The translations under genes were made by a program, and so were the position numbers. The notes below the pieces were generated by a model that worked only from the letters and a program-made list of their open reading frames with translations, had not been told where the DNA came from and did not search any database. Positions 1 to 64,000 of a stretch of DNA of 64,000 bases are shown here, piece after piece. Source of the stretch: an uncultured Aquimarina sp. (GTDB lineage: Bacteria > Bacteroidota > Bacteroidia > Flavobacteriales > Flavobacteriaceae); NCBI GenBank assembly GCA_947498785.1, contig CANMLS010000028.1, forward strand, positions 1 through 64,000, written 5' to 3'. Position 1 is the stretch's first letter, and each line of letters begins with the position of its first letter.

Positions 1-16
1 TATTGGAATAGGGCAT

Positions 17-66
17 AGGGACTTTAGTCCCTAATAAAACCAAACCTCTGCACTTTCAGTGCAGAG
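17..66. repeat. Two tandem short hairpins with similar apices (AGGGACT-tt-AGTCCCT and CTCTGCACT-ttc-AGTGCAGAG), REP-like
   Basis: Perfect inverted repeats at 17-32 and 46-66; a further GGTTTGTA/TACAAACC-type inverted repeat lies at about 118-144. Confidence 0.5.
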
Positions 67-189
67 TGATTTAGTTTCTGTTGATTACACCTTTTGTATC
101 TGAATAACAGAGAAATGGTTTGTATTTTAATCAATTTACAAACCACTTCAGAGTGAATTTAGTACTTAAAGAGTGTGTTACTTATAAAG

Positions 190-2271
190 TTATTCTTTTA
201 CCAGATTTATCTCTACACGTCTGTTTTTAGCTCTTCCAGCTTTGTGCTTGTTTGTTGATATTGGCCTATCTTCTCCATATCCTATGGCAGAAAGTCTAAA
301 TTTATCAATCCCATTTTTTACAAGGTAATTCTTAACAGCATTGGCTCTAGAGTCAGATAGTCTCTGATTAGTTTTAGAACTCCCAATACTATCGGTGTGA
401 CCTTCTACAGAAAACTTAGCAGTAGGATATACATTGAGAATATTTGTAATGTCATTAAGTACTTTATTGGATTCTTCTTTAATTGAAGATTTTCCAGAAT
501 CAAATAAAATAGTTTTCGCGTACTCATTTAAAGTTTTTTGTACTTCTTCTGTCACTTCTGGACATCCGTTATTTGCAACGGTACCAATTGTATTGATACA
601 ATTATCATCTTTATCTAATACACCATCATTATCGGTATCTAACCATGGACAACCTTTATTTTCTATTGGTCCAGCCACATTTGGACAATTATCATCTTTG
701 TCAAAAATACTATCATTATCGCTATCACTCCAAGGACAACCATTGTTATCGATTTCTCCAGCTTCTTCTGGGCATTTATCGTCCTTGTCTAATACCGTAT
801 CATTATCAGTATCTGGCCACGGACATCCATAATTTTCTACTGGTCCAACTGTTTCTGGGCATTCATCTACTTTGTCAAGAACACCATCACCATCTTTATC
901 TTTTGGTCTAGACTGATAGATAGGAACTTTAACACCCAAATATATATCTGCAGCTTTTATTTCACTACCAATAAGAGCTGATAATATAGATCCAGAACCA
1001 ACATAAACAGGTCCAGCTCTAAGTCCAGCTCCCCATTGAAAACCACTATGTTGTAATATACTTAGAGGAGAGTAAAAACTAAACCATTTACTCTCAAATC
1101 GTGGAGTAAGAGATATTGTATTAGCAATTCTACTTCTGTTTATTTTATCTTTGGCAGTAAGTGAGAAATCAGAGTTTAGGTTCAAATAGAATTTTTGGTT
1201 AATATTCCAATCAACATTTGCATGCAATGCGGTTGGCAATATTGCTTTTTCGGCTTCTGATAATGTTGGAGTACCATAAAACCTTTCTAATTCATCAATG
1301 TCAATATCTTCAAAGTCTTCTTGAGTAAGTGTTCTATTAAAACCATATCTCTCTTCTCTTCCATTATCATAGGTAATAGAACCTAAATCTGTAATGGATA
1401 ATCCAAACTTTAATTTATATTTATTAATGTCTTTTAGAATATAAGAATCTCCTTTACTGTTGGTAGTGCTTTGATTCTCATAATTAGGTCTCCATTCATA
1501 TATAAAACCTAAATCAACACCAAGGCCACTAGCTCCTTTCACAACCTCTATTTCATCTAAATCTTCTTCGAGGTTTTCGCTATATCCATAAGCTACATCT
1601 CCTGTGGTCTCTATAGTACCATTTCCAGAAAGTATATCATTAGCATCAAAATCAATACTAACATTCCTACCATATCCATACGCATTTCCTAATCCTTGTA
1701 AATATTTTAGAGTAACACCACCTTTAATAAAATGTTGTTGTTTATTCATAAGAACTCTTGCGTAAGATACTCCAATTTCTGCCCAGACATGAGCATTAGC
1801 ATATGCATCATTTTGAAGAACATTAAAATCTATATTATTATCTAGGTCATCAATTAAGCTTTCTAAGGTTTCTCCATTTATTCCATTTACATTGTAAATA
1901 GCTCTCAATCTTGTAAATACGGCAATCGAATTTTTTTCATTGATGTTAAGCATAAAGGAAGGTCCTAAAACATCAACATTTCCTATTAAATTATTTTCGC
2001 TTTTGGGAAATCTTTTGGCATCATCTTCAAAATTATAATCTTCATCAAAAAGATCTCCAAATCCGGCTCCGAAGTAGTCATTACCAGCAAAAGCACTAAT
2101 ACCAAATAGATTTATATCTGTTTTAAATCTAGAATCGACAATATTTGCGGGATTACTAATGACTCCATGGACACCACTATAGTTGTCTGAGAGATATCCT
2201 ATATACGATTGAGCTTTTAATGATATAACACTAAAAAAAAGTAGTATTATGAATGATAAAAAATTTTTCAT
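190..2271 (-). CDS. DUF5723-like outer membrane protein with four thrombospondin type-3 (DxDxDG) repeats and C-terminal OmpA domain
   Basis: Signal peptide at MKNFLSFIILLFF; DKDGDGVLDKVDECP-type repeats; OmpA motif VEGHTDSIGSSKTNQRLSDSRANAV. Start placed at 2271 because a terminator and promoter lie inside the longer ORF. Confidence 0.85.
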   Translation of the reverse strand: MKNFLSFIILLFFSVISLKAQSYIGYLSDNYSGVHGVISNPANIVDSRFKTDINLFGISAFAGNDYFGAGFGDLFDEDYNFEDDAKRFPKSENNLIGNVDVLGPSFMLNINEKNSIAVFTRLRAIYNVNGINGETLESLIDDLDNNIDFNVLQNDAYANAHVWAEIGVSYARVLMNKQQHFIKGGVTLKYLQGLGNAYGYGRNVSIDFDANDILSGNGTIETTGDVAYGYSENLEEDLDEIEVVKGASGLGVDLGFIYEWRPNYENQSTTNSKGDSYILKDINKYKLKFGLSITDLGSITYDNGREERYGFNRTLTQEDFEDIDIDELERFYGTPTLSEAEKAILPTALHANVDWNINQKFYLNLNSDFSLTAKDKINRSRIANTISLTPRFESKWFSFYSPLSILQHSGFQWGAGLRAGPVYVGSGSILSALIGSEIKAADIYLGVKVPIYQSRPKDKDGDGVLDKVDECPETVGPVENYGCPWPDTDNDTVLDKDDKCPEEAGEIDNNGCPWSDSDNDSIFDKDDNCPNVAGPIENKGCPWLDTDNDGVLDKDDNCINTIGTVANNGCPEVTEEVQKTLNEYAKTILFDSGKSSIKEESNKVLNDITNILNVYPTAKFSVEGHTDSIGSSKTNQRLSDSRANAVKNYLVKNGIDKFRLSAIGYGEDRPISTNKHKAGRAKNRRVEINLVKE

Positions 2272-2294
2272 TTTATGATTTGGTTTTTGAACGG

Positions 2295-2322
2295 CAAAGA
2301 TACTAGTATTTTGGAACAACAA
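2295..2322 (-). promoter_or_regulatory. Bacteroidota-type promoter (TTG-N17-TATCTTTG) for the 190..2271 gene
   Basis: CAAAGATA at 2295-2302 on + strand (TATCTTTG on -), with CAA (TTG) at 2320-2322. Confidence 0.55.
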
Positions 2323-2351
2323 AAGTTTTAGGCTACAATTATGAATTAAAC

Positions 2352-2384
2352 AAAAAAAGGTTGTCATTTTGACAACCTTTTTTT
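2352..2384 (-). terminator. Rho-independent terminator AAAAAAAGGTTGTC-attt(t)-GACAACCTTTTTTT
   Basis: Perfect stem plus T-tract directly downstream of the 2407..3270 gene. Confidence 0.85.
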
Positions 2385-2406
2385 AATATATATTTAAGAG
2401 GTGATA

Positions 2407-3270
2407 TTAATTTCCTCCTGAAGCTTTCTTCATTCCGTCTTCAATCATATTATAGAACTGATCAAGTTTTGGTAATACAACGATTCTGGTACGTCTGTTT
2501 TTTGCCTTATTTGCAGCAGAAGTATTATCAGCTATTGGTACATAATAACTTCTACCAGCAGCAGTCATACGCTTTGGATCAACTTTAAAATCATTTTGTA
2601 AAACTCTTACCACAGAAGTAGCTCGTTTTACACTTAAATCCCAATTATCCAGAAGTACTTTGTTTTTAATAGGTACATTGTCAGTATGTCCTTCTACTAA
2701 AAATTCAATATCTGGCTTGTCGTTAACTACTTTGGCAACTTTACCAAGTACCTCACGAGCTCTTGCAGAAACATTATAGCTACCACTCTTGAAAAGTAGT
2801 TTGTCAGAAATAGAAACATATACTACTCCTTTTTCTACATTAATCTCAATATCTTCATCAGCAAGATTTCCTAATGCACCTTTAAGACTTGTTACAAGCG
2901 CTAAGGTTACAGAATCTTTTTTGGTAATAGCATCCTGCATTGTTCTTATCTGCATATCTTTTTCCTTAATACTTTCTAAAGATTTTTCAAGGTTTTCGGC
3001 TTCTTTAGTAGATAAAGTAGCCAAATTACCAACATTATTTAGTAAAGCAGAATTTTGATTTTTAAGATTTGATACTTGATCTTGAAGAACTTTAAGTTGA
3101 GATGTAGAACTTGATTTTTCTTCTAGACAGCTATTTAATTTTACTGTTGCGGAATTTAATAAATCTTGTGTTTCTTTTTGTTTAGCTTCTAAATCTGAAA
3201 ATTTCTTCTGAGAGACACAAGAAGATAACAGAATTGTAAGGGAAGCCCCAATAATCATTACTTTTTTCAT
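2407..3270 (-). CDS. OmpA family lipoprotein with coiled-coil N-terminal part
   Basis: Lipobox LLSSCVSQ; OmpA-like motif VEGHTDNVPIKNKVLLDNWDLSVKRATSVVRVL. Confidence 0.9.
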   Translation of the reverse strand: MKKVMIIGASLTILLSSCVSQKKFSDLEAKQKETQDLLNSATVKLNSCLEEKSSSTSQLKVLQDQVSNLKNQNSALLNNVGNLATLSTKEAENLEKSLESIKEKDMQIRTMQDAITKKDSVTLALVTSLKGALGNLADEDIEINVEKGVVYVSISDKLLFKSGSYNVSARAREVLGKVAKVVNDKPDIEFLVEGHTDNVPIKNKVLLDNWDLSVKRATSVVRVLQNDFKVDPKRMTAAGRSYYVPIADNTSAANKAKNRRTRIVVLPKLDQFYNMIEDGMKKASGGN

Positions 3271-3369
3271 TAGAAAATTTGTTTTTAGTCTTATTTCTGG
3301 TTATATAACTCAAAATTATTAAAATTGTGACGTAATACTAGGTCGTTAACAATAATTTATTATATCACC

Positions 3370-4362
3370 TTATAATTGATTGAAATGTTTACGTTTCAAA
3401 ATAAAATACTGCCATACAACGGAAAAAAATGAATAATATTTCCCCGTTTCAGAAAGTTTTTTACGTTTTTTGATAAAAATGTTAAAATTTGCATAAAAGC
3501 TTAAATGTGCTTTGAAGATTGCTAAGAAGTGTGAAAACTTCCCTTGTAGTATAAATCGCACTGCTGCAAGTCCGTCCATAAGCATTCGTATAAAAATTAA
3601 TCTGTACATACTATTTTCTGGAACATTTTTGACTAATAAGTATAAACTGTTTCTAAAATTAAGGAATGTTTTTTTCGGATTCATTGAATCCAAAGTAGCT
3701 CCTCCAAGATGATAAATAACAGATGAACCCTCATAGATTATTTTGTAACCATGATTATGTATCCTCCAACAAAGATCAATTTCTTCTTGATGAGCAAAAA
3801 AATCTTCATCTAATTTACCAACTTCATCAAAGACTTGTTTTCTTATAAACAAACATGCCCCACTTGCCCAGAATATAGGAGTGGTATCATCATATTGTCC
3901 TTTATCCTCTTCTAGGGTGTCAAATATTCTTCCTCTACAATAAGCATATCCTAATTTATCAATAAACCCTCCTGCAGCACCAGCATATTCAAAATATGCT
4001 TTCTTTTTATAATCTAAAATTTTTGGTTGTATAGCTGCAATATTTTTAGAAGTTTCAAATGTACGAATTATAGGAGCTAACCAATTTGGAGTTACTTCAA
4101 CATCACTATTTAGAAGACAATAGATATCTGCTTTAATTTTTGCTAAGGCATCATTATATCCTTTTGCATATCCGCCATTGATTTCGTTTTGAATAATCTT
4201 TACATCAGGAAAAGATGTTTGGGTATACAATATTGATTCATCAGTCGAGGCATTATCTGCCAGATATACTGTTGCTTCTTTGGAATATTGAATTACCGAG
4301 GGTAAAAATTCCTCTAGTAAAGACCTACCATTCCAATTTAATATAACTACTGCAATATTCAC
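3370..4362 (-). CDS. Glycosyltransferase family 2 (GTG start likely)
   Basis: VNIAVVILNWNGRSLLEEFLPS, LADNASTD, LNSDVEVTPNWL; GTG at 4362 begins the conserved domain. Confidence 0.85.
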   Translation of the reverse strand: MNIAVVILNWNGRSLLEEFLPSVIQYSKEATVYLADNASTDESILYTQTSFPDVKIIQNEINGGYAKGYNDALAKIKADIYCLLNSDVEVTPNWLAPIIRTFETSKNIAAIQPKILDYKKKAYFEYAGAAGGFIDKLGYAYCRGRIFDTLEEDKGQYDDTTPIFWASGACLFIRKQVFDEVGKLDEDFFAHQEEIDLCWRIHNHGYKIIYEGSSVIYHLGGATLDSMNPKKTFLNFRNSLYLLVKNVPENSMYRLIFIRMLMDGLAAVRFILQGKFSHFLAIFKAHLSFYANFNIFIKKRKKLSETGKYYSFFSVVWQYFILKRKHFNQL

Positions 4363-4554
4363 GCTGCAAATTAAAGAGTTTAATTGAAAATTAGCAGTAT
4401 AGAATCTATAATTTATGCAAATATTTTTTTTAAACAGAAAAATCAATTTCCATGCAAGTCTAATCACTAGTAGAAATTGATTTTCTTTGATAATTATATT
4501 TAACCCATAACTGGCAAAACTTAAGTAATCTAGATTAAAATGTATACATATATA

Positions 4555-5745
4555 TTAACGCAATATATAACAGGCAACACCTTCATATTGATATCCTGCA
4601 GCATTGTTGCCTTCGTTACGATTTGTAGTGTAAAAATGGTTTACAGCTGTACGGTTGTAAAAACGATATAAAGCAACTCTACCACTGCCTCTAGAGGGAT
4701 ATACGTATCCTGCTATACCCAGATATCTATAACCCGAAGCATTATTTATTTCACTACGATTTGTTGAATACAAATGATTTTTGGCATTTCTGTTGTATGC
4801 CTTATATAATGGAATGGTACCAGATGCTTTTTTATCAAACACTTTACCTATTGGTCCTCCCAACCTGTACCCTGATGGTGCGCTTCGGTTAGTGCTATAG
4901 TAATGATCAACAGCATTACTATTATAAAATCTATAGAATGTTTTTGGAGTTACAACAGGTGGAGTAGGTGTTTTTGGAAATAAATATCTAATTGCAGTTT
5001 TATCTCCATTACTAAAATTATTAATCGTGCATGCACTTCCTCCATTCATTACAGATTGAGCATCTCGATTAGGTGTTCCTGGTATCAGGCTTCCAAAAGA
5101 TTGATTTGTATGAGTAATCCCAACATTATGACCTATTTCATGTTGGACAAGGGCAATCCTCATACTCTGATTAATTGCTTTACCACAGAGTCTTGGAGAA
5201 TCAAAATCAGGATTTAACCAAATTTTTGTACCTGGTAATCCGTTTCCAGTTGGGAATGTTCCTTGCCCAAAAACATTAGTTGCTAAATTCATTCGAGGAT
5301 CTTGCGTATCATACATGATCTGAATATGGGAATTAGCGGAAGATGTTGTTCTGCTCAATTTGAGTTTTGAGTTTACTGCATTCCATCGATTAATAGCCTG
5401 TACAGATGCATTTCTCCAATTTGCATCCATTCCTGGGTTGATGTAAACCCTTACATTGGAAATTGTAACAGATTGTGGGTGTCGTCTTTGCTTAGAAACT
5501 GGATCTTCGGGGTTAGGATATTTCGCATTTTTATCAAAAACAATATCTCCGTCTACTATGTAGTAATCTCCATGGTCTTCAATAACTTCTTTTGAAAATC
5601 CCCATTTTTCTATGGTTTTTAATACTGTATCATTTTGTTGCTCGTCAGCATCTTCGTTTGGTACGTCCTGATCTACCTCGCAGGAGGTAATAATAAGTAG
5701 CAAGCAAGATAAAATTGCAATGCCAAATGATTTGAATGAATTCAT
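4555..5745 (-). CDS. Secreted lipoprotein zinc metalloprotease (HEIGH/M57-like) with three C-terminal DUF5648-like repeats
   Basis: Lipobox LLLIITSCEVD; HEIGHNVGITH zinc motif; three repeats of YRFYNxxAxxHxYxTNRxE..GYxYxGxxGYV. Confidence 0.8.
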   Translation of the reverse strand: MNSFKSFGIAILSCLLLIITSCEVDQDVPNEDADEQQNDTVLKTIEKWGFSKEVIEDHGDYYIVDGDIVFDKNAKYPNPEDPVSKQRRHPQSVTISNVRVYINPGMDANWRNASVQAINRWNAVNSKLKLSRTTSSANSHIQIMYDTQDPRMNLATNVFGQGTFPTGNGLPGTKIWLNPDFDSPRLCGKAINQSMRIALVQHEIGHNVGITHTNQSFGSLIPGTPNRDAQSVMNGGSACTINNFSNGDKTAIRYLFPKTPTPPVVTPKTFYRFYNSNAVDHYYSTNRSAPSGYRLGGPIGKVFDKKASGTIPLYKAYNRNAKNHLYSTNRSEINNASGYRYLGIAGYVYPSRGSGRVALYRFYNRTAVNHFYTTNRNEGNNAAGYQYEGVACYILR

Positions 5746-5941
5746 AATTTTTAAAGTTTTAAGATTTAAAGTTTTACCAATTAGTGAGTTATTAAGAGTT
5801 GAAATTATCAGAACTCATTTTGATTCACAAACTAACATTCTTGATATTTATAAATCTAAACTTCAAATTCATAAATTTAGAGAAGTAATTTTCCTCTATG
5901 TTATACGTTTTTAGAAACTTACAAAAAAGTATGTGATTAGA

Positions 5942-6385
5942 TTATTTGTAGTTAGGGATATCTTTTAGAAAAGTATACTGCTCCTCATTATAATTCATTT
6001 GACAATAATAATGATCTAGACCATTAGTGATCATCAGATACTCAGCATCCAGAACAAGATTGTATCTGGCAATTTGATCAAAAACATTTTGAGTTATTTT
6101 GACAGTAGCAGATTTACACTCGATGATAAGATATATACTTCCATTTGGATTAAAAATAATAATGTCATAGCGTTTACTCAATCCATTAAGCTTAATGAGT
6201 TTTTCTACGTTGATTAAGCTTTCTGGATATTTTTTTTCGTCAATAAGATATTGAATGGTATGTTGTCGAACCCATTCTTCTGGAGTAAGCACCACAAATT
6301 TTTTGCGGATTCTGTCAAAAATAGAAACTTTATTTTCGCTACTTTTGAATCTGAATTGATACTCTGGAAAGTTAAGCTTTTGCAT
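5942..6385 (-). CDS. Type I restriction HsdR-N domain-like (HSDR_N_2) standalone protein
   Basis: RKKFVVLTPEEWVRQHTIQYLI...YDIIIFNPNGSIYLIIECKSATVKI: PD-(D/E)xK nuclease-fold core. Confidence 0.8.
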   Translation of the reverse strand: MQKLNFPEYQFRFKSSENKVSIFDRIRKKFVVLTPEEWVRQHTIQYLIDEKKYPESLINVEKLIKLNGLSKRYDIIIFNPNGSIYLIIECKSATVKITQNVFDQIARYNLVLDAEYLMITNGLDHYYCQMNYNEEQYTFLKDIPNYK

Positions 6386-6411
6386 AGCACAAATTTGATG
6401 AATTTTTCTGA

Positions 6412-7416
6412 ATGGATGAAGTAAAAAAAATTGTTAGCGATATTAAAAATGGAAATATAAAACCTATCTATTTTTTGATGGGAGAAGAACCTTATTATAT
6501 TGATAAGATTTCTGAGTTTATAGATAAAAATGTGCTTGCCGAAGAAGAAAAGGGATTTAATCAAATGGTACTTTATGGAAGAGACGTAACTATTGACGAT
6601 ATTGTTGGAAATGCTAAACGTTTTCCTATGATGGCAGAACGACAAGTTGTTATTGTTAAAGAAGCACAGGAGTTATCAAGAACAATAGAGAAACTAGTCG
6701 ATTATGCCGAAAACCCTCAGCCTTCCACCGTTTTGGTAATGTGCTATAAGTACAAAAAGATAGATAAACGTAAAAAACTCTATAAAGTAGTTGCAAAAAA
6801 CGGAGTCATTTTTGAAGGTAAAAAGCTATATGAAAATCAGGTTGCAGATTGGATTAGAAGGGTATTGGCAGGAGCTAAATATAGTATCGAACCCAAAGCA
6901 GCTCAAATGCTCGTAGAGTTTTTAGGAACCGATCTCAGTAAGATCAATAATGAAGTAGAAAAACTAAAATTAATTGTCCCTGCTGGTTCTCAGATTACAG
7001 CAGATCAAATAGAAGAAAATATAGGCATAAGTAAGGAATTCAATAATTTTGAGCTTCGTAAAGCTATTGGAACAAGAAATGGCCTTAAGGCACATAGAAT
7101 AATTAATTACTTTACTCAAAACCCAAAGGATAATCCTCTTGTGGTTACTATTTCTTTGTTATATGGTTTTTTTTCTCAAGTATTACAATATCACGGATTA
7201 TCAGATAAATCGCAACGTAATGTGGCAAGTGCATTAAAAATCAACCCTTATTTTGTTAAAGACTACTCTGAGGCGGCGAATAATTACCCTATGAAAAAAG
7301 TGAGTAGAATTATTGCTTCTCTTAGAGAAGCAGATGTAAAAAGTAAAGGAGTAGGTGCTGCTAACCTTCCTCAAGGAGATATTTTAAAAGAACTTTTAGT
7401 AAAAATAATGAGATAA
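6412..7416 (+). CDS. holA: DNA polymerase III subunit delta
   Basis: GNIKPIYFLMGEEPYYIDKIS; overall HolA layout and length 334 aa. Confidence 0.88.
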   Translation: MDEVKKIVSDIKNGNIKPIYFLMGEEPYYIDKISEFIDKNVLAEEEKGFNQMVLYGRDVTIDDIVGNAKRFPMMAERQVVIVKEAQELSRTIEKLVDYAENPQPSTVLVMCYKYKKIDKRKKLYKVVAKNGVIFEGKKLYENQVADWIRRVLAGAKYSIEPKAAQMLVEFLGTDLSKINNEVEKLKLIVPAGSQITADQIEENIGISKEFNNFELRKAIGTRNGLKAHRIINYFTQNPKDNPLVVTISLLYGFFSQVLQYHGLSDKSQRNVASALKINPYFVKDYSEAANNYPMKKVSRIIASLREADVKSKGVGAANLPQGDILKELLVKIMR

Positions 7417-7485
7417 TAGGTATTATTAGAACCTGTATGTATTTTGTTTTTCTATTTTAAATCTGCTAAAGTGTACAACGAGTTA

Positions 7486-8475
7486 TTAGAATCGATATGC
7501 TGTGCCAATAGCACCAAAAACATGATTTTGAGTTGTTTTTAAAACACTAGTTGACCAAGAATATATAATGCTAAATGAAAATCGATTTTTTAAAAAGTGG
7601 ATTTCATTATTCATATGCCATGATAGAAAGTTTAGATTTGATGATGTTGAAGTCAAATTCCTTTTAAACAAATTACCTTGAATAGTTGCATTGAATAAGT
7701 TAAATCTTGGTCTGACACTAAACTGAAAGAAAATTTCTGTAGTTTTTTTAGAAGATAAAATAGAATTATTAAAACCAATGGAATGTGTTGGTTTTTCGAA
7801 TTTGCCTAGCCTAAATCCAACTGTAGGTGAGGCTTGAATATGTAAATTTCCGAATTTGATGTTCCCTTTACCAAAGAAATTTAACCAATTATTATTTGGA
7901 TTAAAATCATATAGATAATCTAAATTCAGATTGATTAAGAATTGATCTTTTAGTTGAAATTGCCATCCATCATATTTTAAATCATTAGTTATATTTTTAT
8001 GAAACCAGTATTGTATTTGATCAGCGTTTGATGAAGGGCCTAGAATTCCTGAGATCAATTCTGGTTTAAAAAATGATCTATCAAATGTATAGGTAGTATT
8101 AAGGAATGCATATAGTAAGCCTGCAAATGGTCTATCAAAATTTTCAGGACCTTCAATAATATCTGTCTTCAAAAATTCTTCTAGCCCAGAAGGAGTGTAT
8201 CCTTCAGATTTTATGCCAATATTATAGAAAACAGAATTCTTATTTTTGAAAACATTTTGTAATCCCAAAAATTTTTTAGAGGTAAATGTATAATCAATTT
8301 CACCACCAAATGAATAATATTTGTCAGTAGACCTGTATATTATGTATATATCATTATCTGTGGTTACTTTAATTTGGTTTTTAAAATACTTTTCTTGACC
8401 AATACCATATTTTAATGAGAAAAAAAATAAAAATATGGTCAAAAATAAATTATTTCTATGTATCGAATAGGGCAT
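7486..8475 (-). CDS. Lipid A deacylase LpxR-like (DUF2219) outer membrane protein
   Basis: KVTTDNDIYIIYRSTDKYYSFGGEIDYTF, NFDRPFAGLLYAFLNTTYTF; beta-barrel ending in YRF. Confidence 0.7.
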   Translation of the reverse strand: MPYSIHRNNLFLTIFLFFFSLKYGIGQEKYFKNQIKVTTDNDIYIIYRSTDKYYSFGGEIDYTFTSKKFLGLQNVFKNKNSVFYNIGIKSEGYTPSGLEEFLKTDIIEGPENFDRPFAGLLYAFLNTTYTFDRSFFKPELISGILGPSSNADQIQYWFHKNITNDLKYDGWQFQLKDQFLINLNLDYLYDFNPNNNWLNFFGKGNIKFGNLHIQASPTVGFRLGKFEKPTHSIGFNNSILSSKKTTEIFFQFSVRPRFNLFNATIQGNLFKRNLTSTSSNLNFLSWHMNNEIHFLKNRFSFSIIYSWSTSVLKTTQNHVFGAIGTAYRF

Positions 8476-8528
8476 TAAATATTGAGAGTATTAAATAATA
8501 TCATTTTAACCTTTCAGGGCTACTCGTA

Positions 8529-9257
8529 TTAACTTTTTGGATTGGTAGCAAAGACAGTAGCTTCTGTTATAAATCCTCGATCATCCATCTCTAAAAGGCT
8601 GGTAATGGTATGGGCAATTTCTTCACCTCTAAGTTTAGTTTGTTGTTCTACCTCAGTGTATTGTTTTGAAGCTTGATTACTATCCACTCGGTTATTTGCA
8701 AAACCAGTCATTACTTCACTTGGGTTAACCTGCATTACTCTAATGTTATGAGGACGTAACTCATTCCTCCAACTTTCTGTCATACCTCGTAATGCAAACT
8801 TGGTCGCTACATATGGAGAAGCTGTTGGGGAACCTTTTAATGAGGATGTTGAGCCAATATTTATGATATTTCCGTATTCATTTGCTACAAAATGCTTAGC
8901 TGATTCCTTTGCGCAGAGAGCAGCGCCCAGAATATTAGTTTTAAATTGATCTGTAAATTTATCTGCTTCAATATCAACAAGCTTTGATATGTATCCATAG
9001 CCAGCATTATTAACTAATACATTGAGGCCATCCATCTTATCTTTTGCTTCTTCTACCATTTGTTTCACTTCAGTTTCATTAGTGACATCTGCTTTTATAT
9101 ACTCTATGTTTAGTTCATTAGCAGTTTCTTGAAGTGTTGTTTTGTTTCTTCCAGATATAATTACTTTTGCTCCTTTTTCTTTTAGAAGTTTTGCAGTTGC
9201 TTTTCCGATACCAGAATTACCTCCTGTGATCAATACCTTTGCATCTTTAATATTCAT
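8529..9257 (-). CDS. SDR family oxidoreductase
   Basis: TGGNSGIGKATAKLL, NNAGYGYISKL, YVATKFALRG (YxxxK). Confidence 0.9.
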   Translation of the reverse strand: MNIKDAKVLITGGNSGIGKATAKLLKEKGAKVIISGRNKTTLQETANELNIEYIKADVTNETEVKQMVEEAKDKMDGLNVLVNNAGYGYISKLVDIEADKFTDQFKTNILGAALCAKESAKHFVANEYGNIINIGSTSSLKGSPTASPYVATKFALRGMTESWRNELRPHNIRVMQVNPSEVMTGFANNRVDSNQASKQYTEVEQQTKLRGEEIAHTITSLLEMDDRGFITEATVFATNPKS

Positions 9258-9334
9258 GCTTTCCTTTAATTTTTAAAATTGAGGTCAAAGATATAGCTTG
9301 AGTTCTAAATCTTTTGTTAACCTCAAATGTTATT

Positions 9335-9790
9335 TTAGAGAATCGGTAAGTAAGAAAAATCCTTTACTTCTGTCATTACAAAAGAACTTTGAACTCTAGA
9401 AATATTTTCTAGTGATGCCAACTTGTTTGATAAAAAATCTTGATATCGTTCCATATCTTGAGCGTATATTTTGATGAGATAATCAAACATACCCGCAACA
9501 TGATAACATTCTACAACTTCAGGAAACTTTTGAATGTCTTTTTCAAATTTCTTTAGATAATCTGTCTGATGAAGGTTTAAGGTAACATTACAAAATACCA
9601 TCAATTGTAACCCTGCTTTTTTACGATCTAAAATTGCTTTATATGACTTAATATAACCATCTCTCTCTAATTTCTTGACACGCTCAAATATTGGAGTGGT
9701 AGTTAAGTTAAGCCTCTCTGCAATCTCTTTGATAGTAGTTTTTCCATCTTTTTGTAATAAAAACAATATTGACCGATCAATTTTATCCAT
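9335..9790 (-). CDS. Lrp/AsnC family transcriptional regulator
   Basis: MDKIDRSILFLLQKDGKTTIKEIAERLNLTTTPIFERVKKLERDGYIKSY HTH plus RAM domain. Confidence 0.93.
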   Translation of the reverse strand: MDKIDRSILFLLQKDGKTTIKEIAERLNLTTTPIFERVKKLERDGYIKSYKAILDRKKAGLQLMVFCNVTLNLHQTDYLKKFEKDIQKFPEVVECYHVAGMFDYLIKIYAQDMERYQDFLSNKLASLENISRVQSSFVMTEVKDFSYLPIL

Positions 9791-9923
9791 AATATTTTTC
9801 TTTACACTCCTTTTTTATACTTCAAAAATAGAATAAAATTCTTTGTTTATGATTTTTGTATGCCTTTTCTTCTAAAATTATGTCATAATATAGTTTTAAT
9901 TACTTTGTTGTTAATTTTATAGA

Positions 9924-11207
9924 ATGAAAAAACACGACTTTAATCCAGAAAGCCTTATGATGACTTATGGGTATAAACCAGAGTTATCTGAAGGAGCAAT
10001 AAAATGCCCAATTTTTCAAACATCAACCTTTGTTTTTAAAACAGCAGAAGAGGGGAAGGCTTTTTTTGAACTAGCCTATGGTTTAAGAGAAAAATCTCCA
10101 AAAGAAGAGCCTGGGCTTATATATAGTAGAATCAATAATCCTAATCTTGAGATTTTAGAAAATCGTTTATGCCTTTGGGATAAAGCAGATGATTGTGCTG
10201 TTTTTGAGAGTGGAATGTCTGCAATAAGTACGGTACTATTAGAATTCCTGAAACCAGGAGATTTGTTAGTGTATAGTAACCCTTTGTATGGAGGAACTGA
10301 TCATTTTATTCATCATTTTCTTAATAAAATTGGAGTACATACTATCGGAATAATGCCAGGTCAGGGGATCGATGGAGTCATCAAAATGATTAAAGATTCT
10401 GGTAAAGCAGATCGATTAGCAATGATTTATTTGGAAACACCAGCGAATCCAACTAATAATATTGTTGATATTGATAAATTTAGTCAGGTAGCGAAACAAT
10501 TCAGTAAAGGAGACAAACAAGCTCTTGTAGCGGTAGATAATACATATATGGGACCCTTATGGCAGCACCCTTTGCAATGCGGTGCAGATTTGGTGTTGTA
10601 TTCAGCGACCAAATACATTGGAGGACATAGTGACCTTATTGCAGGGGCAGTTTTAGGAAATGTAGAATTGATGGTACGTGTTAAAACATTACGTACATTT
10701 CTGGGGAATATGGTAAGCCCACATACCGCATGGCTATTGCTCAGAAGTTTAGAAACACTGAAAGTGAGAATGGATCAGCAAACTCAAAATGCTCAGATTG
10801 TTGCTGATTATTTAAAAAATCACTCAAAAGTTAAAAATGTATATTATCTAGGTTTATTAGAAGAAGGAACAGAGATGTATCAGGTATATCAGAAGCAATG
10901 TTTTGCACCAGGAGCAATGGTTTCTTTTGATATAATAGGTGGTGAAAAAGAAGCGTTTACTTTCTTAAATCACCTAAAACTAATGAAATTAGCTGTAAGC
11001 TTGGGAGGTACAGAAAGTTTAGCAGAGCATCCAAAAACAATGACACATGCAGGAGTAGATGAAGAGCAAAGGCAACAAATGAAAATTACAGATCAATTGG
11101 TGAGATTATCAATAGGTATAGAGCATTCTAAAGATCTAATTTGGGATTTGAAACAGGCCTTAGGAAAGGTTGAATCTTATTCTACAAAAGAATTGAAGGT
11201 GATATAA
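9924..11207 (+). CDS. Cys/Met metabolism PLP-dependent enzyme (methionine gamma-lyase / cystathionine gamma-synthase family)
   Basis: YSRINNPNLEILENRL, YSATKYIGGHSDLIAGAVLG PLP-lysine motif. Confidence 0.88.
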   Translation: MKKHDFNPESLMMTYGYKPELSEGAIKCPIFQTSTFVFKTAEEGKAFFELAYGLREKSPKEEPGLIYSRINNPNLEILENRLCLWDKADDCAVFESGMSAISTVLLEFLKPGDLLVYSNPLYGGTDHFIHHFLNKIGVHTIGIMPGQGIDGVIKMIKDSGKADRLAMIYLETPANPTNNIVDIDKFSQVAKQFSKGDKQALVAVDNTYMGPLWQHPLQCGADLVLYSATKYIGGHSDLIAGAVLGNVELMVRVKTLRTFLGNMVSPHTAWLLLRSLETLKVRMDQQTQNAQIVADYLKNHSKVKNVYYLGLLEEGTEMYQVYQKQCFAPGAMVSFDIIGGEKEAFTFLNHLKLMKLAVSLGGTESLAEHPKTMTHAGVDEEQRQQMKITDQLVRLSIGIEHSKDLIWDLKQALGKVESYSTKELKVI

Positions 11208-11283
11208 AAGCATATGAATAATGTATTTAATTTTTTTAGAGAGGAGGGGGTATCGACTAAATAAAAATGGGGTTTTTTCCCCA

Positions 11284-11313
11284 TTGTACGAACAAGCAAT
11301 CGTGGTATCTTTG
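11284..11313 (+). promoter_or_regulatory. Bacteroidota-type promoter TTG-N19-TATCTTTG
   Basis: TTG at 11284-11286 and TATCTTTG at 11306-11313, upstream of the untracked 28-aa ORF. Confidence 0.6.
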
Positions 11314-11363
11314 TTTCATAATTATAAAATAAATATTATAAACCAATTTTACACATAGAAATC

Positions 11364-11450
11364 ATGAATTTATTCGGTATCAATTTTCAATCTATTTTAA
11401 AATTTATTAAAGAACTTCCAAGAGCTAGTAGTAATGCAATGCGTAGATAA
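11364..11450 (+). CDS. Putative 28-aa small protein MNLFGINFQSILKFIKELPRASSNAMRR
   Basis: ATG..TAA ORF between a consensus promoter and a strong hairpin; below the length cutoff of the ORF track. Confidence 0.4.
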   Translation: MNLFGINFQSILKFIKELPRASSNAMRR

Positions 11451-11510
11451 AAACCATTACATATTATCTTAGAAATTAATTTGGGGGATTAAAAGAGTAA
11501 GAGAAAAAAT

Positions 11511-11544
11511 AATAAACCCGTATTTGTGTAAATACGGGTTTATT
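11511..11544. terminator. 15-bp perfect hairpin AATAAACCCGTATTT-gtgt-AAATACGGGTTTATT
   Basis: Perfect inverted repeat with AT-rich flanks. Confidence 0.7.
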
Positions 11545-11665
11545 ATAGGAAATGTTTTTTGCGCTTTATAGCTATGTTGTGATGTAAATAAAAAACGAAA
11601 ATTGAATGCAAAAAAATCTTTTAAAGCGAATTGAAAAAATTTAAATTACTTCTTCTTTGAGAAAA

Positions 11666-12118
11666 CTATTTTTTAATATTTGCTGTGTCTTTGAGTTTTA
11701 CCCTTCTTGCTTTGAAGGTCTTAAATAGAAAACTTTTATAAGCTCTGATATAACATAAATTTATATCCTCATTATTTATCCAAACTTTTACAGTATATGT
11801 TTTTCCGCTATCAGCATTATATATTGTACCTCCTGATAGTTCACCATTTTCATATTTCAATTCATTTAAGATATTCATCCCTAGCAAAGGACGTTTTTGA
11901 AGCTCTTTTACAGGGTTATTGTTGTCTAGGCCATTAAAATTAGATAATGGGTTCTTTGCTCTTTTGTGAATCTTTCCATAAAAAAAATCTCCATCGTTAT
12001 AAATTTCTATTATTGAGCCTCCTGTGATTTGCCATTTACCTATATAGGTTTCAGATGTAATAGAAGAAGAATCTGGGGCTATCAGAAAAAATAATGTCAA
12101 AAGAAAAATGAACTTCAT
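11666..12118 (-). CDS. DUF2147-like secreted protein
   Basis: Signal peptide; YIGKWQITGGSIIEIYNDGDFFYGKIHKR...LLGMNILNELKYENGELSGGTIYNADSGKTYTVKVWI. Confidence 0.8.
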   Translation of the reverse strand: MKFIFLLTLFFLIAPDSSSITSETYIGKWQITGGSIIEIYNDGDFFYGKIHKRAKNPLSNFNGLDNNNPVKELQKRPLLGMNILNELKYENGELSGGTIYNADSGKTYTVKVWINNEDINLCYIRAYKSFLFKTFKARRVKLKDTANIKK

Positions 12119-12193
12119 TCATATAAATTTATCAATTATACTGCATTAATCCGAAAAAAACTATAAAATGACTAAATATAATGAATAAAAAAA

Positions 12194-12224
12194 CCTCACA
12201 GTCTGGTGTAAAAAGACTGTGAGG
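12194..12224 (-). terminator. Hairpin CCTCACAGTCT / AGACTGTGAGG downstream of fumC
   Basis: 11-bp perfect inverted repeat with A/T flank. Confidence 0.8.
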
Positions 12225-12248
12225 CTTGATGTTTAAAGGGGTAATGTT

Positions 12249-13646
12249 CTATTTTAAAGTACCGACCATATCTTCTGGTTTTACCCATTCATCAAATTCT
12301 TGATCGGTTACATATCCAAGAGCGATAGCTTCATGTTTTAATGTTGTACCATTTTGGTGAGCCGTATTAGCAATTTCTGCAGCTTTATAATATCCTATTT
12401 TTGTGTTTAAGGCTGTAACAAGCATCAAGGAATTATTTAACAATTCTGTAATTCTTTTTTGGTTGGGTTCAATCCCTTGTGCACAATGTACATCAAAAGA
12501 GACGCAAGCATCACCAATGAGTTGTGCACTTTGCAATAAGTTAGATGCCATTACTGGTTTAAAAACGTTTAACTCAAAATGGCCTTGCATTCCACCAACA
12601 TTAATAGCTACATCATTTCCTAATACTTGAGCGCATACCATAGTGAGTGCTTCACATTGTGTAGGGTTTACTTTTCCTGGCATAATAGAACTTCCTGGCT
12701 CGTTAGCAGGGATAATCAGTTCACCAATACCACTTCGCGGACCAGAAGCCAGCATACGAATATCATTTCCTATTTTGTTAAGAGAAACGGCTAATTGTTT
12801 TAAGGCACCGTGGCTTTCTACAAATGCATCGTGCGCTGCCAAAGCTTCAAATTTATTTTCAGCAGTAATAAATGGTAAGCTGGTAAATTGTGCAATAAAC
12901 TCTGATACTCTTTTGGCATATCCTTTTGGAGTATTTAACCCAGTTCCAACAGCTGTGCCACCTAAAGCCAATTCTGCCAAATGGGGTAAAGTATTTTCTA
13001 ATGCTTTTATTCCATGATCTAATTGAGAAACATATCCAGATAATTCTTGTCCAATGGTAAGGGGAGTGGCATCCATAAAATGCGTCCTTCCAATTTTTAC
13101 AACATTTCTAAGTTTTTCAGATTTTTTCTTAAGCGTATCTCTTAGTTGAGTAATTCCAGGAATGGTAACTTCTACTATTTTTTTATAAGCAGCAATATGC
13201 ATGCCTGTAGGAAAAGTATCATTAGAAGATTGAGATTTATTAACATCATCATTAGGTTGTAATGTTTTTTCTCCTTCACCTATTGTTTCTCCTGCAATTT
13301 GATGTGCTCTATTTGCAATAACCTCATTCACGTTCATGTTACTTTGCGTTCCAGAGCCTGTTTGCCAGATTACTAACGGGAATTGGTCATCATGTTTTCC
13401 TTCTAATATCTCATCACAAACTTGTGCAATTAAATCTCTTTTTTCTATTGGTAAGACTCCAAGTTCACAGTTGGTATATGCAGCAGCTTTTTTTAAATAG
13501 GCAAATCCATAAACAATTTCTAATGGCATTGATGCAGGTGCCCCAATTTTAAAGTTATTTCTAGAACGTTCCGTTTGCGCCCCCCAAAGCTTATCAGCAG
13601 GTACTTTTACCTCGCCCATTGTATCCTTTTCTATTCTATATTGCAT
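12249..13646 (-). CDS. fumC: Class II fumarate hydratase
   Basis: [32 protein letters not shown]; signature [11 protein letters not shown]. Confidence 0.96.
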
Positions 13647-13832
13647 AGCCTTAATGATTTGTATTTTTTGAAAAGGCAAATTTAAGCATTTGCCATCCTA
13701 ATTTCTCAATAAAAGGGACTATTTTTTGATATATAAATTATCATTAGAAAGATAAAAAATAAATTATATTTCTATTATGACATATAAATAAAACTTATTA
13801 TTTTTGTCAAAATTGAAAATTAGAATATCGTT

Positions 13833-14009
13833 ATGTTTGAATTTGATCAGTACCTTGGTTTTTTAGCTTTTTTAACTATCCTAACTATAGGGTTTTGGCT
13901 AATGATCTTTTTGTTAACTTTTGTAGTTCCTTACTGGATTGTTGGTGCAAATATTGAGAACTTTAAAATGTGGAGAGAGTCAAAACGTAAAGCTAAAGAA
14001 GAAGCATAA
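13833..14009 (+). CDS. 58-aa small membrane protein
   Basis: ATG..TAA ORF MFEFDQYLGFLAFLTILTIGFWLMIFLLTFVVPYWIVGANIENFKMWRESKRKAKEEA; one or two TM stretches and a charged tail; TATTTTTG at 13799-13806 and a terminator downstream. Confidence 0.65.
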   Translation: MFEFDQYLGFLAFLTILTIGFWLMIFLLTFVVPYWIVGANIENFKMWRESKRKAKEEA

Positions 14010-14031
14010 TCAGATATTATATATATTAAAC

Positions 14032-14063
14032 AAAAAAAGGAAGTCAATTTGGCTTCTTTTTTT
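14032..14063 (+). terminator. Rho-independent terminator
   Basis: AAAAAAAGGAAGTC-aattt-GGCTTCTTTTTTT. Confidence 0.75.
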
Positions 14064-14532
14064 GTTTAAGACCATGAATGATATTTAGGTTTTTACCATT
14101 ATTTTTAGTGTTAATTTACTCATCCTAAAGTGTTCTACGCTAAAAGTATTAGCATAACTAAAATTTAGATCGAGATTTCTTTGAAAAATATTAGTTACCT
14201 CAATCTAGAAGAGAGTAGATTAATAAATCTTGAGTCGGAGTCTACGTATCCTTCGACTATATATAGTGTATTTTTGTGATAATTTTATGGTATTAATATT
14301 ATGATCTAATTGATTGATGTGAAAATAATGTCGTAATCGAAGAAGTTTTACCTATAAACAATTCGACTCCAAGTATTAGAATTTTGCTCTTAGTGTATTC
14401 TACCGAAATCTGGGTTTTTATAGAGAAAAGTATATGAATTATCTGTTACATTAGAGTGGATGTTTAAAAACTTTGTTTTATTTAATGAATTCTCAGGAGT
14501 TTCTTTATATCTATATGATATTTTAAAAAAAA

Positions 14533-14874
14533 TTAAAGAATATCAATGACTTTTTGTGGAGGCCTTCCTATAATGGCTTTATTATCTTTAATAACAATTG
14601 GTCTTTCAATAAGAATTGGGTTTTTACTTAAAACAGAAATCAATTCGGAATCTGCAATATCTTTACCTTTGTAATTTTCTTTCCATATGGCTTCATTTTT
14701 TCTTACTAAATCTATTGGAGAAATATTTAAAAATTTGATTATTTCTGTTAATTCTTCTATAGAAGGAGGGTTTTCTAGGTATTTTACAATCTTGATGTTT
14801 TCGTTTTTCTCTTCCAGTATAGTAAGCGTTTCTCTAGATTTACGACATCTTGGATTATGATAAATTGTTGTCAT
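14533..14874 (-). CDS. ArsC/Spx-type arsenate reductase family protein
   Basis: MTTIYHNPRCRKSRETLTILEEK...IKDNKAIIGRPPQKVIDIL. Confidence 0.88.
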   Translation of the reverse strand: MTTIYHNPRCRKSRETLTILEEKNENIKIVKYLENPPSIEELTEIIKFLNISPIDLVRKNEAIWKENYKGKDIADSELISVLSKNPILIERPIVIKDNKAIIGRPPQKVIDIL

Positions 14875-15026
14875 TGTTGTTTTTTTAAAGATAGAAGCCT
14901 GATGACAGAGGTTTGATACTTCTTTAGGGTATAATCTTTGACTTCGGATCTATTTTTTTTCTAAATTAATAATGAAAATTTAAATTTGGTTCTATTTTTA
15001 AATTATTGGTTTGCCTAACTCTTAAA

Positions 15027-16125
15027 TCATTCTTCTTGTTTTTGCCCCATCATCATTAAGTAAGCTTTTAGAAATTTATCAATATTTCCATCCATCACTG
15101 CATCTACATTTCCAGTTTCTTCAGTTGTTCTCACATCTTTTACAAGTTTATAAGGATGCATTACATAGTTTCTAATTTGAGAACCCCACTCGATTTTCAT
15201 TTTTGACGCTTCGATCTCATCACGTTGCGCTCTTTGTTTCTGAAGTTCTATTTCGAATAGTTGCGATTTAAGCATTTGTAATGCTTTTATCCTATTTTCT
15301 TGTTGTGATCTAGTATCTGAACATGAAATTTGAATACCAGTAGGAAAGTGAGTAAGCTGTACTTTGGTTTCTACTTTATTTACATTTTGCCCACCTGCAC
15401 CACTAGATCTGGATGTTATGATTTCATAATCAGCAGGGTTAATATCTATTTCTATACTATCATCAGCAAGAGGATATACATAAATAGAAGCAAAAGAAGT
15501 GTGTCGTTTAGCATTACTGTCAAACGGAGAAATTCGTACCAATCGATGTACACCATTTTCTCCTTTAAGCCATCCAAAGGCATAATCACCATCAATTTCG
15601 AGTGTGACGGTTTTTATTCCAGCAACATCCCCTCCTTGATAGTTTAGTTCTCTAACAGTATACCCTTGTTTTTCTGCCCACATCAAATACATTCGCATTA
15701 GCATACTTGCCCAATCACAACTTTCTGTGCCTCCAGCACCAGCTGTGATTTGTAAAACTGCGCTCATGTTATCTCCTTCATCACTTAACATGTTTTTGAA
15801 TTCTAAACTTTCAATTTCAGATAGTGATTCTTCATAACGATCTGTTACTTCAGCTTCTGTAGCATCTCCCTCTTTGTAAAATTCATGCAGAACCTCAAGG
15901 TCATCTACCATAGAGACTCCTTTTTCATAGTCAGACACCCATTTTTTTTCAGCATTAAGAGAGCGCATTAATTTTTCTGCTTCTTGTGCATTGTCCCAAA
16001 AATCAGGAGCATAAGTTTTTTCTTCTTCGTTTGCTATTTCTATAAGTTTGGCATCAATGTCAAAGATACCTCCTTAACGCAACCAGGCGCTTTCTGAGAT
16101 CTAATAAAGTCTCTGTTGTAATCAT
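15027..16125 (-). CDS. prfB: Peptide chain release factor 2, expressed by programmed +1 frameshift
   Basis: GGQ motif [11 protein letters not shown] in 15027..15968. Upstream ATG at 16125 gives [21 protein letters not shown] then UGA (16060-16062) within AGGAGGTATCTTTGAC; the +1 frame ([41 protein letters not shown]) is open into the tracked ORF; total 365 aa. Confidence 0.97.
16060..16076 (-). promoter_or_regulatory. RF2 programmed frameshift signal (internal SD AGGAGG, slippery CUU, in-frame UGA-C)
   Basis: Reverse strand reads TTAAGGAGGTATCTTTGAC. Confidence 0.96.
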
Positions 16126-16237
16126 AATCTAATTAATTTTTGACAAAAATAGGATTTAACAGTTCAGTAAGAAATAATTTTGGTGTTATTTTATAATTTT
16201 AGAAATTTTACAAACTTTTCTATACAAATCATACTCT

Positions 16238-18655
16238 ATGAAACTTTATTATATTTGTTTATTCTTTCTAATAGGAAATGTTGCTTCTGCTCAATTTCTT
16301 AAAGAACAGAAAAATTTAAAATCTTATGATGGTTACTTTAGGTTTCATTATAATGAAGAGAAAGATGAGATTTATCTCGAGGTAAATAAACTTGGGTCTG
16401 AATTTTTATATGTTCATTCTTTGGCTACAGGATTAGGATCTAATGATATAGGTTTGGATAGAGGTCAAATTGGAGAAGGAGTAGTAGTGAAATTTCAAAA
16501 AGCAGGAAATAAATTATTACTTGTTCAGTCTAATCAACGATATCGTGCTATTACCAATAATACATTGGAAAAAAGAAGTGTAGAACAGGCATTTACAAAA
16601 TCAATACTATTTGGTTTCCCTATTAAAGAAGAGAAAACAGGAAAGTACATTATAGATTTAACGCCTTTCTTATTACAGGATACTCATGGCATTATAGAAA
16701 GATTAAAAACTCAAAAAGAAGGTGTTTATAGTATTGATAAACAAAAAAGTGCGTTGAGTCTCGAAAGAACTAAAGCTTTTCCCAAAAATGTAGAATTTGA
16801 AGCTTTACTTACATATACAGGAACTTCTAATAGTCAAAACGTTAGATCTGTAGCGCCTAATTCAAAATACCTTACCGTTATTCAGCACCACTCATTTGTA
16901 GAGTTACCAGACGACGGGTATAAGAAAAGGGCATTTGATCCGAGAAGTGGTTCTATATTTATATCATATATGGATTATGCTACTCCTGTGCATGAGCCGA
17001 TTACAAAACGATATAGTATTCGTCATCGGTTAGAGAAAAAAAATCCTAACCAGACGATTAGTGAAGCTAAAGAACCAATTGTGTATTATCTGGATCCTGG
17101 TACACCAGAACCCGTACGATCAGCATTATTAGAAGGAGCAAGATGGTGGAACGAAGCATATGAAGCTATTGGTTTTAAAGATGCATTTCAGGTAAAGATG
17201 TTGCCAGAAGATGCTGATCCAATGGATTTACGATATAATGTTATCCAATGGGTACATCGATCAACACGGGGATGGAGTTATGGAGCGAGTGTAGTGGATC
17301 CAAGAACTGGAGAAATCTTGAAAGGACATGTGAGTTTAGGTAGTTTAAGAATCAGACAAGATTTTTTAATTGCCCAGGCTTTGCTAAATAAACCTTTTGC
17401 AGCAAATGATGATAATTATAAGCCTATGTTGGAAATGGCTTTAGCTCGTATTCGACAATTATCTGCTCACGAAGTAGGACATACTATTGGATTTGCTCAT
17501 AATTTTGCAGCGAGTACAAATGGAAGAGCATCTGTAATGGATTATCCCCATCCTACAATAACTCTTAAGGATGATAGGGTAGATTTGTCAAATGCTTATG
17601 ATACAAATATTGGGGAATGGGATAAAGTAACAGTAGCGTATAGTTATTCAGAGTTTGAAGAAGGAATAAACGAAGATGAAGCGCTGAGAGCAATTCTGGA
17701 TAAAGCATATTCATCTGGACTTAGGTTTATATCTGATAGTGATGCAAGACCACAAGGTGGTGCCCATGAATTAGCACATCTATGGGATAATGGTAAGAGC
17801 GTTACAGATGAGTTGATAAATGTATTAAAAATTAGAGAAGTTGCAATAGGAACTTTTTCTACAGATAATATTCGTAGTAATGAACCCTACTCAGTTCTCG
17901 AGGATGTTTTTGTTCCACTTTATTTCTTTCATAGGTATCAAACAGAAGCAACAGTAAAACTAATTGGAGGCTTGAATTATAATTATGCCGTTAAAGGCGA
18001 TCAACAAACCATTGTTGAGACAGTTAGTCCTAAAAAACAAAAAGAAGCATTGATACAAGTGTTACAGACACTAACACCACAAAAGCTTGCTATTCCTGAA
18101 GATAAACTAAAATTGTTTCCTCCAAGAGCTTTTGGTTATCAGCGAACAAGAGAGTCTTTTAAAGGAAAAACAGGAGTTGGTTTTGATGCACTTAGTGTCG
18201 CATCGACAGCAAGTGATATGAGTCTTTCTCTTTTGTTACACCCAGAAAGAGCTTCGAGATTAGTACAACAAAAAAGTTTAGATCAGAATCAGTTAGGTCT
18301 TTCAGAAACATTAGATCAATTGATCACATTGTCTTTTAAAACTAAAGTAAAGAATAATTATCATAAAGAAGTGCAAGAAGTGGTAAAAGCAAATGTCTTA
18401 AAGCATCTTATGAATCTTAGTGCTGATAAAAAGACTTATTCTCAAGTAAATGCAATAGCTTATGGAAAGATTGTAGATCTAGTTGCTCTTCTGAAAAACA
18501 CTGAAGAGGGATCCTTTGACAAAGTATATAACAGCTTTTATATAGATAAAATCAATAGGTTTTTAGAGCATCCAGAAAAATTTAAAGTTTTACCATCTCC
18601 AAAAATCCCAGATGGTTCTCCTATAGGAAGTTATCAGTGTAGTGTGCAGCAGTAG
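16238..18655 (+). CDS. Secreted zinc-dependent metalloprotease (DUF5117/metzincin type)
   Basis: Signal peptide; HEVGHTIGFAHNFAASTNGRASVMDYPHP metzincin motif with downstream Met-turn. Confidence 0.88.
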   Translation: MKLYYICLFFLIGNVASAQFLKEQKNLKSYDGYFRFHYNEEKDEIYLEVNKLGSEFLYVHSLATGLGSNDIGLDRGQIGEGVVVKFQKAGNKLLLVQSNQRYRAITNNTLEKRSVEQAFTKSILFGFPIKEEKTGKYIIDLTPFLLQDTHGIIERLKTQKEGVYSIDKQKSALSLERTKAFPKNVEFEALLTYTGTSNSQNVRSVAPNSKYLTVIQHHSFVELPDDGYKKRAFDPRSGSIFISYMDYATPVHEPITKRYSIRHRLEKKNPNQTISEAKEPIVYYLDPGTPEPVRSALLEGARWWNEAYEAIGFKDAFQVKMLPEDADPMDLRYNVIQWVHRSTRGWSYGASVVDPRTGEILKGHVSLGSLRIRQDFLIAQALLNKPFAANDDNYKPMLEMALARIRQLSAHEVGHTIGFAHNFAASTNGRASVMDYPHPTITLKDDRVDLSNAYDTNIGEWDKVTVAYSYSEFEEGINEDEALRAILDKAYSSGLRFISDSDARPQGGAHELAHLWDNGKSVTDELINVLKIREVAIGTFSTDNIRSNEPYSVLEDVFVPLYFFHRYQTEATVKLIGGLNYNYAVKGDQQTIVETVSPKKQKEALIQVLQTLTPQKLAIPEDKLKLFPPRAFGYQRTRESFKGKTGVGFDALSVASTASDMSLSLLLHPERASRLVQQKSLDQNQLGLSETLDQLITLSFKTKVKNNYHKEVQEVVKANVLKHLMNLSADKKTYSQVNAIAYGKIVDLVALLKNTEEGSFDKVYNSFYIDKINRFLEHPEKFKVLPSPKIPDGSPIGSYQCSVQQ

Positions 18656-18755
18656 AATATAATAGCTAATTAATACTCAAATACATTTTTATAGCAGAAA
18701 TTTGTTTTATAGACCTGTTCTAAGAAATAATTGACTTTGTGAAAAATAATACTCC

Positions 18756-19973
18756 ATGGATATAGAAAGAGATTTTAGGCATAAATTAAAAGAAATTAGT
18801 AAGGTTTTGGATGATAAAACTTTTGAAAATAAAGAAGTTGGGGTGTTGTCTGGTGTCTCGGGAATAGCATTATTTCAGTTTTATTATGCTAAGTTTTTGG
18901 ATGATGATACGCATTCGGATAAAGGGGTAGAAACAATAACAAAAGCTGTAGAGCTTATTAATGAAGGGTTTACATATCCAACTTTTTGCACAGGTATTGC
19001 TGGGGCATGTTGGACATTAGAAATTCTTAAAGAAGAAGAGTTTGTTGAGCTTGAAGATGATTTTCTATCATCTGATCTAGATGAATATCTGTTAGAAGCT
19101 ATGAGAGCTGATATAGAAGTAGAAAACTTTGACTTTTTACATGGAGCAATGGGATATGGGTATTATTTTTTAAAAAGGTATCAAAATACTACTTCTTTGG
19201 TGTTGAAAAATGGATATAAAGAATATCTTGATGAGTTAATAAATGCACTCAAAAAAACTGCAAAAAAGAATGACCGTGGAGTCTGGTGGGAATCTATTTT
19301 AAAAAGAGAAGATAATCTTAAGGGGTGTAACCTGAGTTTATCTCACGGGATATCAAGTACGATTAATTTTTTGTCCAGAATAGCAGAACACAAAGAGTTT
19401 TATGATGATGTTAGTGAGGTGTTAACTCAAACTGTTCAGTTTGTAAAGAGTTATAAAAATCGGGATACTGCAGAAAGTTCACAATTTCCTAGCTGGATAG
19501 TAGAAGAAAATAATGTAGATTATTATTCAAGATTAGCATGGTGTTATGGTGATTTAGGAGTAGGAATATCTCTTTTGCATGCAGGAGAAGCTTTAAAAGA
19601 TGAAGAGCTTAAAAATGAAGCAGTTACTATATTAAAACATTCTACCAAAAGAAGAGATGTAAAAGAAGCAGGAGTTAAGGATGCTGGATTATGTCATGGT
19701 GCATATGGTATACTCCTTATCTATAATTATATATATAGAAAAACCAAAGAAATAGTATTTAAAGAAACAGCTGATTATTGGGCTCAACAAGCTCTCAGTA
19801 TGGGAATTCATGAAAAAGGATACGCTGGATATATGGTATGGTGTAGTTCTGAGAAAGAGCAATGGAAAACGGAAGTGAGTTTGCTTGAAGGAATTGCAGG
19901 TATAGGTTTGTCTATTATATCTTATTTAGCACCCTTTGACACCAAATGGGATGAATGCCTTTTGATTAGTTAA
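18756..19973 (+). CDS. LanC-like (lanthionine synthetase C-like) protein
   Basis: Repeated G-x-x-G helical-barrel motifs (GVLSGVSGIALF, DFLHGAMGYGYYFL, LSLSHGISSTINFL, LLEGIAGIGLSI) plus zinc ligands in WCYGDLG and LCHGAYG. Confidence 0.85.
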   Translation: MDIERDFRHKLKEISKVLDDKTFENKEVGVLSGVSGIALFQFYYAKFLDDDTHSDKGVETITKAVELINEGFTYPTFCTGIAGACWTLEILKEEEFVELEDDFLSSDLDEYLLEAMRADIEVENFDFLHGAMGYGYYFLKRYQNTTSLVLKNGYKEYLDELINALKKTAKKNDRGVWWESILKREDNLKGCNLSLSHGISSTINFLSRIAEHKEFYDDVSEVLTQTVQFVKSYKNRDTAESSQFPSWIVEENNVDYYSRLAWCYGDLGVGISLLHAGEALKDEELKNEAVTILKHSTKRRDVKEAGVKDAGLCHGAYGILLIYNYIYRKTKEIVFKETADYWAQQALSMGIHEKGYAGYMVWCSSEKEQWKTEVSLLEGIAGIGLSIISYLAPFDTKWDECLLIS

Positions 19974-20026
19974 TTAAATACAGGTTAATTGTAACTTTTG
20001 AAAAATTAAATAAAAATTTTACGACG

Positions 20027-21076
20027 ATGAAAATAGATCTTAGAAGCGATACGATTACCAAGCCAACCCCAGAAATGCTAAAAGCCATTATGGAGGCAGA
20101 AGTAGGGGATGATGTATATAAAGAAGATCCTACTGTAAATGCTTTAGAAGAAAAAATAGCACATATGTTTGGTAAAGATATGGCTTTGTTTTTTCCTTCA
20201 GGAAGCATGGCAAATCAAGCAGCTGTCAAATTACATACTCAGCCGGGAGAACAGTTAATTGCTGATAAATATGCTCACGTCTATAACTATGAGGGAGGTG
20301 GAGTATCTTTTAATAGTGGGGTTTCTTGTAAATTGTTGGATGGCCATAGAGGTATGATTACAGCCGCTCAAGTTGAAGAGGCTATCAATCCTCCTGATTT
20401 TTATCATAGTCCGTTAACAAGCTTAGTATGTTTAGAAAATACGACAAATAAAGGAGGAGGAGCTTGCTATGATTTTGAGGACATTAAAAAAATTAAACAA
20501 GTTTGTGATCAACATAATCTGGGGTATCATTTGGATGGAGCAAGATTATGGAATGCTATTATAGCAAAAGGAGAAAGTGCTAAACAATATGGAGATATTT
20601 TTGATACTATTTCTGTTTGCTTGAGCAAAGGGTTAGGGGCGCCTATAGGGTCTGTATTGGTTGGAAATACAGAGATCATGGAGAAAGCCATTAGAATAAG
20701 AAAAATTCTAGGAGGAGGTATGCGTCAAGTTGGGTATATGGCAGCAGCAGGATTATATGCAATAGACAACCATATTGATAGGCTTGCCGAAGATCATAAG
20801 AGAGCCAAAGAAATAGGCGAAGTTTTAGAGAAATTAACAATTGTAAAACAGGTAGAGCCTATTGATACAAATATTATCATATTTACGATTGATGGTAATG
20901 AAGAAGATTTTATAGCACAAATGGCATCAAAGAATATTCATTTTTATGGGATGGGACAAGGTAAGTTAAGGTTTGTAACCCATCTAGATTATACCCAACA
21001 AATGCATGAATATTTTCTAGATATTTTAGCATCAATAGTTATAGTACAAAAAAACAAAGCTGTTTATAATATTTAA
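20027..21076 (+). CDS. Low-specificity L-threonine aldolase / beta-eliminating lyase family
   Basis: MKIDLRSDTITKPTPEMLKAI, YHLDGARLWNA, SVCLSKGLGAPIGSVLVG. Confidence 0.92.
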   Translation: MKIDLRSDTITKPTPEMLKAIMEAEVGDDVYKEDPTVNALEEKIAHMFGKDMALFFPSGSMANQAAVKLHTQPGEQLIADKYAHVYNYEGGGVSFNSGVSCKLLDGHRGMITAAQVEEAINPPDFYHSPLTSLVCLENTTNKGGGACYDFEDIKKIKQVCDQHNLGYHLDGARLWNAIIAKGESAKQYGDIFDTISVCLSKGLGAPIGSVLVGNTEIMEKAIRIRKILGGGMRQVGYMAAAGLYAIDNHIDRLAEDHKRAKEIGEVLEKLTIVKQVEPIDTNIIIFTIDGNEEDFIAQMASKNIHFYGMGQGKLRFVTHLDYTQQMHEYFLDILASIVIVQKNKAVYNI

Positions 21077-21087
21077 ACAGCTTTGTT
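21053..21087. terminator. Bidirectional terminator between convergent genes
   Basis: AACAAAGCTGTTTA / TAAACAGCTTTGTT inverted repeat overlapping the aldolase stop. Confidence 0.75.
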
Positions 21088-21103
21088 GTAACACTCAAAA
21101 AAA

Positions 21104-21424
21104 TTAAATTTCTTTTGTATCTGCTCCAGAAGAGTTTTCTTTTACAGAGTTAATACCGTTTTCCATTCCTGATTCAGAAGAATACATCTGACTACTACCA
21201 ATAACCTGACCATTTCCTGCCTTAAGATTAAAATAGAATTTCCCGTTTTTTGCAGTTTTACGCTCATATCTACCATCTTCAGAAGCATTTTTCTTAACCG
21301 AAGCAATTCCATTTTCTGCAGCTGATTTGCTATTATAGACTTCGCTACTTAAGATAACTTGCCCGTTTTTAGCTTTTAAAGTAAAGTGATAGGTAGATCC
21401 TTCCTTATTTTTGAGTTCAAACAT
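21104..21424 (-). CDS. YegP family protein (tandem DUF1508)
   Basis: Two repeats: FTLKAKNGQVILSSEVYNSKSAAENGIASVKKN and FNLKAGNGQVIGSSQMYSSESGMENGINSVKEN. Confidence 0.92.
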   Translation of the reverse strand: MFELKNKEGSTYHFTLKAKNGQVILSSEVYNSKSAAENGIASVKKNASEDGRYERKTAKNGKFYFNLKAGNGQVIGSSQMYSSESGMENGINSVKENSSGADTKEI

Positions 21425-21667
21425 ATTATTGGATTTATAGTTAATTTTTAGCTTTTGTTAAAATTATATAATAAAACGCAAAAAGAAAAATGTATCGTAG
21501 TTCAATTAGTTTAAAGTGTGTGCTTTATCGAAAAAACATACATATTATCGGAATAATAAATATTAATGATCTAACGAAAAAAAGTAGGGGCTTTTTTACT
21601 TCTAATTTTACGATTAAAATGTTAAAATTTTGTAAATTCATAAAGTTCTAACTAAAAACCATCAACA

Positions 21668-22771
21668 ATGAAAAAAATTATTTTTTTAATAGCTCTTACT
21701 TTTTTAGGAGCTAAGCTTCAGGCTCAACAAGATTTACCAGAAAACCCAAAACCAGGAAAATGTTATGTGCGCTGTACTACTCCAGATGTATACGAGAACA
21801 AAACAGTACAAGTTAAAATTACACCAGAATATAAAAAGTTAAAAACATACCCTGCAGAATATAAGACGGTTACAGAAAAAGTGGTAATTAAAGAAGCATC
21901 AAAAAGACTTAAAGTGATTGCTGCTAAATACGAAACAAAAACGGTAACTTTTGTTAAAAAACAAAAGGCATCTAGTTTGCAAATTATTCCAGCTAAACTA
22001 GGTACTGATTCTGAAACGGTAGAAATCAAACCTGCTTTTGCTCAATGGGAATTGGGTGTTTCTGCACCTGACTGTGCTTCTAGTAATCCTGATGATTGTC
22101 GTTATTGGTGTTATAAAGGATATCCAGCAGAGTTTACTACTATTCCAATTAAGGTTTTAAGTTCAGATGCTACTATAGAAAGCTCACCTATTAATGAAAA
22201 AGAAGCAACGTATACCAAAAGAGTAGTTGTGGAGCCAGCTAAGGTTATTGAGGAGGAAATTCCAGCAGAATATGCTACAATAACTAAAACTGTTTTAGTT
22301 AAAGATGCTTACACAGAGGAAATCATAGTGCCAGCAACATTTGAAGATATAACAAAAGAAGTCCTCACTCAAAAAGGAGGGTTAACAACATGGAAAGAAG
22401 TAGAATGTTCTTTAGTTGAATATTCTGCTTTACCAATTAGCTGGAATTTAGGAAGTGCTACTTTAACAGCAGCTGCAAAAAGATTAATTGATACTAGACT
22501 TATGCCAGTTTTAGCAAATAACCCAGGAGCAAAAATGGAAATAGCTTCGCATACAGATGTAAGAGGGTCACAAGAAAATAATAAAAACCTTTCTGATAGA
22601 AGAGCACAATCTGTGGTAAACTATTTAATTACTAAAGGAGTTAATAATAGTCGTTTAGTAGCTAACGGATACGGAGAAACAAGAGTTAAAAATAGGTGTT
22701 CAGAAGGTGTTTCTTGTACAGAGAGAGAGCATGCGGTTAACCGTAGAACAGAATTTAGACTTATACAGTAA
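21668..22771 (+). CDS. OmpA family protein with degenerate N-terminal beta repeats
   Basis: Signal peptide; recurring P-A-x-Y/F-x-T-x-x-x-x-V units; OmpA motif ASHTDVRGSQENNKNLSDRRAQSVVNYL. Confidence 0.85.
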   Translation: MKKIIFLIALTFLGAKLQAQQDLPENPKPGKCYVRCTTPDVYENKTVQVKITPEYKKLKTYPAEYKTVTEKVVIKEASKRLKVIAAKYETKTVTFVKKQKASSLQIIPAKLGTDSETVEIKPAFAQWELGVSAPDCASSNPDDCRYWCYKGYPAEFTTIPIKVLSSDATIESSPINEKEATYTKRVVVEPAKVIEEEIPAEYATITKTVLVKDAYTEEIIVPATFEDITKEVLTQKGGLTTWKEVECSLVEYSALPISWNLGSATLTAAAKRLIDTRLMPVLANNPGAKMEIASHTDVRGSQENNKNLSDRRAQSVVNYLITKGVNNSRLVANGYGETRVKNRCSEGVSCTEREHAVNRRTEFRLIQ

Positions 22772-22801
22772 ATATTTGGGGGAATATTTGCAAAAAGAAA
22801 A

Positions 22802-22826
22802 CATCTAGTAAATTATTTACTGGATG
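22802..22826 (+). terminator. Terminator hairpin CATCtAGTAAA / TTTACTgGATG
   Basis: Inverted repeat followed by T-rich tract. Confidence 0.6.
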
Positions 22827-22856
22827 CTTTTGTTGTATACCATTTACACTTTTAAT

Positions 22857-23091
22857 TTACTGTAGTAAAAAGCTTCTTTTGTACCTCAGTTTTAAACCCG
22901 CATATGTATTAAAAAATCTATTACATCTTTGAACTACTGCAAATACTGGCGCTTCACTATATTTTTTAATTTCACCATAACAGTGTTATGCAGAAATTAA
23001 GAAAATATCAGTATTTATGGTATTTCAAAGCTTCATCACGAAGTTCTAATACATAAAACGGGTTAAAATAAAAATTAATCGTAGCCTTTTT
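22857..23091 (-). pseudogene. Degraded coding remnant of unrecognised family
   Basis: Reverse strand encodes KKATINFYFNPFYVLELRDEALKYHKY* and, in another frame, GEIKKYSEAPVFAVVQRCNRFFNTYAGLKLRYKRSFLLQ*; protein-like composition broken by a stop and frame change. Confidence 0.4.
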
Positions 23092-23153
23092 ATTTTATTG
23101 ATTTTTGTTCTATAATGAAATAAGAGATGCTAAGTTTAAAATAGTAATTGGTG

Positions 23154-23603
23154 TTATTTAGAAAACATTTCTAATAATTCAAAATGAAATCTTGGGTCTC
23201 TAAGAGCACTATATCCAGATATTTTATCAAAAATTTTACCGTCTGAAGATAAAACTATCATCATTGGGAAAGATTTATTTTTATTATATGTTTTTAATAA
23301 ACTATAATTTTGTTTCATTTGTTCCTCTGTTAATAAATCTTGGTTTCTAGGAATATCTACCATATGAAATATGAAAGAACTTTTATACTTGTTGAGTTTT
23401 TCATTATTAAAAAAATCTTCCTTTAATTTTTTACAGGGAGCACACCAATCACTTCCGTTAAAATACATGATAATTGGTTTTTTTTCAGACTTTGCTTTAT
23501 GTAAAGTCATTTCAAAATCTTCTTCCCATATTAAAGAGTTTGCTTCTTCTTGAGAAAGGGCGATAAAACTTAAAAAAAAGATAACCAGATTAATGATATT
23601 CAT
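23154..23603 (-). CDS. Thioredoxin-fold family protein
   Basis: Signal peptide; KPIIMYFNGSDWCAPCKKLKEDFF. Confidence 0.88.
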   Translation of the reverse strand: MNIINLVIFFLSFIALSQEEANSLIWEEDFEMTLHKAKSEKKPIIMYFNGSDWCAPCKKLKEDFFNNEKLNKYKSSFIFHMVDIPRNQDLLTEEQMKQNYSLLKTYNKNKSFPMMIVLSSDGKIFDKISGYSALRDPRFHFELLEMFSK

Positions 23604-23639
23604 AGCTTAGAATCTATTTATTATTAGGTATTACAATAA

Positions 23640-23966
23640 CTATTCCATAAACATATCCAGTCCAGGGATATTAGGCATACCTTCTTTTGCTACTGCTGCC
23701 AATTCTGTTTCATTAATTTGTGTTGCTTTAACAATTGCCTTGTTAAGTGTAAGAATTAGGTAGTCTTCTAATTGTTCTTTGTCGTCTAACAATTCATCTG
23801 ATATCGTAATACTTTTGATTTCTCTGTTAGCAGTAAGTGTGATTTTAAGTAAATCATCGGCGCTATTTTCGTCTACTAAAACAGTATTCAGCCTTTTTTT
23901 TGTTTCTTCTACTTTTTGTTGGGTTTTTTTGAGTTTCCCCATCATTCCCATCATATCTCCAAACAT
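23640..23966 (-). CDS. YbaB/EbfC family nucleoid-associated protein
   Basis: [47 protein letters not shown]. Confidence 0.92.
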
Positions 23967-24035
23967 GTATATTTATTTTGAAATTTATAATTACAAAATT
24001 AGTATTTTGGTTGTTAATAAACTAACAAGATTATT

Positions 24036-26171
24036 ATGAAAACTCGGTACTATATATTCCTAATATCGTTTATTTTTGCTAATTCGTGTAAAAAAAATAT
24101 TATGCCGACATCTGAGACTAAAATTCAACCACCTATTACTCACAAAAAGCAGACTACACTCGAAAAACATGGAGATGTTCGTGTTGATAATTATTTTTGG
24201 CTGAATGATCGGGAAAATTCAGAAGTAATAGATTATCTCAAAAGAGAGAATGATTATAATGATAAAATGATGGCTCATACCAAAAAGTTTCAGGAGGATC
24301 TTTTTAAAGAAATGAAAAGTCGTATCAAAGAAGACGACTCTTCGGTTCCCTATAAGCTTAATGGATATTGGTATCTAACACGATATGAGAAAGGGAAAGA
24401 TTACCCTATATATTCCAGAAAAAAAGAAACGTTAGAAGCACAAGAAGAAATCCTATTTGATTGTAACAAAGAGGCAGAAGGACATAATTATTATAGATTA
24501 GTAGGACTTAGTATAAGTCCAGATAATAAGTTAGCTGCTTATGGTGTGGATACTGTAAGTCGGAGAAAGTATACGATACGGATTAAAAATTTAGAAACTG
24601 GTAAAATATATCCTGAGACTATCGAAACCACTACAGGAGGAAGTACTTGGGCAGCTGATAGTAAAACGTTATTCTATACAAAGAAAGATGAAGAGACATT
24701 AAGATCAGATAGAATTTACAGACATGTTTTAGGGACTTCGGTTATAGATGATGTGGAAGTTTTTAATGAAACAGATGATACGTTTTCTACATTTGTTTAT
24801 AAAACCAAATCTCGTAAATACCTTGTGATTGGTTCTAGTAGTACACTTACTTCAGAATATAGAATTTTAAGAGCAGATGACCCAACAGGAGATTTTCAAG
24901 TTTTTCAACCTAGAATTAGAGGTTTAGAATATGGCATAGCTCATTATAATACTGATTTTTATGTGTTGACTAACGCTGATGGAGCCACTAATTTTAAACT
25001 GATGAAAGTCTCAGAAGAAAATACGGCCAAAGAAAATTGGAAAGACCTTATCCCACATAGAGAAAGTGTTTTGTTAGAAGATGTAGAAATATTTAAAGAT
25101 TATCTTGTAGTTAGTGAACGGGATAATGGACTTAATAGAATTAATATCAAAAGATGGGATGGTACAGCAGATTATTATCTTCCGTTTGATAATGAGACAT
25201 ATACGGCTTATGTAAGTACTAATCCTGATTTTGACACCAAAAATCTTAGATATTCATATAATTCTCTTACTACTCCTAATTCCGTTATTGATTTTGATAT
25301 GGAAACTAAGGAAAAGGAAGTTAAGAAAGAACAAGAGGTGCTAGGAGCTGAGTTTGATAAAAATAATTATGCTTCTGAGCGAGTTTGGGCTAAAGCAGAA
25401 GATGGTACGCTGATTCCAATGTCATTGGTATATAGAAAAGGAATTAAAAAAGAGGGTAATAATCCTGTATTACAGTACGGGTATGGATCATACGGATCAA
25501 CTATAGATCCGTATTTCTCTACAGTACGATTAAGTCTGTTAGATAGAGGGTTTATTTATGCAATAGCGCATATACGAGGAAGCGAATATTTAGGGAGGTC
25601 TTGGTATGATGATGGTAAATTATTGAAAAAGAAAAATACTTTTACAGATTTTATCGATTGCTCAAAATTTTTAATAGAACAAGGATATACTTCTACAGAT
25701 CATTTGTATGCTATGGGAGGCTCAGCTGGAGGTTTATTAATGGGGGCAATAGTAAATATGGCCCCAGAATTGTATAATGGAGTAGTGGCATCCGTACCTT
25801 TTGTTGATGTTGTAAGTACAATGTTAGATGATAGTATTCCTCTTACTACTGGAGAATATGATGAGTGGGGTAATCCTAACGAAGAAAAATATTATACCTA
25901 CATGAAGTCTTACTCTCCTTATGATAACGTGGTTGCACAAGAATACCCCAATATGTTGGTAACAACTGGGTTGCATGATTCACAGGTGCAGTATTGGGAA
26001 CCTGCAAAATGGGTAGCCAAATTGAGAGAATTAAAAGTAGATGATAATTTATTATTATTACATACTAATATGGACGCAGGTCATGGTGGTGCTTCAGGTA
26101 GATTCGAGGCACTTAAAGAAGTAGCAGAAGAATATGCGTTTTTATTAGATTTAGAAAGTATAAAAGAGTAA
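24036..26171 (+). CDS. S9 family prolyl oligopeptidase / oligopeptidase B
   Basis: HGDVRVDNYFWLNDRENSEVIDYLKREN; YAMGGSAGGLLMGAIVN (GxSxGG); HTNMDAGHGGASGRFE. Confidence 0.93.
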   Translation: MKTRYYIFLISFIFANSCKKNIMPTSETKIQPPITHKKQTTLEKHGDVRVDNYFWLNDRENSEVIDYLKRENDYNDKMMAHTKKFQEDLFKEMKSRIKEDDSSVPYKLNGYWYLTRYEKGKDYPIYSRKKETLEAQEEILFDCNKEAEGHNYYRLVGLSISPDNKLAAYGVDTVSRRKYTIRIKNLETGKIYPETIETTTGGSTWAADSKTLFYTKKDEETLRSDRIYRHVLGTSVIDDVEVFNETDDTFSTFVYKTKSRKYLVIGSSSTLTSEYRILRADDPTGDFQVFQPRIRGLEYGIAHYNTDFYVLTNADGATNFKLMKVSEENTAKENWKDLIPHRESVLLEDVEIFKDYLVVSERDNGLNRINIKRWDGTADYYLPFDNETYTAYVSTNPDFDTKNLRYSYNSLTTPNSVIDFDMETKEKEVKKEQEVLGAEFDKNNYASERVWAKAEDGTLIPMSLVYRKGIKKEGNNPVLQYGYGSYGSTIDPYFSTVRLSLLDRGFIYAIAHIRGSEYLGRSWYDDGKLLKKKNTFTDFIDCSKFLIEQGYTSTDHLYAMGGSAGGLLMGAIVNMAPELYNGVVASVPFVDVVSTMLDDSIPLTTGEYDEWGNPNEEKYYTYMKSYSPYDNVVAQEYPNMLVTTGLHDSQVQYWEPAKWVAKLRELKVDDNLLLLHTNMDAGHGGASGRFEALKEVAEEYAFLLDLESIKE

Positions 26172-26259
26172 TTAAAAAAAATAGTGTAACTTCGTACCGT
26201 TTTTGTAACAGATTTTGAACCCCCAATTTTATTTCAAAAATCTGTATAAACACAATTAT

Positions 26260-27300
26260 ATGAGAGAAGATATTAGGGCTTATAATAATGTTTTAGAGCT
26301 TATTGGCGATACCCCGCTTGTAAAACTAAACAATATTATGAAAGACTTTCCGGGAAATTTCTACGCTAAGGTAGAGTCTTTTAATCCGGGACATTCAACA
26401 AAAGATAGAATAGCACTTTATATTATAGAAGAAGCCGAGAAAAAAGGTATTCTCAAATCAGGTGATACCATTATTGAAACAACTAGTGGTAATACTGGTT
26501 TCAGTTTGGCTATGGTAAGTGTGATTAAAGGGTATGATTGTATTCTTGCAGTAAGTTCAAAATCCTCAAAGGATAAGATAAATATGCTTAAGAATATGGG
26601 AGCAAAGGTATATGTATGCCCTGCTCATGTAAGTGCAGATGATCCTAGATCATATTATCAGGTAGCAAAAAGGCTTCATGAAGAAATTAAAGGTTCTGTT
26701 TATATAAATCAATATTTTAATGAATTAAATATTGATGCACATTATAATTCTACCGGACCAGAAATATGGAATCAAACTAATGGTAAACTTACACATTTTG
26801 TAGCTTGTTGCGGAACAGGAGGTACAATTTCTGGTACAGCAAGATATTTAAAAGAGCAAAATAGAGATATTCGAGTACTTGGAATTGATGCGTATGGTTC
26901 TGTATTGAAAAAGTATCATGAAACCAGAGAGTTCGATCAGGAAGAGATATATCCTTATAGGATTGAAGGTTTGGGAAAAAACCTAATACCAACAGCAACA
27001 GATTTTGATGTGATCGATAAATTTGAAAAAGTTAGCGACGAGGATAGTGCACATACAGCAAGAGAGTTGGTTAGAAAAGAAGGTATGTTTTTAGGATATA
27101 CCAGTGGTGCTGCTTTACAGGGTATAAAACAATTAGCTGCTCAGGGCGAATTTGATAAGAATAGTAATGTTATTGTAATTCTACCTGATCACGGATCTAG
27201 GTATATGAGCAAGGTGTTTAGTGATGATTGGATGGCAGAACAAGGTTTTTTTGATAGCAAAAATGAAGTTGATGCCAGAAAAGTAGAATTCATAAAATAA
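26260..27300 (+). CDS. PLP-dependent cysteine synthase/CBS-family protein; candidate cysteate synthase
   Basis: [27 protein letters not shown] (PLP lysine), [14 protein letters not shown]. Start [10 protein letters not shown] preferred over the tracked 26215. Confidence 0.85.
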
Positions 27301-27323
27301 TGTAACCAAATATAAATTTATAA

Positions 27324-27352
27324 ACATCTCGAAATATCGAGGTGTTTTTTTT
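27324..27352 (+). terminator. Terminator ACATCTCGA-aata-TCGAGGTGT + T8
   Basis: Perfect stem and T-tract. Confidence 0.85.
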
Positions 27353-27570
27353 ATATAAGCCTTTTTGATAAGGTTCTATATTTTTGTAATTGTTGATGTC
27401 GTTTTTATTTATTAAATTACAAGTAATCATCGGGATATCAATAGCTAAATATATTTATTCAATTGCGTTTTGTTAAAATAAAACTTTGTAAAAGTGAATT
27501 TAAATATAATTATGCCATCAAATCAATTTTCCGTATTTTCGCAGACTTATAAGAAACAATTTTTTGATAA

Positions 27571-28830
27571 ATGAGAGATTTATTTGATAAGATTTATAAA
27601 GACAAAGGACCGTTAGGGAAATGGGCAGATAAAGCAGAAGGATATTTTGTTTTTCCTAAACTAGAAGGTCCTATATCAAATAGAATGAGGTTTCAAGGGA
27701 GAGAAGTAATTACCTGGAGTATCAATGACTATTTGGGATTAGCAAATAAAGAAGAGGTGCGTAAAGTTGATGCCGAAGCAGCTGCTGCATATGGTTCTGC
27801 TTATCCCATGGGAGCTAGAATGATGAGTGGGCATACTGATCTTCATGAACAATTACAGGATGAATTGGCAGAATTTGTTAATAAAGAAGCATCATATTTA
27901 CTAAATTTTGGATACCAAGGAATGGTTTCTACTATTGATGCATTAGTGAGTAAAGATGATATAATTGTGTATGATGTTGATGCTCATGCATGTATTATAG
28001 ATGGTGTACGATTACATCAAGGACAACGATACACATATCGACATAATGATATGGAAAGTATTGATAAAAACCTGATGAGAGCCACAAAAATGGCAGAGAA
28101 AACAGGAGGAGGTATTTTATTGATTTCTGAAGGTGTTTTTGGAATGCGAGGAGAACAAGGGAAATTAAAAGAAATAGTAGCTCTTAAAGAAAAATATAAC
28201 TTTAGACTGTTTGTAGATGATGCTCATGGTTTTGGAACATTAGGAGCAACTGGAGCGGGAACAGGTGAGGAGCAAGGTGTTCAGGAACAAATAGATGTGT
28301 ATTTTGCTACGTTTGCAAAATCAATGGCAAGTACAGGGGCGTTTATTGCAGCTGATCAAGAAATTATTGATTACTTGAAATATAATTTACGTTCTCAAAT
28401 GTTTGCAAAATCGCTGCAGATGCAACTTGTGGTAGGTGCTTTAAAGCGTTTGGATATGTTAAGAACCATGCCTGAATTGAAAGCTAAATTATGGCAAAAT
28501 GTAAATGCATTGCAAAACGGATTACGAGAACGAGGATTTGATTTGGGAACTACGCAAAGCTGTGTTACACCAGTATATTTAAAAGGAAGTATTCCCGAAG
28601 CTATGGCTTTGGTAAAAGACCTTAGAGAAAATCATGGTATTTTCTGTTCTATTGTGGTGTACCCCGTGATACCAAAAGGATTAATCTTACTTAGGCTAAT
28701 ACCTACAGCTTCTCATACTATGGAAGATATTCAAGAAACATTAGTAGCGTTCTCAGCTATACGTGAACGATTAGAAAATGGAACATATAAACGCATGTCT
28801 GCTGCCGTTGCTGCTGCCATGGGAGAATAA
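27571..28830 (+). CDS. Alpha-oxoamine synthase family (AONS/KBL/SPT-like); candidate cysteate fatty acyltransferase or serine palmitoyltransferase
   Basis: WSINDYLGLANKEEVRK, FVDDAHGFGTLGATGAGTGEEQGV, ATFAKSMASTGAF. Confidence 0.88.
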   Translation: MRDLFDKIYKDKGPLGKWADKAEGYFVFPKLEGPISNRMRFQGREVITWSINDYLGLANKEEVRKVDAEAAAAYGSAYPMGARMMSGHTDLHEQLQDELAEFVNKEASYLLNFGYQGMVSTIDALVSKDDIIVYDVDAHACIIDGVRLHQGQRYTYRHNDMESIDKNLMRATKMAEKTGGGILLISEGVFGMRGEQGKLKEIVALKEKYNFRLFVDDAHGFGTLGATGAGTGEEQGVQEQIDVYFATFAKSMASTGAFIAADQEIIDYLKYNLRSQMFAKSLQMQLVVGALKRLDMLRTMPELKAKLWQNVNALQNGLRERGFDLGTTQSCVTPVYLKGSIPEAMALVKDLRENHGIFCSIVVYPVIPKGLILLRLIPTASHTMEDIQETLVAFSAIRERLENGTYKRMSAAVAAAMGE

Positions 28831-28851
28831 TATAGAATAAAAGTTTATACT

Positions 28852-28881
28852 AAAAATCCGCTAAGTACTTAGCGGATTTTT
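28852..28881. terminator. Bidirectional terminator AAAAATCCGCTAAGTACTTAGCGGATTTTT
   Basis: Perfect palindrome between convergent genes. Confidence 0.9.
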
Positions 28882-28917
28882 TATTGAATTATTTTTTTCT
28901 GTCTAAAATAAGTTCTT

Positions 28918-30036
28918 TTAGAAGCTTTTTCTAAATGTTCTTCTCATTTTATGTTGTTCATGCTCATAGCCATTCCATAGTGCCTGGATTGCTTTATTTT
29001 CTTCTAGTTCTGGATTGGTTTCTACAACTTCAATTCCGTTACGAAGAAAAGCTTCATTCATTTCCTTAAAAATAAGTGCAGTGACTCCTTTGTTTTGGTA
29101 TTCTGGGTCAACTCCAATAAGATAAAAGGCAGCAGTGTTATTTCTACGTTGTGCTTTTAGGATATGTAAAAACCTAAGGGGATATACTTTGCCATTCATT
29201 TTTTTCAAAGCCTTAGAAAATGATGGCATAACTATAGAAAATGCTATAAGTTTACCAGTTTTGTCTGCGATACAGGTGATATACTCTGGATTAAGATATG
29301 GCAAGTATTTTTTCTTGTACATATCTATTTGATATTGTTGTATGGGAACAAAAGTTTGTAGACTACTATATGTTTTATTGAGCAAATCAAACATATCATC
29401 AGCATACTGGAGGATTTCTTTACTTTTGTTAAATTTAAGAAGTTTAAGTTGATAGCGTTCTTTAATTACACTGGCAAATTTGATTACTTTTTCTTTTGTT
29501 TGTTTAGGTACTCTGATTTTGTATTCAACCCATGTAGCAGCAGGTTCAAAATCAAGAAGTTCCATGTGTTTTGCGTAATATGGATAGTTATACCATGTAA
29601 TCATTGTATTTAGCTCTTCATATCCTTTGATTAAAATACCAGCTTTATCCATGTTAGAAAAACCTACAGGCCCTTCCATATATTCAAGAGAGTTTTGAAG
29701 GCCATATTCTTTTACTTTTCCAAGCAAAGCTTTAGTAACTTCAACATCATCAATAACATCAAACCATCCAAAACGTACTTTTGGTTTTTTTTGTTCATTT
29801 ACCTCTATCCAATTTATGATGGCAGCAATTCTTCCTACGATTGTGTTGTTTTTATACGCTAAGAAGTATTTTGCATCAGCATTCCTGAATACAGGATTTT
29901 TTTTAGGATTCATTACATCTAACTCTTCCTTAATGATCGATGGAACATAGTAAGGGGAATTTTTATATAAATCAAAAGGAAATTTAACGAATGTAGTTAA
30001 ATCTCCTTTTGAAGTAATTTCTTTAATCGTAATCAT
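28918..30036 (-). CDS. GNAT-fold N-acyltransferase-like protein (372 aa)
   Basis: KYFLAYKNNTIVGRIAAIINWIEVNEQ; FYLIGVDPEYQNKGVTALIFKEMNEAFLRNGIEVVETNPELEENKAIQALW. Confidence 0.75.
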   Translation of the reverse strand: MITIKEITSKGDLTTFVKFPFDLYKNSPYYVPSIIKEELDVMNPKKNPVFRNADAKYFLAYKNNTIVGRIAAIINWIEVNEQKKPKVRFGWFDVIDDVEVTKALLGKVKEYGLQNSLEYMEGPVGFSNMDKAGILIKGYEELNTMITWYNYPYYAKHMELLDFEPAATWVEYKIRVPKQTKEKVIKFASVIKERYQLKLLKFNKSKEILQYADDMFDLLNKTYSSLQTFVPIQQYQIDMYKKKYLPYLNPEYITCIADKTGKLIAFSIVMPSFSKALKKMNGKVYPLRFLHILKAQRRNNTAAFYLIGVDPEYQNKGVTALIFKEMNEAFLRNGIEVVETNPELEENKAIQALWNGYEHEQHKMRRTFRKSF

Positions 30037-30056
30037 ATATCATCTATAATTCGTCA

Positions 30057-30064
30057 CAAATATA
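30057..30064 (-). promoter_or_regulatory. TATATTTG -7 element upstream of the GNAT gene
   Basis: CAAATATA on + strand 21 bp upstream of the start. Confidence 0.45.
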
Positions 30065-30172
30065 TAATCCTTTTATTAAATAATATGATTGCATGAGGAT
30101 CATTTTTGGTAATAATGTAATTGATTCTTTGTTTGAAGCATTTATAAGAGTTTTATTTTTGCTCTTCAATCA

Positions 30173-31816
30173 TTATTGATCCATTTTTTCCAATTCTTTA
30201 TCTACATCAGAATTGTCTGTGTCGTTTTCTTTCTCTTTCTGACTTTTACGTTTTTCTTCTTCTTTTTTTCTTTTCTTTTCTTCTTTCAGGCGTTTCTTTT
30301 CTTCTTTCTTTCTACGTTTTTCTTCGGCTTTTTTGTTTTTTTCCTGATCCTTTTGATACTTATCATATTCTGAATCGACATCTTCCTCTTTTTTCTCCTC
30401 TTCCTTTTTCTGTTCTTTTTTAGTATCAATATCAAGCTCTTCTTCCATTTTTTCAAGTTCTTTGAGCTCTTTATCAATATCCTGTAATTCTTGGTCAACA
30501 CCTTCTTCTTTTTCCATTTTATCTAATTCTGCATCAATGTCATCAATCATCTTTTGTTTTTCTTTCTCTGCTTGTTGTTCGGCTTTTTCAGCTTTTCTGG
30601 CTTCTTTAGCTTCCCGTTTCAGTCGTCGTGCTTCTTCCTTTTTGAATTTCTTACCTTCTTTTTTAGAAATTTTCTCATTTTCTATACGTTCTCTTTCTAT
30701 GCGATCAGCAGTTCTTCTTTCATCAAGATCTTTTTCTATAGCATCTCTAAAATTGTCATCTTCAAAATCATTAATAAAAGGAGTTTTTTGTAGTTTAAGG
30801 CTGTCATTTTCAATCACTTCTCCTTCCTCAAGTTCATTAAACTCGCCTTCAATATCCTCTTCACCTTCAATATCTTCTTCCTCTTTCACCCCTCCTTCTA
30901 ATCCAGGTTGTTCTATGATTTCATCTTTATTGTGCCAGTCAAATCGATATGATGCACCAACGCTAACCGTAAAAATTGATGGTGTATCTTTAAAATTAAA
31001 AGCAACATTAGCATCAAACTGTAAATCTTTATTATATAAATAAGCTCCACCCAGTCTTAATATATTATCGCTATAAAAATCACTTTTTTGTCCTTGATAT
31101 TCTCCAAAAGCAGCCCATTTTTTATTAATTGTATGTGTTGATGTAATGATCCATCCTATAATTGGGTCATCTGTAGTTATTTTATCTACAATTAAATTTG
31201 TTACTAACACCCAATCTCCATTTAAACTTGTAGACCAATTGTTCTGTGTCATTACAACAATCTTTGGACTAAAAACATCATCATTTGGAGCAGTAAAAGG
31301 ATTGTCTGAAGAAATAAAGTTAGCTCCTAAATATGCTGAAACAGCAGGAATCAAGCTTTTCCATTTAAATTTATAGCGCTCTTTCCAACTTTTTAAGGCA
31401 TCATAATTTATAGAATCTTTTTTTGGTTTTTTATAAGGGTCATAAATTAAATATTTTGCACCAATAGTATTTACCTCAAAATTACTTCTTTTTATTTTTT
31501 CTTCATTACCGCCAATGGTTTGTCTAACACCGTCTGCTCTAAATTTACCATTTAACCTAAGTTCTAATTGCTCAATTAATAGGCCATATCTTACTGCATA
31601 ATCAAAATTAAAAACATTAGTTTTTGTATTAAGGATTTTATGTTTTTCTTTTCCAAGGCCTATACCTCCTTCTAGTTGTAAAACATTATTGCCTACAGAA
31701 AATGCACCTTGAGACGTTCCAGGTCTATTCGTGTTTATTTTCTCTGTATATTGAGCGGATAAGGTAACACCAAATAGAAAAAAGGTGATTAATAAAAGAA
31801 TAGATTTTGGGTTCAT
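30173..31816 (-). CDS. Outer membrane transporter-like beta-barrel with long Lys/Glu-rich C-terminal tail
   Basis: Signal peptide MNPKSILLLITFFLFGVTLSAQ; INTNRPGTSQGAFSVGNNVLQLEGG; barrel end ASYRFDW; about 240 aa of K/E/R/D-rich sequence. Start set to 31816; TATATTTG on - strand at 31834-31841. Confidence 0.8.
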   Translation of the reverse strand: MNPKSILLLITFFLFGVTLSAQYTEKINTNRPGTSQGAFSVGNNVLQLEGGIGLGKEKHKILNTKTNVFNFDYAVRYGLLIEQLELRLNGKFRADGVRQTIGGNEEKIKRSNFEVNTIGAKYLIYDPYKKPKKDSINYDALKSWKERYKFKWKSLIPAVSAYLGANFISSDNPFTAPNDDVFSPKIVVMTQNNWSTSLNGDWVLVTNLIVDKITTDDPIIGWIITSTHTINKKWAAFGEYQGQKSDFYSDNILRLGGAYLYNKDLQFDANVAFNFKDTPSIFTVSVGASYRFDWHNKDEIIEQPGLEGGVKEEEDIEGEEDIEGEFNELEEGEVIENDSLKLQKTPFINDFEDDNFRDAIEKDLDERRTADRIERERIENEKISKKEGKKFKKEEARRLKREAKEARKAEKAEQQAEKEKQKMIDDIDAELDKMEKEEGVDQELQDIDKELKELEKMEEELDIDTKKEQKKEEEKKEEDVDSEYDKYQKDQEKNKKAEEKRRKKEEKKRLKEEKKRKKEEEKRKSQKEKENDTDNSDVDKELEKMDQ

Positions 31817-31916
31817 ATTCAATAGATTTTGTTCAAATATAGCAGATTTTATCATTTTTTTAGGGTGGTCTATATGTAATTGTATATAGAGTTCGTTATT
31901 TTTGAAAAAAAATGAT

Positions 31917-32186
31917 ATGCAAGAAGCTTCGTTGCAAGGAGTATTGACGGTAATTCTCATTATTGTATTGATATATTATGGACTAAAAGTATTAACGCGT
32001 TTTTTTGGTCCTCTATTGCTTAAATATGTTACAAAGAAAGCAGGAGAGAAATTTCAGCAACAATTTGAACAATATCAACAACCTCGCCAATCTACAGATG
32101 GTGAAGTTACTATTGAAAAAAAACCAAAACAAAAATCTTCGAATAAAGATGTAGGAGAGTATATCGATTATGAGGAAATTGATTAA
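31917..32186 (+). CDS. DUF4834 family small membrane protein
   Basis: MQEASLQGVLTVILIIVLIYYGLKVLTRFFGPLLLKYVTKKAGEKF. Confidence 0.8.
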   Translation: MQEASLQGVLTVILIIVLIYYGLKVLTRFFGPLLLKYVTKKAGEKFQQQFEQYQQPRQSTDGEVTIEKKPKQKSSNKDVGEYIDYEEID

Positions 32187-32219
32187 TTTGGCTCATTATT
32201 TTGTAAACTCACACTGATC

Positions 32220-34664
32220 ATGCCTTTAATCAAAAGATTTTTACCTCACATACTTGTCGTTATAAGTTTTATAATTGCTTCATTAACCTATTTTAGTCCT
32301 GTTCTTAGTGGGAAAAAAATGAAGCAAGGGGATATTGTTCAATATTCTGGAATGGCAAGACAACAAACCGATTTTAGAAATCAAACAGGAGAAGAACCGT
32401 ATTGGGCAGATAATGCATTTGGAGGTATGCCAACGTACCAGTTGGGGGCTCAGTATCCGCATAGCTATATAAAGAAAATAGATAGACTTATACGATTTTT
32501 ACCAAGACCAGCTGATTATTTGTTTTTATATTTTATAGGATTTTATATTCTTTTATTGGTTTTAAAAGTGGATTATCGGGTTGCATTTTTAGGGAGTCTA
32601 GCTTTTGGTTTTTCTACATATTTTATCATCATATTAGGTGTTGGACATAACGCCAAAGCACACGCTATAGGGTATATGCCTTTGGTACTTAGTGGAATTA
32701 TACTCACATTTAGGAAGAATTATATTTGGGGATTTCTTTTATTGGCTATATCGATGGCTCTAGAAATTGCTGCTAACCACTTTCAGATGACGTATTATTT
32801 GTTTTTATTGGTGTTGGTTTTAGGAATTTCATATCTAATAGATGCATATAAAAAGAAAGAAATCCCCGATTATTTTAAATCCCTTGGGGTAATGGTTGTT
32901 GCAGTCTTATTTTCCTTATTACTTAATGCAACAAGCCTTTTAGCAACAAAGGAATATACACAGTATAGTACTCGAGGAGATACAGGGATTACGATACAAC
33001 CAAATGGCAAAGAAAAAAAGAGTACAGGTTTAGATTTTGATTATATAACACAGTATAGTTATGGTAGGTTAGAGAGCTTTAATCTATTTATTCCTCGCTT
33101 TATGGGAGGTACATCTACAGAGAATCTTGGAACCGATTCTAATGTTTATGAAGAACTATTAAGGTTGGGAGTAGCTCCTGCTCAGGCGAAGTCATATACA
33201 GAATATGTGCCTACATATTGGGGAGATCAACCATTTGTTGGGGCACCTGCATATATCGGAGCCACGATATTATTCTTATTTGTTTTAGCATTATTTTTGG
33301 TTAAAGGTCGATTAAAATGGTGGATTGTTGGAGGTTCTATTTTAACGTTGTTGCTTTCTTGGGGGAAAAACTTGGAGTTTTTTACTCGGTTTTTTATTGA
33401 TTATTTTCCTTTGTATAATAAATTTAGGGCAGTGTCATCAATACAAGTAATTGTAGAGCTATGTGTACCTATCTTAGGCGTTGTTGGAATACATAAGTTG
33501 CTTAATAGAGAGGTTACTGAGGAGTCGAAAATAAAAGCTCTAAAATATACAACAGGAATTGTAGGAGGGTTAACATTGATTTTTTTGTTGTTCAAGTCAA
33601 CACTATTTAGTTTTAGCGGACTAGGAGACAGTTTGATATTAGAGCAAGGTGGCCCTGATTATCTAAGGGCAATAAAAGAAGATAGAAAAGCAATATTTAC
33701 TACCGACACTATACGATCATTGATATTAATTTTATTGATCGCAGGAGGATGTTGGTTGTATTTGAAGGGGAAACTAAAGGAAAATCTATTATTAATTGGA
33801 ATAGGAGTTTTAATTACTTTGGATTTGGTTCTGGTGGATTGGAATTATGTGAACCATAGTAATTTTGTATCCTCGAGAGAGTTTAGCAAACCTTTTATTG
33901 CGAATAAGGCAGATGAAGAGATATTTAAGGACAAAGAACATTTTAGAGTATTTGATTTAACAGCAGATCCGTTTAATTCTGGTAGAGCCTCATATTTTCA
34001 TAATGCTTTAGGGGGATATCACGCAGCTAAACCTGATAGAATGCAGGATTTGTTTGAATTTTATTTGGCAAAAAATGATGTAGAGGTAATGAACATGCTG
34101 AATATAAAGTATATAATTACTCAGGATGAAGATGGTGTAAAGGCTCTAACTAATCCTTATGCAAATGGAAATGCTTGGTTTGTTTCTGAAGTTAAGCAGG
34201 TAAGTTCTGCTAATGAAGAAATATTAGCACTGAAGGATTTAGATAATAAAAAACAGGCTTTGGTGAATTCTAAGTTTAAAGATGTGATTTCTAATGCCAA
34301 GTATACACCAGATAGCCTAGCGTTTATAGCATTAACTACTCATAAACCCAATCATTTGGTGTATGATTCTAAAGTTAAAGAAGAAAGTTTTGCGGTTTTT
34401 TCAGAAACATACTATCCAGGTTGGCAAGCTTATATTGATGGAAATCCAGTTGAACATGTCCAAGTGAATTATACTTTAAGAGGATTACCAATACCTGAAG
34501 GACAACATAAAATCGAATTCAAATTTGAACCTCAGGTAGTAAAAACGGGAAGTGTTATTACTCTTACAAGTTCTATTCTTCTTGTTTTGTTAATTTTTGG
34601 AGGGTTTTATTTTCAATATAAAAAAACAGGTAGTTTACTATCTTTACCCAAAGAAGATAAGTAA
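32220..34664 (+). CDS. YfhO family membrane protein
   Basis: Multi-TM; DIVQYSGMARQQTDFRNQTGEEPYWADNAFGGMPTYQLGAQYPH; ETYYPGWQAYIDGNPVEHVQVNYTLRGLPIPEGQHKIEFKFEP. Confidence 0.92.
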   Translation: MPLIKRFLPHILVVISFIIASLTYFSPVLSGKKMKQGDIVQYSGMARQQTDFRNQTGEEPYWADNAFGGMPTYQLGAQYPHSYIKKIDRLIRFLPRPADYLFLYFIGFYILLLVLKVDYRVAFLGSLAFGFSTYFIIILGVGHNAKAHAIGYMPLVLSGIILTFRKNYIWGFLLLAISMALEIAANHFQMTYYLFLLVLVLGISYLIDAYKKKEIPDYFKSLGVMVVAVLFSLLLNATSLLATKEYTQYSTRGDTGITIQPNGKEKKSTGLDFDYITQYSYGRLESFNLFIPRFMGGTSTENLGTDSNVYEELLRLGVAPAQAKSYTEYVPTYWGDQPFVGAPAYIGATILFLFVLALFLVKGRLKWWIVGGSILTLLLSWGKNLEFFTRFFIDYFPLYNKFRAVSSIQVIVELCVPILGVVGIHKLLNREVTEESKIKALKYTTGIVGGLTLIFLLFKSTLFSFSGLGDSLILEQGGPDYLRAIKEDRKAIFTTDTIRSLILILLIAGGCWLYLKGKLKENLLLIGIGVLITLDLVLVDWNYVNHSNFVSSREFSKPFIANKADEEIFKDKEHFRVFDLTADPFNSGRASYFHNALGGYHAAKPDRMQDLFEFYLAKNDVEVMNMLNIKYIITQDEDGVKALTNPYANGNAWFVSEVKQVSSANEEILALKDLDNKKQALVNSKFKDVISNAKYTPDSLAFIALTTHKPNHLVYDSKVKEESFAVFSETYYPGWQAYIDGNPVEHVQVNYTLRGLPIPEGQHKIEFKFEPQVVKTGSVITLTSSILLVLLIFGGFYFQYKKTGSLLSLPKEDK

Positions 34665-34672
34665 ACTATATT

Positions 34673-35959
34673 TTGAAGGTTCTCATTATTACATATTATT
34701 GGCCACCTGCAGGAGGTCCTGGAGTACAGCGATGGTTAAAGTTTGTAAAGTATTTCAGAGAATTTGATATAGAACCAGTGGTTTATATACCAGAAAATCC
34801 AACATATCCTTTAGTAGATGATTCCTTACTTTCAGAAATTCCTGAAGGGGTAACTATTATTAAACATTCTATATTTGAACCTTATCGTTTTGCCCAGTTC
34901 TTTTCAAAAAAAGAAGCTAACACTATAAGTAAAGGGATTATTGCAAATAAGGAAAAACAATCTTTTATTCAAAGGTTACTATTATTTATAAGGGGTAATT
35001 TTTTTATTCCTGATGCTCGTAAATTTTGGGTAAAACCCTCAGTAAAATACTTAACACATTATCTAAAAGAGCACAATATAGATGCTGTGATTACTACAGG
35101 TCCTCCGCATAGTGTACACCTCATAGGGAAGGAGTTAAAGCAAATCATTGGAATAAAATGGCTAGCTGATTTTAGGGATCCATGGACTACAATTGGATAT
35201 CATGACAAGTTAAAGCTAACCAAGAAATCCATACAGAAGCATAAAACATTAGAAAAAGATGTTCTGGGAGTTTCTGATCATATCGTTGTTACTAGTTTTG
35301 CTACGCAGAAAGAATTTGCAGAGATTACAACTACACCGATTTCTGTGGTTACAAATGGATATGATATAGAAAAAGTAGAAAAAACTATTCTAGATACTAA
35401 TTTTACAATTTCACATATAGGATCTCTACTATCAGGTAGAAATCCAATACATTTATGGAATGCGTTGTCAGAATTAGTGAGAGAAAATCAAGCTTTTGCC
35501 AATTTGTTTAAATTACAACTGGTAGGAGCGGTGAGTGACGATGTGTTATCTTCAATAAAAGAAGCAGGTTTGTCAGATTGCCTTATGTTAAAAGGATATG
35601 TTCCTCATGCAGAAGCAATCAAGATTCAGAGGAGTTCACAGGTTTTACTATTGATTGAAATTGATAGTGAAGAAACCAAATGTATTATTCCAGGTAAATT
35701 ATTTGAATATATGGTTTCAAAAAGACCTATTTTAGCAATTGGTCCTAAAGATGCAGATGTATCCAGATTGATTTATGAGACAAACTCAGGGTCTTTTTTT
35801 GAATATCAAGAATATCAAGCAATAAAAACCCAAATACTTGGATACTTTAATCAGTTTAAAAAAGAAGCATTAATATCCGAGGTTGATGGAATAGAAAAAT
35901 ATAGTAGGAGGGAGTTAACTAGAAAATTTGGAGATATATTAAGACATTTAGTTAAATAA
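34673..35959 (+). CDS. Glycosyltransferase family 4
   Basis: LIITYYWPPAGGPGVQRWLKFVKYF; IIPGKLFEYMVSKRPILAIGP; TTG start likely, 9 bp after yfhO-like gene. Confidence 0.88.
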   Translation: MKVLIITYYWPPAGGPGVQRWLKFVKYFREFDIEPVVYIPENPTYPLVDDSLLSEIPEGVTIIKHSIFEPYRFAQFFSKKEANTISKGIIANKEKQSFIQRLLLFIRGNFFIPDARKFWVKPSVKYLTHYLKEHNIDAVITTGPPHSVHLIGKELKQIIGIKWLADFRDPWTTIGYHDKLKLTKKSIQKHKTLEKDVLGVSDHIVVTSFATQKEFAEITTTPISVVTNGYDIEKVEKTILDTNFTISHIGSLLSGRNPIHLWNALSELVRENQAFANLFKLQLVGAVSDDVLSSIKEAGLSDCLMLKGYVPHAEAIKIQRSSQVLLLIEIDSEETKCIIPGKLFEYMVSKRPILAIGPKDADVSRLIYETNSGSFFEYQEYQAIKTQILGYFNQFKKEALISEVDGIEKYSRRELTRKFGDILRHLVK

Positions 35960-35994
35960 CAGTGAAACTTTAAAAAATGAGATTTTAAAAAGTA

Positions 35995-37455
35995 ATGGGA
36001 GTAGTTGTTAATCAGACTGTTAAAAATGTAATTATTACTTGTATTGGATTTGGTATTGGAGCAGTAAACACTTTGTTTCTATTTACCAATTTCATGGAAA
36101 AAGAATATTATGGATTGGTTTCTTATCTTCTTTCTGCTTCGAATCTGATTTGGCCTTTAATGATCTTTGGCGTTCATAACACTTTAATCAAGTTTTTTTC
36201 ATCATATTCTGATATTAATCAGCAAAATAGATTTCTTAGCTTAATGCTAATTTTACCTCTATTAATTTCTATAGTTTTTGGAGCAATAGGAGTATTGTTT
36301 TATACTACTATTTTAGATTTTTTTGGAGAAGAAAATACAATTATACAGCCTTATGTTTGGACTATTTTTGTTATTGCATTCTCACAATCTTATTTTGAGG
36401 TGTTTTTTGCTTGGTCCAAAGTAAAGCTCAAAAGTGTTTTTGGAAACTTTATAAAAGAATTATTTCTTAGAATATGTGTATGTATCTTTTTATTTCTGGT
36501 ATATTTTAAAATATTCACTCCTGATCAATTTGTTTATGCACTTGTTATTGCATGTCTGTTAAGAATGATAATTATGCAATTATATGCATTTGGATTACAT
36601 CGAATTACATTTAGTTTTTCTCTACCAGAAAATTATAAATCAGTGATTAAGTATTCCGCGCTTATTCTAATTGCCGGATCTGTAGCAACATTATTGATTG
36701 ATTTGGATAAAACCATGATAGAACGATATCTTCCTATAGAAAATGTTGCAAAATACGGGATATGCGCGTATATCGCTAGTGTAATTATTATACCTTCTAG
36801 GGCAATGCATCAAATTACATATCCATTAACAGCTAAATTGATTAATGAAAATGCCAAGAAAAAATTACGTGATCTATATAAAAAGAGTTCATTAAATCTT
36901 TTGGCAACCAGTGGGTTATTATTTGTATTGATTGTTTGTAATGTGAATCAATTGTTTAAAATTATTCCAGATGAGTATGAATTATTCATTTGGGTAGTAG
37001 TTTTGATTGGGAGTGCAAAACTATTTGATAATCTATTGGGCAATAACAATTCGATTTTATACAGTTCAGATTATTATAGAATTATTTTATATATAGGAAT
37101 AGGGATGGCACTTCTAACTATTGTATTGAATATTCTTTGCATTCCGGTTTTTGGAGTTACGGGTGCTGCAATTGCAACTTTTATAGCTATTTCTTGTTAT
37201 AATATCACTAAAATATGGATAGTGTATAAAAAATTTAAGATGCATCCATTTTCTAAAAAAACCTTTTTAACTCTCTTATTGATTTCAGGATATGTATTTG
37301 GGTTTTATTTTTGGGAATTACAATTTCATGCCATTATCAATATAGCTATTAAAAGTATTATAATAAGCTTAAGTTATACTGCAGTTCTTTATACATTATC
37401 CATATCACCAGACCTTAATGTATTAATTAAAAATGTTATAAACAGATTAAGATAG
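35995..37455 (+). CDS. Polysaccharide/oligosaccharide flippase (Wzx/MVF-type)
   Basis: 12-14 TM protein, FLFTNFMEKEYYGLVSYLLSASNLIWPLMIFGVHNTLIKFF. Confidence 0.87.
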   Translation: MGVVVNQTVKNVIITCIGFGIGAVNTLFLFTNFMEKEYYGLVSYLLSASNLIWPLMIFGVHNTLIKFFSSYSDINQQNRFLSLMLILPLLISIVFGAIGVLFYTTILDFFGEENTIIQPYVWTIFVIAFSQSYFEVFFAWSKVKLKSVFGNFIKELFLRICVCIFLFLVYFKIFTPDQFVYALVIACLLRMIIMQLYAFGLHRITFSFSLPENYKSVIKYSALILIAGSVATLLIDLDKTMIERYLPIENVAKYGICAYIASVIIIPSRAMHQITYPLTAKLINENAKKKLRDLYKKSSLNLLATSGLLFVLIVCNVNQLFKIIPDEYELFIWVVVLIGSAKLFDNLLGNNNSILYSSDYYRIILYIGIGMALLTIVLNILCIPVFGVTGAAIATFIAISCYNITKIWIVYKKFKMHPFSKKTFLTLLLISGYVFGFYFWELQFHAIINIAIKSIIISLSYTAVLYTLSISPDLNVLIKNVINRLR

Positions 37456-37468
37456 TAGGCACAAAAAG

Positions 37469-37515
37469 AAAATCCCCAGAGAATATGCCTGGGCATTTTA
37501 CTCTAAGGGATTTTC
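37469..37515. terminator. Probable bidirectional terminator
   Basis: AAAATCCCcAGAG ... CTCTaaGGGATTTT between convergent genes. Confidence 0.55.
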
Positions 37516-37556
37516 CAACTAACCAACCAAAAAAATAAATATTGTTGTATGTCTTC

Positions 37557-38840
37557 TTAGCTTCTACTTCTGGAAGAACGCGAACGAGAGTTATTCGATC
37601 TTGTACTTCTTGAAGTATTGCTTCTCTGTTTACTACTTACTTGAGCTCTGGGTCTACTTGTACCTTTACTTCTATATTGACTGTTGTTAGAACGTTTTGT
37701 TACATTTCCAGAATAATTTCTAGAAGAACTTCTTTGTCTCTGTGCCTGATTTGTTCTGGCAGCAGGTTTTTGGGTTCTAACACTCCTATTGTATTTTACT
37801 CTATTATTATTTCTAGATGATGTACTCGCTACAGCATTCCTGTTTTTTTGTGTAGACTGTACTCTTTGCCTTGTCGGAGTACTTCTATGATTAGATTGTA
37901 CTCTTTGTCTTTGTTTGTTCTGAACATTTCTACTTACAGAACGAGTTCTTGTATTTGGTGTAACAGAACGAGTTCTATTTACCCTTTTACCAGCATTATA
38001 ATTAGATCTACTTCTGGTTACATTTCTTGAGTTATATGTCTTAGATCTACTTCTGTTCGCATATCTATTGCTATAGTTACGATCATTTCTTTTGTACATT
38101 GCAGTTCTATGGTTTCGAGTTCTATAAGTAATACCTCTTGCGCTAGAACCTCTATACCCTCTATGGTAACTAGTTACTCTACTATGTGGTCTGTAATAGT
38201 TACGACTCCTATATGATCTCTGATAAAACCCATCATAATAGTTGTTTCTATAAACAGTATAAGAACATCTGTACGGTGTATAATATCTTCTGTAAGGTCT
38301 TTCATAAACAATACATCTATTTACAACAGGTACTGTAAAATAAGCATGAAATGGTCTATATATGTAACGTCTGTTATAACTATTAATATAGCCGGTACAG
38401 TTTAAAAAATTACCATAGTTATTATAGTGTACATATAAACCACCAACTCTAGATACACGACCATAATTATTATAGTTTATATATATATCTCCAGCTTGTA
38501 TAATTCTTCCATAATAATCATAAAAAATAGGAGTGTTTTCAATTTGTACCACCGCTCCATAATCATCATATTGTACGTATGAATCATAATTGTAACCAGC
38601 GTTAAAACTTATATTTACTCCTGGAGTATTAACACCAACACTTACACCGCCTCGTTGTCCATTAAGATAAAAATCAAATTGCCCATCAGCATAAATCGAA
38701 AAGTCGATTCCTCCTTCAGAAAAAATAAATGATTTCCCATAGTTAGAATATCTAGCAGATGTTTCGGTATTCGTTTCGGATGCATTAGCAGTAAATGAAG
38801 CTAATAATAAGCCTGTAAAAAGTAAAACAAAATTTTTCAT
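37557..38840 (-). CDS. Secreted protein with YxxYGR-type repeats and Arg/Ser/Asn-rich C-terminal half
   Basis: Signal peptide; IFYDYYGRIIQAGDIYINYNNYGRVSRVGGLYVHYNNYG; tail RSNTSRSTRSNNSRSRSSRSRS. Confidence 0.75.
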   Translation of the reverse strand: MKNFVLLFTGLLLASFTANASETNTETSARYSNYGKSFIFSEGGIDFSIYADGQFDFYLNGQRGGVSVGVNTPGVNISFNAGYNYDSYVQYDDYGAVVQIENTPIFYDYYGRIIQAGDIYINYNNYGRVSRVGGLYVHYNNYGNFLNCTGYINSYNRRYIYRPFHAYFTVPVVNRCIVYERPYRRYYTPYRCSYTVYRNNYYDGFYQRSYRSRNYYRPHSRVTSYHRGYRGSSARGITYRTRNHRTAMYKRNDRNYSNRYANRSRSKTYNSRNVTRSRSNYNAGKRVNRTRSVTPNTRTRSVSRNVQNKQRQRVQSNHRSTPTRQRVQSTQKNRNAVASTSSRNNNRVKYNRSVRTQKPAARTNQAQRQRSSSRNYSGNVTKRSNNSQYRSKGTSRPRAQVSSKQRSNTSRSTRSNNSRSRSSRSRS

Positions 38841-39077
38841 AATCTGTGGTTTTAAAATGAATGTTGAAATTGATTTTCAACTTCACTTTTATAGTATCAA
38901 GCAGCGTGCCAAAAAAAAGAGGTGAATGTAATTGAGCTTTTTTTTAGATCACGTGTTTATAATATAGTGGTCTGTAAAAGAGGTGTTTGTGTGTGCTTTT
39001 TTGTCTAAAAAGAGAATCCTTGGTAGGGTATTTATCTAGCAATTTGTTTTAGGAGTGTGAATTTTTAAAAAGGAAAC

Positions 39078-39668
39078 ATGAAAAAAATTGGTTTGAACAT
39101 ATTTATAGGACTATTAACTGTAGTATCATTAAATGCTCAAAAAGCAGTACAAAATAATAATAAGGAAAATACATTTATACCTAAGAATATAATTAAAGTA
39201 TTTCCTTTGAATGCATTGATTGGTGAAATTGGAGTTGGGTATGAACGCGTTATTAAACCCAAAACTTCGTTAAACTTTACCTTGATTCAGGAATTTGATA
39301 AGGAAGAGTTTTTTAATACTGTATCTGTAAGATATTACACTGTTTTTGTTGAAGCGGAGCTAAAACTCTATTTATCAAAACACAAAAAAGCTCCCGAAGG
39401 CTGGTTTGTAAGTGGAGGTTTGTTAGGAGAGTGTAATTATAGTGAGTATAAAAGTAGAATTAATGATCAAAGTGTAGATTTAGAACGTTTTCAGGTAGGA
39501 GGTTCTGGTAAAACAGGATATCAATGGGTGTTTGAGAAAGCGCTAAAAGGGCTAACTATAGAAGTAGCTGGAGGTATAGAGTACAGAACCGTTGCAAATA
39601 TGTTTGGTAGAGCATTTTCAGATGGATTTGATCCTGTTTTAAACTTTACAGTGGGATATTCATGGTAA
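39078..39668 (+). CDS. Outer membrane beta-barrel protein of unknown function
   Basis: Signal peptide; IKVFPLNALIGEIGVGYERVIKPKTSLNFTL ... TVGYSW. Confidence 0.65.
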   Translation: MKKIGLNIFIGLLTVVSLNAQKAVQNNNKENTFIPKNIIKVFPLNALIGEIGVGYERVIKPKTSLNFTLIQEFDKEEFFNTVSVRYYTVFVEAELKLYLSKHKKAPEGWFVSGGLLGECNYSEYKSRINDQSVDLERFQVGGSGKTGYQWVFEKALKGLTIEVAGGIEYRTVANMFGRAFSDGFDPVLNFTVGYSW

Positions 39669-39912
39669 CAATTTGATATGTATTTACACTATATAATAGA
39701 ACAATAAATAATTTGCTATTATTTTTTAAATTTTTGGTAGGGTATTTATGTGTTCATTTGTTTTAGAATTGTCAAACTTCATTTATATAACTTTAGATTT
39801 AACCCGATATTGATTTATGGATTATGATATTCATATTAATAGTAGTAATTTAATAGTTATATAGAAGATTAACTTTTTATGCTAAAATATAATTGACTTA
39901 AATTTTTTGAAA

Positions 39913-40431
39913 ATGCCAGAGAAAACAATTAGTGTTTGTGAAGAAAAAATATACGAACAATTATACCGTGAGCATGCAGAAAAAATATGTTACTATCTCT
40001 ATTATAAATATGGTGATATGGAAAAAGCACAAGATATAGTACAGGATAGTTTTGCCAAATTATGGATTAATTGCTCAAAGGTACTTTTTGGAGCAGCCAA
40101 AGGCTTTCTTTATAAAATTGCTAATAATGCTTCGATCAATGCTATTGTGCATCAAAAGACAGTGTTAAAATATCAGAAGATAGAACAAAAAACATATACC
40201 AATGAATCGCCAGAATTTCAGATGGAAGAAAAAGAATTCATGCATCGTTTAAATATGGCTATTTCTGGTTTAAAAGAAGGACAGCGTGAGGTTTTTCTTT
40301 TGAATAGAATCGAAAAGAAAACATACAGAGAGATTGCAGAAATGTTGGGAATCTCTGTTAAATCTGTAGAAAAAAGAATGCATCTGGCATTAATTATTTT
40401 AAGAAAAAAAATAAACACACCAAATCTGTAA
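39913..40431 (+). CDS. ECF RNA polymerase sigma-70 factor (FecI-like)
   Basis: LYREHAEKICYYLYYKYGDMEKAQDIVQDSFAKLW; REVFLLNRIEKKTYREIAEMLGISVKSVEKRMHLAL. Confidence 0.93.
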   Translation: MPEKTISVCEEKIYEQLYREHAEKICYYLYYKYGDMEKAQDIVQDSFAKLWINCSKVLFGAAKGFLYKIANNASINAIVHQKTVLKYQKIEQKTYTNESPEFQMEEKEFMHRLNMAISGLKEGQREVFLLNRIEKKTYREIAEMLGISVKSVEKRMHLALIILRKKINTPNL

Positions 40432-40434
40432 AAG

Positions 40435-40593
40435 ATGAATTTTTTAGATCAATATTATCAAAATGAATTTTTGGCCAAGTGGATATATGGTGAACTTACA
40501 ACAAAAGAACTTAATTCGTTCGTTAATTCAACCTTATATAAGAATTTAGTATTTTCGACCTTATCCAAAAATGACTCTATAAAAGAAAGCTAA
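40435..40593 (+). CDS. 52-aa small protein resembling the N-terminal anti-sigma segment of FecR
   Basis: MNFLDQYYQNEFLAKWIYGELTTKELNSFVNSTLYKNLVFSTLSKNDSIKES; FLxKWxxGxLxxxExxxFxNSxxY shared with the next gene (FLGKWLSGDLSNEEHKAFENSKDY). Confidence 0.6.
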   Translation: MNFLDQYYQNEFLAKWIYGELTTKELNSFVNSTLYKNLVFSTLSKNDSIKES

Positions 40594-40603
40594 TAAAAGT
40601 GAT

Positions 40604-41512
40604 ATGAATAAAGATAATTTTTTAGGAAAATGGTTATCTGGAGACCTTTCTAATGAGGAACATAAAGCTTTTGAGAATTCAAAAGACTATTTGGCATATA
40701 AAGATATATTAAAAGGAGTAGAAAGATTTGAAAGACCTGTTTTTGACATAGAAAAAGGTTTAAAAGAGCAAAAAATCTACAATGTTTCTTATAAAGCATC
40801 CAAAACGTCAAAAAAGATTGCACTTAGAATATGGATGTACAGTGCGGCAGCGGTAGTTTTGATTATTATTGGATTGAAAACCATGTTTTTTCAAGATATC
40901 ACAATACGTACTAAAATGGCGCAAATCCAAACAGTAACACTACCTGATAATTCTGTAGTGACTCTAAATGCAGGTTCTTCTTTAACATATGATAAAGATT
41001 CTTTTATAGAAGATAGAGAGCTTCGGTTAAATGGAGAAGCTTTTTTTGATGTAAGTAATGGGTCTACGTTTACAGTGAGTACTAAAAATGGGAAGATTAC
41101 CGTTTTGGGGACCGAATTTGACGTATATTCTAGAAATCAAAAATTAGAAGTACATTGTTTCGAAGGTAAAGTGAGTGTTGAGAAAGATGATAATAAGGTG
41201 ATTCTTACTCAGGGAAAAGGTACTAAGTATAATGAAAACGACAGTTTATCTTTATTTGAAGTAACAAAACCAAAACCAGATTGGTTAGATGGTAAAAGTT
41301 ATTTTCATGAGGTGCCTCTTGAGCAACTTATAAAAGAATTAGAAAGACAGTATGACATTAAAATTAATGTTGGAAGCGTAGATGTAAAAAGAATATTTAC
41401 AGGTTTCTTTAATCATGATGATCTAGAAACCGCGCTGCGAACTAGTTTTAACCCTATGAATATTAGTTATACATTTGAAGGAGAAAAAATTATAGTCCTA
41501 AGAAATAAGTGA
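40604..41512 (+). CDS. FecR family anti-sigma factor
   Basis: Single TM; QTVTLPDNSVVTLNAGSSLTYDKDSFIEDRELRLNGEAFFDV; ITVLGTEFDVYSRNQKLEVHCFEGKVSV. Confidence 0.95.
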   Translation: MNKDNFLGKWLSGDLSNEEHKAFENSKDYLAYKDILKGVERFERPVFDIEKGLKEQKIYNVSYKASKTSKKIALRIWMYSAAAVVLIIIGLKTMFFQDITIRTKMAQIQTVTLPDNSVVTLNAGSSLTYDKDSFIEDRELRLNGEAFFDVSNGSTFTVSTKNGKITVLGTEFDVYSRNQKLEVHCFEGKVSVEKDDNKVILTQGKGTKYNENDSLSLFEVTKPKPDWLDGKSYFHEVPLEQLIKELERQYDIKINVGSVDVKRIFTGFFNHDDLETALRTSFNPMNISYTFEGEKIIVLRNK

Positions 41513-44127
41513 TACGTTTTGAGTTCGTTGTATTATTAATATGTTTTTGGAGTATGTCTAGTTATTCTCAGCAAATAGACATTACTGAAAATGAATCTAT
41601 ATCTAATATTCTAGAAACGTTTACAAAACAACATCAATTTAGATTTTCGTATGATGTCGATGCTATCAAGAATATAAAATTAAAAATTGATTCAGGCTCA
41701 ATCTCCATTGATTCATTATTAAAAGAAATAAAAGAGCAAACACCATTTTTATTACAAAAGGTTGACGATGGTGGTTATATTTTAATAAAAAATGATGATA
41801 CAATAGAAATATGTGGTTTTGTAATTGATTCAGTATCTACTTTTGAACTTACTCAAGCAAACATTATAAACGATAATGATGTCATTCAACTTACAGATGA
41901 ACAGGGTTATTTTAAATTACAATTGAGACCAAAAGATTCAATTTCTATATCGCATTTAGGATACAATACAAGGACAATTAAAGCCTCAGAATTCTCAGGC
42001 TCGAGTTGTGATACGATTAGGTTATATCCAGAAGTTCAAAATTTAAGTCAAGTAATAATTAATGAATACCTTACAACAGGTGTCCAAAAAAATAAAGATG
42101 CTTCTATTAATGTATCCACCAAAAAACTTAGAATTCTCCCAGGGCTTGTAGAACCAGATGTTCTGCAGAGTTTACAATTATTACCAGGAGTAAATAGTCC
42201 AACAGAAGATCCTTCTGGATTATATATTAGGGGAGGAACTCCAGATCAAAATCTGATACTCTGGGATGGTATAAAGATGTATCATAATGGTCATTTTTTT
42301 AATCAAATATCAACTTTTAATCCCTACATAGTCAAAAATGTAAAGGTATATCGAGGAGGGACCAGTGTACGATATGGAGATCGTATTTCTGGAGCAGTGA
42401 TTATAGAGTCTGATGATGATCTGACTAAAAAATTTAAAATAGGAGGAGGGGTAAACTTTACTCACGCTGATGTTTTTGTTAAAGTTCCTTTGTCAGAAAA
42501 AATAGGCGTGATGGCAGCTTTCCGAAGATCTACTACTGATCTGTATAGAAATATAGCATATAACAATTTGGTTCGAAAAGTCTTTCAAAATACTAGAGCA
42601 GATATTCCAAATAGTAATGTACAAGAAACCTTAGAAAAAGAATCTAGAGAAGATGATTTTTCCTTTTCTGATACAAATATTAAACTTGTATGGTATCCAG
42701 ATAAACAAAATACAATAAAATTTAGCGGCATATTTGCAGAAAACAGATTGGATAATATTAGAAATATAACGGATACTATTAATTCTTATGGTCGTATCAG
42801 TGATATTTTAAAGCTTAGAAACTTAGGAGCCAGTCTAAACTGGAGAAGAGAATATTCTAACCATATCACCCAGAGAACAAATGTTTATTTTTCATCATAC
42901 GATACTCGATATAAGATCATAGGAAATATTACAAATGGAACATTAAATATTGATGAAAATAATCAAGTAAAAGATATAGGAGCAGAGTACGCATTAGATA
43001 TTTTGCTGACTCCAAAACAAACGCTAGGTGTTGGATATCAGTTTGTTTATAATGAGGCAAATTATATATTAAACGAAACGTTTACTGGGGATATTGGAGA
43101 AGAATTTGACGATAGAGTTAAAGGTACAGGAAATAACCATACTTTATTTTCTGAATATACTTATAAATCCAGAAAATTACATATGAATTTTGGATTTAGA
43201 GGTTCTTATTTAGGTAACACAGAGCAATTTTTTATAGAACCACGTATGTTTTCTTCTTTAAAAGTGTTAAAAAACCTTAGACTTACTACTTCAGCAGAAT
43301 TAAAAAATCAGCAACTTAACCGCTTGGTTACATTTGGCAGTATTTATAACCAAATTGAAAGTTTACCAGTTGCTGATAATGTATGGATTCTTTCTGGAAC
43401 AATGGAAAATGGTGAACCTGTTTTTATTCCTGTAATAAAAAGTATGCAATTTACTTTTGGATCGTTATATACTTTTAAAGGATGGAATTTTGATTTAGAA
43501 GCCTACTATAAAAAGCTAACTGATATTACATCTATAAATAATTTTATTTTAGATGTTGCTTCTCTGGATACTGGAAATGCTTTTGAAATAGGAAAAGAAG
43601 AACGTATCGGTTTTGATTTTTTACTAAAGAAGAGAATTCAGAATTATAGATTCTGGATTGGATATTCATTAAGTAAAGCTCTAGTTACTTTTCCCAGTAT
43701 ACAGCAAAATGCTTTTTCAGGAAATTTTGATCAACGTCATGTATTTAATATCTCCCAAACATTAAAAGTTAATAATTTTGAGTTCGCACTTGGATGGAAT
43801 TACGCTACAGGAAGACCTTTAACAAGACTCTTAAGAGATGTAGATAATGTAGCAGATGGTATTAGGATAGATCCAAAAGGAATCAATTCTAGTAGATTTA
43901 AGGATTATCATAGACTCGATGCTTCTGCGGTATATAGATTCAATTTTAATGCCAAAAAACCGTGGGGAGGAATGATTGGATTCTCTATTCGTAATATTTA
44001 TAATAGAAAAAATACGATTACTCAAGGACTTTCTCAAGGAGAGGATGAAAATGGATTTTTTATAAAAAGTTTCGAAAATAAATCATTACAACTTACACCA
44101 GATGTAGTTATCCGTTTTAATTTTTAA
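41509..44127 (+). CDS. STN-domain TonB-dependent receptor (FecA-like)
   Basis: STN-like N-terminus ISNILETFTKQHQFRFSYDVDAI; plug LPGLVEPDVLQSLQLLPGVNSPTEDPSGLYIRGGTPDQNLILWDG; GTG start overlapping the fecR stop (GTGA). Confidence 0.93.
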   Translation: MIRFEFVVLLICFWSMSSYSQQIDITENESISNILETFTKQHQFRFSYDVDAIKNIKLKIDSGSISIDSLLKEIKEQTPFLLQKVDDGGYILIKNDDTIEICGFVIDSVSTFELTQANIINDNDVIQLTDEQGYFKLQLRPKDSISISHLGYNTRTIKASEFSGSSCDTIRLYPEVQNLSQVIINEYLTTGVQKNKDASINVSTKKLRILPGLVEPDVLQSLQLLPGVNSPTEDPSGLYIRGGTPDQNLILWDGIKMYHNGHFFNQISTFNPYIVKNVKVYRGGTSVRYGDRISGAVIIESDDDLTKKFKIGGGVNFTHADVFVKVPLSEKIGVMAAFRRSTTDLYRNIAYNNLVRKVFQNTRADIPNSNVQETLEKESREDDFSFSDTNIKLVWYPDKQNTIKFSGIFAENRLDNIRNITDTINSYGRISDILKLRNLGASLNWRREYSNHITQRTNVYFSSYDTRYKIIGNITNGTLNIDENNQVKDIGAEYALDILLTPKQTLGVGYQFVYNEANYILNETFTGDIGEEFDDRVKGTGNNHTLFSEYTYKSRKLHMNFGFRGSYLGNTEQFFIEPRMFSSLKVLKNLRLTTSAELKNQQLNRLVTFGSIYNQIESLPVADNVWILSGTMENGEPVFIPVIKSMQFTFGSLYTFKGWNFDLEAYYKKLTDITSINNFILDVASLDTGNAFEIGKEERIGFDFLLKKRIQNYRFWIGYSLSKALVTFPSIQQNAFSGNFDQRHVFNISQTLKVNNFEFALGWNYATGRPLTRLLRDVDNVADGIRIDPKGINSSRFKDYHRLDASAVYRFNFNAKKPWGGMIGFSIRNIYNRKNTITQGLSQGEDENGFFIKSFENKSLQLTPDVVIRFNF

Positions 44128-45007
44128 GAACTTCTTTTAATATTCAAGAAATTTTAATCAACTACATAAGAATTATATAAATAGTTCTGGTAAGGTTAAA
44201 ATAATGATTAACATTGCTAAGACAGTTGTAACATGAGTTTTTAAGAATTGAGTTTAAAAAACCATCGAATTGAGTAGTTTTAATCTCAGGAAATTGATTG
44301 TTTTAAAAGACCTTCAAAAGTAATGTTTCATTAAATTAGACAAATTTTGTATATAGTTTAATGTATTCCAAATGTATCCAGTATTTTGATAGAGGTACTC
44401 ATAATGTATACCTTAATTTTATCACAACGAATTTTGTTTTTATAATTTCGTAATACCAAAATATCAATCATTCTTTTTAATCCATAATATGCAAACTTTC
44501 AATGAACGTAAAACAAACCTAATTTTAAATAACTTCTCATAGGTTTTAGAGTAATATTCTCGCATAGAATGGCTATAATAAATTAAGATTGTTTCTAAAT
44601 ATTTCTTAATCCTTAATATCTGATACTATAGTAATAGTAGTAGATTAAAACTAATTTAACTAAACTTACTTTTGAAAACATGAAAAACTATTCTTACCGA
44701 TTTTTAACTATATAAGACAGAGAAAACGACTCCATAAGCAGGCTATTTTTTTATTTTAATTTACTTTCTTAATTAATGTTAAGAATAGATATGTTTTAAT
44801 CCAAAAAAAAATCCATTTTGGTACAACTAAATCATATAAATTATTATAAAACTTCTTTCTGTAGCGGTTACATTGAATATTGTAATCATTTAAAGAATAA
44901 GCCCGTGAAGAGATGCTTGCTCCTCTAAGTCTACCCTTATATTTTTTAGAATACAACAAAAATAAATTAATTCTAGCACAAAAATTTAATTACTTAAGCT
45001 AATAACC

Positions 45008-48000
45008 ATGAAAAATTTTTTAAGATTCTTGACTATTTTATGTCTAATTTATAGCTCATCATATGGGCAGTTGGATACGGATTATTTTAATTTTTTGAAA
45101 TCAAATACAGTAGCATCTGATAACTCTTTAGAATGGGTTCAATTTGGCCCTGGCATGTCTGGGTATTGCGAATTTTTTTGGTGTCACCCTACAGATCCCA
45201 ATACCATGCATATGAGCCCGGATATGTTTAACGCATACGGAAGTTTTGATGCAGGTGAATCTTGGCAAACTATTAAAGATTTTGATGGTCAGGATAGAAA
45301 TATGAGACGTACATATGATATTGAGTTTTCTAGACAAAATCCTAATTTGGGCTTTGCGATTGATGAAACAGGAGGTGTTTTTAAATCAATAGATAAAGGT
45401 AGAACTTGGAAGAAAACATTCTCGATAGGAAAAGCGCATTCTGAAATTGCCGTAGACCCATCGAATGATAACAATTGGTATATCGGAGCAGGATCTTGGT
45501 GGGATGTCAAAGGAACCCATAGAACTTTAGCTAATCAAAAGGCTAACCTTCGTAGTACAGCAATATCTGGACATATCTATAAAAGCACAGATAAAGGAAC
45601 TACATGGAGAAAAATAAGTAATGGATTGCCGTCTGCATTAAGTGTTGCTAAGATCATAGTTGATCCTAGAAATTCGAATAATATTATAATGGCTGCTAAT
45701 ACTGGTGTTTATCGCAGTACAGATAAAGGAGAGAGTTGGTCTCCAAGTAAAACAGGTTTAACAAACAACCTGCCAAAAGATATGTCATATTATTATGATG
45801 AAAGTCAAAACAAATTTGTTTTATATATAGTTGAACAAACAAATTATATTAAACAAGGAAATACTACTAGATCTAAAGGGGGAATCTTTAAAAGTACAGA
45901 TGGAGGGCAAAATTGGACTTCTATCACTGGTGATTTGGGCTTTGATTTAACAAAGGTTACAGATTATACAACCAGATCAAAGTATAAAAGAGCAGTTTCA
46001 AAATGGTTAAGTATTCCTTCAAATCGAGTTGGTAATTTTCCAACTCATACAATTCCAACATTTCATAAAATTAGAGTAAATCCAAAAAATCCAGATGAGA
46101 TATACCTTTCTCATAATGTAAAGCATGATTTTTCTTTTGGTCCAGGTGATGTTTGGAAAACAGAAAACGGAGGAGTAACATGGTTTCCGTGTGCAAGAAC
46201 AGGGAAATATTGGAAAAACGGTCAAGATAGAGACTACTGGGAGAGTAGAGGTATTCCAACAGGTATGAATACTACTTTTGCTCATTTGCAGCATGAAATG
46301 GAACAATCAGCTGGGTACTCTGGATGTAGATTTATTGAGATCAATTCAATGGGCGAAATGTATGCAAGTATTGAACAACAAGTCTTAAAGTCGTCTGACG
46401 GAGGAAGAAACTGGAAACAAATAGATGATTATGAGACCGCCACTGGTAGTAAAGGATGGGTAGGAAGAGGAGGAAGTAATTTACCAGGAAGGTATATTTT
46501 ATTAGAAACAGGTGTTCCGGATAAAAAAATGTTTTGCAGTGGAGAGCATGGTTTATGGGAATCAGCTCCTTTAAAAGATCATCCAAACCCTAATGCAGTA
46601 GCTGTAAAGCAAATAGAAGGACAAGTTAATGAACCTAATGCAGCTACATCTATAGGTTATGTTGCCGTACATCCTCAAAATCCAAATATTCTATATACTC
46701 TTCAATTTAGGCAAGATCATAGGGATAATTTTCGTAGATCTATCGATGGAGGTATGACTTGGGAAAATATTTCAACTCCAATAAATCACCCAGATACCAA
46801 TTTATCTGGAGAGAGAATATTTTCATACTCCATATTAATAGACCCGATTACTCCTGAAAACATTTATTTCTGTGTAATTAGAGATGCCCCTGCAGAGGTA
46901 AATAGCTCGATTCCTGCGGGAAATTTTAATAATTTTGGTGTTTATAAAAGTACAAATGGAGGGTTTGATTGGCGAATCATGAACCAGGGTTTTCCAGCAG
47001 GAGCAAGCATTCGCAGGTTAAAAATGCACCCAACAGAAAGCTCAGTTATATACGCTGCTTCTAATTGGAGTTCCAAAAATAGAGTTGCGGGAGGGTTGTA
47101 TAAAACAATTAATAAAGCAGTTTCCTGGACCAAAGTAAATATTCCATCAGTTATTAAATCGGTCAATAATGTACATATTGATAAAACAACAAATGATATT
47201 TATATTTCTTGTGGTAGAAAGACAGGTAGCAATGGCGAAGGAGGAGTCTGGAGAAGTAAAGACGAAGGAGCTTCTTGGCAAAAAATATTTGACTTGCCTT
47301 ATGTTTGGCAGACAGAAACATCACCAATTAATCCAGACATAATTATCGTAAGTGTTCCATGGAATATACAAGCAAAAAATATGGGAGCTTTTTTATCAAG
47401 AAATGGAGGTGAAAATTGGATTAAAATCAATAAAAATTTAGCACACCCTGAAGCAATTACAGACATTCGTCCAGACAATAAAAATGAAAATGTGTTTTGG
47501 AGTGCAGGTTGGGGTAGTGGTTGGTATAAAGGAGTTTTTAAAGATATCACAACAAGTCAATTAATTGAAAATGGCGCCTATTATATTGGTTCAGTAACTT
47601 CTAATCAACGTTTACTATCTAGAGAACTAGAGTCGCACAGTGCAAGAATGACTAATCCAGGAAATTATAATGATCAACGATGGGTCTTTACCCATCTCGA
47701 TGATAATATATATAACATTAAGAATGAAAGAACAAATCGATACCTTGAGGTTTCTTTGGCAAACTGCGGTAATGGAAAAGATGTAGGAACATTGACCTCT
47801 GGAGAATCAAATCATCAAAAATGGAAAGTTATCAAAAATGGTTCAAATACATATTCATTTAAACCATTACATTGTCAAAGAGTTGCATTAGATAGGGCGG
47901 GAGGAGCTTTGAATGCTAATGTTCAGACATGGGAGTACGCTTCAACAAATACTAATCAAAAATGGGAAATTGTTGCTGTCAACAGTTTTAAAACAAATAC

Positions 48001-48244
48001 TTCAAGTTTTAATACTCAAACTCAAAACGTCATAGAAGCATTTCCTAATCCATCCAAAAATAATATATCTATACGTGGAATTAGTTATGGTGATGAAATA
48101 AAAGTGTATACACTATTAGGAGCATTGGTCATCAGTAAAATAGCCAAAGAGGGAGAAGAAAGTTTAGATGTTTCTTGTTTAGAATCAGGACCATACTTAC
48201 TATCAGTGTCAGGAAAAGATAAAATCAAATTTATAAAAGAATAA
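45008..48244 (+). CDS. Secreted BNR/Asp-box beta-propeller protein with ricin-type lectin domain and T9SS type A sorting domain
   Basis: About 11 Asp-box-like motifs (STDKGTTW, STDKGESW, STDGGQNW, SSDGGRNW, SIDGGMTW, STNGGFDW, SKDEGASW); ricin-like YNIKNERTNRYLEV...NQKWEIV; C-terminal VIEAFPNPSKNNISI...PYLLSVSGKDKIKFIKE. Confidence 0.87.
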   Translation: MKNFLRFLTILCLIYSSSYGQLDTDYFNFLKSNTVASDNSLEWVQFGPGMSGYCEFFWCHPTDPNTMHMSPDMFNAYGSFDAGESWQTIKDFDGQDRNMRRTYDIEFSRQNPNLGFAIDETGGVFKSIDKGRTWKKTFSIGKAHSEIAVDPSNDNNWYIGAGSWWDVKGTHRTLANQKANLRSTAISGHIYKSTDKGTTWRKISNGLPSALSVAKIIVDPRNSNNIIMAANTGVYRSTDKGESWSPSKTGLTNNLPKDMSYYYDESQNKFVLYIVEQTNYIKQGNTTRSKGGIFKSTDGGQNWTSITGDLGFDLTKVTDYTTRSKYKRAVSKWLSIPSNRVGNFPTHTIPTFHKIRVNPKNPDEIYLSHNVKHDFSFGPGDVWKTENGGVTWFPCARTGKYWKNGQDRDYWESRGIPTGMNTTFAHLQHEMEQSAGYSGCRFIEINSMGEMYASIEQQVLKSSDGGRNWKQIDDYETATGSKGWVGRGGSNLPGRYILLETGVPDKKMFCSGEHGLWESAPLKDHPNPNAVAVKQIEGQVNEPNAATSIGYVAVHPQNPNILYTLQFRQDHRDNFRRSIDGGMTWENISTPINHPDTNLSGERIFSYSILIDPITPENIYFCVIRDAPAEVNSSIPAGNFNNFGVYKSTNGGFDWRIMNQGFPAGASIRRLKMHPTESSVIYAASNWSSKNRVAGGLYKTINKAVSWTKVNIPSVIKSVNNVHIDKTTNDIYISCGRKTGSNGEGGVWRSKDEGASWQKIFDLPYVWQTETSPINPDIIIVSVPWNIQAKNMGAFLSRNGGENWIKINKNLAHPEAITDIRPDNKNENVFWSAGWGSGWYKGVFKDITTSQLIENGAYYIGSVTSNQRLLSRELESHSARMTNPGNYNDQRWVFTHLDDNIYNIKNERTNRYLEVSLANCGNGKDVGTLTSGESNHQKWKVIKNGSNTYSFKPLHCQRVALDRAGGALNANVQTWEYASTNTNQKWEIVAVNSFKTNTSSFNTQTQNVIEAFPNPSKNNISIRGISYGDEIKVYTLLGALVISKIAKEGEESLDVSCLESGPYLLSVSGKDKIKFIKE

Positions 48245-48572
48245 GAATGAGAAAAGAATTTTTATAGTAAATTGAAAAGAGGTTTAAACTACTTTGTTAA
48301 CTCTAATACTGAAACTTAAATGTATATAAAAGAGCTTATGTATTGACAATCAATGTCTTTAGGTCAAGATGCGTTATAGGAAGCATACCCTCTAATTTAT
48401 ATATAAAAATCGAAACTGGAGTGATCCTAATCTCTGAGAGAATAACAAATACTTTTTAAACTTTTATTGGCATTAAATCCCGTTACCTAAAGTATCTGGT
48501 AATGGGATTTTAAATAACTAAATTTTATATTTTAATGTGAATAATAAGAATTTGGTTTTAAAAAGCCATTTT

Positions 48573-48589
48573 CGCTTCCGCTCGAAGCG
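48573..48589. repeat. Short GC-rich hairpin CGCTTC-cgctc-GAAGCG
   Basis: Inverted repeat in otherwise AT-rich intergenic DNA. Confidence 0.3.
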
Positions 48590-48737
48590 ACAGAAGAAAA
48601 ATTATATTACATATACCCTTTGTCCATACCCAGGATTACAAGGGTTTTTGATTAAAAATTTACTTATCTTCGATATAATTTTCTATCAAAAATCACTACC
48701 ATTGTCGTAAATTTTCTTACATCGAAATCACGTTATT

Positions 48738-49254
48738 TTATTTATTATCAGGATTATAATTGCCATGATGATATCTTTTTTTTTCTTTTTTATAATGTCG
48801 ATTATCATGATTACGATAATTAGGCTTCCAATTTTTACTATAATGAGAGGTGTGGGTTATAGTACATCCATCAATACCACAATACCCGCAACCGTCATAG
48901 TGAATATTACCTTCTGTCTCCCGTATTCTGTTATGCCTATTATAATATATATGTAATCCACCAATTTAATATATTAATCCCCTTCTGTTATATCGAATTG
49001 ATATTGTACCAATTCTACGTATCCTATTGTATCTATCATAGCTGATATAATTGAATCCAACCTTTTTTAGTCTACCGTAATAATCATATCTGATACACCA
49101 TCCACCACGATAGAAGGATAATACAACTTTTTTATCTAATAACAATTCTTGTACAGATATCTTTTTATTGATTAGTCATTATTTTGAGTGTACTTTCTGA
49201 ATGTTTCTCTGCAGATTGATCAGCACGAGCTTTTAGATCTTGAGTAAGTGACAT
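48738..49254 (-). pseudogene. Chimeric pseudogene: peroxiredoxin-like N-terminus joined to YGR-repeat secreted-protein C-terminus
   Basis: Reverse strand: MSLTQDLKARADQSAEKHSESTLKIMTNQ*; shifted frame LINKKISVQELLLDKKVVLSFYRGGWC, then IRYDYYGRLKKVGFNYISYDRYNRIRRIGTISIRYNRRGLIY*IGGLHIYYNRHNRIRETEGNIHYDGCGYCGIDGC...NPDNK*; one frame change and one in-frame stop. Confidence 0.7.
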
Positions 49255-49371
49255 TGTTTTTGATTTAAGATTATATGTCTGCTCTTAGCCGATATAATGG
49301 GACGTTCATTTTTAATGTTTTTTTGTATCGAAAGAAAATATAATCTTCCTTTAAACGAGATGAATGGGATG

Positions 49372-52149
49372 CTAAAGTTTTTCTTTTAAATATTGTCCTG
49401 TAAATGATCCTTTAATTTTTAGAACTTCTTCTGGAGTACCTTCTGCCATAATAGTACCACCATTTTTTCCTCCTTTTGGACCAAGATCGATAACATGATC
49501 AGCGCATTTAACAAGATCTAGATTATGTTCTATTACCAAAATAGAATGCCCTTTGGATATCAATTCATTAAAAGATTTTAATAATTTTTTGATGTCATGA
49601 AAATGAAGCCCTGTTGTAGGTTCATCAAATATAAAAAGTGCTTTATCTTTAGTGTTTCCTTTGACTAAAAAAGAAGCGAGTTTAATCCGTTGTGCTTCTC
49701 CTCCAGATAGGGTAGAAGAGCTTTGCCCCAATTGCACATATCCAAGTCCGACATCTTGCAAGGGTTGAAGTTTTCTATGTATTTTAGTTTGGTTATGATC
49801 AGAGAAAAAATCAATTGCAGTATCTATAGTCATGGATAACACATCGTGAATGTTTTTATCATGAAAGGTTACTTCTAAAACATCTTTTTTGAAACGTTTT
49901 CCACCACATGTTTCACATTCTAGGTGTACATCTGCCATGAATTGCATTTCTATAGTAACTTCTCCTTCTCCTTTACATGTTTCACATCGCCCACCATCAA
50001 CATTAAATGAGAAATGTTTTGCTTTATAATTACGAATGCTGGATAACTTTTGAGAAGCAAATAAATTACGAATGTCATCGTAAGCTTTAATATAGGTTAC
50101 AGGATTAGAACGTGATGATCTACCAATAGGATTTTGATCGACAAACTCTACATGCTTAATATTGCTGTAATTTCCTTTAAGTTCTGTAAACTGGCCTGCT
50201 TTTTCTCCATATCCTCCCAACTCTTTGAGTATAGAGGGGTATATTATTTTTTTTACTAACGTACTTTTTCCACTACCCGATACACCTGTAATGGCTGTAA
50301 AAATTCCAAGTGGAACCTTAATATCGATGTTTTGTAGATTGTTTTCTCGTGCTCCTATTATTTCAATATAATATTTTGAAGTTCTACGAGTTTTAGGAAC
50401 CTCAATCTCAAGAGTCCCATTTAAATATTTTGCCGTTAACGATTCAGCTTTTAGAATTTGATCGTATGTACCAGTAGCAACAACATGCCCTCCATGTGTA
50501 CCTGCTTCTGGACCAATATCGATAATTTCATTAGCTGCTTTCATTATATCTTCATCGTGTTCTACGACAATTACAGTATTACCGAGGTCTCGAAGAGATT
50601 GTAATACTTTAATCAATTTTTCTGTATCCTTAGGGTGTAACCCTATACTTGGTTCATCAAGAATATACATAGAACCAACCAGACTACTTCCTAATGATGT
50701 AGCTAGATTGATACGTTGTGATTCTCCTCCTGATAATGTATTTGATTTTCTATTAAGTGTTAAGTATTCTAATCCTACATTCTGTAAAAATTCTAAACGG
50801 GTATTAATTTCTTTAAGAAGGCGTTTGGCAATTTTTGCGTCATATTCATTTAATGTAAGATCTTTAAAGAAATCAGCCAATTCATTAAGAGGTTTCTCTA
50901 CCAAATCTGTTAATGTAGCTCCATTGATTTTTACATAGTTGGCTTCTTGGCGTAAACGCCTTCCTTTACAAGTAGTACATTTTGTTTTTCCGCGATAGCG
51001 AGAAAGCATTACTCGATTTTGAATTTTATATGCTTTGGATTCTAATTCTTCAAAAAAACCAGTAATTCCTTCAAAGTGTTCGTTTCCAGACCAAAGAAGC
51101 TCTTTGTGTTTGTCTGATAGTTTAAAATAGGGTTTGTGAATAGGGAAATCGAACTTATATGCACTGTTCACAAGTTGATCTTTATACCAACTCATACTAT
51201 CACCGCGCCATGGGAAAACAGCTTCTTCATAAACGCTTAAAGCAGTATTAGGAATAACCAGATCTTCATCAATACCAATAACATCACCATATCCTTCACA
51301 TTGAGGACAGGCTCCATAAGGGTTGTTAAAACTAAATAAATGTATATTAGGTTCTAGAAAAGTAATACCATCTAGTGCAAAAGTATTACTAAATTCTAGA
51401 ACATTATTATCTGTTAGTGTTTCGAGATAACAAATTCCCTTACCTTCAAAAAATGCAGAATCTATAGCATCTGCTAAACGATTATAAAAATCTTCTTCAT
51501 CTTTTTTTACGATACGATCAACAACAAGATAAAATTCATCTTTCTCATTAATAGTTACTTCTTCAATCCTATGCACTGTGTCATTTACCTTGACACGAGC
51601 ATATCCTTGTTGTTGTAGCACTTTTAATTTACCTTCCAGAGTTCTACCATTTTCTATATGAATAGGAGAGAGTAATAAGAGTTTTTCACTCTCTTTAAAA
51701 GTTTTTACGTACTCAATAACATCAGTTACACTATCTTTTTTTACTTGATTTCCGGAGACAGGAGAGTAGGTTTTTCCAATTCTAGCAAATAGTAGTTTGA
51801 GATAGTCATAAATTTCTGTGGTTGTACCTACTGTTGATCTTGGGTTGGTAGAATTTACTTTTTGCTCAATAGCTATAGCGGGAGCAATTCCTTTGATATA
51901 ATCAACTTTGGGTTTATTAAGTCGCCCCAAAAACTGACGAGCATATGATGAAAGACTTTCAACATATCTACGTTGCCCTTCTGCATATAAGGTATCAAAT
52001 GCAAGACTGGATTTACCAGATCCAGACAATCCAGTAATAACCACTAATTTATTTCTTGGAATAACAGCATCTAAATCTTTCAGGTTATGAAGTTTAGCTC
52101 CTTTAATAATTATATTGTCCTTTGGGTCTAGGGTTGTTATGTCTTGAAT
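49372..52149 (-). CDS. uvrA: Excinuclease ABC subunit A
   Basis: GLSGSGKSSLAFDTLYAEGQRRYVESLSSYARQFLG; two ABC cassettes; zinc CxxC motifs. TATCTTTG promoter on - strand at 52174-52181 excludes the 52176 start. Confidence 0.98.
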   Translation of the reverse strand: MQDITTLDPKDNIIIKGAKLHNLKDLDAVIPRNKLVVITGLSGSGKSSLAFDTLYAEGQRRYVESLSSYARQFLGRLNKPKVDYIKGIAPAIAIEQKVNSTNPRSTVGTTTEIYDYLKLLFARIGKTYSPVSGNQVKKDSVTDVIEYVKTFKESEKLLLLSPIHIENGRTLEGKLKVLQQQGYARVKVNDTVHRIEEVTINEKDEFYLVVDRIVKKDEEDFYNRLADAIDSAFFEGKGICYLETLTDNNVLEFSNTFALDGITFLEPNIHLFSFNNPYGACPQCEGYGDVIGIDEDLVIPNTALSVYEEAVFPWRGDSMSWYKDQLVNSAYKFDFPIHKPYFKLSDKHKELLWSGNEHFEGITGFFEELESKAYKIQNRVMLSRYRGKTKCTTCKGRRLRQEANYVKINGATLTDLVEKPLNELADFFKDLTLNEYDAKIAKRLLKEINTRLEFLQNVGLEYLTLNRKSNTLSGGESQRINLATSLGSSLVGSMYILDEPSIGLHPKDTEKLIKVLQSLRDLGNTVIVVEHDEDIMKAANEIIDIGPEAGTHGGHVVATGTYDQILKAESLTAKYLNGTLEIEVPKTRRTSKYYIEIIGARENNLQNIDIKVPLGIFTAITGVSGSGKSTLVKKIIYPSILKELGGYGEKAGQFTELKGNYSNIKHVEFVDQNPIGRSSRSNPVTYIKAYDDIRNLFASQKLSSIRNYKAKHFSFNVDGGRCETCKGEGEVTIEMQFMADVHLECETCGGKRFKKDVLEVTFHDKNIHDVLSMTIDTAIDFFSDHNQTKIHRKLQPLQDVGLGYVQLGQSSSTLSGGEAQRIKLASFLVKGNTKDKALFIFDEPTTGLHFHDIKKLLKSFNELISKGHSILVIEHNLDLVKCADHVIDLGPKGGKNGGTIMAEGTPEEVLKIKGSFTGQYLKEKL

Positions 52150-52173
52150 CATAGTAAATATGCGGTAAGAGCA

Positions 52174-52181
52174 CAAAGATA
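52174..52181 (-). promoter_or_regulatory. TATCTTTG -7 element of uvrA
   Basis: CAAAGATA on + strand about 25 bp upstream of the uvrA ATG. Confidence 0.5.
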
Positions 52182-52251
52182 ATGATTACTAAATTAAGTA
52201 TTATAAACTATATTAAATGAAAGTTTAGTTAAAAAATTAACAAGAAACTGC

Positions 52252-52280
52252 TTGATATTCAATGATAGTTACTATATTTG
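52252..52280 (+). promoter_or_regulatory. TTG-N18-TATATTTG promoter for the ECF sigma gene
   Basis: TTG 52252-52254 and TATATTTG 52273-52280. Confidence 0.55.
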
Positions 52281-52392
52281 CCCCTGTTAATAAGCCATAA
52301 ATCTAAAACCAAACCGCCTATAGCATACCTTTACTTTTAAGTTTAACATAGCACGAGCCCCAAGCTTGTTGGTACTAAAATTAAATCAAGGT

Positions 52393-52977
52393 ATGAAGAA
52401 TTACACCCTGTCAGACGCGGTTCTGGTTAATAATTACATTAAAGGCGATGAATGCGCTTTATCTGTCCTAATAGAACGTCATAAACAACGTATTTATAGT
52501 TTTATTTACTCTAAAGTTTTTGATAGAGATGTTTCAGAAGATATTTTTCAGGATACTTTTATAAAAGTTATTAGAACATTAAAGAATGGGAAATATAATG
52601 AAGAAGGAAAATTTCTACCATGGGTTATGCGAATAGCTCATAATTTGGTCATTGACCATTTTAGAAAAGGAAATAGAATGCCAAAATTTGAAGATAATGG
52701 AGAATTTAGTATTTTTTCTGTAATAAGTGATGGAGATCTTAATGCTGAAAAAAGAATAATCAAAGATCAGGTAGAAGAAGATCTACGCAATTTGATTCAA
52801 GAATTGCCAGAAGATCAAAAAGAAGTTCTTATCATGCGTATGTATCGAGACATGAGTTTTAAAGAAATATCTGATAAAACAGGGGTTAGTATTAATACAG
52901 CTCTTGGTAGAATGAGGTATGCATTAATCAATCTAAGAAAAGTAATTGAAAAAAATAATATTGTTTTAACAAATTAA
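52393..52977 (+). CDS. RNA polymerase sigma-70 family factor (ECF type)
   Basis: LIERHKQRIYSFIYSKVFDRDVSEDIFQDTFIKVI; KEVLIMRMYRDMSFKEISDKTGVSINTALGRMRYALINLRK. Confidence 0.93.
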   Translation: MKNYTLSDAVLVNNYIKGDECALSVLIERHKQRIYSFIYSKVFDRDVSEDIFQDTFIKVIRTLKNGKYNEEGKFLPWVMRIAHNLVIDHFRKGNRMPKFEDNGEFSIFSVISDGDLNAEKRIIKDQVEEDLRNLIQELPEDQKEVLIMRMYRDMSFKEISDKTGVSINTALGRMRYALINLRKVIEKNNIVLTN

Positions 52978-53051
52978 TAATATGCTGATACAATAAAGTT
53001 TAGGCTGCCTCGTTATTATTTTAAATAACTTATATATTTAAGATCATTAAT

Positions 53052-53195
53052 ATGGCAAAATTTTACTTTAGGTCTTCAAAAGAAGAAAAACATTTAGCTC
53101 CTAGTAGAAACACAATTGATTTTCTATTGAGCTATTCAAAATCATTACAGGTATTAGAATATAATAACCTCAAGTTTGAAACGATTTTGAATTAA
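53052..53195 (+). CDS. 47-aa small protein MAKFYFRSSKEEKHLAPSRNTIDFLLSYSKSLQVLEYNNLKFETILN
   Basis: ATG..TAA ORF directly downstream of the sigma gene; below the ORF-track cutoff; sensible composition. Confidence 0.6.
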   Translation: MAKFYFRSSKEEKHLAPSRNTIDFLLSYSKSLQVLEYNNLKFETILN

Positions 53196-53208
53196 ATTTA
53201 TAAAAGAC

Positions 53209-53877
53209 CTATTTTTTAATAGGTCTTTTGTTTTTAACATAATCATCCAAAACGGTTTTTCGTCCTATAGTTTTGGTGATAATATCTTTATCAAGATCCC
53301 AGCCTCTAGCAGGAGAATATTCTCTTCCATACCAAATAATTTGAAGATGTAAATCATTCCATAATTCTTTTGGAAATAAGCGTTTGGCATCTTTTTCTGT
53401 TTGTGTTACATTTTTACCATTTGTAAACCCCCAACGATACATCAATCTATGTATGTGAGTATCTACAGGAAATGCAGGCACTCCAAATGCTTGTGACATG
53501 ACTACGCTTGCGGTTTTATGCCCAACGGCAGGTAGTTCTTCTAAAGCTTCAAAACTTTGAGGAACTTCTCCATTGTATTTATCTATAAGAATTTGAGATA
53601 AACCATGTATTCCCTTAGATTTCATTGGACTTAAACCAACTGGTCTTATGATTTCTCTAATTTCTTCTACGGATAGCCTAACCATTGCATGTGGATTATC
53701 AGCTCGATCAAATAATAATGGAGTAATTTGATTTACTCTAACATCAGTACTCTGTGCACTCATTAATACAGCAATTAATAAAGTGTATGGATCTTTATGG
53801 TCTAAAGGAATGGGAATTTTTGGATATAAGTTTTGTAGCGTTTTAATTGTAAAATCAATCTTTTCCTGTTTGGTCAT
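53209..53877 (-). CDS. nth: Endonuclease III
   Basis: LLIAVLMSAQSTDVRVNQITPLLF; LEELPAVGHKTASVVMSQAFGVPAFPVDTHIHRL (HhH-GPD). FeS-cluster cysteines absent at the C-terminus. Confidence 0.93.
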   Translation of the reverse strand: MTKQEKIDFTIKTLQNLYPKIPIPLDHKDPYTLLIAVLMSAQSTDVRVNQITPLLFDRADNPHAMVRLSVEEIREIIRPVGLSPMKSKGIHGLSQILIDKYNGEVPQSFEALEELPAVGHKTASVVMSQAFGVPAFPVDTHIHRLMYRWGFTNGKNVTQTEKDAKRLFPKELWNDLHLQIIWYGREYSPARGWDLDKDIITKTIGRKTVLDDYVKNKRPIKK

Positions 53878-54037
53878 GTTACCTAAATTGTTTTATGCTA
53901 ATGTATTAAATTATAAACCGAATATAATAGACGGCAATCATTAAAATTTTTATAAAACCTAAGATAGATTATTATTATTGTTTTATTTTTATCCAGAAAC
54001 TTTAAACAAAATTTAAACTTATATAAATCATAGAACA

Positions 54038-54487
54038 ATGACCACATTACAGGCAGGAGATAAGGCTCCTAATTTTTCAGCATTAGATCAAGATGGAAAT
54101 ACGATTAGCTTAAGCAATTATAAAGGGAAAAAACTGGTGGTTTTTTTCTATCCAAAAGCAAGTACTCCTGGTTGTACTGTAGAGGCATGTAATCTAAGAG
54201 ATAACTATCAAACGTTTCAAGATCAGGGGTATGAAATCCTTGGAATAAGTGCTGATAGTGCAAAACGTCAACAGAATTTTAAAAATAAGTTTGAACTACC
54301 TTACCCATTATTAGCCGATGAAGATAAAAAAGTTATTGAGGCTTTTGGTGTTTGGGGACCTAAGAAATTTATGGGGAAGGAGTATGATGGTATCCATCGT
54401 ACAACTTTTGTTATTGATGAAAGTGGAATTATTTCAGAAGTAATACTTAAGGTAAAAACCAAAGATCATGCTGCACAGATATTATAG
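54038..54487 (+). CDS. bcp: Thioredoxin-dependent thiol peroxidase
   Basis: LVVFFYPKASTPGCTVEACNLRDNY. Confidence 0.95.
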   Translation: MTTLQAGDKAPNFSALDQDGNTISLSNYKGKKLVVFFYPKASTPGCTVEACNLRDNYQTFQDQGYEILGISADSAKRQQNFKNKFELPYPLLADEDKKVIEAFGVWGPKKFMGKEYDGIHRTTFVIDESGIISEVILKVKTKDHAAQIL

Positions 54488-54502
54488 TGAAAATACAATC
54501 AT

Positions 54503-54538
54503 AAAAAAGCAGCACTCATTAATGAGTGCTGCTTTTTT
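54503..54538. terminator. Bidirectional terminator AAAAAAGCAGCACTCATTAATGAGTGCTGCTTTTTT
   Basis: 36-bp perfect palindrome between convergent genes. Confidence 0.93.
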
Positions 54539-54560
54539 GTTTTGACCAAATCTTAATCTT

Positions 54561-56009
54561 TTATTCTAAAGATTCTACATTTTGATACCCAAAGAAGTTA
54601 TTCGCTTTAATCATTTCTGGAATAAGTTCTGGTAATTGATCTTCCCAACCAGGTTCTCCTTCTTGAATTTTCTGAAGAACTTCTCTTGAGAAAATGTCCA
54701 TGATAGATGGATCATAATCTGTAATATCCTGTAGTTTACCATTATATTTAAAGAATTTGTATAATTCTTTCATACGTGGATGTACTTTAAGAGTGTCACT
54801 ATCTGTAAGTTCTCCTGTTTTATGATTCTTTAATGGGTATAGGTATACTTTTAAATCTTTGAAGAATAATTTTCCAAAAGCTTCTAATATTCCACCACTT
54901 AAATGTCTATAGTATTTTTGATCAAAAATATCTACCAGATTGTTTACTCCCATAGCTAAAGCCATACGTTCCTTGGTATAATTAGAGAAATATTCAACCA
55001 TTCGATAGTATTCCCTGAAGTTTGAAATCATTACAGTTTGCCCAAGAGAACAAAGTAATCTAGCTCTAGACATAAAATCTTCTTCATCTATTTCTCCTTC
55101 TGCTCTTAGGTTAGATAAAGTAATTTCAAAAATGACTACTGTTTTATCTTTGTTCACTTTATTCTCACTCAAAAACATGTTAAGTGATTTTTTATAGATA
55201 TCCATATTAACCTTCGTTACGGGTCTAAAACTTCCACGAAGTGCCAATATGTTTTTCTTATATAAAATAGCAGCAGGTAGTATGTTATTTCCGTCGGGAC
55301 CAAACATAACCGCTTCAGTCATGCCATTCTTAACCAATTGTAAACTCATCAAACGGTTATCTACTTTTGTAAACCTAGGACCAGAAAAATTTATGGTATC
55401 AATTTCAATTTGATCTTTATCCAAATGGTCATATAGATAACGTAATAATTTTTTTGGATTATCGTATTTATAATAAGCACCATAAATCAGATTAACCCCT
55501 AATACACCAAGAGTCATTTGCTGTAATCTAGCATCATTTTCATGAAATCTAATATGTAGCGAAATTTCATTATATTCTTCATTAGGAACTGTTTGGTAAC
55601 GAATACCAACCCAGCCATGTCCTTTGTACTTTTTTGCAAAATCAATAGTCGCTACAGTATTGGCATAGCTAAAAAATAATTTGTTTGGATGTTTCTCGCG
55701 AGTAATTCTTTCTTCTATAAGTTTAACCTCATGTTTAAGCATTTTTTTTAATCTTGCTTCGGTAACATAACGTTTGTCATTTTCAATACCATAAATTGCA
55801 TCACTAAAATCTTTGTCGTATGCGCTCATTGCTTTTGCAATAGTACCCGAAGCACCACCTGCTCTAAAAAAATTTCTTGCAGTTTCCTGACCTGCACCAA
55901 TTTCAGCAAAAGTACCATAGATATTTTGATTGAGATTTATGCGTAAAGCTTTACTCTTTATTGAAGGGACAGATTCAAATTCTTTATCTCCCATTATCTT
56001 AATAGGCAT
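54561..56009 (-). CDS. Conserved protein of unknown function (482 aa)
   Basis: Long ORF with good codon structure; no motif recognised with confidence. Confidence 0.75.
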   Translation of the reverse strand: MPIKIMGDKEFESVPSIKSKALRINLNQNIYGTFAEIGAGQETARNFFRAGGASGTIAKAMSAYDKDFSDAIYGIENDKRYVTEARLKKMLKHEVKLIEERITREKHPNKLFFSYANTVATIDFAKKYKGHGWVGIRYQTVPNEEYNEISLHIRFHENDARLQQMTLGVLGVNLIYGAYYKYDNPKKLLRYLYDHLDKDQIEIDTINFSGPRFTKVDNRLMSLQLVKNGMTEAVMFGPDGNNILPAAILYKKNILALRGSFRPVTKVNMDIYKKSLNMFLSENKVNKDKTVVIFEITLSNLRAEGEIDEEDFMSRARLLCSLGQTVMISNFREYYRMVEYFSNYTKERMALAMGVNNLVDIFDQKYYRHLSGGILEAFGKLFFKDLKVYLYPLKNHKTGELTDSDTLKVHPRMKELYKFFKYNGKLQDITDYDPSIMDIFSREVLQKIQEGEPGWEDQLPELIPEMIKANNFFGYQNVESLE

Positions 56010-56150
56010 AGTAAAAAGGGCTTTTTTTGTTCAATGTAAAGGTACTAATACCGTAAGTATTAAAAAAACTTGAAAAGAGAATTTCTATAGTTTAAGAATG
56101 TTTAAAAAAGAATTAATAGATTCATATAATTTTTGCCAAAAAAATATAAG

Positions 56151-56158
56151 TACATTTG
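56151..56158 (+). promoter_or_regulatory. TACATTTG -7 element
   Basis: 20 bp upstream of ATG 56178, so the 56133 ORF start lies in the promoter. Confidence 0.45.
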
Positions 56159-56177
56159 CCATAGTTTATCAAAATCT

Positions 56178-56939
56178 ATGGAAGTAATTTTTCTTGGCAC
56201 TGGGACCTCGCAGGGAATTCCGATTATAGGAAGTGATCACCCTGTTTGTCTAAGTGATGATTCTAGAGATAAACGACTTCGGGTTTCTGTACTTGTCTCA
56301 TGGGATAAATATAATTATGTAATTGATTGCGGACCAGATTTTAGACAACAAATGTTATCTAATCAAGTTTCAAGAATTGATGGTGTTGTTTTTACTCATG
56401 AACATGCTGATCATACAATGGGATTGGATGATATACGCCCTTTTTTTTTTAGACAAGGAGACGTTCCAATATATGCTCATAAAAGGGTAATGGAGGCATT
56501 GAAAATAAGATTTGGATATATTTTTGCTTCAGAAAATAAATATCCAGGAGCGCCAAGTGTTATAGAAAATGAATTAGATAACACTCCTTTTCTATTAGGT
56601 AATCTAGATGTTGTTCCTATTAATACATTTCATAATAGATTACAGGTTTTTGGATTTCGATTTAAAGATTTTGCATATCTAACAGATGTAAAGACAGTAG
56701 AAGAAATAGAAAGAGTAAAGTTAAGGGGCGTTAAAGTACTAGTTGTTAATGCACTCAGAATTGAGCCTCACCATTCTCATTTTAATTTAGAAGAAGCGTT
56801 AGAGTTTATAGAAGATATTCAGCCAGAACGAGCATATCTAACTCATATTAGTCATATGTTAGGGTTTCATGCAGAAGTAGAGAAACTATTACCTAAGAAT
56901 GTATATATAGCATACGATAACTTAAAAATAACTATCTAA
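56178..56939 (+). CDS. MBL-fold metallohydrolase (PhnP-like)
   Basis: MEVIFLGTGTSQGIPIIGSDHPVC; FTHEHADHTMGLDDIRPF. Confidence 0.9.
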   Translation: MEVIFLGTGTSQGIPIIGSDHPVCLSDDSRDKRLRVSVLVSWDKYNYVIDCGPDFRQQMLSNQVSRIDGVVFTHEHADHTMGLDDIRPFFFRQGDVPIYAHKRVMEALKIRFGYIFASENKYPGAPSVIENELDNTPFLLGNLDVVPINTFHNRLQVFGFRFKDFAYLTDVKTVEEIERVKLRGVKVLVVNALRIEPHHSHFNLEEALEFIEDIQPERAYLTHISHMLGFHAEVEKLLPKNVYIAYDNLKITI

Positions 56940-56942
56940 AAC

Positions 56943-57440
56943 ATGAAGAGTAAGATTTTTTTATATCTATTTATTTTTGCATCATTATTTATCCTTTTTC
57001 AATTTATGAATGCTAAAAAGGCAAAAGAATCCTATGATACAAAAATTGTTAACCTGAAAGCTAAGATTACAGAAAAAGAAGTAGCTTTTGATTCACTTTT
57101 AGATGTTAATTTGGATTTGACTTATTTTTCATTAGAAAGTAATGAAGATGCCGCTGCTTATTTTGAAGAAATGGGTTATGATGCCAATAAATTGGCTTTA
57201 ACTATTGGGGATCAAATTATTAGTCAAAATAAAGCAGGAGAAGATAATCCTATAATCCCATTTGTAGGAATGGAAGGGAATATGAGTATTAACAAAGTAA
57301 GGCTTCTTAATCATAAATGGATTATAGCTGATTTTACTGATGGTGTATATTGGGGAGAGCTTTTTATTACCTATGAAGTTAGAAAGGATGGAGTTGTGGA
57401 TTTTGAAGTAGAAAAATCATTTTTATACCCAAAAAATTAA
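56943..57440 (+). CDS. Hypothetical membrane-anchored protein
   Basis: N-terminal TM MKSKIFLYLFIFASLFILFQF; 3 bp after the MBL gene. Confidence 0.7.
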   Translation: MKSKIFLYLFIFASLFILFQFMNAKKAKESYDTKIVNLKAKITEKEVAFDSLLDVNLDLTYFSLESNEDAAAYFEEMGYDANKLALTIGDQIISQNKAGEDNPIIPFVGMEGNMSINKVRLLNHKWIIADFTDGVYWGELFITYEVRKDGVVDFEVEKSFLYPKN

Positions 57441-57459
57441 TTCAAGTAGAGTAAAAATA

Positions 57460-57492
57460 AAAAAACTACCTGAAAACATCAGGTAGTTTTTT
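57460..57492. terminator. Bidirectional terminator AAAAAACTACCTGA-aaaca-TCAGGTAGTTTTTT
   Basis: Perfect stem, convergent genes. Confidence 0.92.
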
Positions 57493-57541
57493 TGTTGGTT
57501 TATTTGTAATGTATGGTGTGAAGTTGGTTAAAGTATGCTGT

Positions 57542-60412
57542 TTATTTTTTTAATAATTTCTTTTTAGTGAGTTTTCCGTTGACATCGATTATAGCAATAT
57601 AAGTCCCTTGTGAAACTAAAGATCCATTATCTGATGAACCATCCCAGATATAACTAAAGCTTCCATTATTTTCCAGACCATCAACTAATTTTCGGATTAG
57701 ATTACCTTGTATATCATAAATAGTAATAGATAATACTTTATTCTTATTGTTATCTGTTGTGTGTGAAAAAGTAACTTGCTCCTTAAATGTATTGGGATAA
57801 ATTTTAATGTTTTCTGAAATGTGAATGATATCTTCTTTTTCCGTTTTTATTTTATTCCATGACCTTCCTAGAGGTTGATCAAGCCATAAAAGAATAAATT
57901 CATTATCATCAGGTAATCCAGTGCCTACATGTCGACCAATACTAAATGGATAATTATTATCATTCAGTACTCCAATCAAAAAAGGATTAAATGCTACAAC
58001 ACTTTCTATGGTTACAAAAGGAAAGGCGAAGTTTTTTCCTATGCCAATATCTCCATTCAATCCAGGTTCAGAAATTCCGAAGATATCTTTAATATTAAGC
58101 AAGTCTACATTTTGTCTTTTTTCTACTAATTCTTTATTTTTATCTAAATGGATTTCATAGATAGCTTTAAATCCATTTAGATCTCCCTGAGAGCCGTCGC
58201 GTTCAATAATTAAACCTCTATTGCGGTTAAACATAATAAAATCTCCTATTGCACTAGCTTTTTGATTTAAGGGATACTCAAATTTTTTGCCTGTGTATGA
58301 TTTACTTTCTAAATCAAATTCATGGATAAGTAAATTGCTATTATCCGCTCCTTGTAAAGGTTTTTCTAATAGTGGAAGTAATGTTTTTTTATCGGTTGTT
58401 AATGCCATTCCTTCAAAACCACCACTACCTTTTACACGGAAAGGCGTATCTTGTTTTGTATCGCGATAAGGCCAATATAGACCAGCTAACCACGGAGTAT
58501 TTTGTCCATTTTGATCTTGTAAATTTGTACCATCTCCAGAATCTCCAACTTTTGGAAAATCACCGAATAAACATACAGTTCGTATCTCTGGATACTGTTT
58601 TTGAGTAATTAGTAGTGTTCTAAAATCGAAACTTTGTATATCTGCACGATCAGTAAGGTTATTTTTTACAATAACATCTGCTACAGCTTTGGTAAAGGTT
58701 TCAGCATCATATGTTCTATCAGCAAAAACGTCTCCACGATCATCTTTGTCTGTTCTAGGATTAATTTTGGTTTCAATATTAAAACGAACCTTGGATGCAT
58801 TCTTCCAACGTTTCATTGCTTCGGGATCTGATGATCCAGGTCCGTTTTTATAATATTCAATATAAAAGTTAACAAAATCAAATAACTGTTGTAAAGATGG
58901 CATAATATAAGGATCAATAAATCCTTTTTGATTTGAAAAAGCAACTGCAACGGGTGATAATGTAAGATCATTAGTTTGTGCTGGTCTCCCGTTTAAAATT
59001 TTATCAGCAATAAAAGTTGTTTGAATTTCATTTAATGAAAGGTTTTTTACTAATACCTCATCATTAAATTCATATAGTGTACCATCAACTTTACGAGTTT
59101 TTGCAGCTTCAATATGTGGATCGTGATCCAAAATAGGAATTCCGTCTAGAGTAATTCCGCAATCAGTTTCAAGAGTAGGCATTAGAAAATCTAAAGCGGC
59201 TTCCATTGCTGGTAATGTATTCTCAGGGCGTAGATTTCGAGAACCTCTGTGTCCCTGTGCATCAAAAAGTTTTACATCAATTAGCCCATCTGTATCTATA
59301 TAATCAGGTTGGCCATCTTTGTTTTTATCAAAGTTTTGTACTGCTTCTAATAATATATCAGGACGATCAGAAATGATTCCTTGTACACCTTGATCTAGAA
59401 GAAGCATCATATTCTCGATGTCATTTACAGTATATACTACTACTTGATGTCCTGCTTGATTTAAAGAAGAAACATTAAATAATTCACTAGAAGCCTGGTT
59501 AAGACCCATAGGAGGATTCTCTCTGCTATCTACAGATGTATTAGAGTTTTGATCATCTAACATAACAAACCAAGGAGACATTACCGGTGACTTACTTCCG
59601 TTTGCTTTTGCATGCGATCTCATTGCGTTCATCACGCGAAGCGCACTAAATTCTTCACTATATGGATTTTGTGGCGCACGAAGTTCTTTTCCAAGGTTAT
59701 CAAAATCAGGAAGAGAAAATGGAGGATCGATTAATATTCCATTTTTATCAAAGTGTAGTAAAAAAGGCCCAAATTCGTCACCTATCCAATAATCTCCATT
59801 AGCAGTTCTTTGTATAGATTCTATGTCAAAATCAGCACCAGTAAGAATTCTGGAATCACTAAAATGATTAGTTATGGCAAAAGGTATCAAATGATTAGGG
59901 TCGCGCAATTCGATAAAGTCTAATACGTCAATTTTACCATCATTATGTGTAATAATACTTTTAAATTTTGGTCTTATTCTGTATAAACGTAGGTTATAAT
60001 CAGCTGAGTTTTCGATACTACCAAAACCGTTATCGGATAATGCAGTAAAGGTTCGATCAAAATTATTTAGGATAGCAGAAAATCCTTGTATAGGTTGTTT
60101 GTTCAAAAAAGGAACTGGTTGTTGATTGATTAATCCTTGTTTGAGATATTGTCCTGAGGTAGGGCCTTTGGAGAAACTGGCAGCAGGCAAAACTGCTCTT
60201 GAAATTAAGATATCTCCAAAGTTAGTAAAGGACTTACCAGTTCCTTTTGGAATCATTTTCTTGTTATAAACATTATCAGTAGGAATCTCGAATTGATATT
60301 GTTCTGTAGTTTCTTTAATTGAGTTTTGGGCTTGTAATGATGATACGATACATATGATACTTAATAGTGTATAGTATGTCATTTTTGAAATGATTTGATA
60401 ATGACGTTTCAT
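57542..60412 (-). CDS. Secreted esterase-like/phytase-like protein with inserted GDPD-like domain and T9SS-type C-terminal domain
   Basis: GFSAILNNFDRTFTALSDNGFGSIENSADYNLRLYRIRP; GHRGSRNLRPENTLPAMEAALDFLMPTLETDCGITLDGIPILDHD; GSGGFEGMALTTDKKTLLPLLEKPL; IKIYPNTFKEQVTFS...TYIAIIDVNGKLTKKKLLKK. Confidence 0.85.
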   Translation of the reverse strand: MKRHYQIISKMTYYTLLSIICIVSSLQAQNSIKETTEQYQFEIPTDNVYNKKMIPKGTGKSFTNFGDILISRAVLPAASFSKGPTSGQYLKQGLINQQPVPFLNKQPIQGFSAILNNFDRTFTALSDNGFGSIENSADYNLRLYRIRPKFKSIITHNDGKIDVLDFIELRDPNHLIPFAITNHFSDSRILTGADFDIESIQRTANGDYWIGDEFGPFLLHFDKNGILIDPPFSLPDFDNLGKELRAPQNPYSEEFSALRVMNAMRSHAKANGSKSPVMSPWFVMLDDQNSNTSVDSRENPPMGLNQASSELFNVSSLNQAGHQVVVYTVNDIENMMLLLDQGVQGIISDRPDILLEAVQNFDKNKDGQPDYIDTDGLIDVKLFDAQGHRGSRNLRPENTLPAMEAALDFLMPTLETDCGITLDGIPILDHDPHIEAAKTRKVDGTLYEFNDEVLVKNLSLNEIQTTFIADKILNGRPAQTNDLTLSPVAVAFSNQKGFIDPYIMPSLQQLFDFVNFYIEYYKNGPGSSDPEAMKRWKNASKVRFNIETKINPRTDKDDRGDVFADRTYDAETFTKAVADVIVKNNLTDRADIQSFDFRTLLITQKQYPEIRTVCLFGDFPKVGDSGDGTNLQDQNGQNTPWLAGLYWPYRDTKQDTPFRVKGSGGFEGMALTTDKKTLLPLLEKPLQGADNSNLLIHEFDLESKSYTGKKFEYPLNQKASAIGDFIMFNRNRGLIIERDGSQGDLNGFKAIYEIHLDKNKELVEKRQNVDLLNIKDIFGISEPGLNGDIGIGKNFAFPFVTIESVVAFNPFLIGVLNDNNYPFSIGRHVGTGLPDDNEFILLWLDQPLGRSWNKIKTEKEDIIHISENIKIYPNTFKEQVTFSHTTDNNKNKVLSITIYDIQGNLIRKLVDGLENNGSFSYIWDGSSDNGSLVSQGTYIAIIDVNGKLTKKKLLKK

Positions 60413-60718
60413 GATGTGTTTTACATTTAATATTAGCTTGGTTATTGACTGTATAAAATTACGCGCTGTATATTACCAAATCGTTTATCTTCTTTAAACA
60501 AATGTTTAGGATAAGGTTAGCTGTTTTATGATTGTGTAATACCAAAAATGAATGTGAAGTCAGGAATTTTTACTATAACGTTGTAGTAGTATATTGTGAT
60601 TCTTGCTGCATAAATTAAATTTTAATGAAAATTTAATAATTCTCAATTGACAAGAGATACTATAAGAATATTTTAAAGGGATTAAATTATATTTGGTTTA
60701 ATCTTATTAGGAAAGTAT

Positions 60719-63127
60719 ATGTCTAAGATAAATATCAAGTTTCTTTGTGCTGTATTATGTATAATAGTTGTAATAACTATTGTTTCCTGTAAAAAGAAAT
60801 ATGAAGGATCTTATCGGGGCTATAAAAGAGAGAATGAATATATAGAAGTTTTCAAAAAAGATGGAAAATATAGGTTTAAAATCTATTCTGATAAAATTAT
60901 AGAAACCTCTTTTATTCCTGAAGGAGAAACCTTCGATTCTGAGTCTCATGCAGTAATTTTAAAACCCAGACAGACCAAAACAACTATTCATGATAATGAT
61001 AGTATGTTGACTATTAATACAAACGGTATTGATATTCATATAATCAAAGAACCATTTCATATTTCATATACCTATAAAGGAAAAGAATTAATATCAGAAA
61101 AAGAAGGATATGTAAAAACAGATTCTTTAGAAATATTAAACTTTAATTTGGATAAAGGTGAAGTGATTTATGGAGCAGGATCAAGGGTTGTTGGAATGAA
61201 TAGGAGAGGTAAGAGGCTTCAATTATACAATAAAGCTCATTATGGATATGAAACCCACTCAGAATTGATGAATTTTACAATGCCTTTGGTGTTTTCATCT
61301 AAGATGTACGCCGTACACTTTGATAATGCACCTATTGGGTTTTTGGATATTGATAGTAAAAAGGATAATACACTTGGCTATGAGACTATAAGTGGCCGAA
61401 AAACGTATCAGGTAATTGCAGGAGATGATTGGAAAGATTTAATGTATGAATATACAGAACTTACAGGTAAACAACCTTTACCTCCAAGATGGGCTTTTGG
61501 AAATTTTGCCAGTCGTTTTGGATATCATTCTGAAAGAGAAACTCGTGAGACCGTAGAGAAATTTGCAAAAGATAGCATTCCTTTAGATGCAGTAATTTTA
61601 GATATTTATTGGTTTGGAAAAGATATTAAAGGACATATGGGAAATCTTGAGTTTTTAAAAGATTCATTTCCAAATCCAAAACAAATGATTAATGATTTTT
61701 CGGTTAATGGCGTTAAAACGGTTCTTATTACAGAGCCGTTCGTATTAACATCTTCTAAGAAATGGGATGAAGCAGTTTCAAAAGGAGTTTTAGGGACTGA
61801 TATAGAAGGGAAACCCTTTACATATGATTTTTACTTTGGTACTACAGGAATTATTGATATTTATAACCCCAAAGGAAAAGAATGGTTTTGGAATGTATAT
61901 AAAGAGCATATTAAAAATTTTGGTGTTGCAGGCTGGTGGGGGGATCTAGGAGAACCCGAGGTACATCCTTCAGATTTACAGCACGCTACAGGAAGTGCAG
62001 ACGAAATTCATAATATATATGGCCATGATTGGGCACGAATAATACAGGAAGGTTATCAGAAAGATTTTCCAGATCAACGTCCATTCATATTAATGCGTTC
62101 AGGATATTCAGGATCACAACGTTTTGGCATGATTCCATGGTCTGGTGATGTGAATAGAAGTTGGGGAGGATTACAATCACAAACAGAAATTGCGCTTCAG
62201 ATGGGAATGCAAGGTATGGGATATATGCATTCTGATTTAGGAGGATTTGCTGGCGGAGAAGCTTTTGATACTGAGTTATACACACGTTGGTTGCAATATG
62301 GGGTATTTCAACCTATATTCAGGCCTCATGCACAAGAACATATAGCACCAGAGCCAGTTTTTCATGATGAAAAAACAAAAACATTAGCCAAGAAAAGTAT
62401 TGAACTTAGATATAGTTTGCTACCTTATAATTATACGATTGCTTTTAATAATAATCAAACGGGAATACCTTTAATGCGTCCCCTGTTCTTTGAAAATTCT
62501 GATAATAAAGAACTGTTAGAAATAAGTTTTACGTATTTATGGGGAGATGATTTTCTAGTATCTCCAATTATGAAACCAGGAATAGTATCTATGGATGTTC
62601 CTTTTCCAAAGGGGGTACATTGGTATGATTTTTTTACAGGAGAAAAGTATGAAGGAGGAGGGTATAAAACCGTTAATGTTGTAAAAGATCATATTCCTGT
62701 ATTTGTAAAAGGAGGAGCTTTTATTCCAATGATAGCACCAATTTTAACTACAGATAAATATTCTACCAAAAATTTAGTACTACATTTTTACTATGATAAT
62801 ATGGTCAAGAAGAGTATGGGAACATTATACGATGATGATGGTAAAACACCTATGGCTTTTGAAAATGGAAAATATGAAATTTTAAAATTTGATAGTAAAA
62901 CATCTTTAAGGGAGCTATCTATTTATCTATCTGCAAAAAAAGGAGCAAATTATGCATCAAGTGATCGAAACATTTCTTTAGTTATACATAATATTAATGC
63001 AAAGCCAAAATCAATTGAAATAGATGATAAATCAACACCTTTTCATTGGAGCGAAAAAGATAAAACATTAAAGTTATCTTTTAGCTGGAATTCTTCTAAA
63101 ACTAAAGAGATGAATATTTCATTATAA
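60719..63127 (+). CDS. Glycoside hydrolase family 31 lipoprotein (alpha-glucosidase type)
   Basis: Lipobox VVITIVSCKKK; LDAVILDIYWFGKDIKGHMGNLEF; GWWGDLGEPEVHPSDLQHATG; LMRSGYSGSQRFGMIPWSGDVNRSW. Confidence 0.92.
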   Translation: MSKINIKFLCAVLCIIVVITIVSCKKKYEGSYRGYKRENEYIEVFKKDGKYRFKIYSDKIIETSFIPEGETFDSESHAVILKPRQTKTTIHDNDSMLTINTNGIDIHIIKEPFHISYTYKGKELISEKEGYVKTDSLEILNFNLDKGEVIYGAGSRVVGMNRRGKRLQLYNKAHYGYETHSELMNFTMPLVFSSKMYAVHFDNAPIGFLDIDSKKDNTLGYETISGRKTYQVIAGDDWKDLMYEYTELTGKQPLPPRWAFGNFASRFGYHSERETRETVEKFAKDSIPLDAVILDIYWFGKDIKGHMGNLEFLKDSFPNPKQMINDFSVNGVKTVLITEPFVLTSSKKWDEAVSKGVLGTDIEGKPFTYDFYFGTTGIIDIYNPKGKEWFWNVYKEHIKNFGVAGWWGDLGEPEVHPSDLQHATGSADEIHNIYGHDWARIIQEGYQKDFPDQRPFILMRSGYSGSQRFGMIPWSGDVNRSWGGLQSQTEIALQMGMQGMGYMHSDLGGFAGGEAFDTELYTRWLQYGVFQPIFRPHAQEHIAPEPVFHDEKTKTLAKKSIELRYSLLPYNYTIAFNNNQTGIPLMRPLFFENSDNKELLEISFTYLWGDDFLVSPIMKPGIVSMDVPFPKGVHWYDFFTGEKYEGGGYKTVNVVKDHIPVFVKGGAFIPMIAPILTTDKYSTKNLVLHFYYDNMVKKSMGTLYDDDGKTPMAFENGKYEILKFDSKTSLRELSIYLSAKKGANYASSDRNISLVIHNINAKPKSIEIDDKSTPFHWSEKDKTLKLSFSWNSSKTKEMNISL

Positions 63128-63285
63128 TACTGCTGTATTTCTGGACGCTAAAATTTATCAGTTTTTTTATGAATAATATTTTATAAGGTTTGTTTTCTTA
63201 AGGAAGATATAAAATTTATTTGGTTTTATATATATATAGTATATTAAGGAGCTCAATCAGCTTAGTAATTTATTATATAACACAA

Positions 63286-63681
63286 ATGAAATTAAAGAAT
63301 ATACTCTTTTTGCTTATTGCCCTATACCTAATGGGGTGTAAATCTAATAATATATTATGGTTAAATGGTCAATGGGAAGGTGTTGGATGTCAATTAGATT
63401 TTGACGAAGCTCATACTTGGTCAATTAATTTAAATATCAATTCTGATAAAAGAGTATTCAATATTGAATACCCTAGCCTTAAATGCAATGGAAATTGGAA
63501 GTTAATCGAATTTTCTGATGGTCGTGCTATTTTTTCTGAATTAATAATAGAAAACACTAATGCCTGTATAGAAAAAGGAAAAGTGATACTTACAAAAGTA
63601 GATGAAAACCATATTAGTTTTAGTTATTATGTACTGAATGATAATGAAGTAGTAGCTTTTTCTACATTAAGAAGAAAATAA
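63286..63681 (+). CDS. Small lipoprotein of unknown function
   Basis: Lipobox MKLKNILFLLIALYLMGCKSN; start revised from 63220. Confidence 0.7.
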   Translation: MKLKNILFLLIALYLMGCKSNNILWLNGQWEGVGCQLDFDEAHTWSINLNINSDKRVFNIEYPSLKCNGNWKLIEFSDGRAIFSELIIENTNACIEKGKVILTKVDENHISFSYYVLNDNEVVAFSTLRRK

Positions 63682-63702
63682 AATGAGTACAAACAAAGAG
63701 CC

Positions 63703-64000
63703 ATGCTAAAAAATAAATCTGTCGAAGAATTCATTACCAAAAAACCAAACTGGAAAGAAGCTCTAGAAGTCTTAAGAGGTATCATGCTTTCTACAGAAAT
63801 GAAAGAAACTATAAAATGGGGAGCTCCTGTTTATACTATTAATAATAAAAATGTAATAGGTTTAGGGGCTTTTAAATCTTATGGAGGTATTTGGTTTTTT
63901 CAAGGGGTATTTCTTAAGGATACATCTAATGTGCTAGTAAATGCTCAAGAAGGAAAAACTAAAGGGTTAAGACAATGGAGGTTTAAAGGTGTTGATGGTA
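63703..64000 (+). CDS. DUF1801/YdeI-like protein (truncated by window end)
   Basis: MLKNKSVEEFITKKPNWKEALEVLRGIMLSTEMKETIKWGAPVYTINNKNVIGLGAFKSYGGIWFFQG. Confidence 0.75.
   Translation, partial: MLKNKSVEEFITKKPNWKEALEVLRGIMLSTEMKETIKWGAPVYTINNKNVIGLGAFKSYGGIWFFQGVFLKDTSNVLVNAQEGKTKGLRQWRFKGVDG

Follow-up and report, generated by a model that had tools for sequence, protein, structure and literature searches.

A separate, conserved gene for a FecR-type sigma-binding head between an ECF sigma factor gene and fecR in Aquimarina

In the marine bacterium Aquimarina, a conserved gene of its own encodes a homolog of the FecR sigma-binding head. The window (the whole stretch of DNA that was analyzed, 64,000 nucleotides from an uncultured Aquimarina sp.) contains an open reading frame for a protein of 52 aa at positions 40435-40593 of the forward strand. 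This ORF is a real protein-coding gene under purifying selection. The original prediction had proposed a stand-alone, soluble FecR sigma-binding domain encoded near a sigma factor and FecR; its homology, the lack of a transmembrane segment, and the position of the gene support this proposal. A literature search, scant on subscription journals, found no earlier description of a stand-alone FecR-head gene.

The gene upstream of the small ORF (39913-40431, forward strand) encodes a FecI-like, TIGR02985-like ECF sigma factor of 172 aa, the presumed partner of the 52-aa protein. This sigma factor had Pfam matches to Sigma70_r4_2 (1.3e-15) and Sigma70_r2 (1e-8), and an NCBIfam match to Sig70_bacteroi1 (1.8e-35) that is slightly below the family cut-off; its predicted model resembles solved ECF sigma structures. 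As had been predicted, the small ORF extends from an ATG at 40435 to a stop codon at 40591-40593, beginning 3 bp from the sigma stop codon (40429-40431) and ending 10 bp before the ATG of fecR (40604). The FecR sigma regulator is encoded at 40604-41512 on the same strand (302 aa; Pfam PF04773, 1.2e-20, and PF16344, 2.6e-8), and consists of the N-terminal sigma-binding domain, a membrane helix, and periplasmic FecR and FecR_C domains. The fecR gene overlaps by 4 bp with the gene for a TonB-dependent receptor (41509-44127, forward strand; 872 aa; Pfam Plug, 7.8e-14), presumably the signal receptor of the circuit.

Two other genes were noted in the vicinity. Upstream of the sigma gene, a 196-aa protein with a signal-like start (39078-39668) may be part of the locus; similar genes are also located upstream of the sigma gene in loci L065, L068, L105, L106, and L108. 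At L068, the encoded protein matches DUF3575, though below the threshold (E = 2.7e-4). Downstream of the receptor gene, a protein of 1078 aa (45008-48244) contains Sortilin/BNR repeats and a ricin-B-like lectin domain, and ends in a type IX secretion sorting tail; it could share the control of the receptor operon.

Stand-alone homologs of the small protein, 43-54 aa in length, number 16 including the window copy, and every one of them is encoded directly between the genes for an ECF sigma factor and FecR. In the 69 genomes of the genus that were searched, 11 besides the window genome carry the small gene between the orthologous sigma gene and fecR; one of the genomes, G048, has a second copy adjoining a paralogous sigma gene. 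Three more carriers (an uncultured Aquimarina, a record named 'Algibacter', and a Flavobacteriaceae isolate) were added through a scan of named genomes. Carriers within the genus include Aquimarina algiphila, A. spongiae, and A. algicola. A frame or start that is not conserved in relatives would have refuted the original prediction; both are conserved in the homologous ORFs: the frame is intact in 16 of 16 copies, and M1, F12, L13, W16, F29, S32, Y35, L38, and V39 are invariant in their alignment.

The dN/dS ratios, likewise suggested as a check, were 0.05-0.13 in close pairs (0.12 for G000-G006, 0.13 for G048-G061, and 0.05 for G058-G044). Differences between the copies of G058 and G044 number 2, 3, and 18 at the first, second, and third codon positions, respectively. 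The conserved frame, these ratios, and the codon-position pattern therefore indicate a protein under purifying selection. When all pairs are taken together, many of them near synonymous saturation, the median dN/dS was 0.37 for the small gene, compared to 0.23 for FecR and 0.08 for sigma. The remaining two forward frames contain several stop codons each in all copies. At the local base composition, an open frame of 42 codons is expected by chance with p ~0.026 per locus; since a homologous ORF is found at the equivalent place in 16 loci, the small ORF is not a chance occurrence.

The original prediction had also pointed out a similarity to the FecR N-terminus. The single 52-aa sequence matched the FecR of the window with E = 0.08 only; a profile of the small-protein family matched it with 1.8e-5, and matched other Flavobacteriaceae FecR N-termini with values as low as 2e-10. 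A profile-profile comparison between the small proteins and FecR N-termini gave E = 1.8e-10, with a probability of 96.9, across 38 columns. When the family profile was run against 400 genomes of the same family, matches were obtained in 153; almost all of the matches lie at the beginning of ~300-aa frames, and all ten of the frames that were sampled carry Pfam FecR. The ungapped alignment that had been made by eye was correct in substance; however, a three-residue gap is needed ahead of the YKxLV motif of the small protein, which pairs with YKDIL in FecR, and it is these three residues that are missing. The 52-aa protein is not a full FecR-type regulator, as it has neither a membrane stretch nor the Pfam FecR and FecR_C domains. 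It had no match in Pfam, where only stray single-member matches were obtained with other copies, and no matching chain in the PDB. BlpC was the only NCBIfam match, and is due to chance (E = 0.03).

In a phylogeny built on the 28-residue core, the 16 small proteins are separated from 34 FecR N-termini by a single branch with support of 100/100; the small number of columns leaves the finer branching order unresolved. The identity of the small proteins is 0.34 to the FecR of their own locus, 0.33 to FecRs of other loci, and 0.60 among themselves. Because the small proteins form one clade and the FecR from the same locus is no closer than other FecRs, we infer from these comparisons that the family is the product of a single old duplication of the FecR head. 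Two ways in which the ORF might belong to a neighboring gene were rejected. Stop codon readthrough, creating a fusion to sigma, does not fit a small ORF that is in frame with the sigma gene at some loci and out of frame at others (the offsets from sigma are 3, 5, 9, 11, 12, 80, and 86). Fusion to FecR through a frameshift was dismissed as well: of 15 loci examined, 13 have a FecR frame that is closed upstream of the core.

AlphaFold2 was run on the sigma factor and the small protein as a single chain, with Q in place of the sigma stop codon. In this model, the small protein has three short helices (aa 11-17, 23-30, and 33-39) followed by a disordered tail. The predicted helix 1 (EFLAKWI, 40465-40485, forward strand) contains the invariant F12, L13, and W16; helix 2 (TKELNSFV, 40501-40524, forward strand) contains F29; and the short helix 3 (TLYKNLV, 40531-40551, forward strand) contains Y35, L38, and V39. 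The pTM of the fused model is low (0.38), and the model supplies no evidence on an interface. For the N-terminus of the window FecR, four helices (aa 6-66) were predicted with good confidence. As modeled, the small protein corresponds to FecR helices 1-3, of which the third is shorter, and has no membrane helix or periplasmic part; it falls short of the full four-helix domain in that helix 4 is absent. A Foldseek search of the FecR N-terminal model against the PDB returned no match, so the fold of the FecR head is not tied to the solved PupR domain.

The variable tail of the small gene runs into the translation start region of fecR (40558-40603, forward strand). In 12 of 16 loci, exactly 35 nt separate the end of the conserved core from the fecR start, even though the stop codon shifts its position; three members of one clade have distances of 29, 29, and 32 nt. 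The distance in the window is 46 nt, because the upstream ATG that is used in G006 is missing and fecR starts further down. In seven loci, the small gene, through its stop codon, shares 1 or 4 nt with the ATG of fecR. These distances suggest that the 3' end of the small gene also serves as the translation start region of fecR. Coupling of fecR translation is a possible role of the small gene; it would be a secondary role, or else a weaker rival explanation, since it leaves the conserved amino acids unexplained.

The small gene is known from Aquimarina and two near relatives. In the phylogeny of sigma and FecR from 34 loci, 16 with the small gene and 18 without it, well-supported branches force at least four changes. 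Within the ortholog clade, 16 loci lack the small gene. Three genomes without the gene (G036, G045, and G063) form a group that is nested within the carriers, and their lack of the gene is therefore a loss. The small gene is dispensable and was lost several times, which implies that it modulates the circuit rather than running it. At the loci of these three genomes (L039, L038, and L037, respectively), the sigma stop codon and the fecR start are 3 nt apart; this equals the spacing between sigma and the small gene in relatives, as if a deletion had joined both starts. Most gaps of non-carriers, when searched for remnants of the gene, scored no better than shuffled sequences; the scores for G015 and G019 were marginal (equaled by 1 and 3 of 100 shuffles, respectively). 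A frame of 21 codons in G004 has an ending that resembles the small gene, yet is not convincing as a remnant.

Outside this group, ~800 further Bacteroidota genomes yielded no convincing stand-alone copy. They include samples of the phylum and of the order, 398 genomes each, which overlap mutually and with the 400-genome family sample. A diverged copy could escape these searches, since at most 17 candidates per genome are scored and the cut-off of the order search was strict (1e-9). Phylum matches in G618 and G801 were attributed to chance, as they have no sigma or fecR context, and a match in G691 had no ORF worth reporting. Viral contigs contained no copy of the small gene.

With modest confidence, we consider the best explanation to be that the small protein is a soluble, signal-independent mini-regulator that binds sigma in competition with FecR. 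Its size is close to that of the FecR fragment that proteolysis has to free in E. coli before the system turns on, and it therefore probably tunes the sigma/FecR switch from inside the cell. The small gene shares a tight cluster with sigma and fecR, and co-production of the three proteins is probable. In the cytoplasm, the small protein would attach to its co-encoded ECF sigma factor at region 4; competition with membrane-bound FecR would follow, and a share of the sigma pool would be kept off the membrane, free of the outer-membrane signal. It may thus be described as a genetically encoded counterpart of the ~50-residue fragment that Prc and RseP produce from E. coli FecR. The homology to the FecR head, the purifying selection, and the invariant hydrophobic and aromatic core favor this explanation, as does the location of the gene, which is always between sigma and fecR, even beside the paralogous sigma of G048. 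The correspondence to E. coli FecR 9-59 and the predicted helix content (1-3 but not 4) also favor it. The repeated loss, which shows that the small gene is not required, counts against it, as does the finding that equivalent heads, FpvR 1-67 and that of Leptospira, inhibit. As to the direction of the effect, our best guess slightly favors a weak pro-sigma (stabilizing or activating) action, with additional anti-sigma braking nearly as likely. Tentatively, a dedicated gene may constitutively supply a soluble pro-sigma peptide, for which FecR-type signaling otherwise depends on regulated proteolysis; it may thereby bypass or bias the signal by gene dosage, and may be kept or lost between species to reset the basal expression of the receptor operon.

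Homology, position, and selection would fit equally well to a permanent cytoplasmic anti-sigma brake, not removable by FecR proteolysis, that sets the threshold for induction. The isolated FpvR head (1-67) inhibits both FpvI and PvdS (PMC9249621), and the FecR-like N-terminal domain of Leptospira alone is an anti-sigma factor in log phase (PMC13118517). However, the predicted helix 4 is missing from the small protein, and the roughly equivalent segment of E. coli FecR activates; we regard a brake of this kind as rather unlikely. That the small protein heterodimerizes with the FecR head, changing the grip of FecR on sigma rather than binding sigma itself, appears improbable, given that the binding role in this family is directed at sigma-4. 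In its favor are the homology of the small protein to the FecR head and the dimerization of the cytoplasmic domain of PupR, as reported in the title of Jensen 2015, which PMC7186176 cites.

A mainly translational role, in which the small ORF is translated to open or load the start of fecR and its peptide is of little importance, would account for the constant 35 nt between core and fecR despite the moving stop codon, and for the overlaps of stop codon and ATG. It seems very improbable in view of the selection on amino acids, the recognizable sigma-binding domain in the core, and the sister species in which fecR follows sigma after 3 nt without any small gene. The original prediction had also considered that the ORF might be left over from a tandem duplication of fecR. 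An origin from the FecR N-terminus and the dispensability implied by the 16 ortholog-clade loci without the gene agree with a functionless relic, but recent decay is contradicted by the old clade that the small proteins form, with its own distinct motif and its near-equal identity to own and other FecRs, and by the purifying selection in close pairs. The ORF is also open in every copy and was retained at both sigma copies of G048, and we give a relic hardly any credence.

FecI/FecR-type circuits are numerous in Bacteroidota, and regulatory genes of ~50 codons between longer genes can escape annotation. The effect of the FecR head, inhibition or activation, varies by system, and has so far been studied through artificial truncations. 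Here, evolution itself produced and kept a truncated FecR head, and the sister species without the gene are matched controls; pro-sigma and anti-sigma action are therefore directly testable in Bacteroidota.

A different rearrangement of the FecR head was observed in another genus of the same family. Two species (G069, locus L101:302-1846, and G846, locus L127) encode a 514-aa FecR in which four N-terminal sigma-binding domains, spaced 65 aa apart, stand in tandem ahead of one membrane and periplasmic part. Neighboring copies of the domain have 88-96% nucleotide identity, and the two species are 97% identical overall in this FecR; single-copy FecRs are the norm in the rest of the genus.

The closest known counterpart of the small protein is in E. 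coli, where FecR 1-59 activates FecI without a signal and 9-59 is the interacting part; the contact is with sigma-4, and conserved Leu and Trp residues in the segment are required (PMC9249621). The head is freed from the membrane by RseP (PMC8144685). FecR 9-59 is similar to the small protein in size and in the part of the head that it covers, matched by position within the domain and not through a tool alignment. Both have a conserved Leu/Trp core, and sigma-4 is the expected target. However, the E. coli fragment is a product of signal-triggered cleavage of full FecR by Prc and RseP, whereas the small protein has its own gene beside an intact fecR and would be made regardless of the signal. 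The cytoplasmic domains of FpvR, FoxR, FiuR, and PupR alone are likewise isolated heads that act on a cytoplasmic sigma factor, and in the case of FoxR and FiuR, the head of an inhibitor can activate (PMC9249621). These heads are laboratory constructs of 67-93 residues; in contrast, the small protein is natural, has ~50 residues, and is without helix 4. IutY of Pseudomonas putida is another case of rearranged sigma/regulator modules in cell-surface signaling; however, in IutY sigma is joined to the periplasmic part, whereas the Aquimarina locus splits off the head and retains a full FecR.
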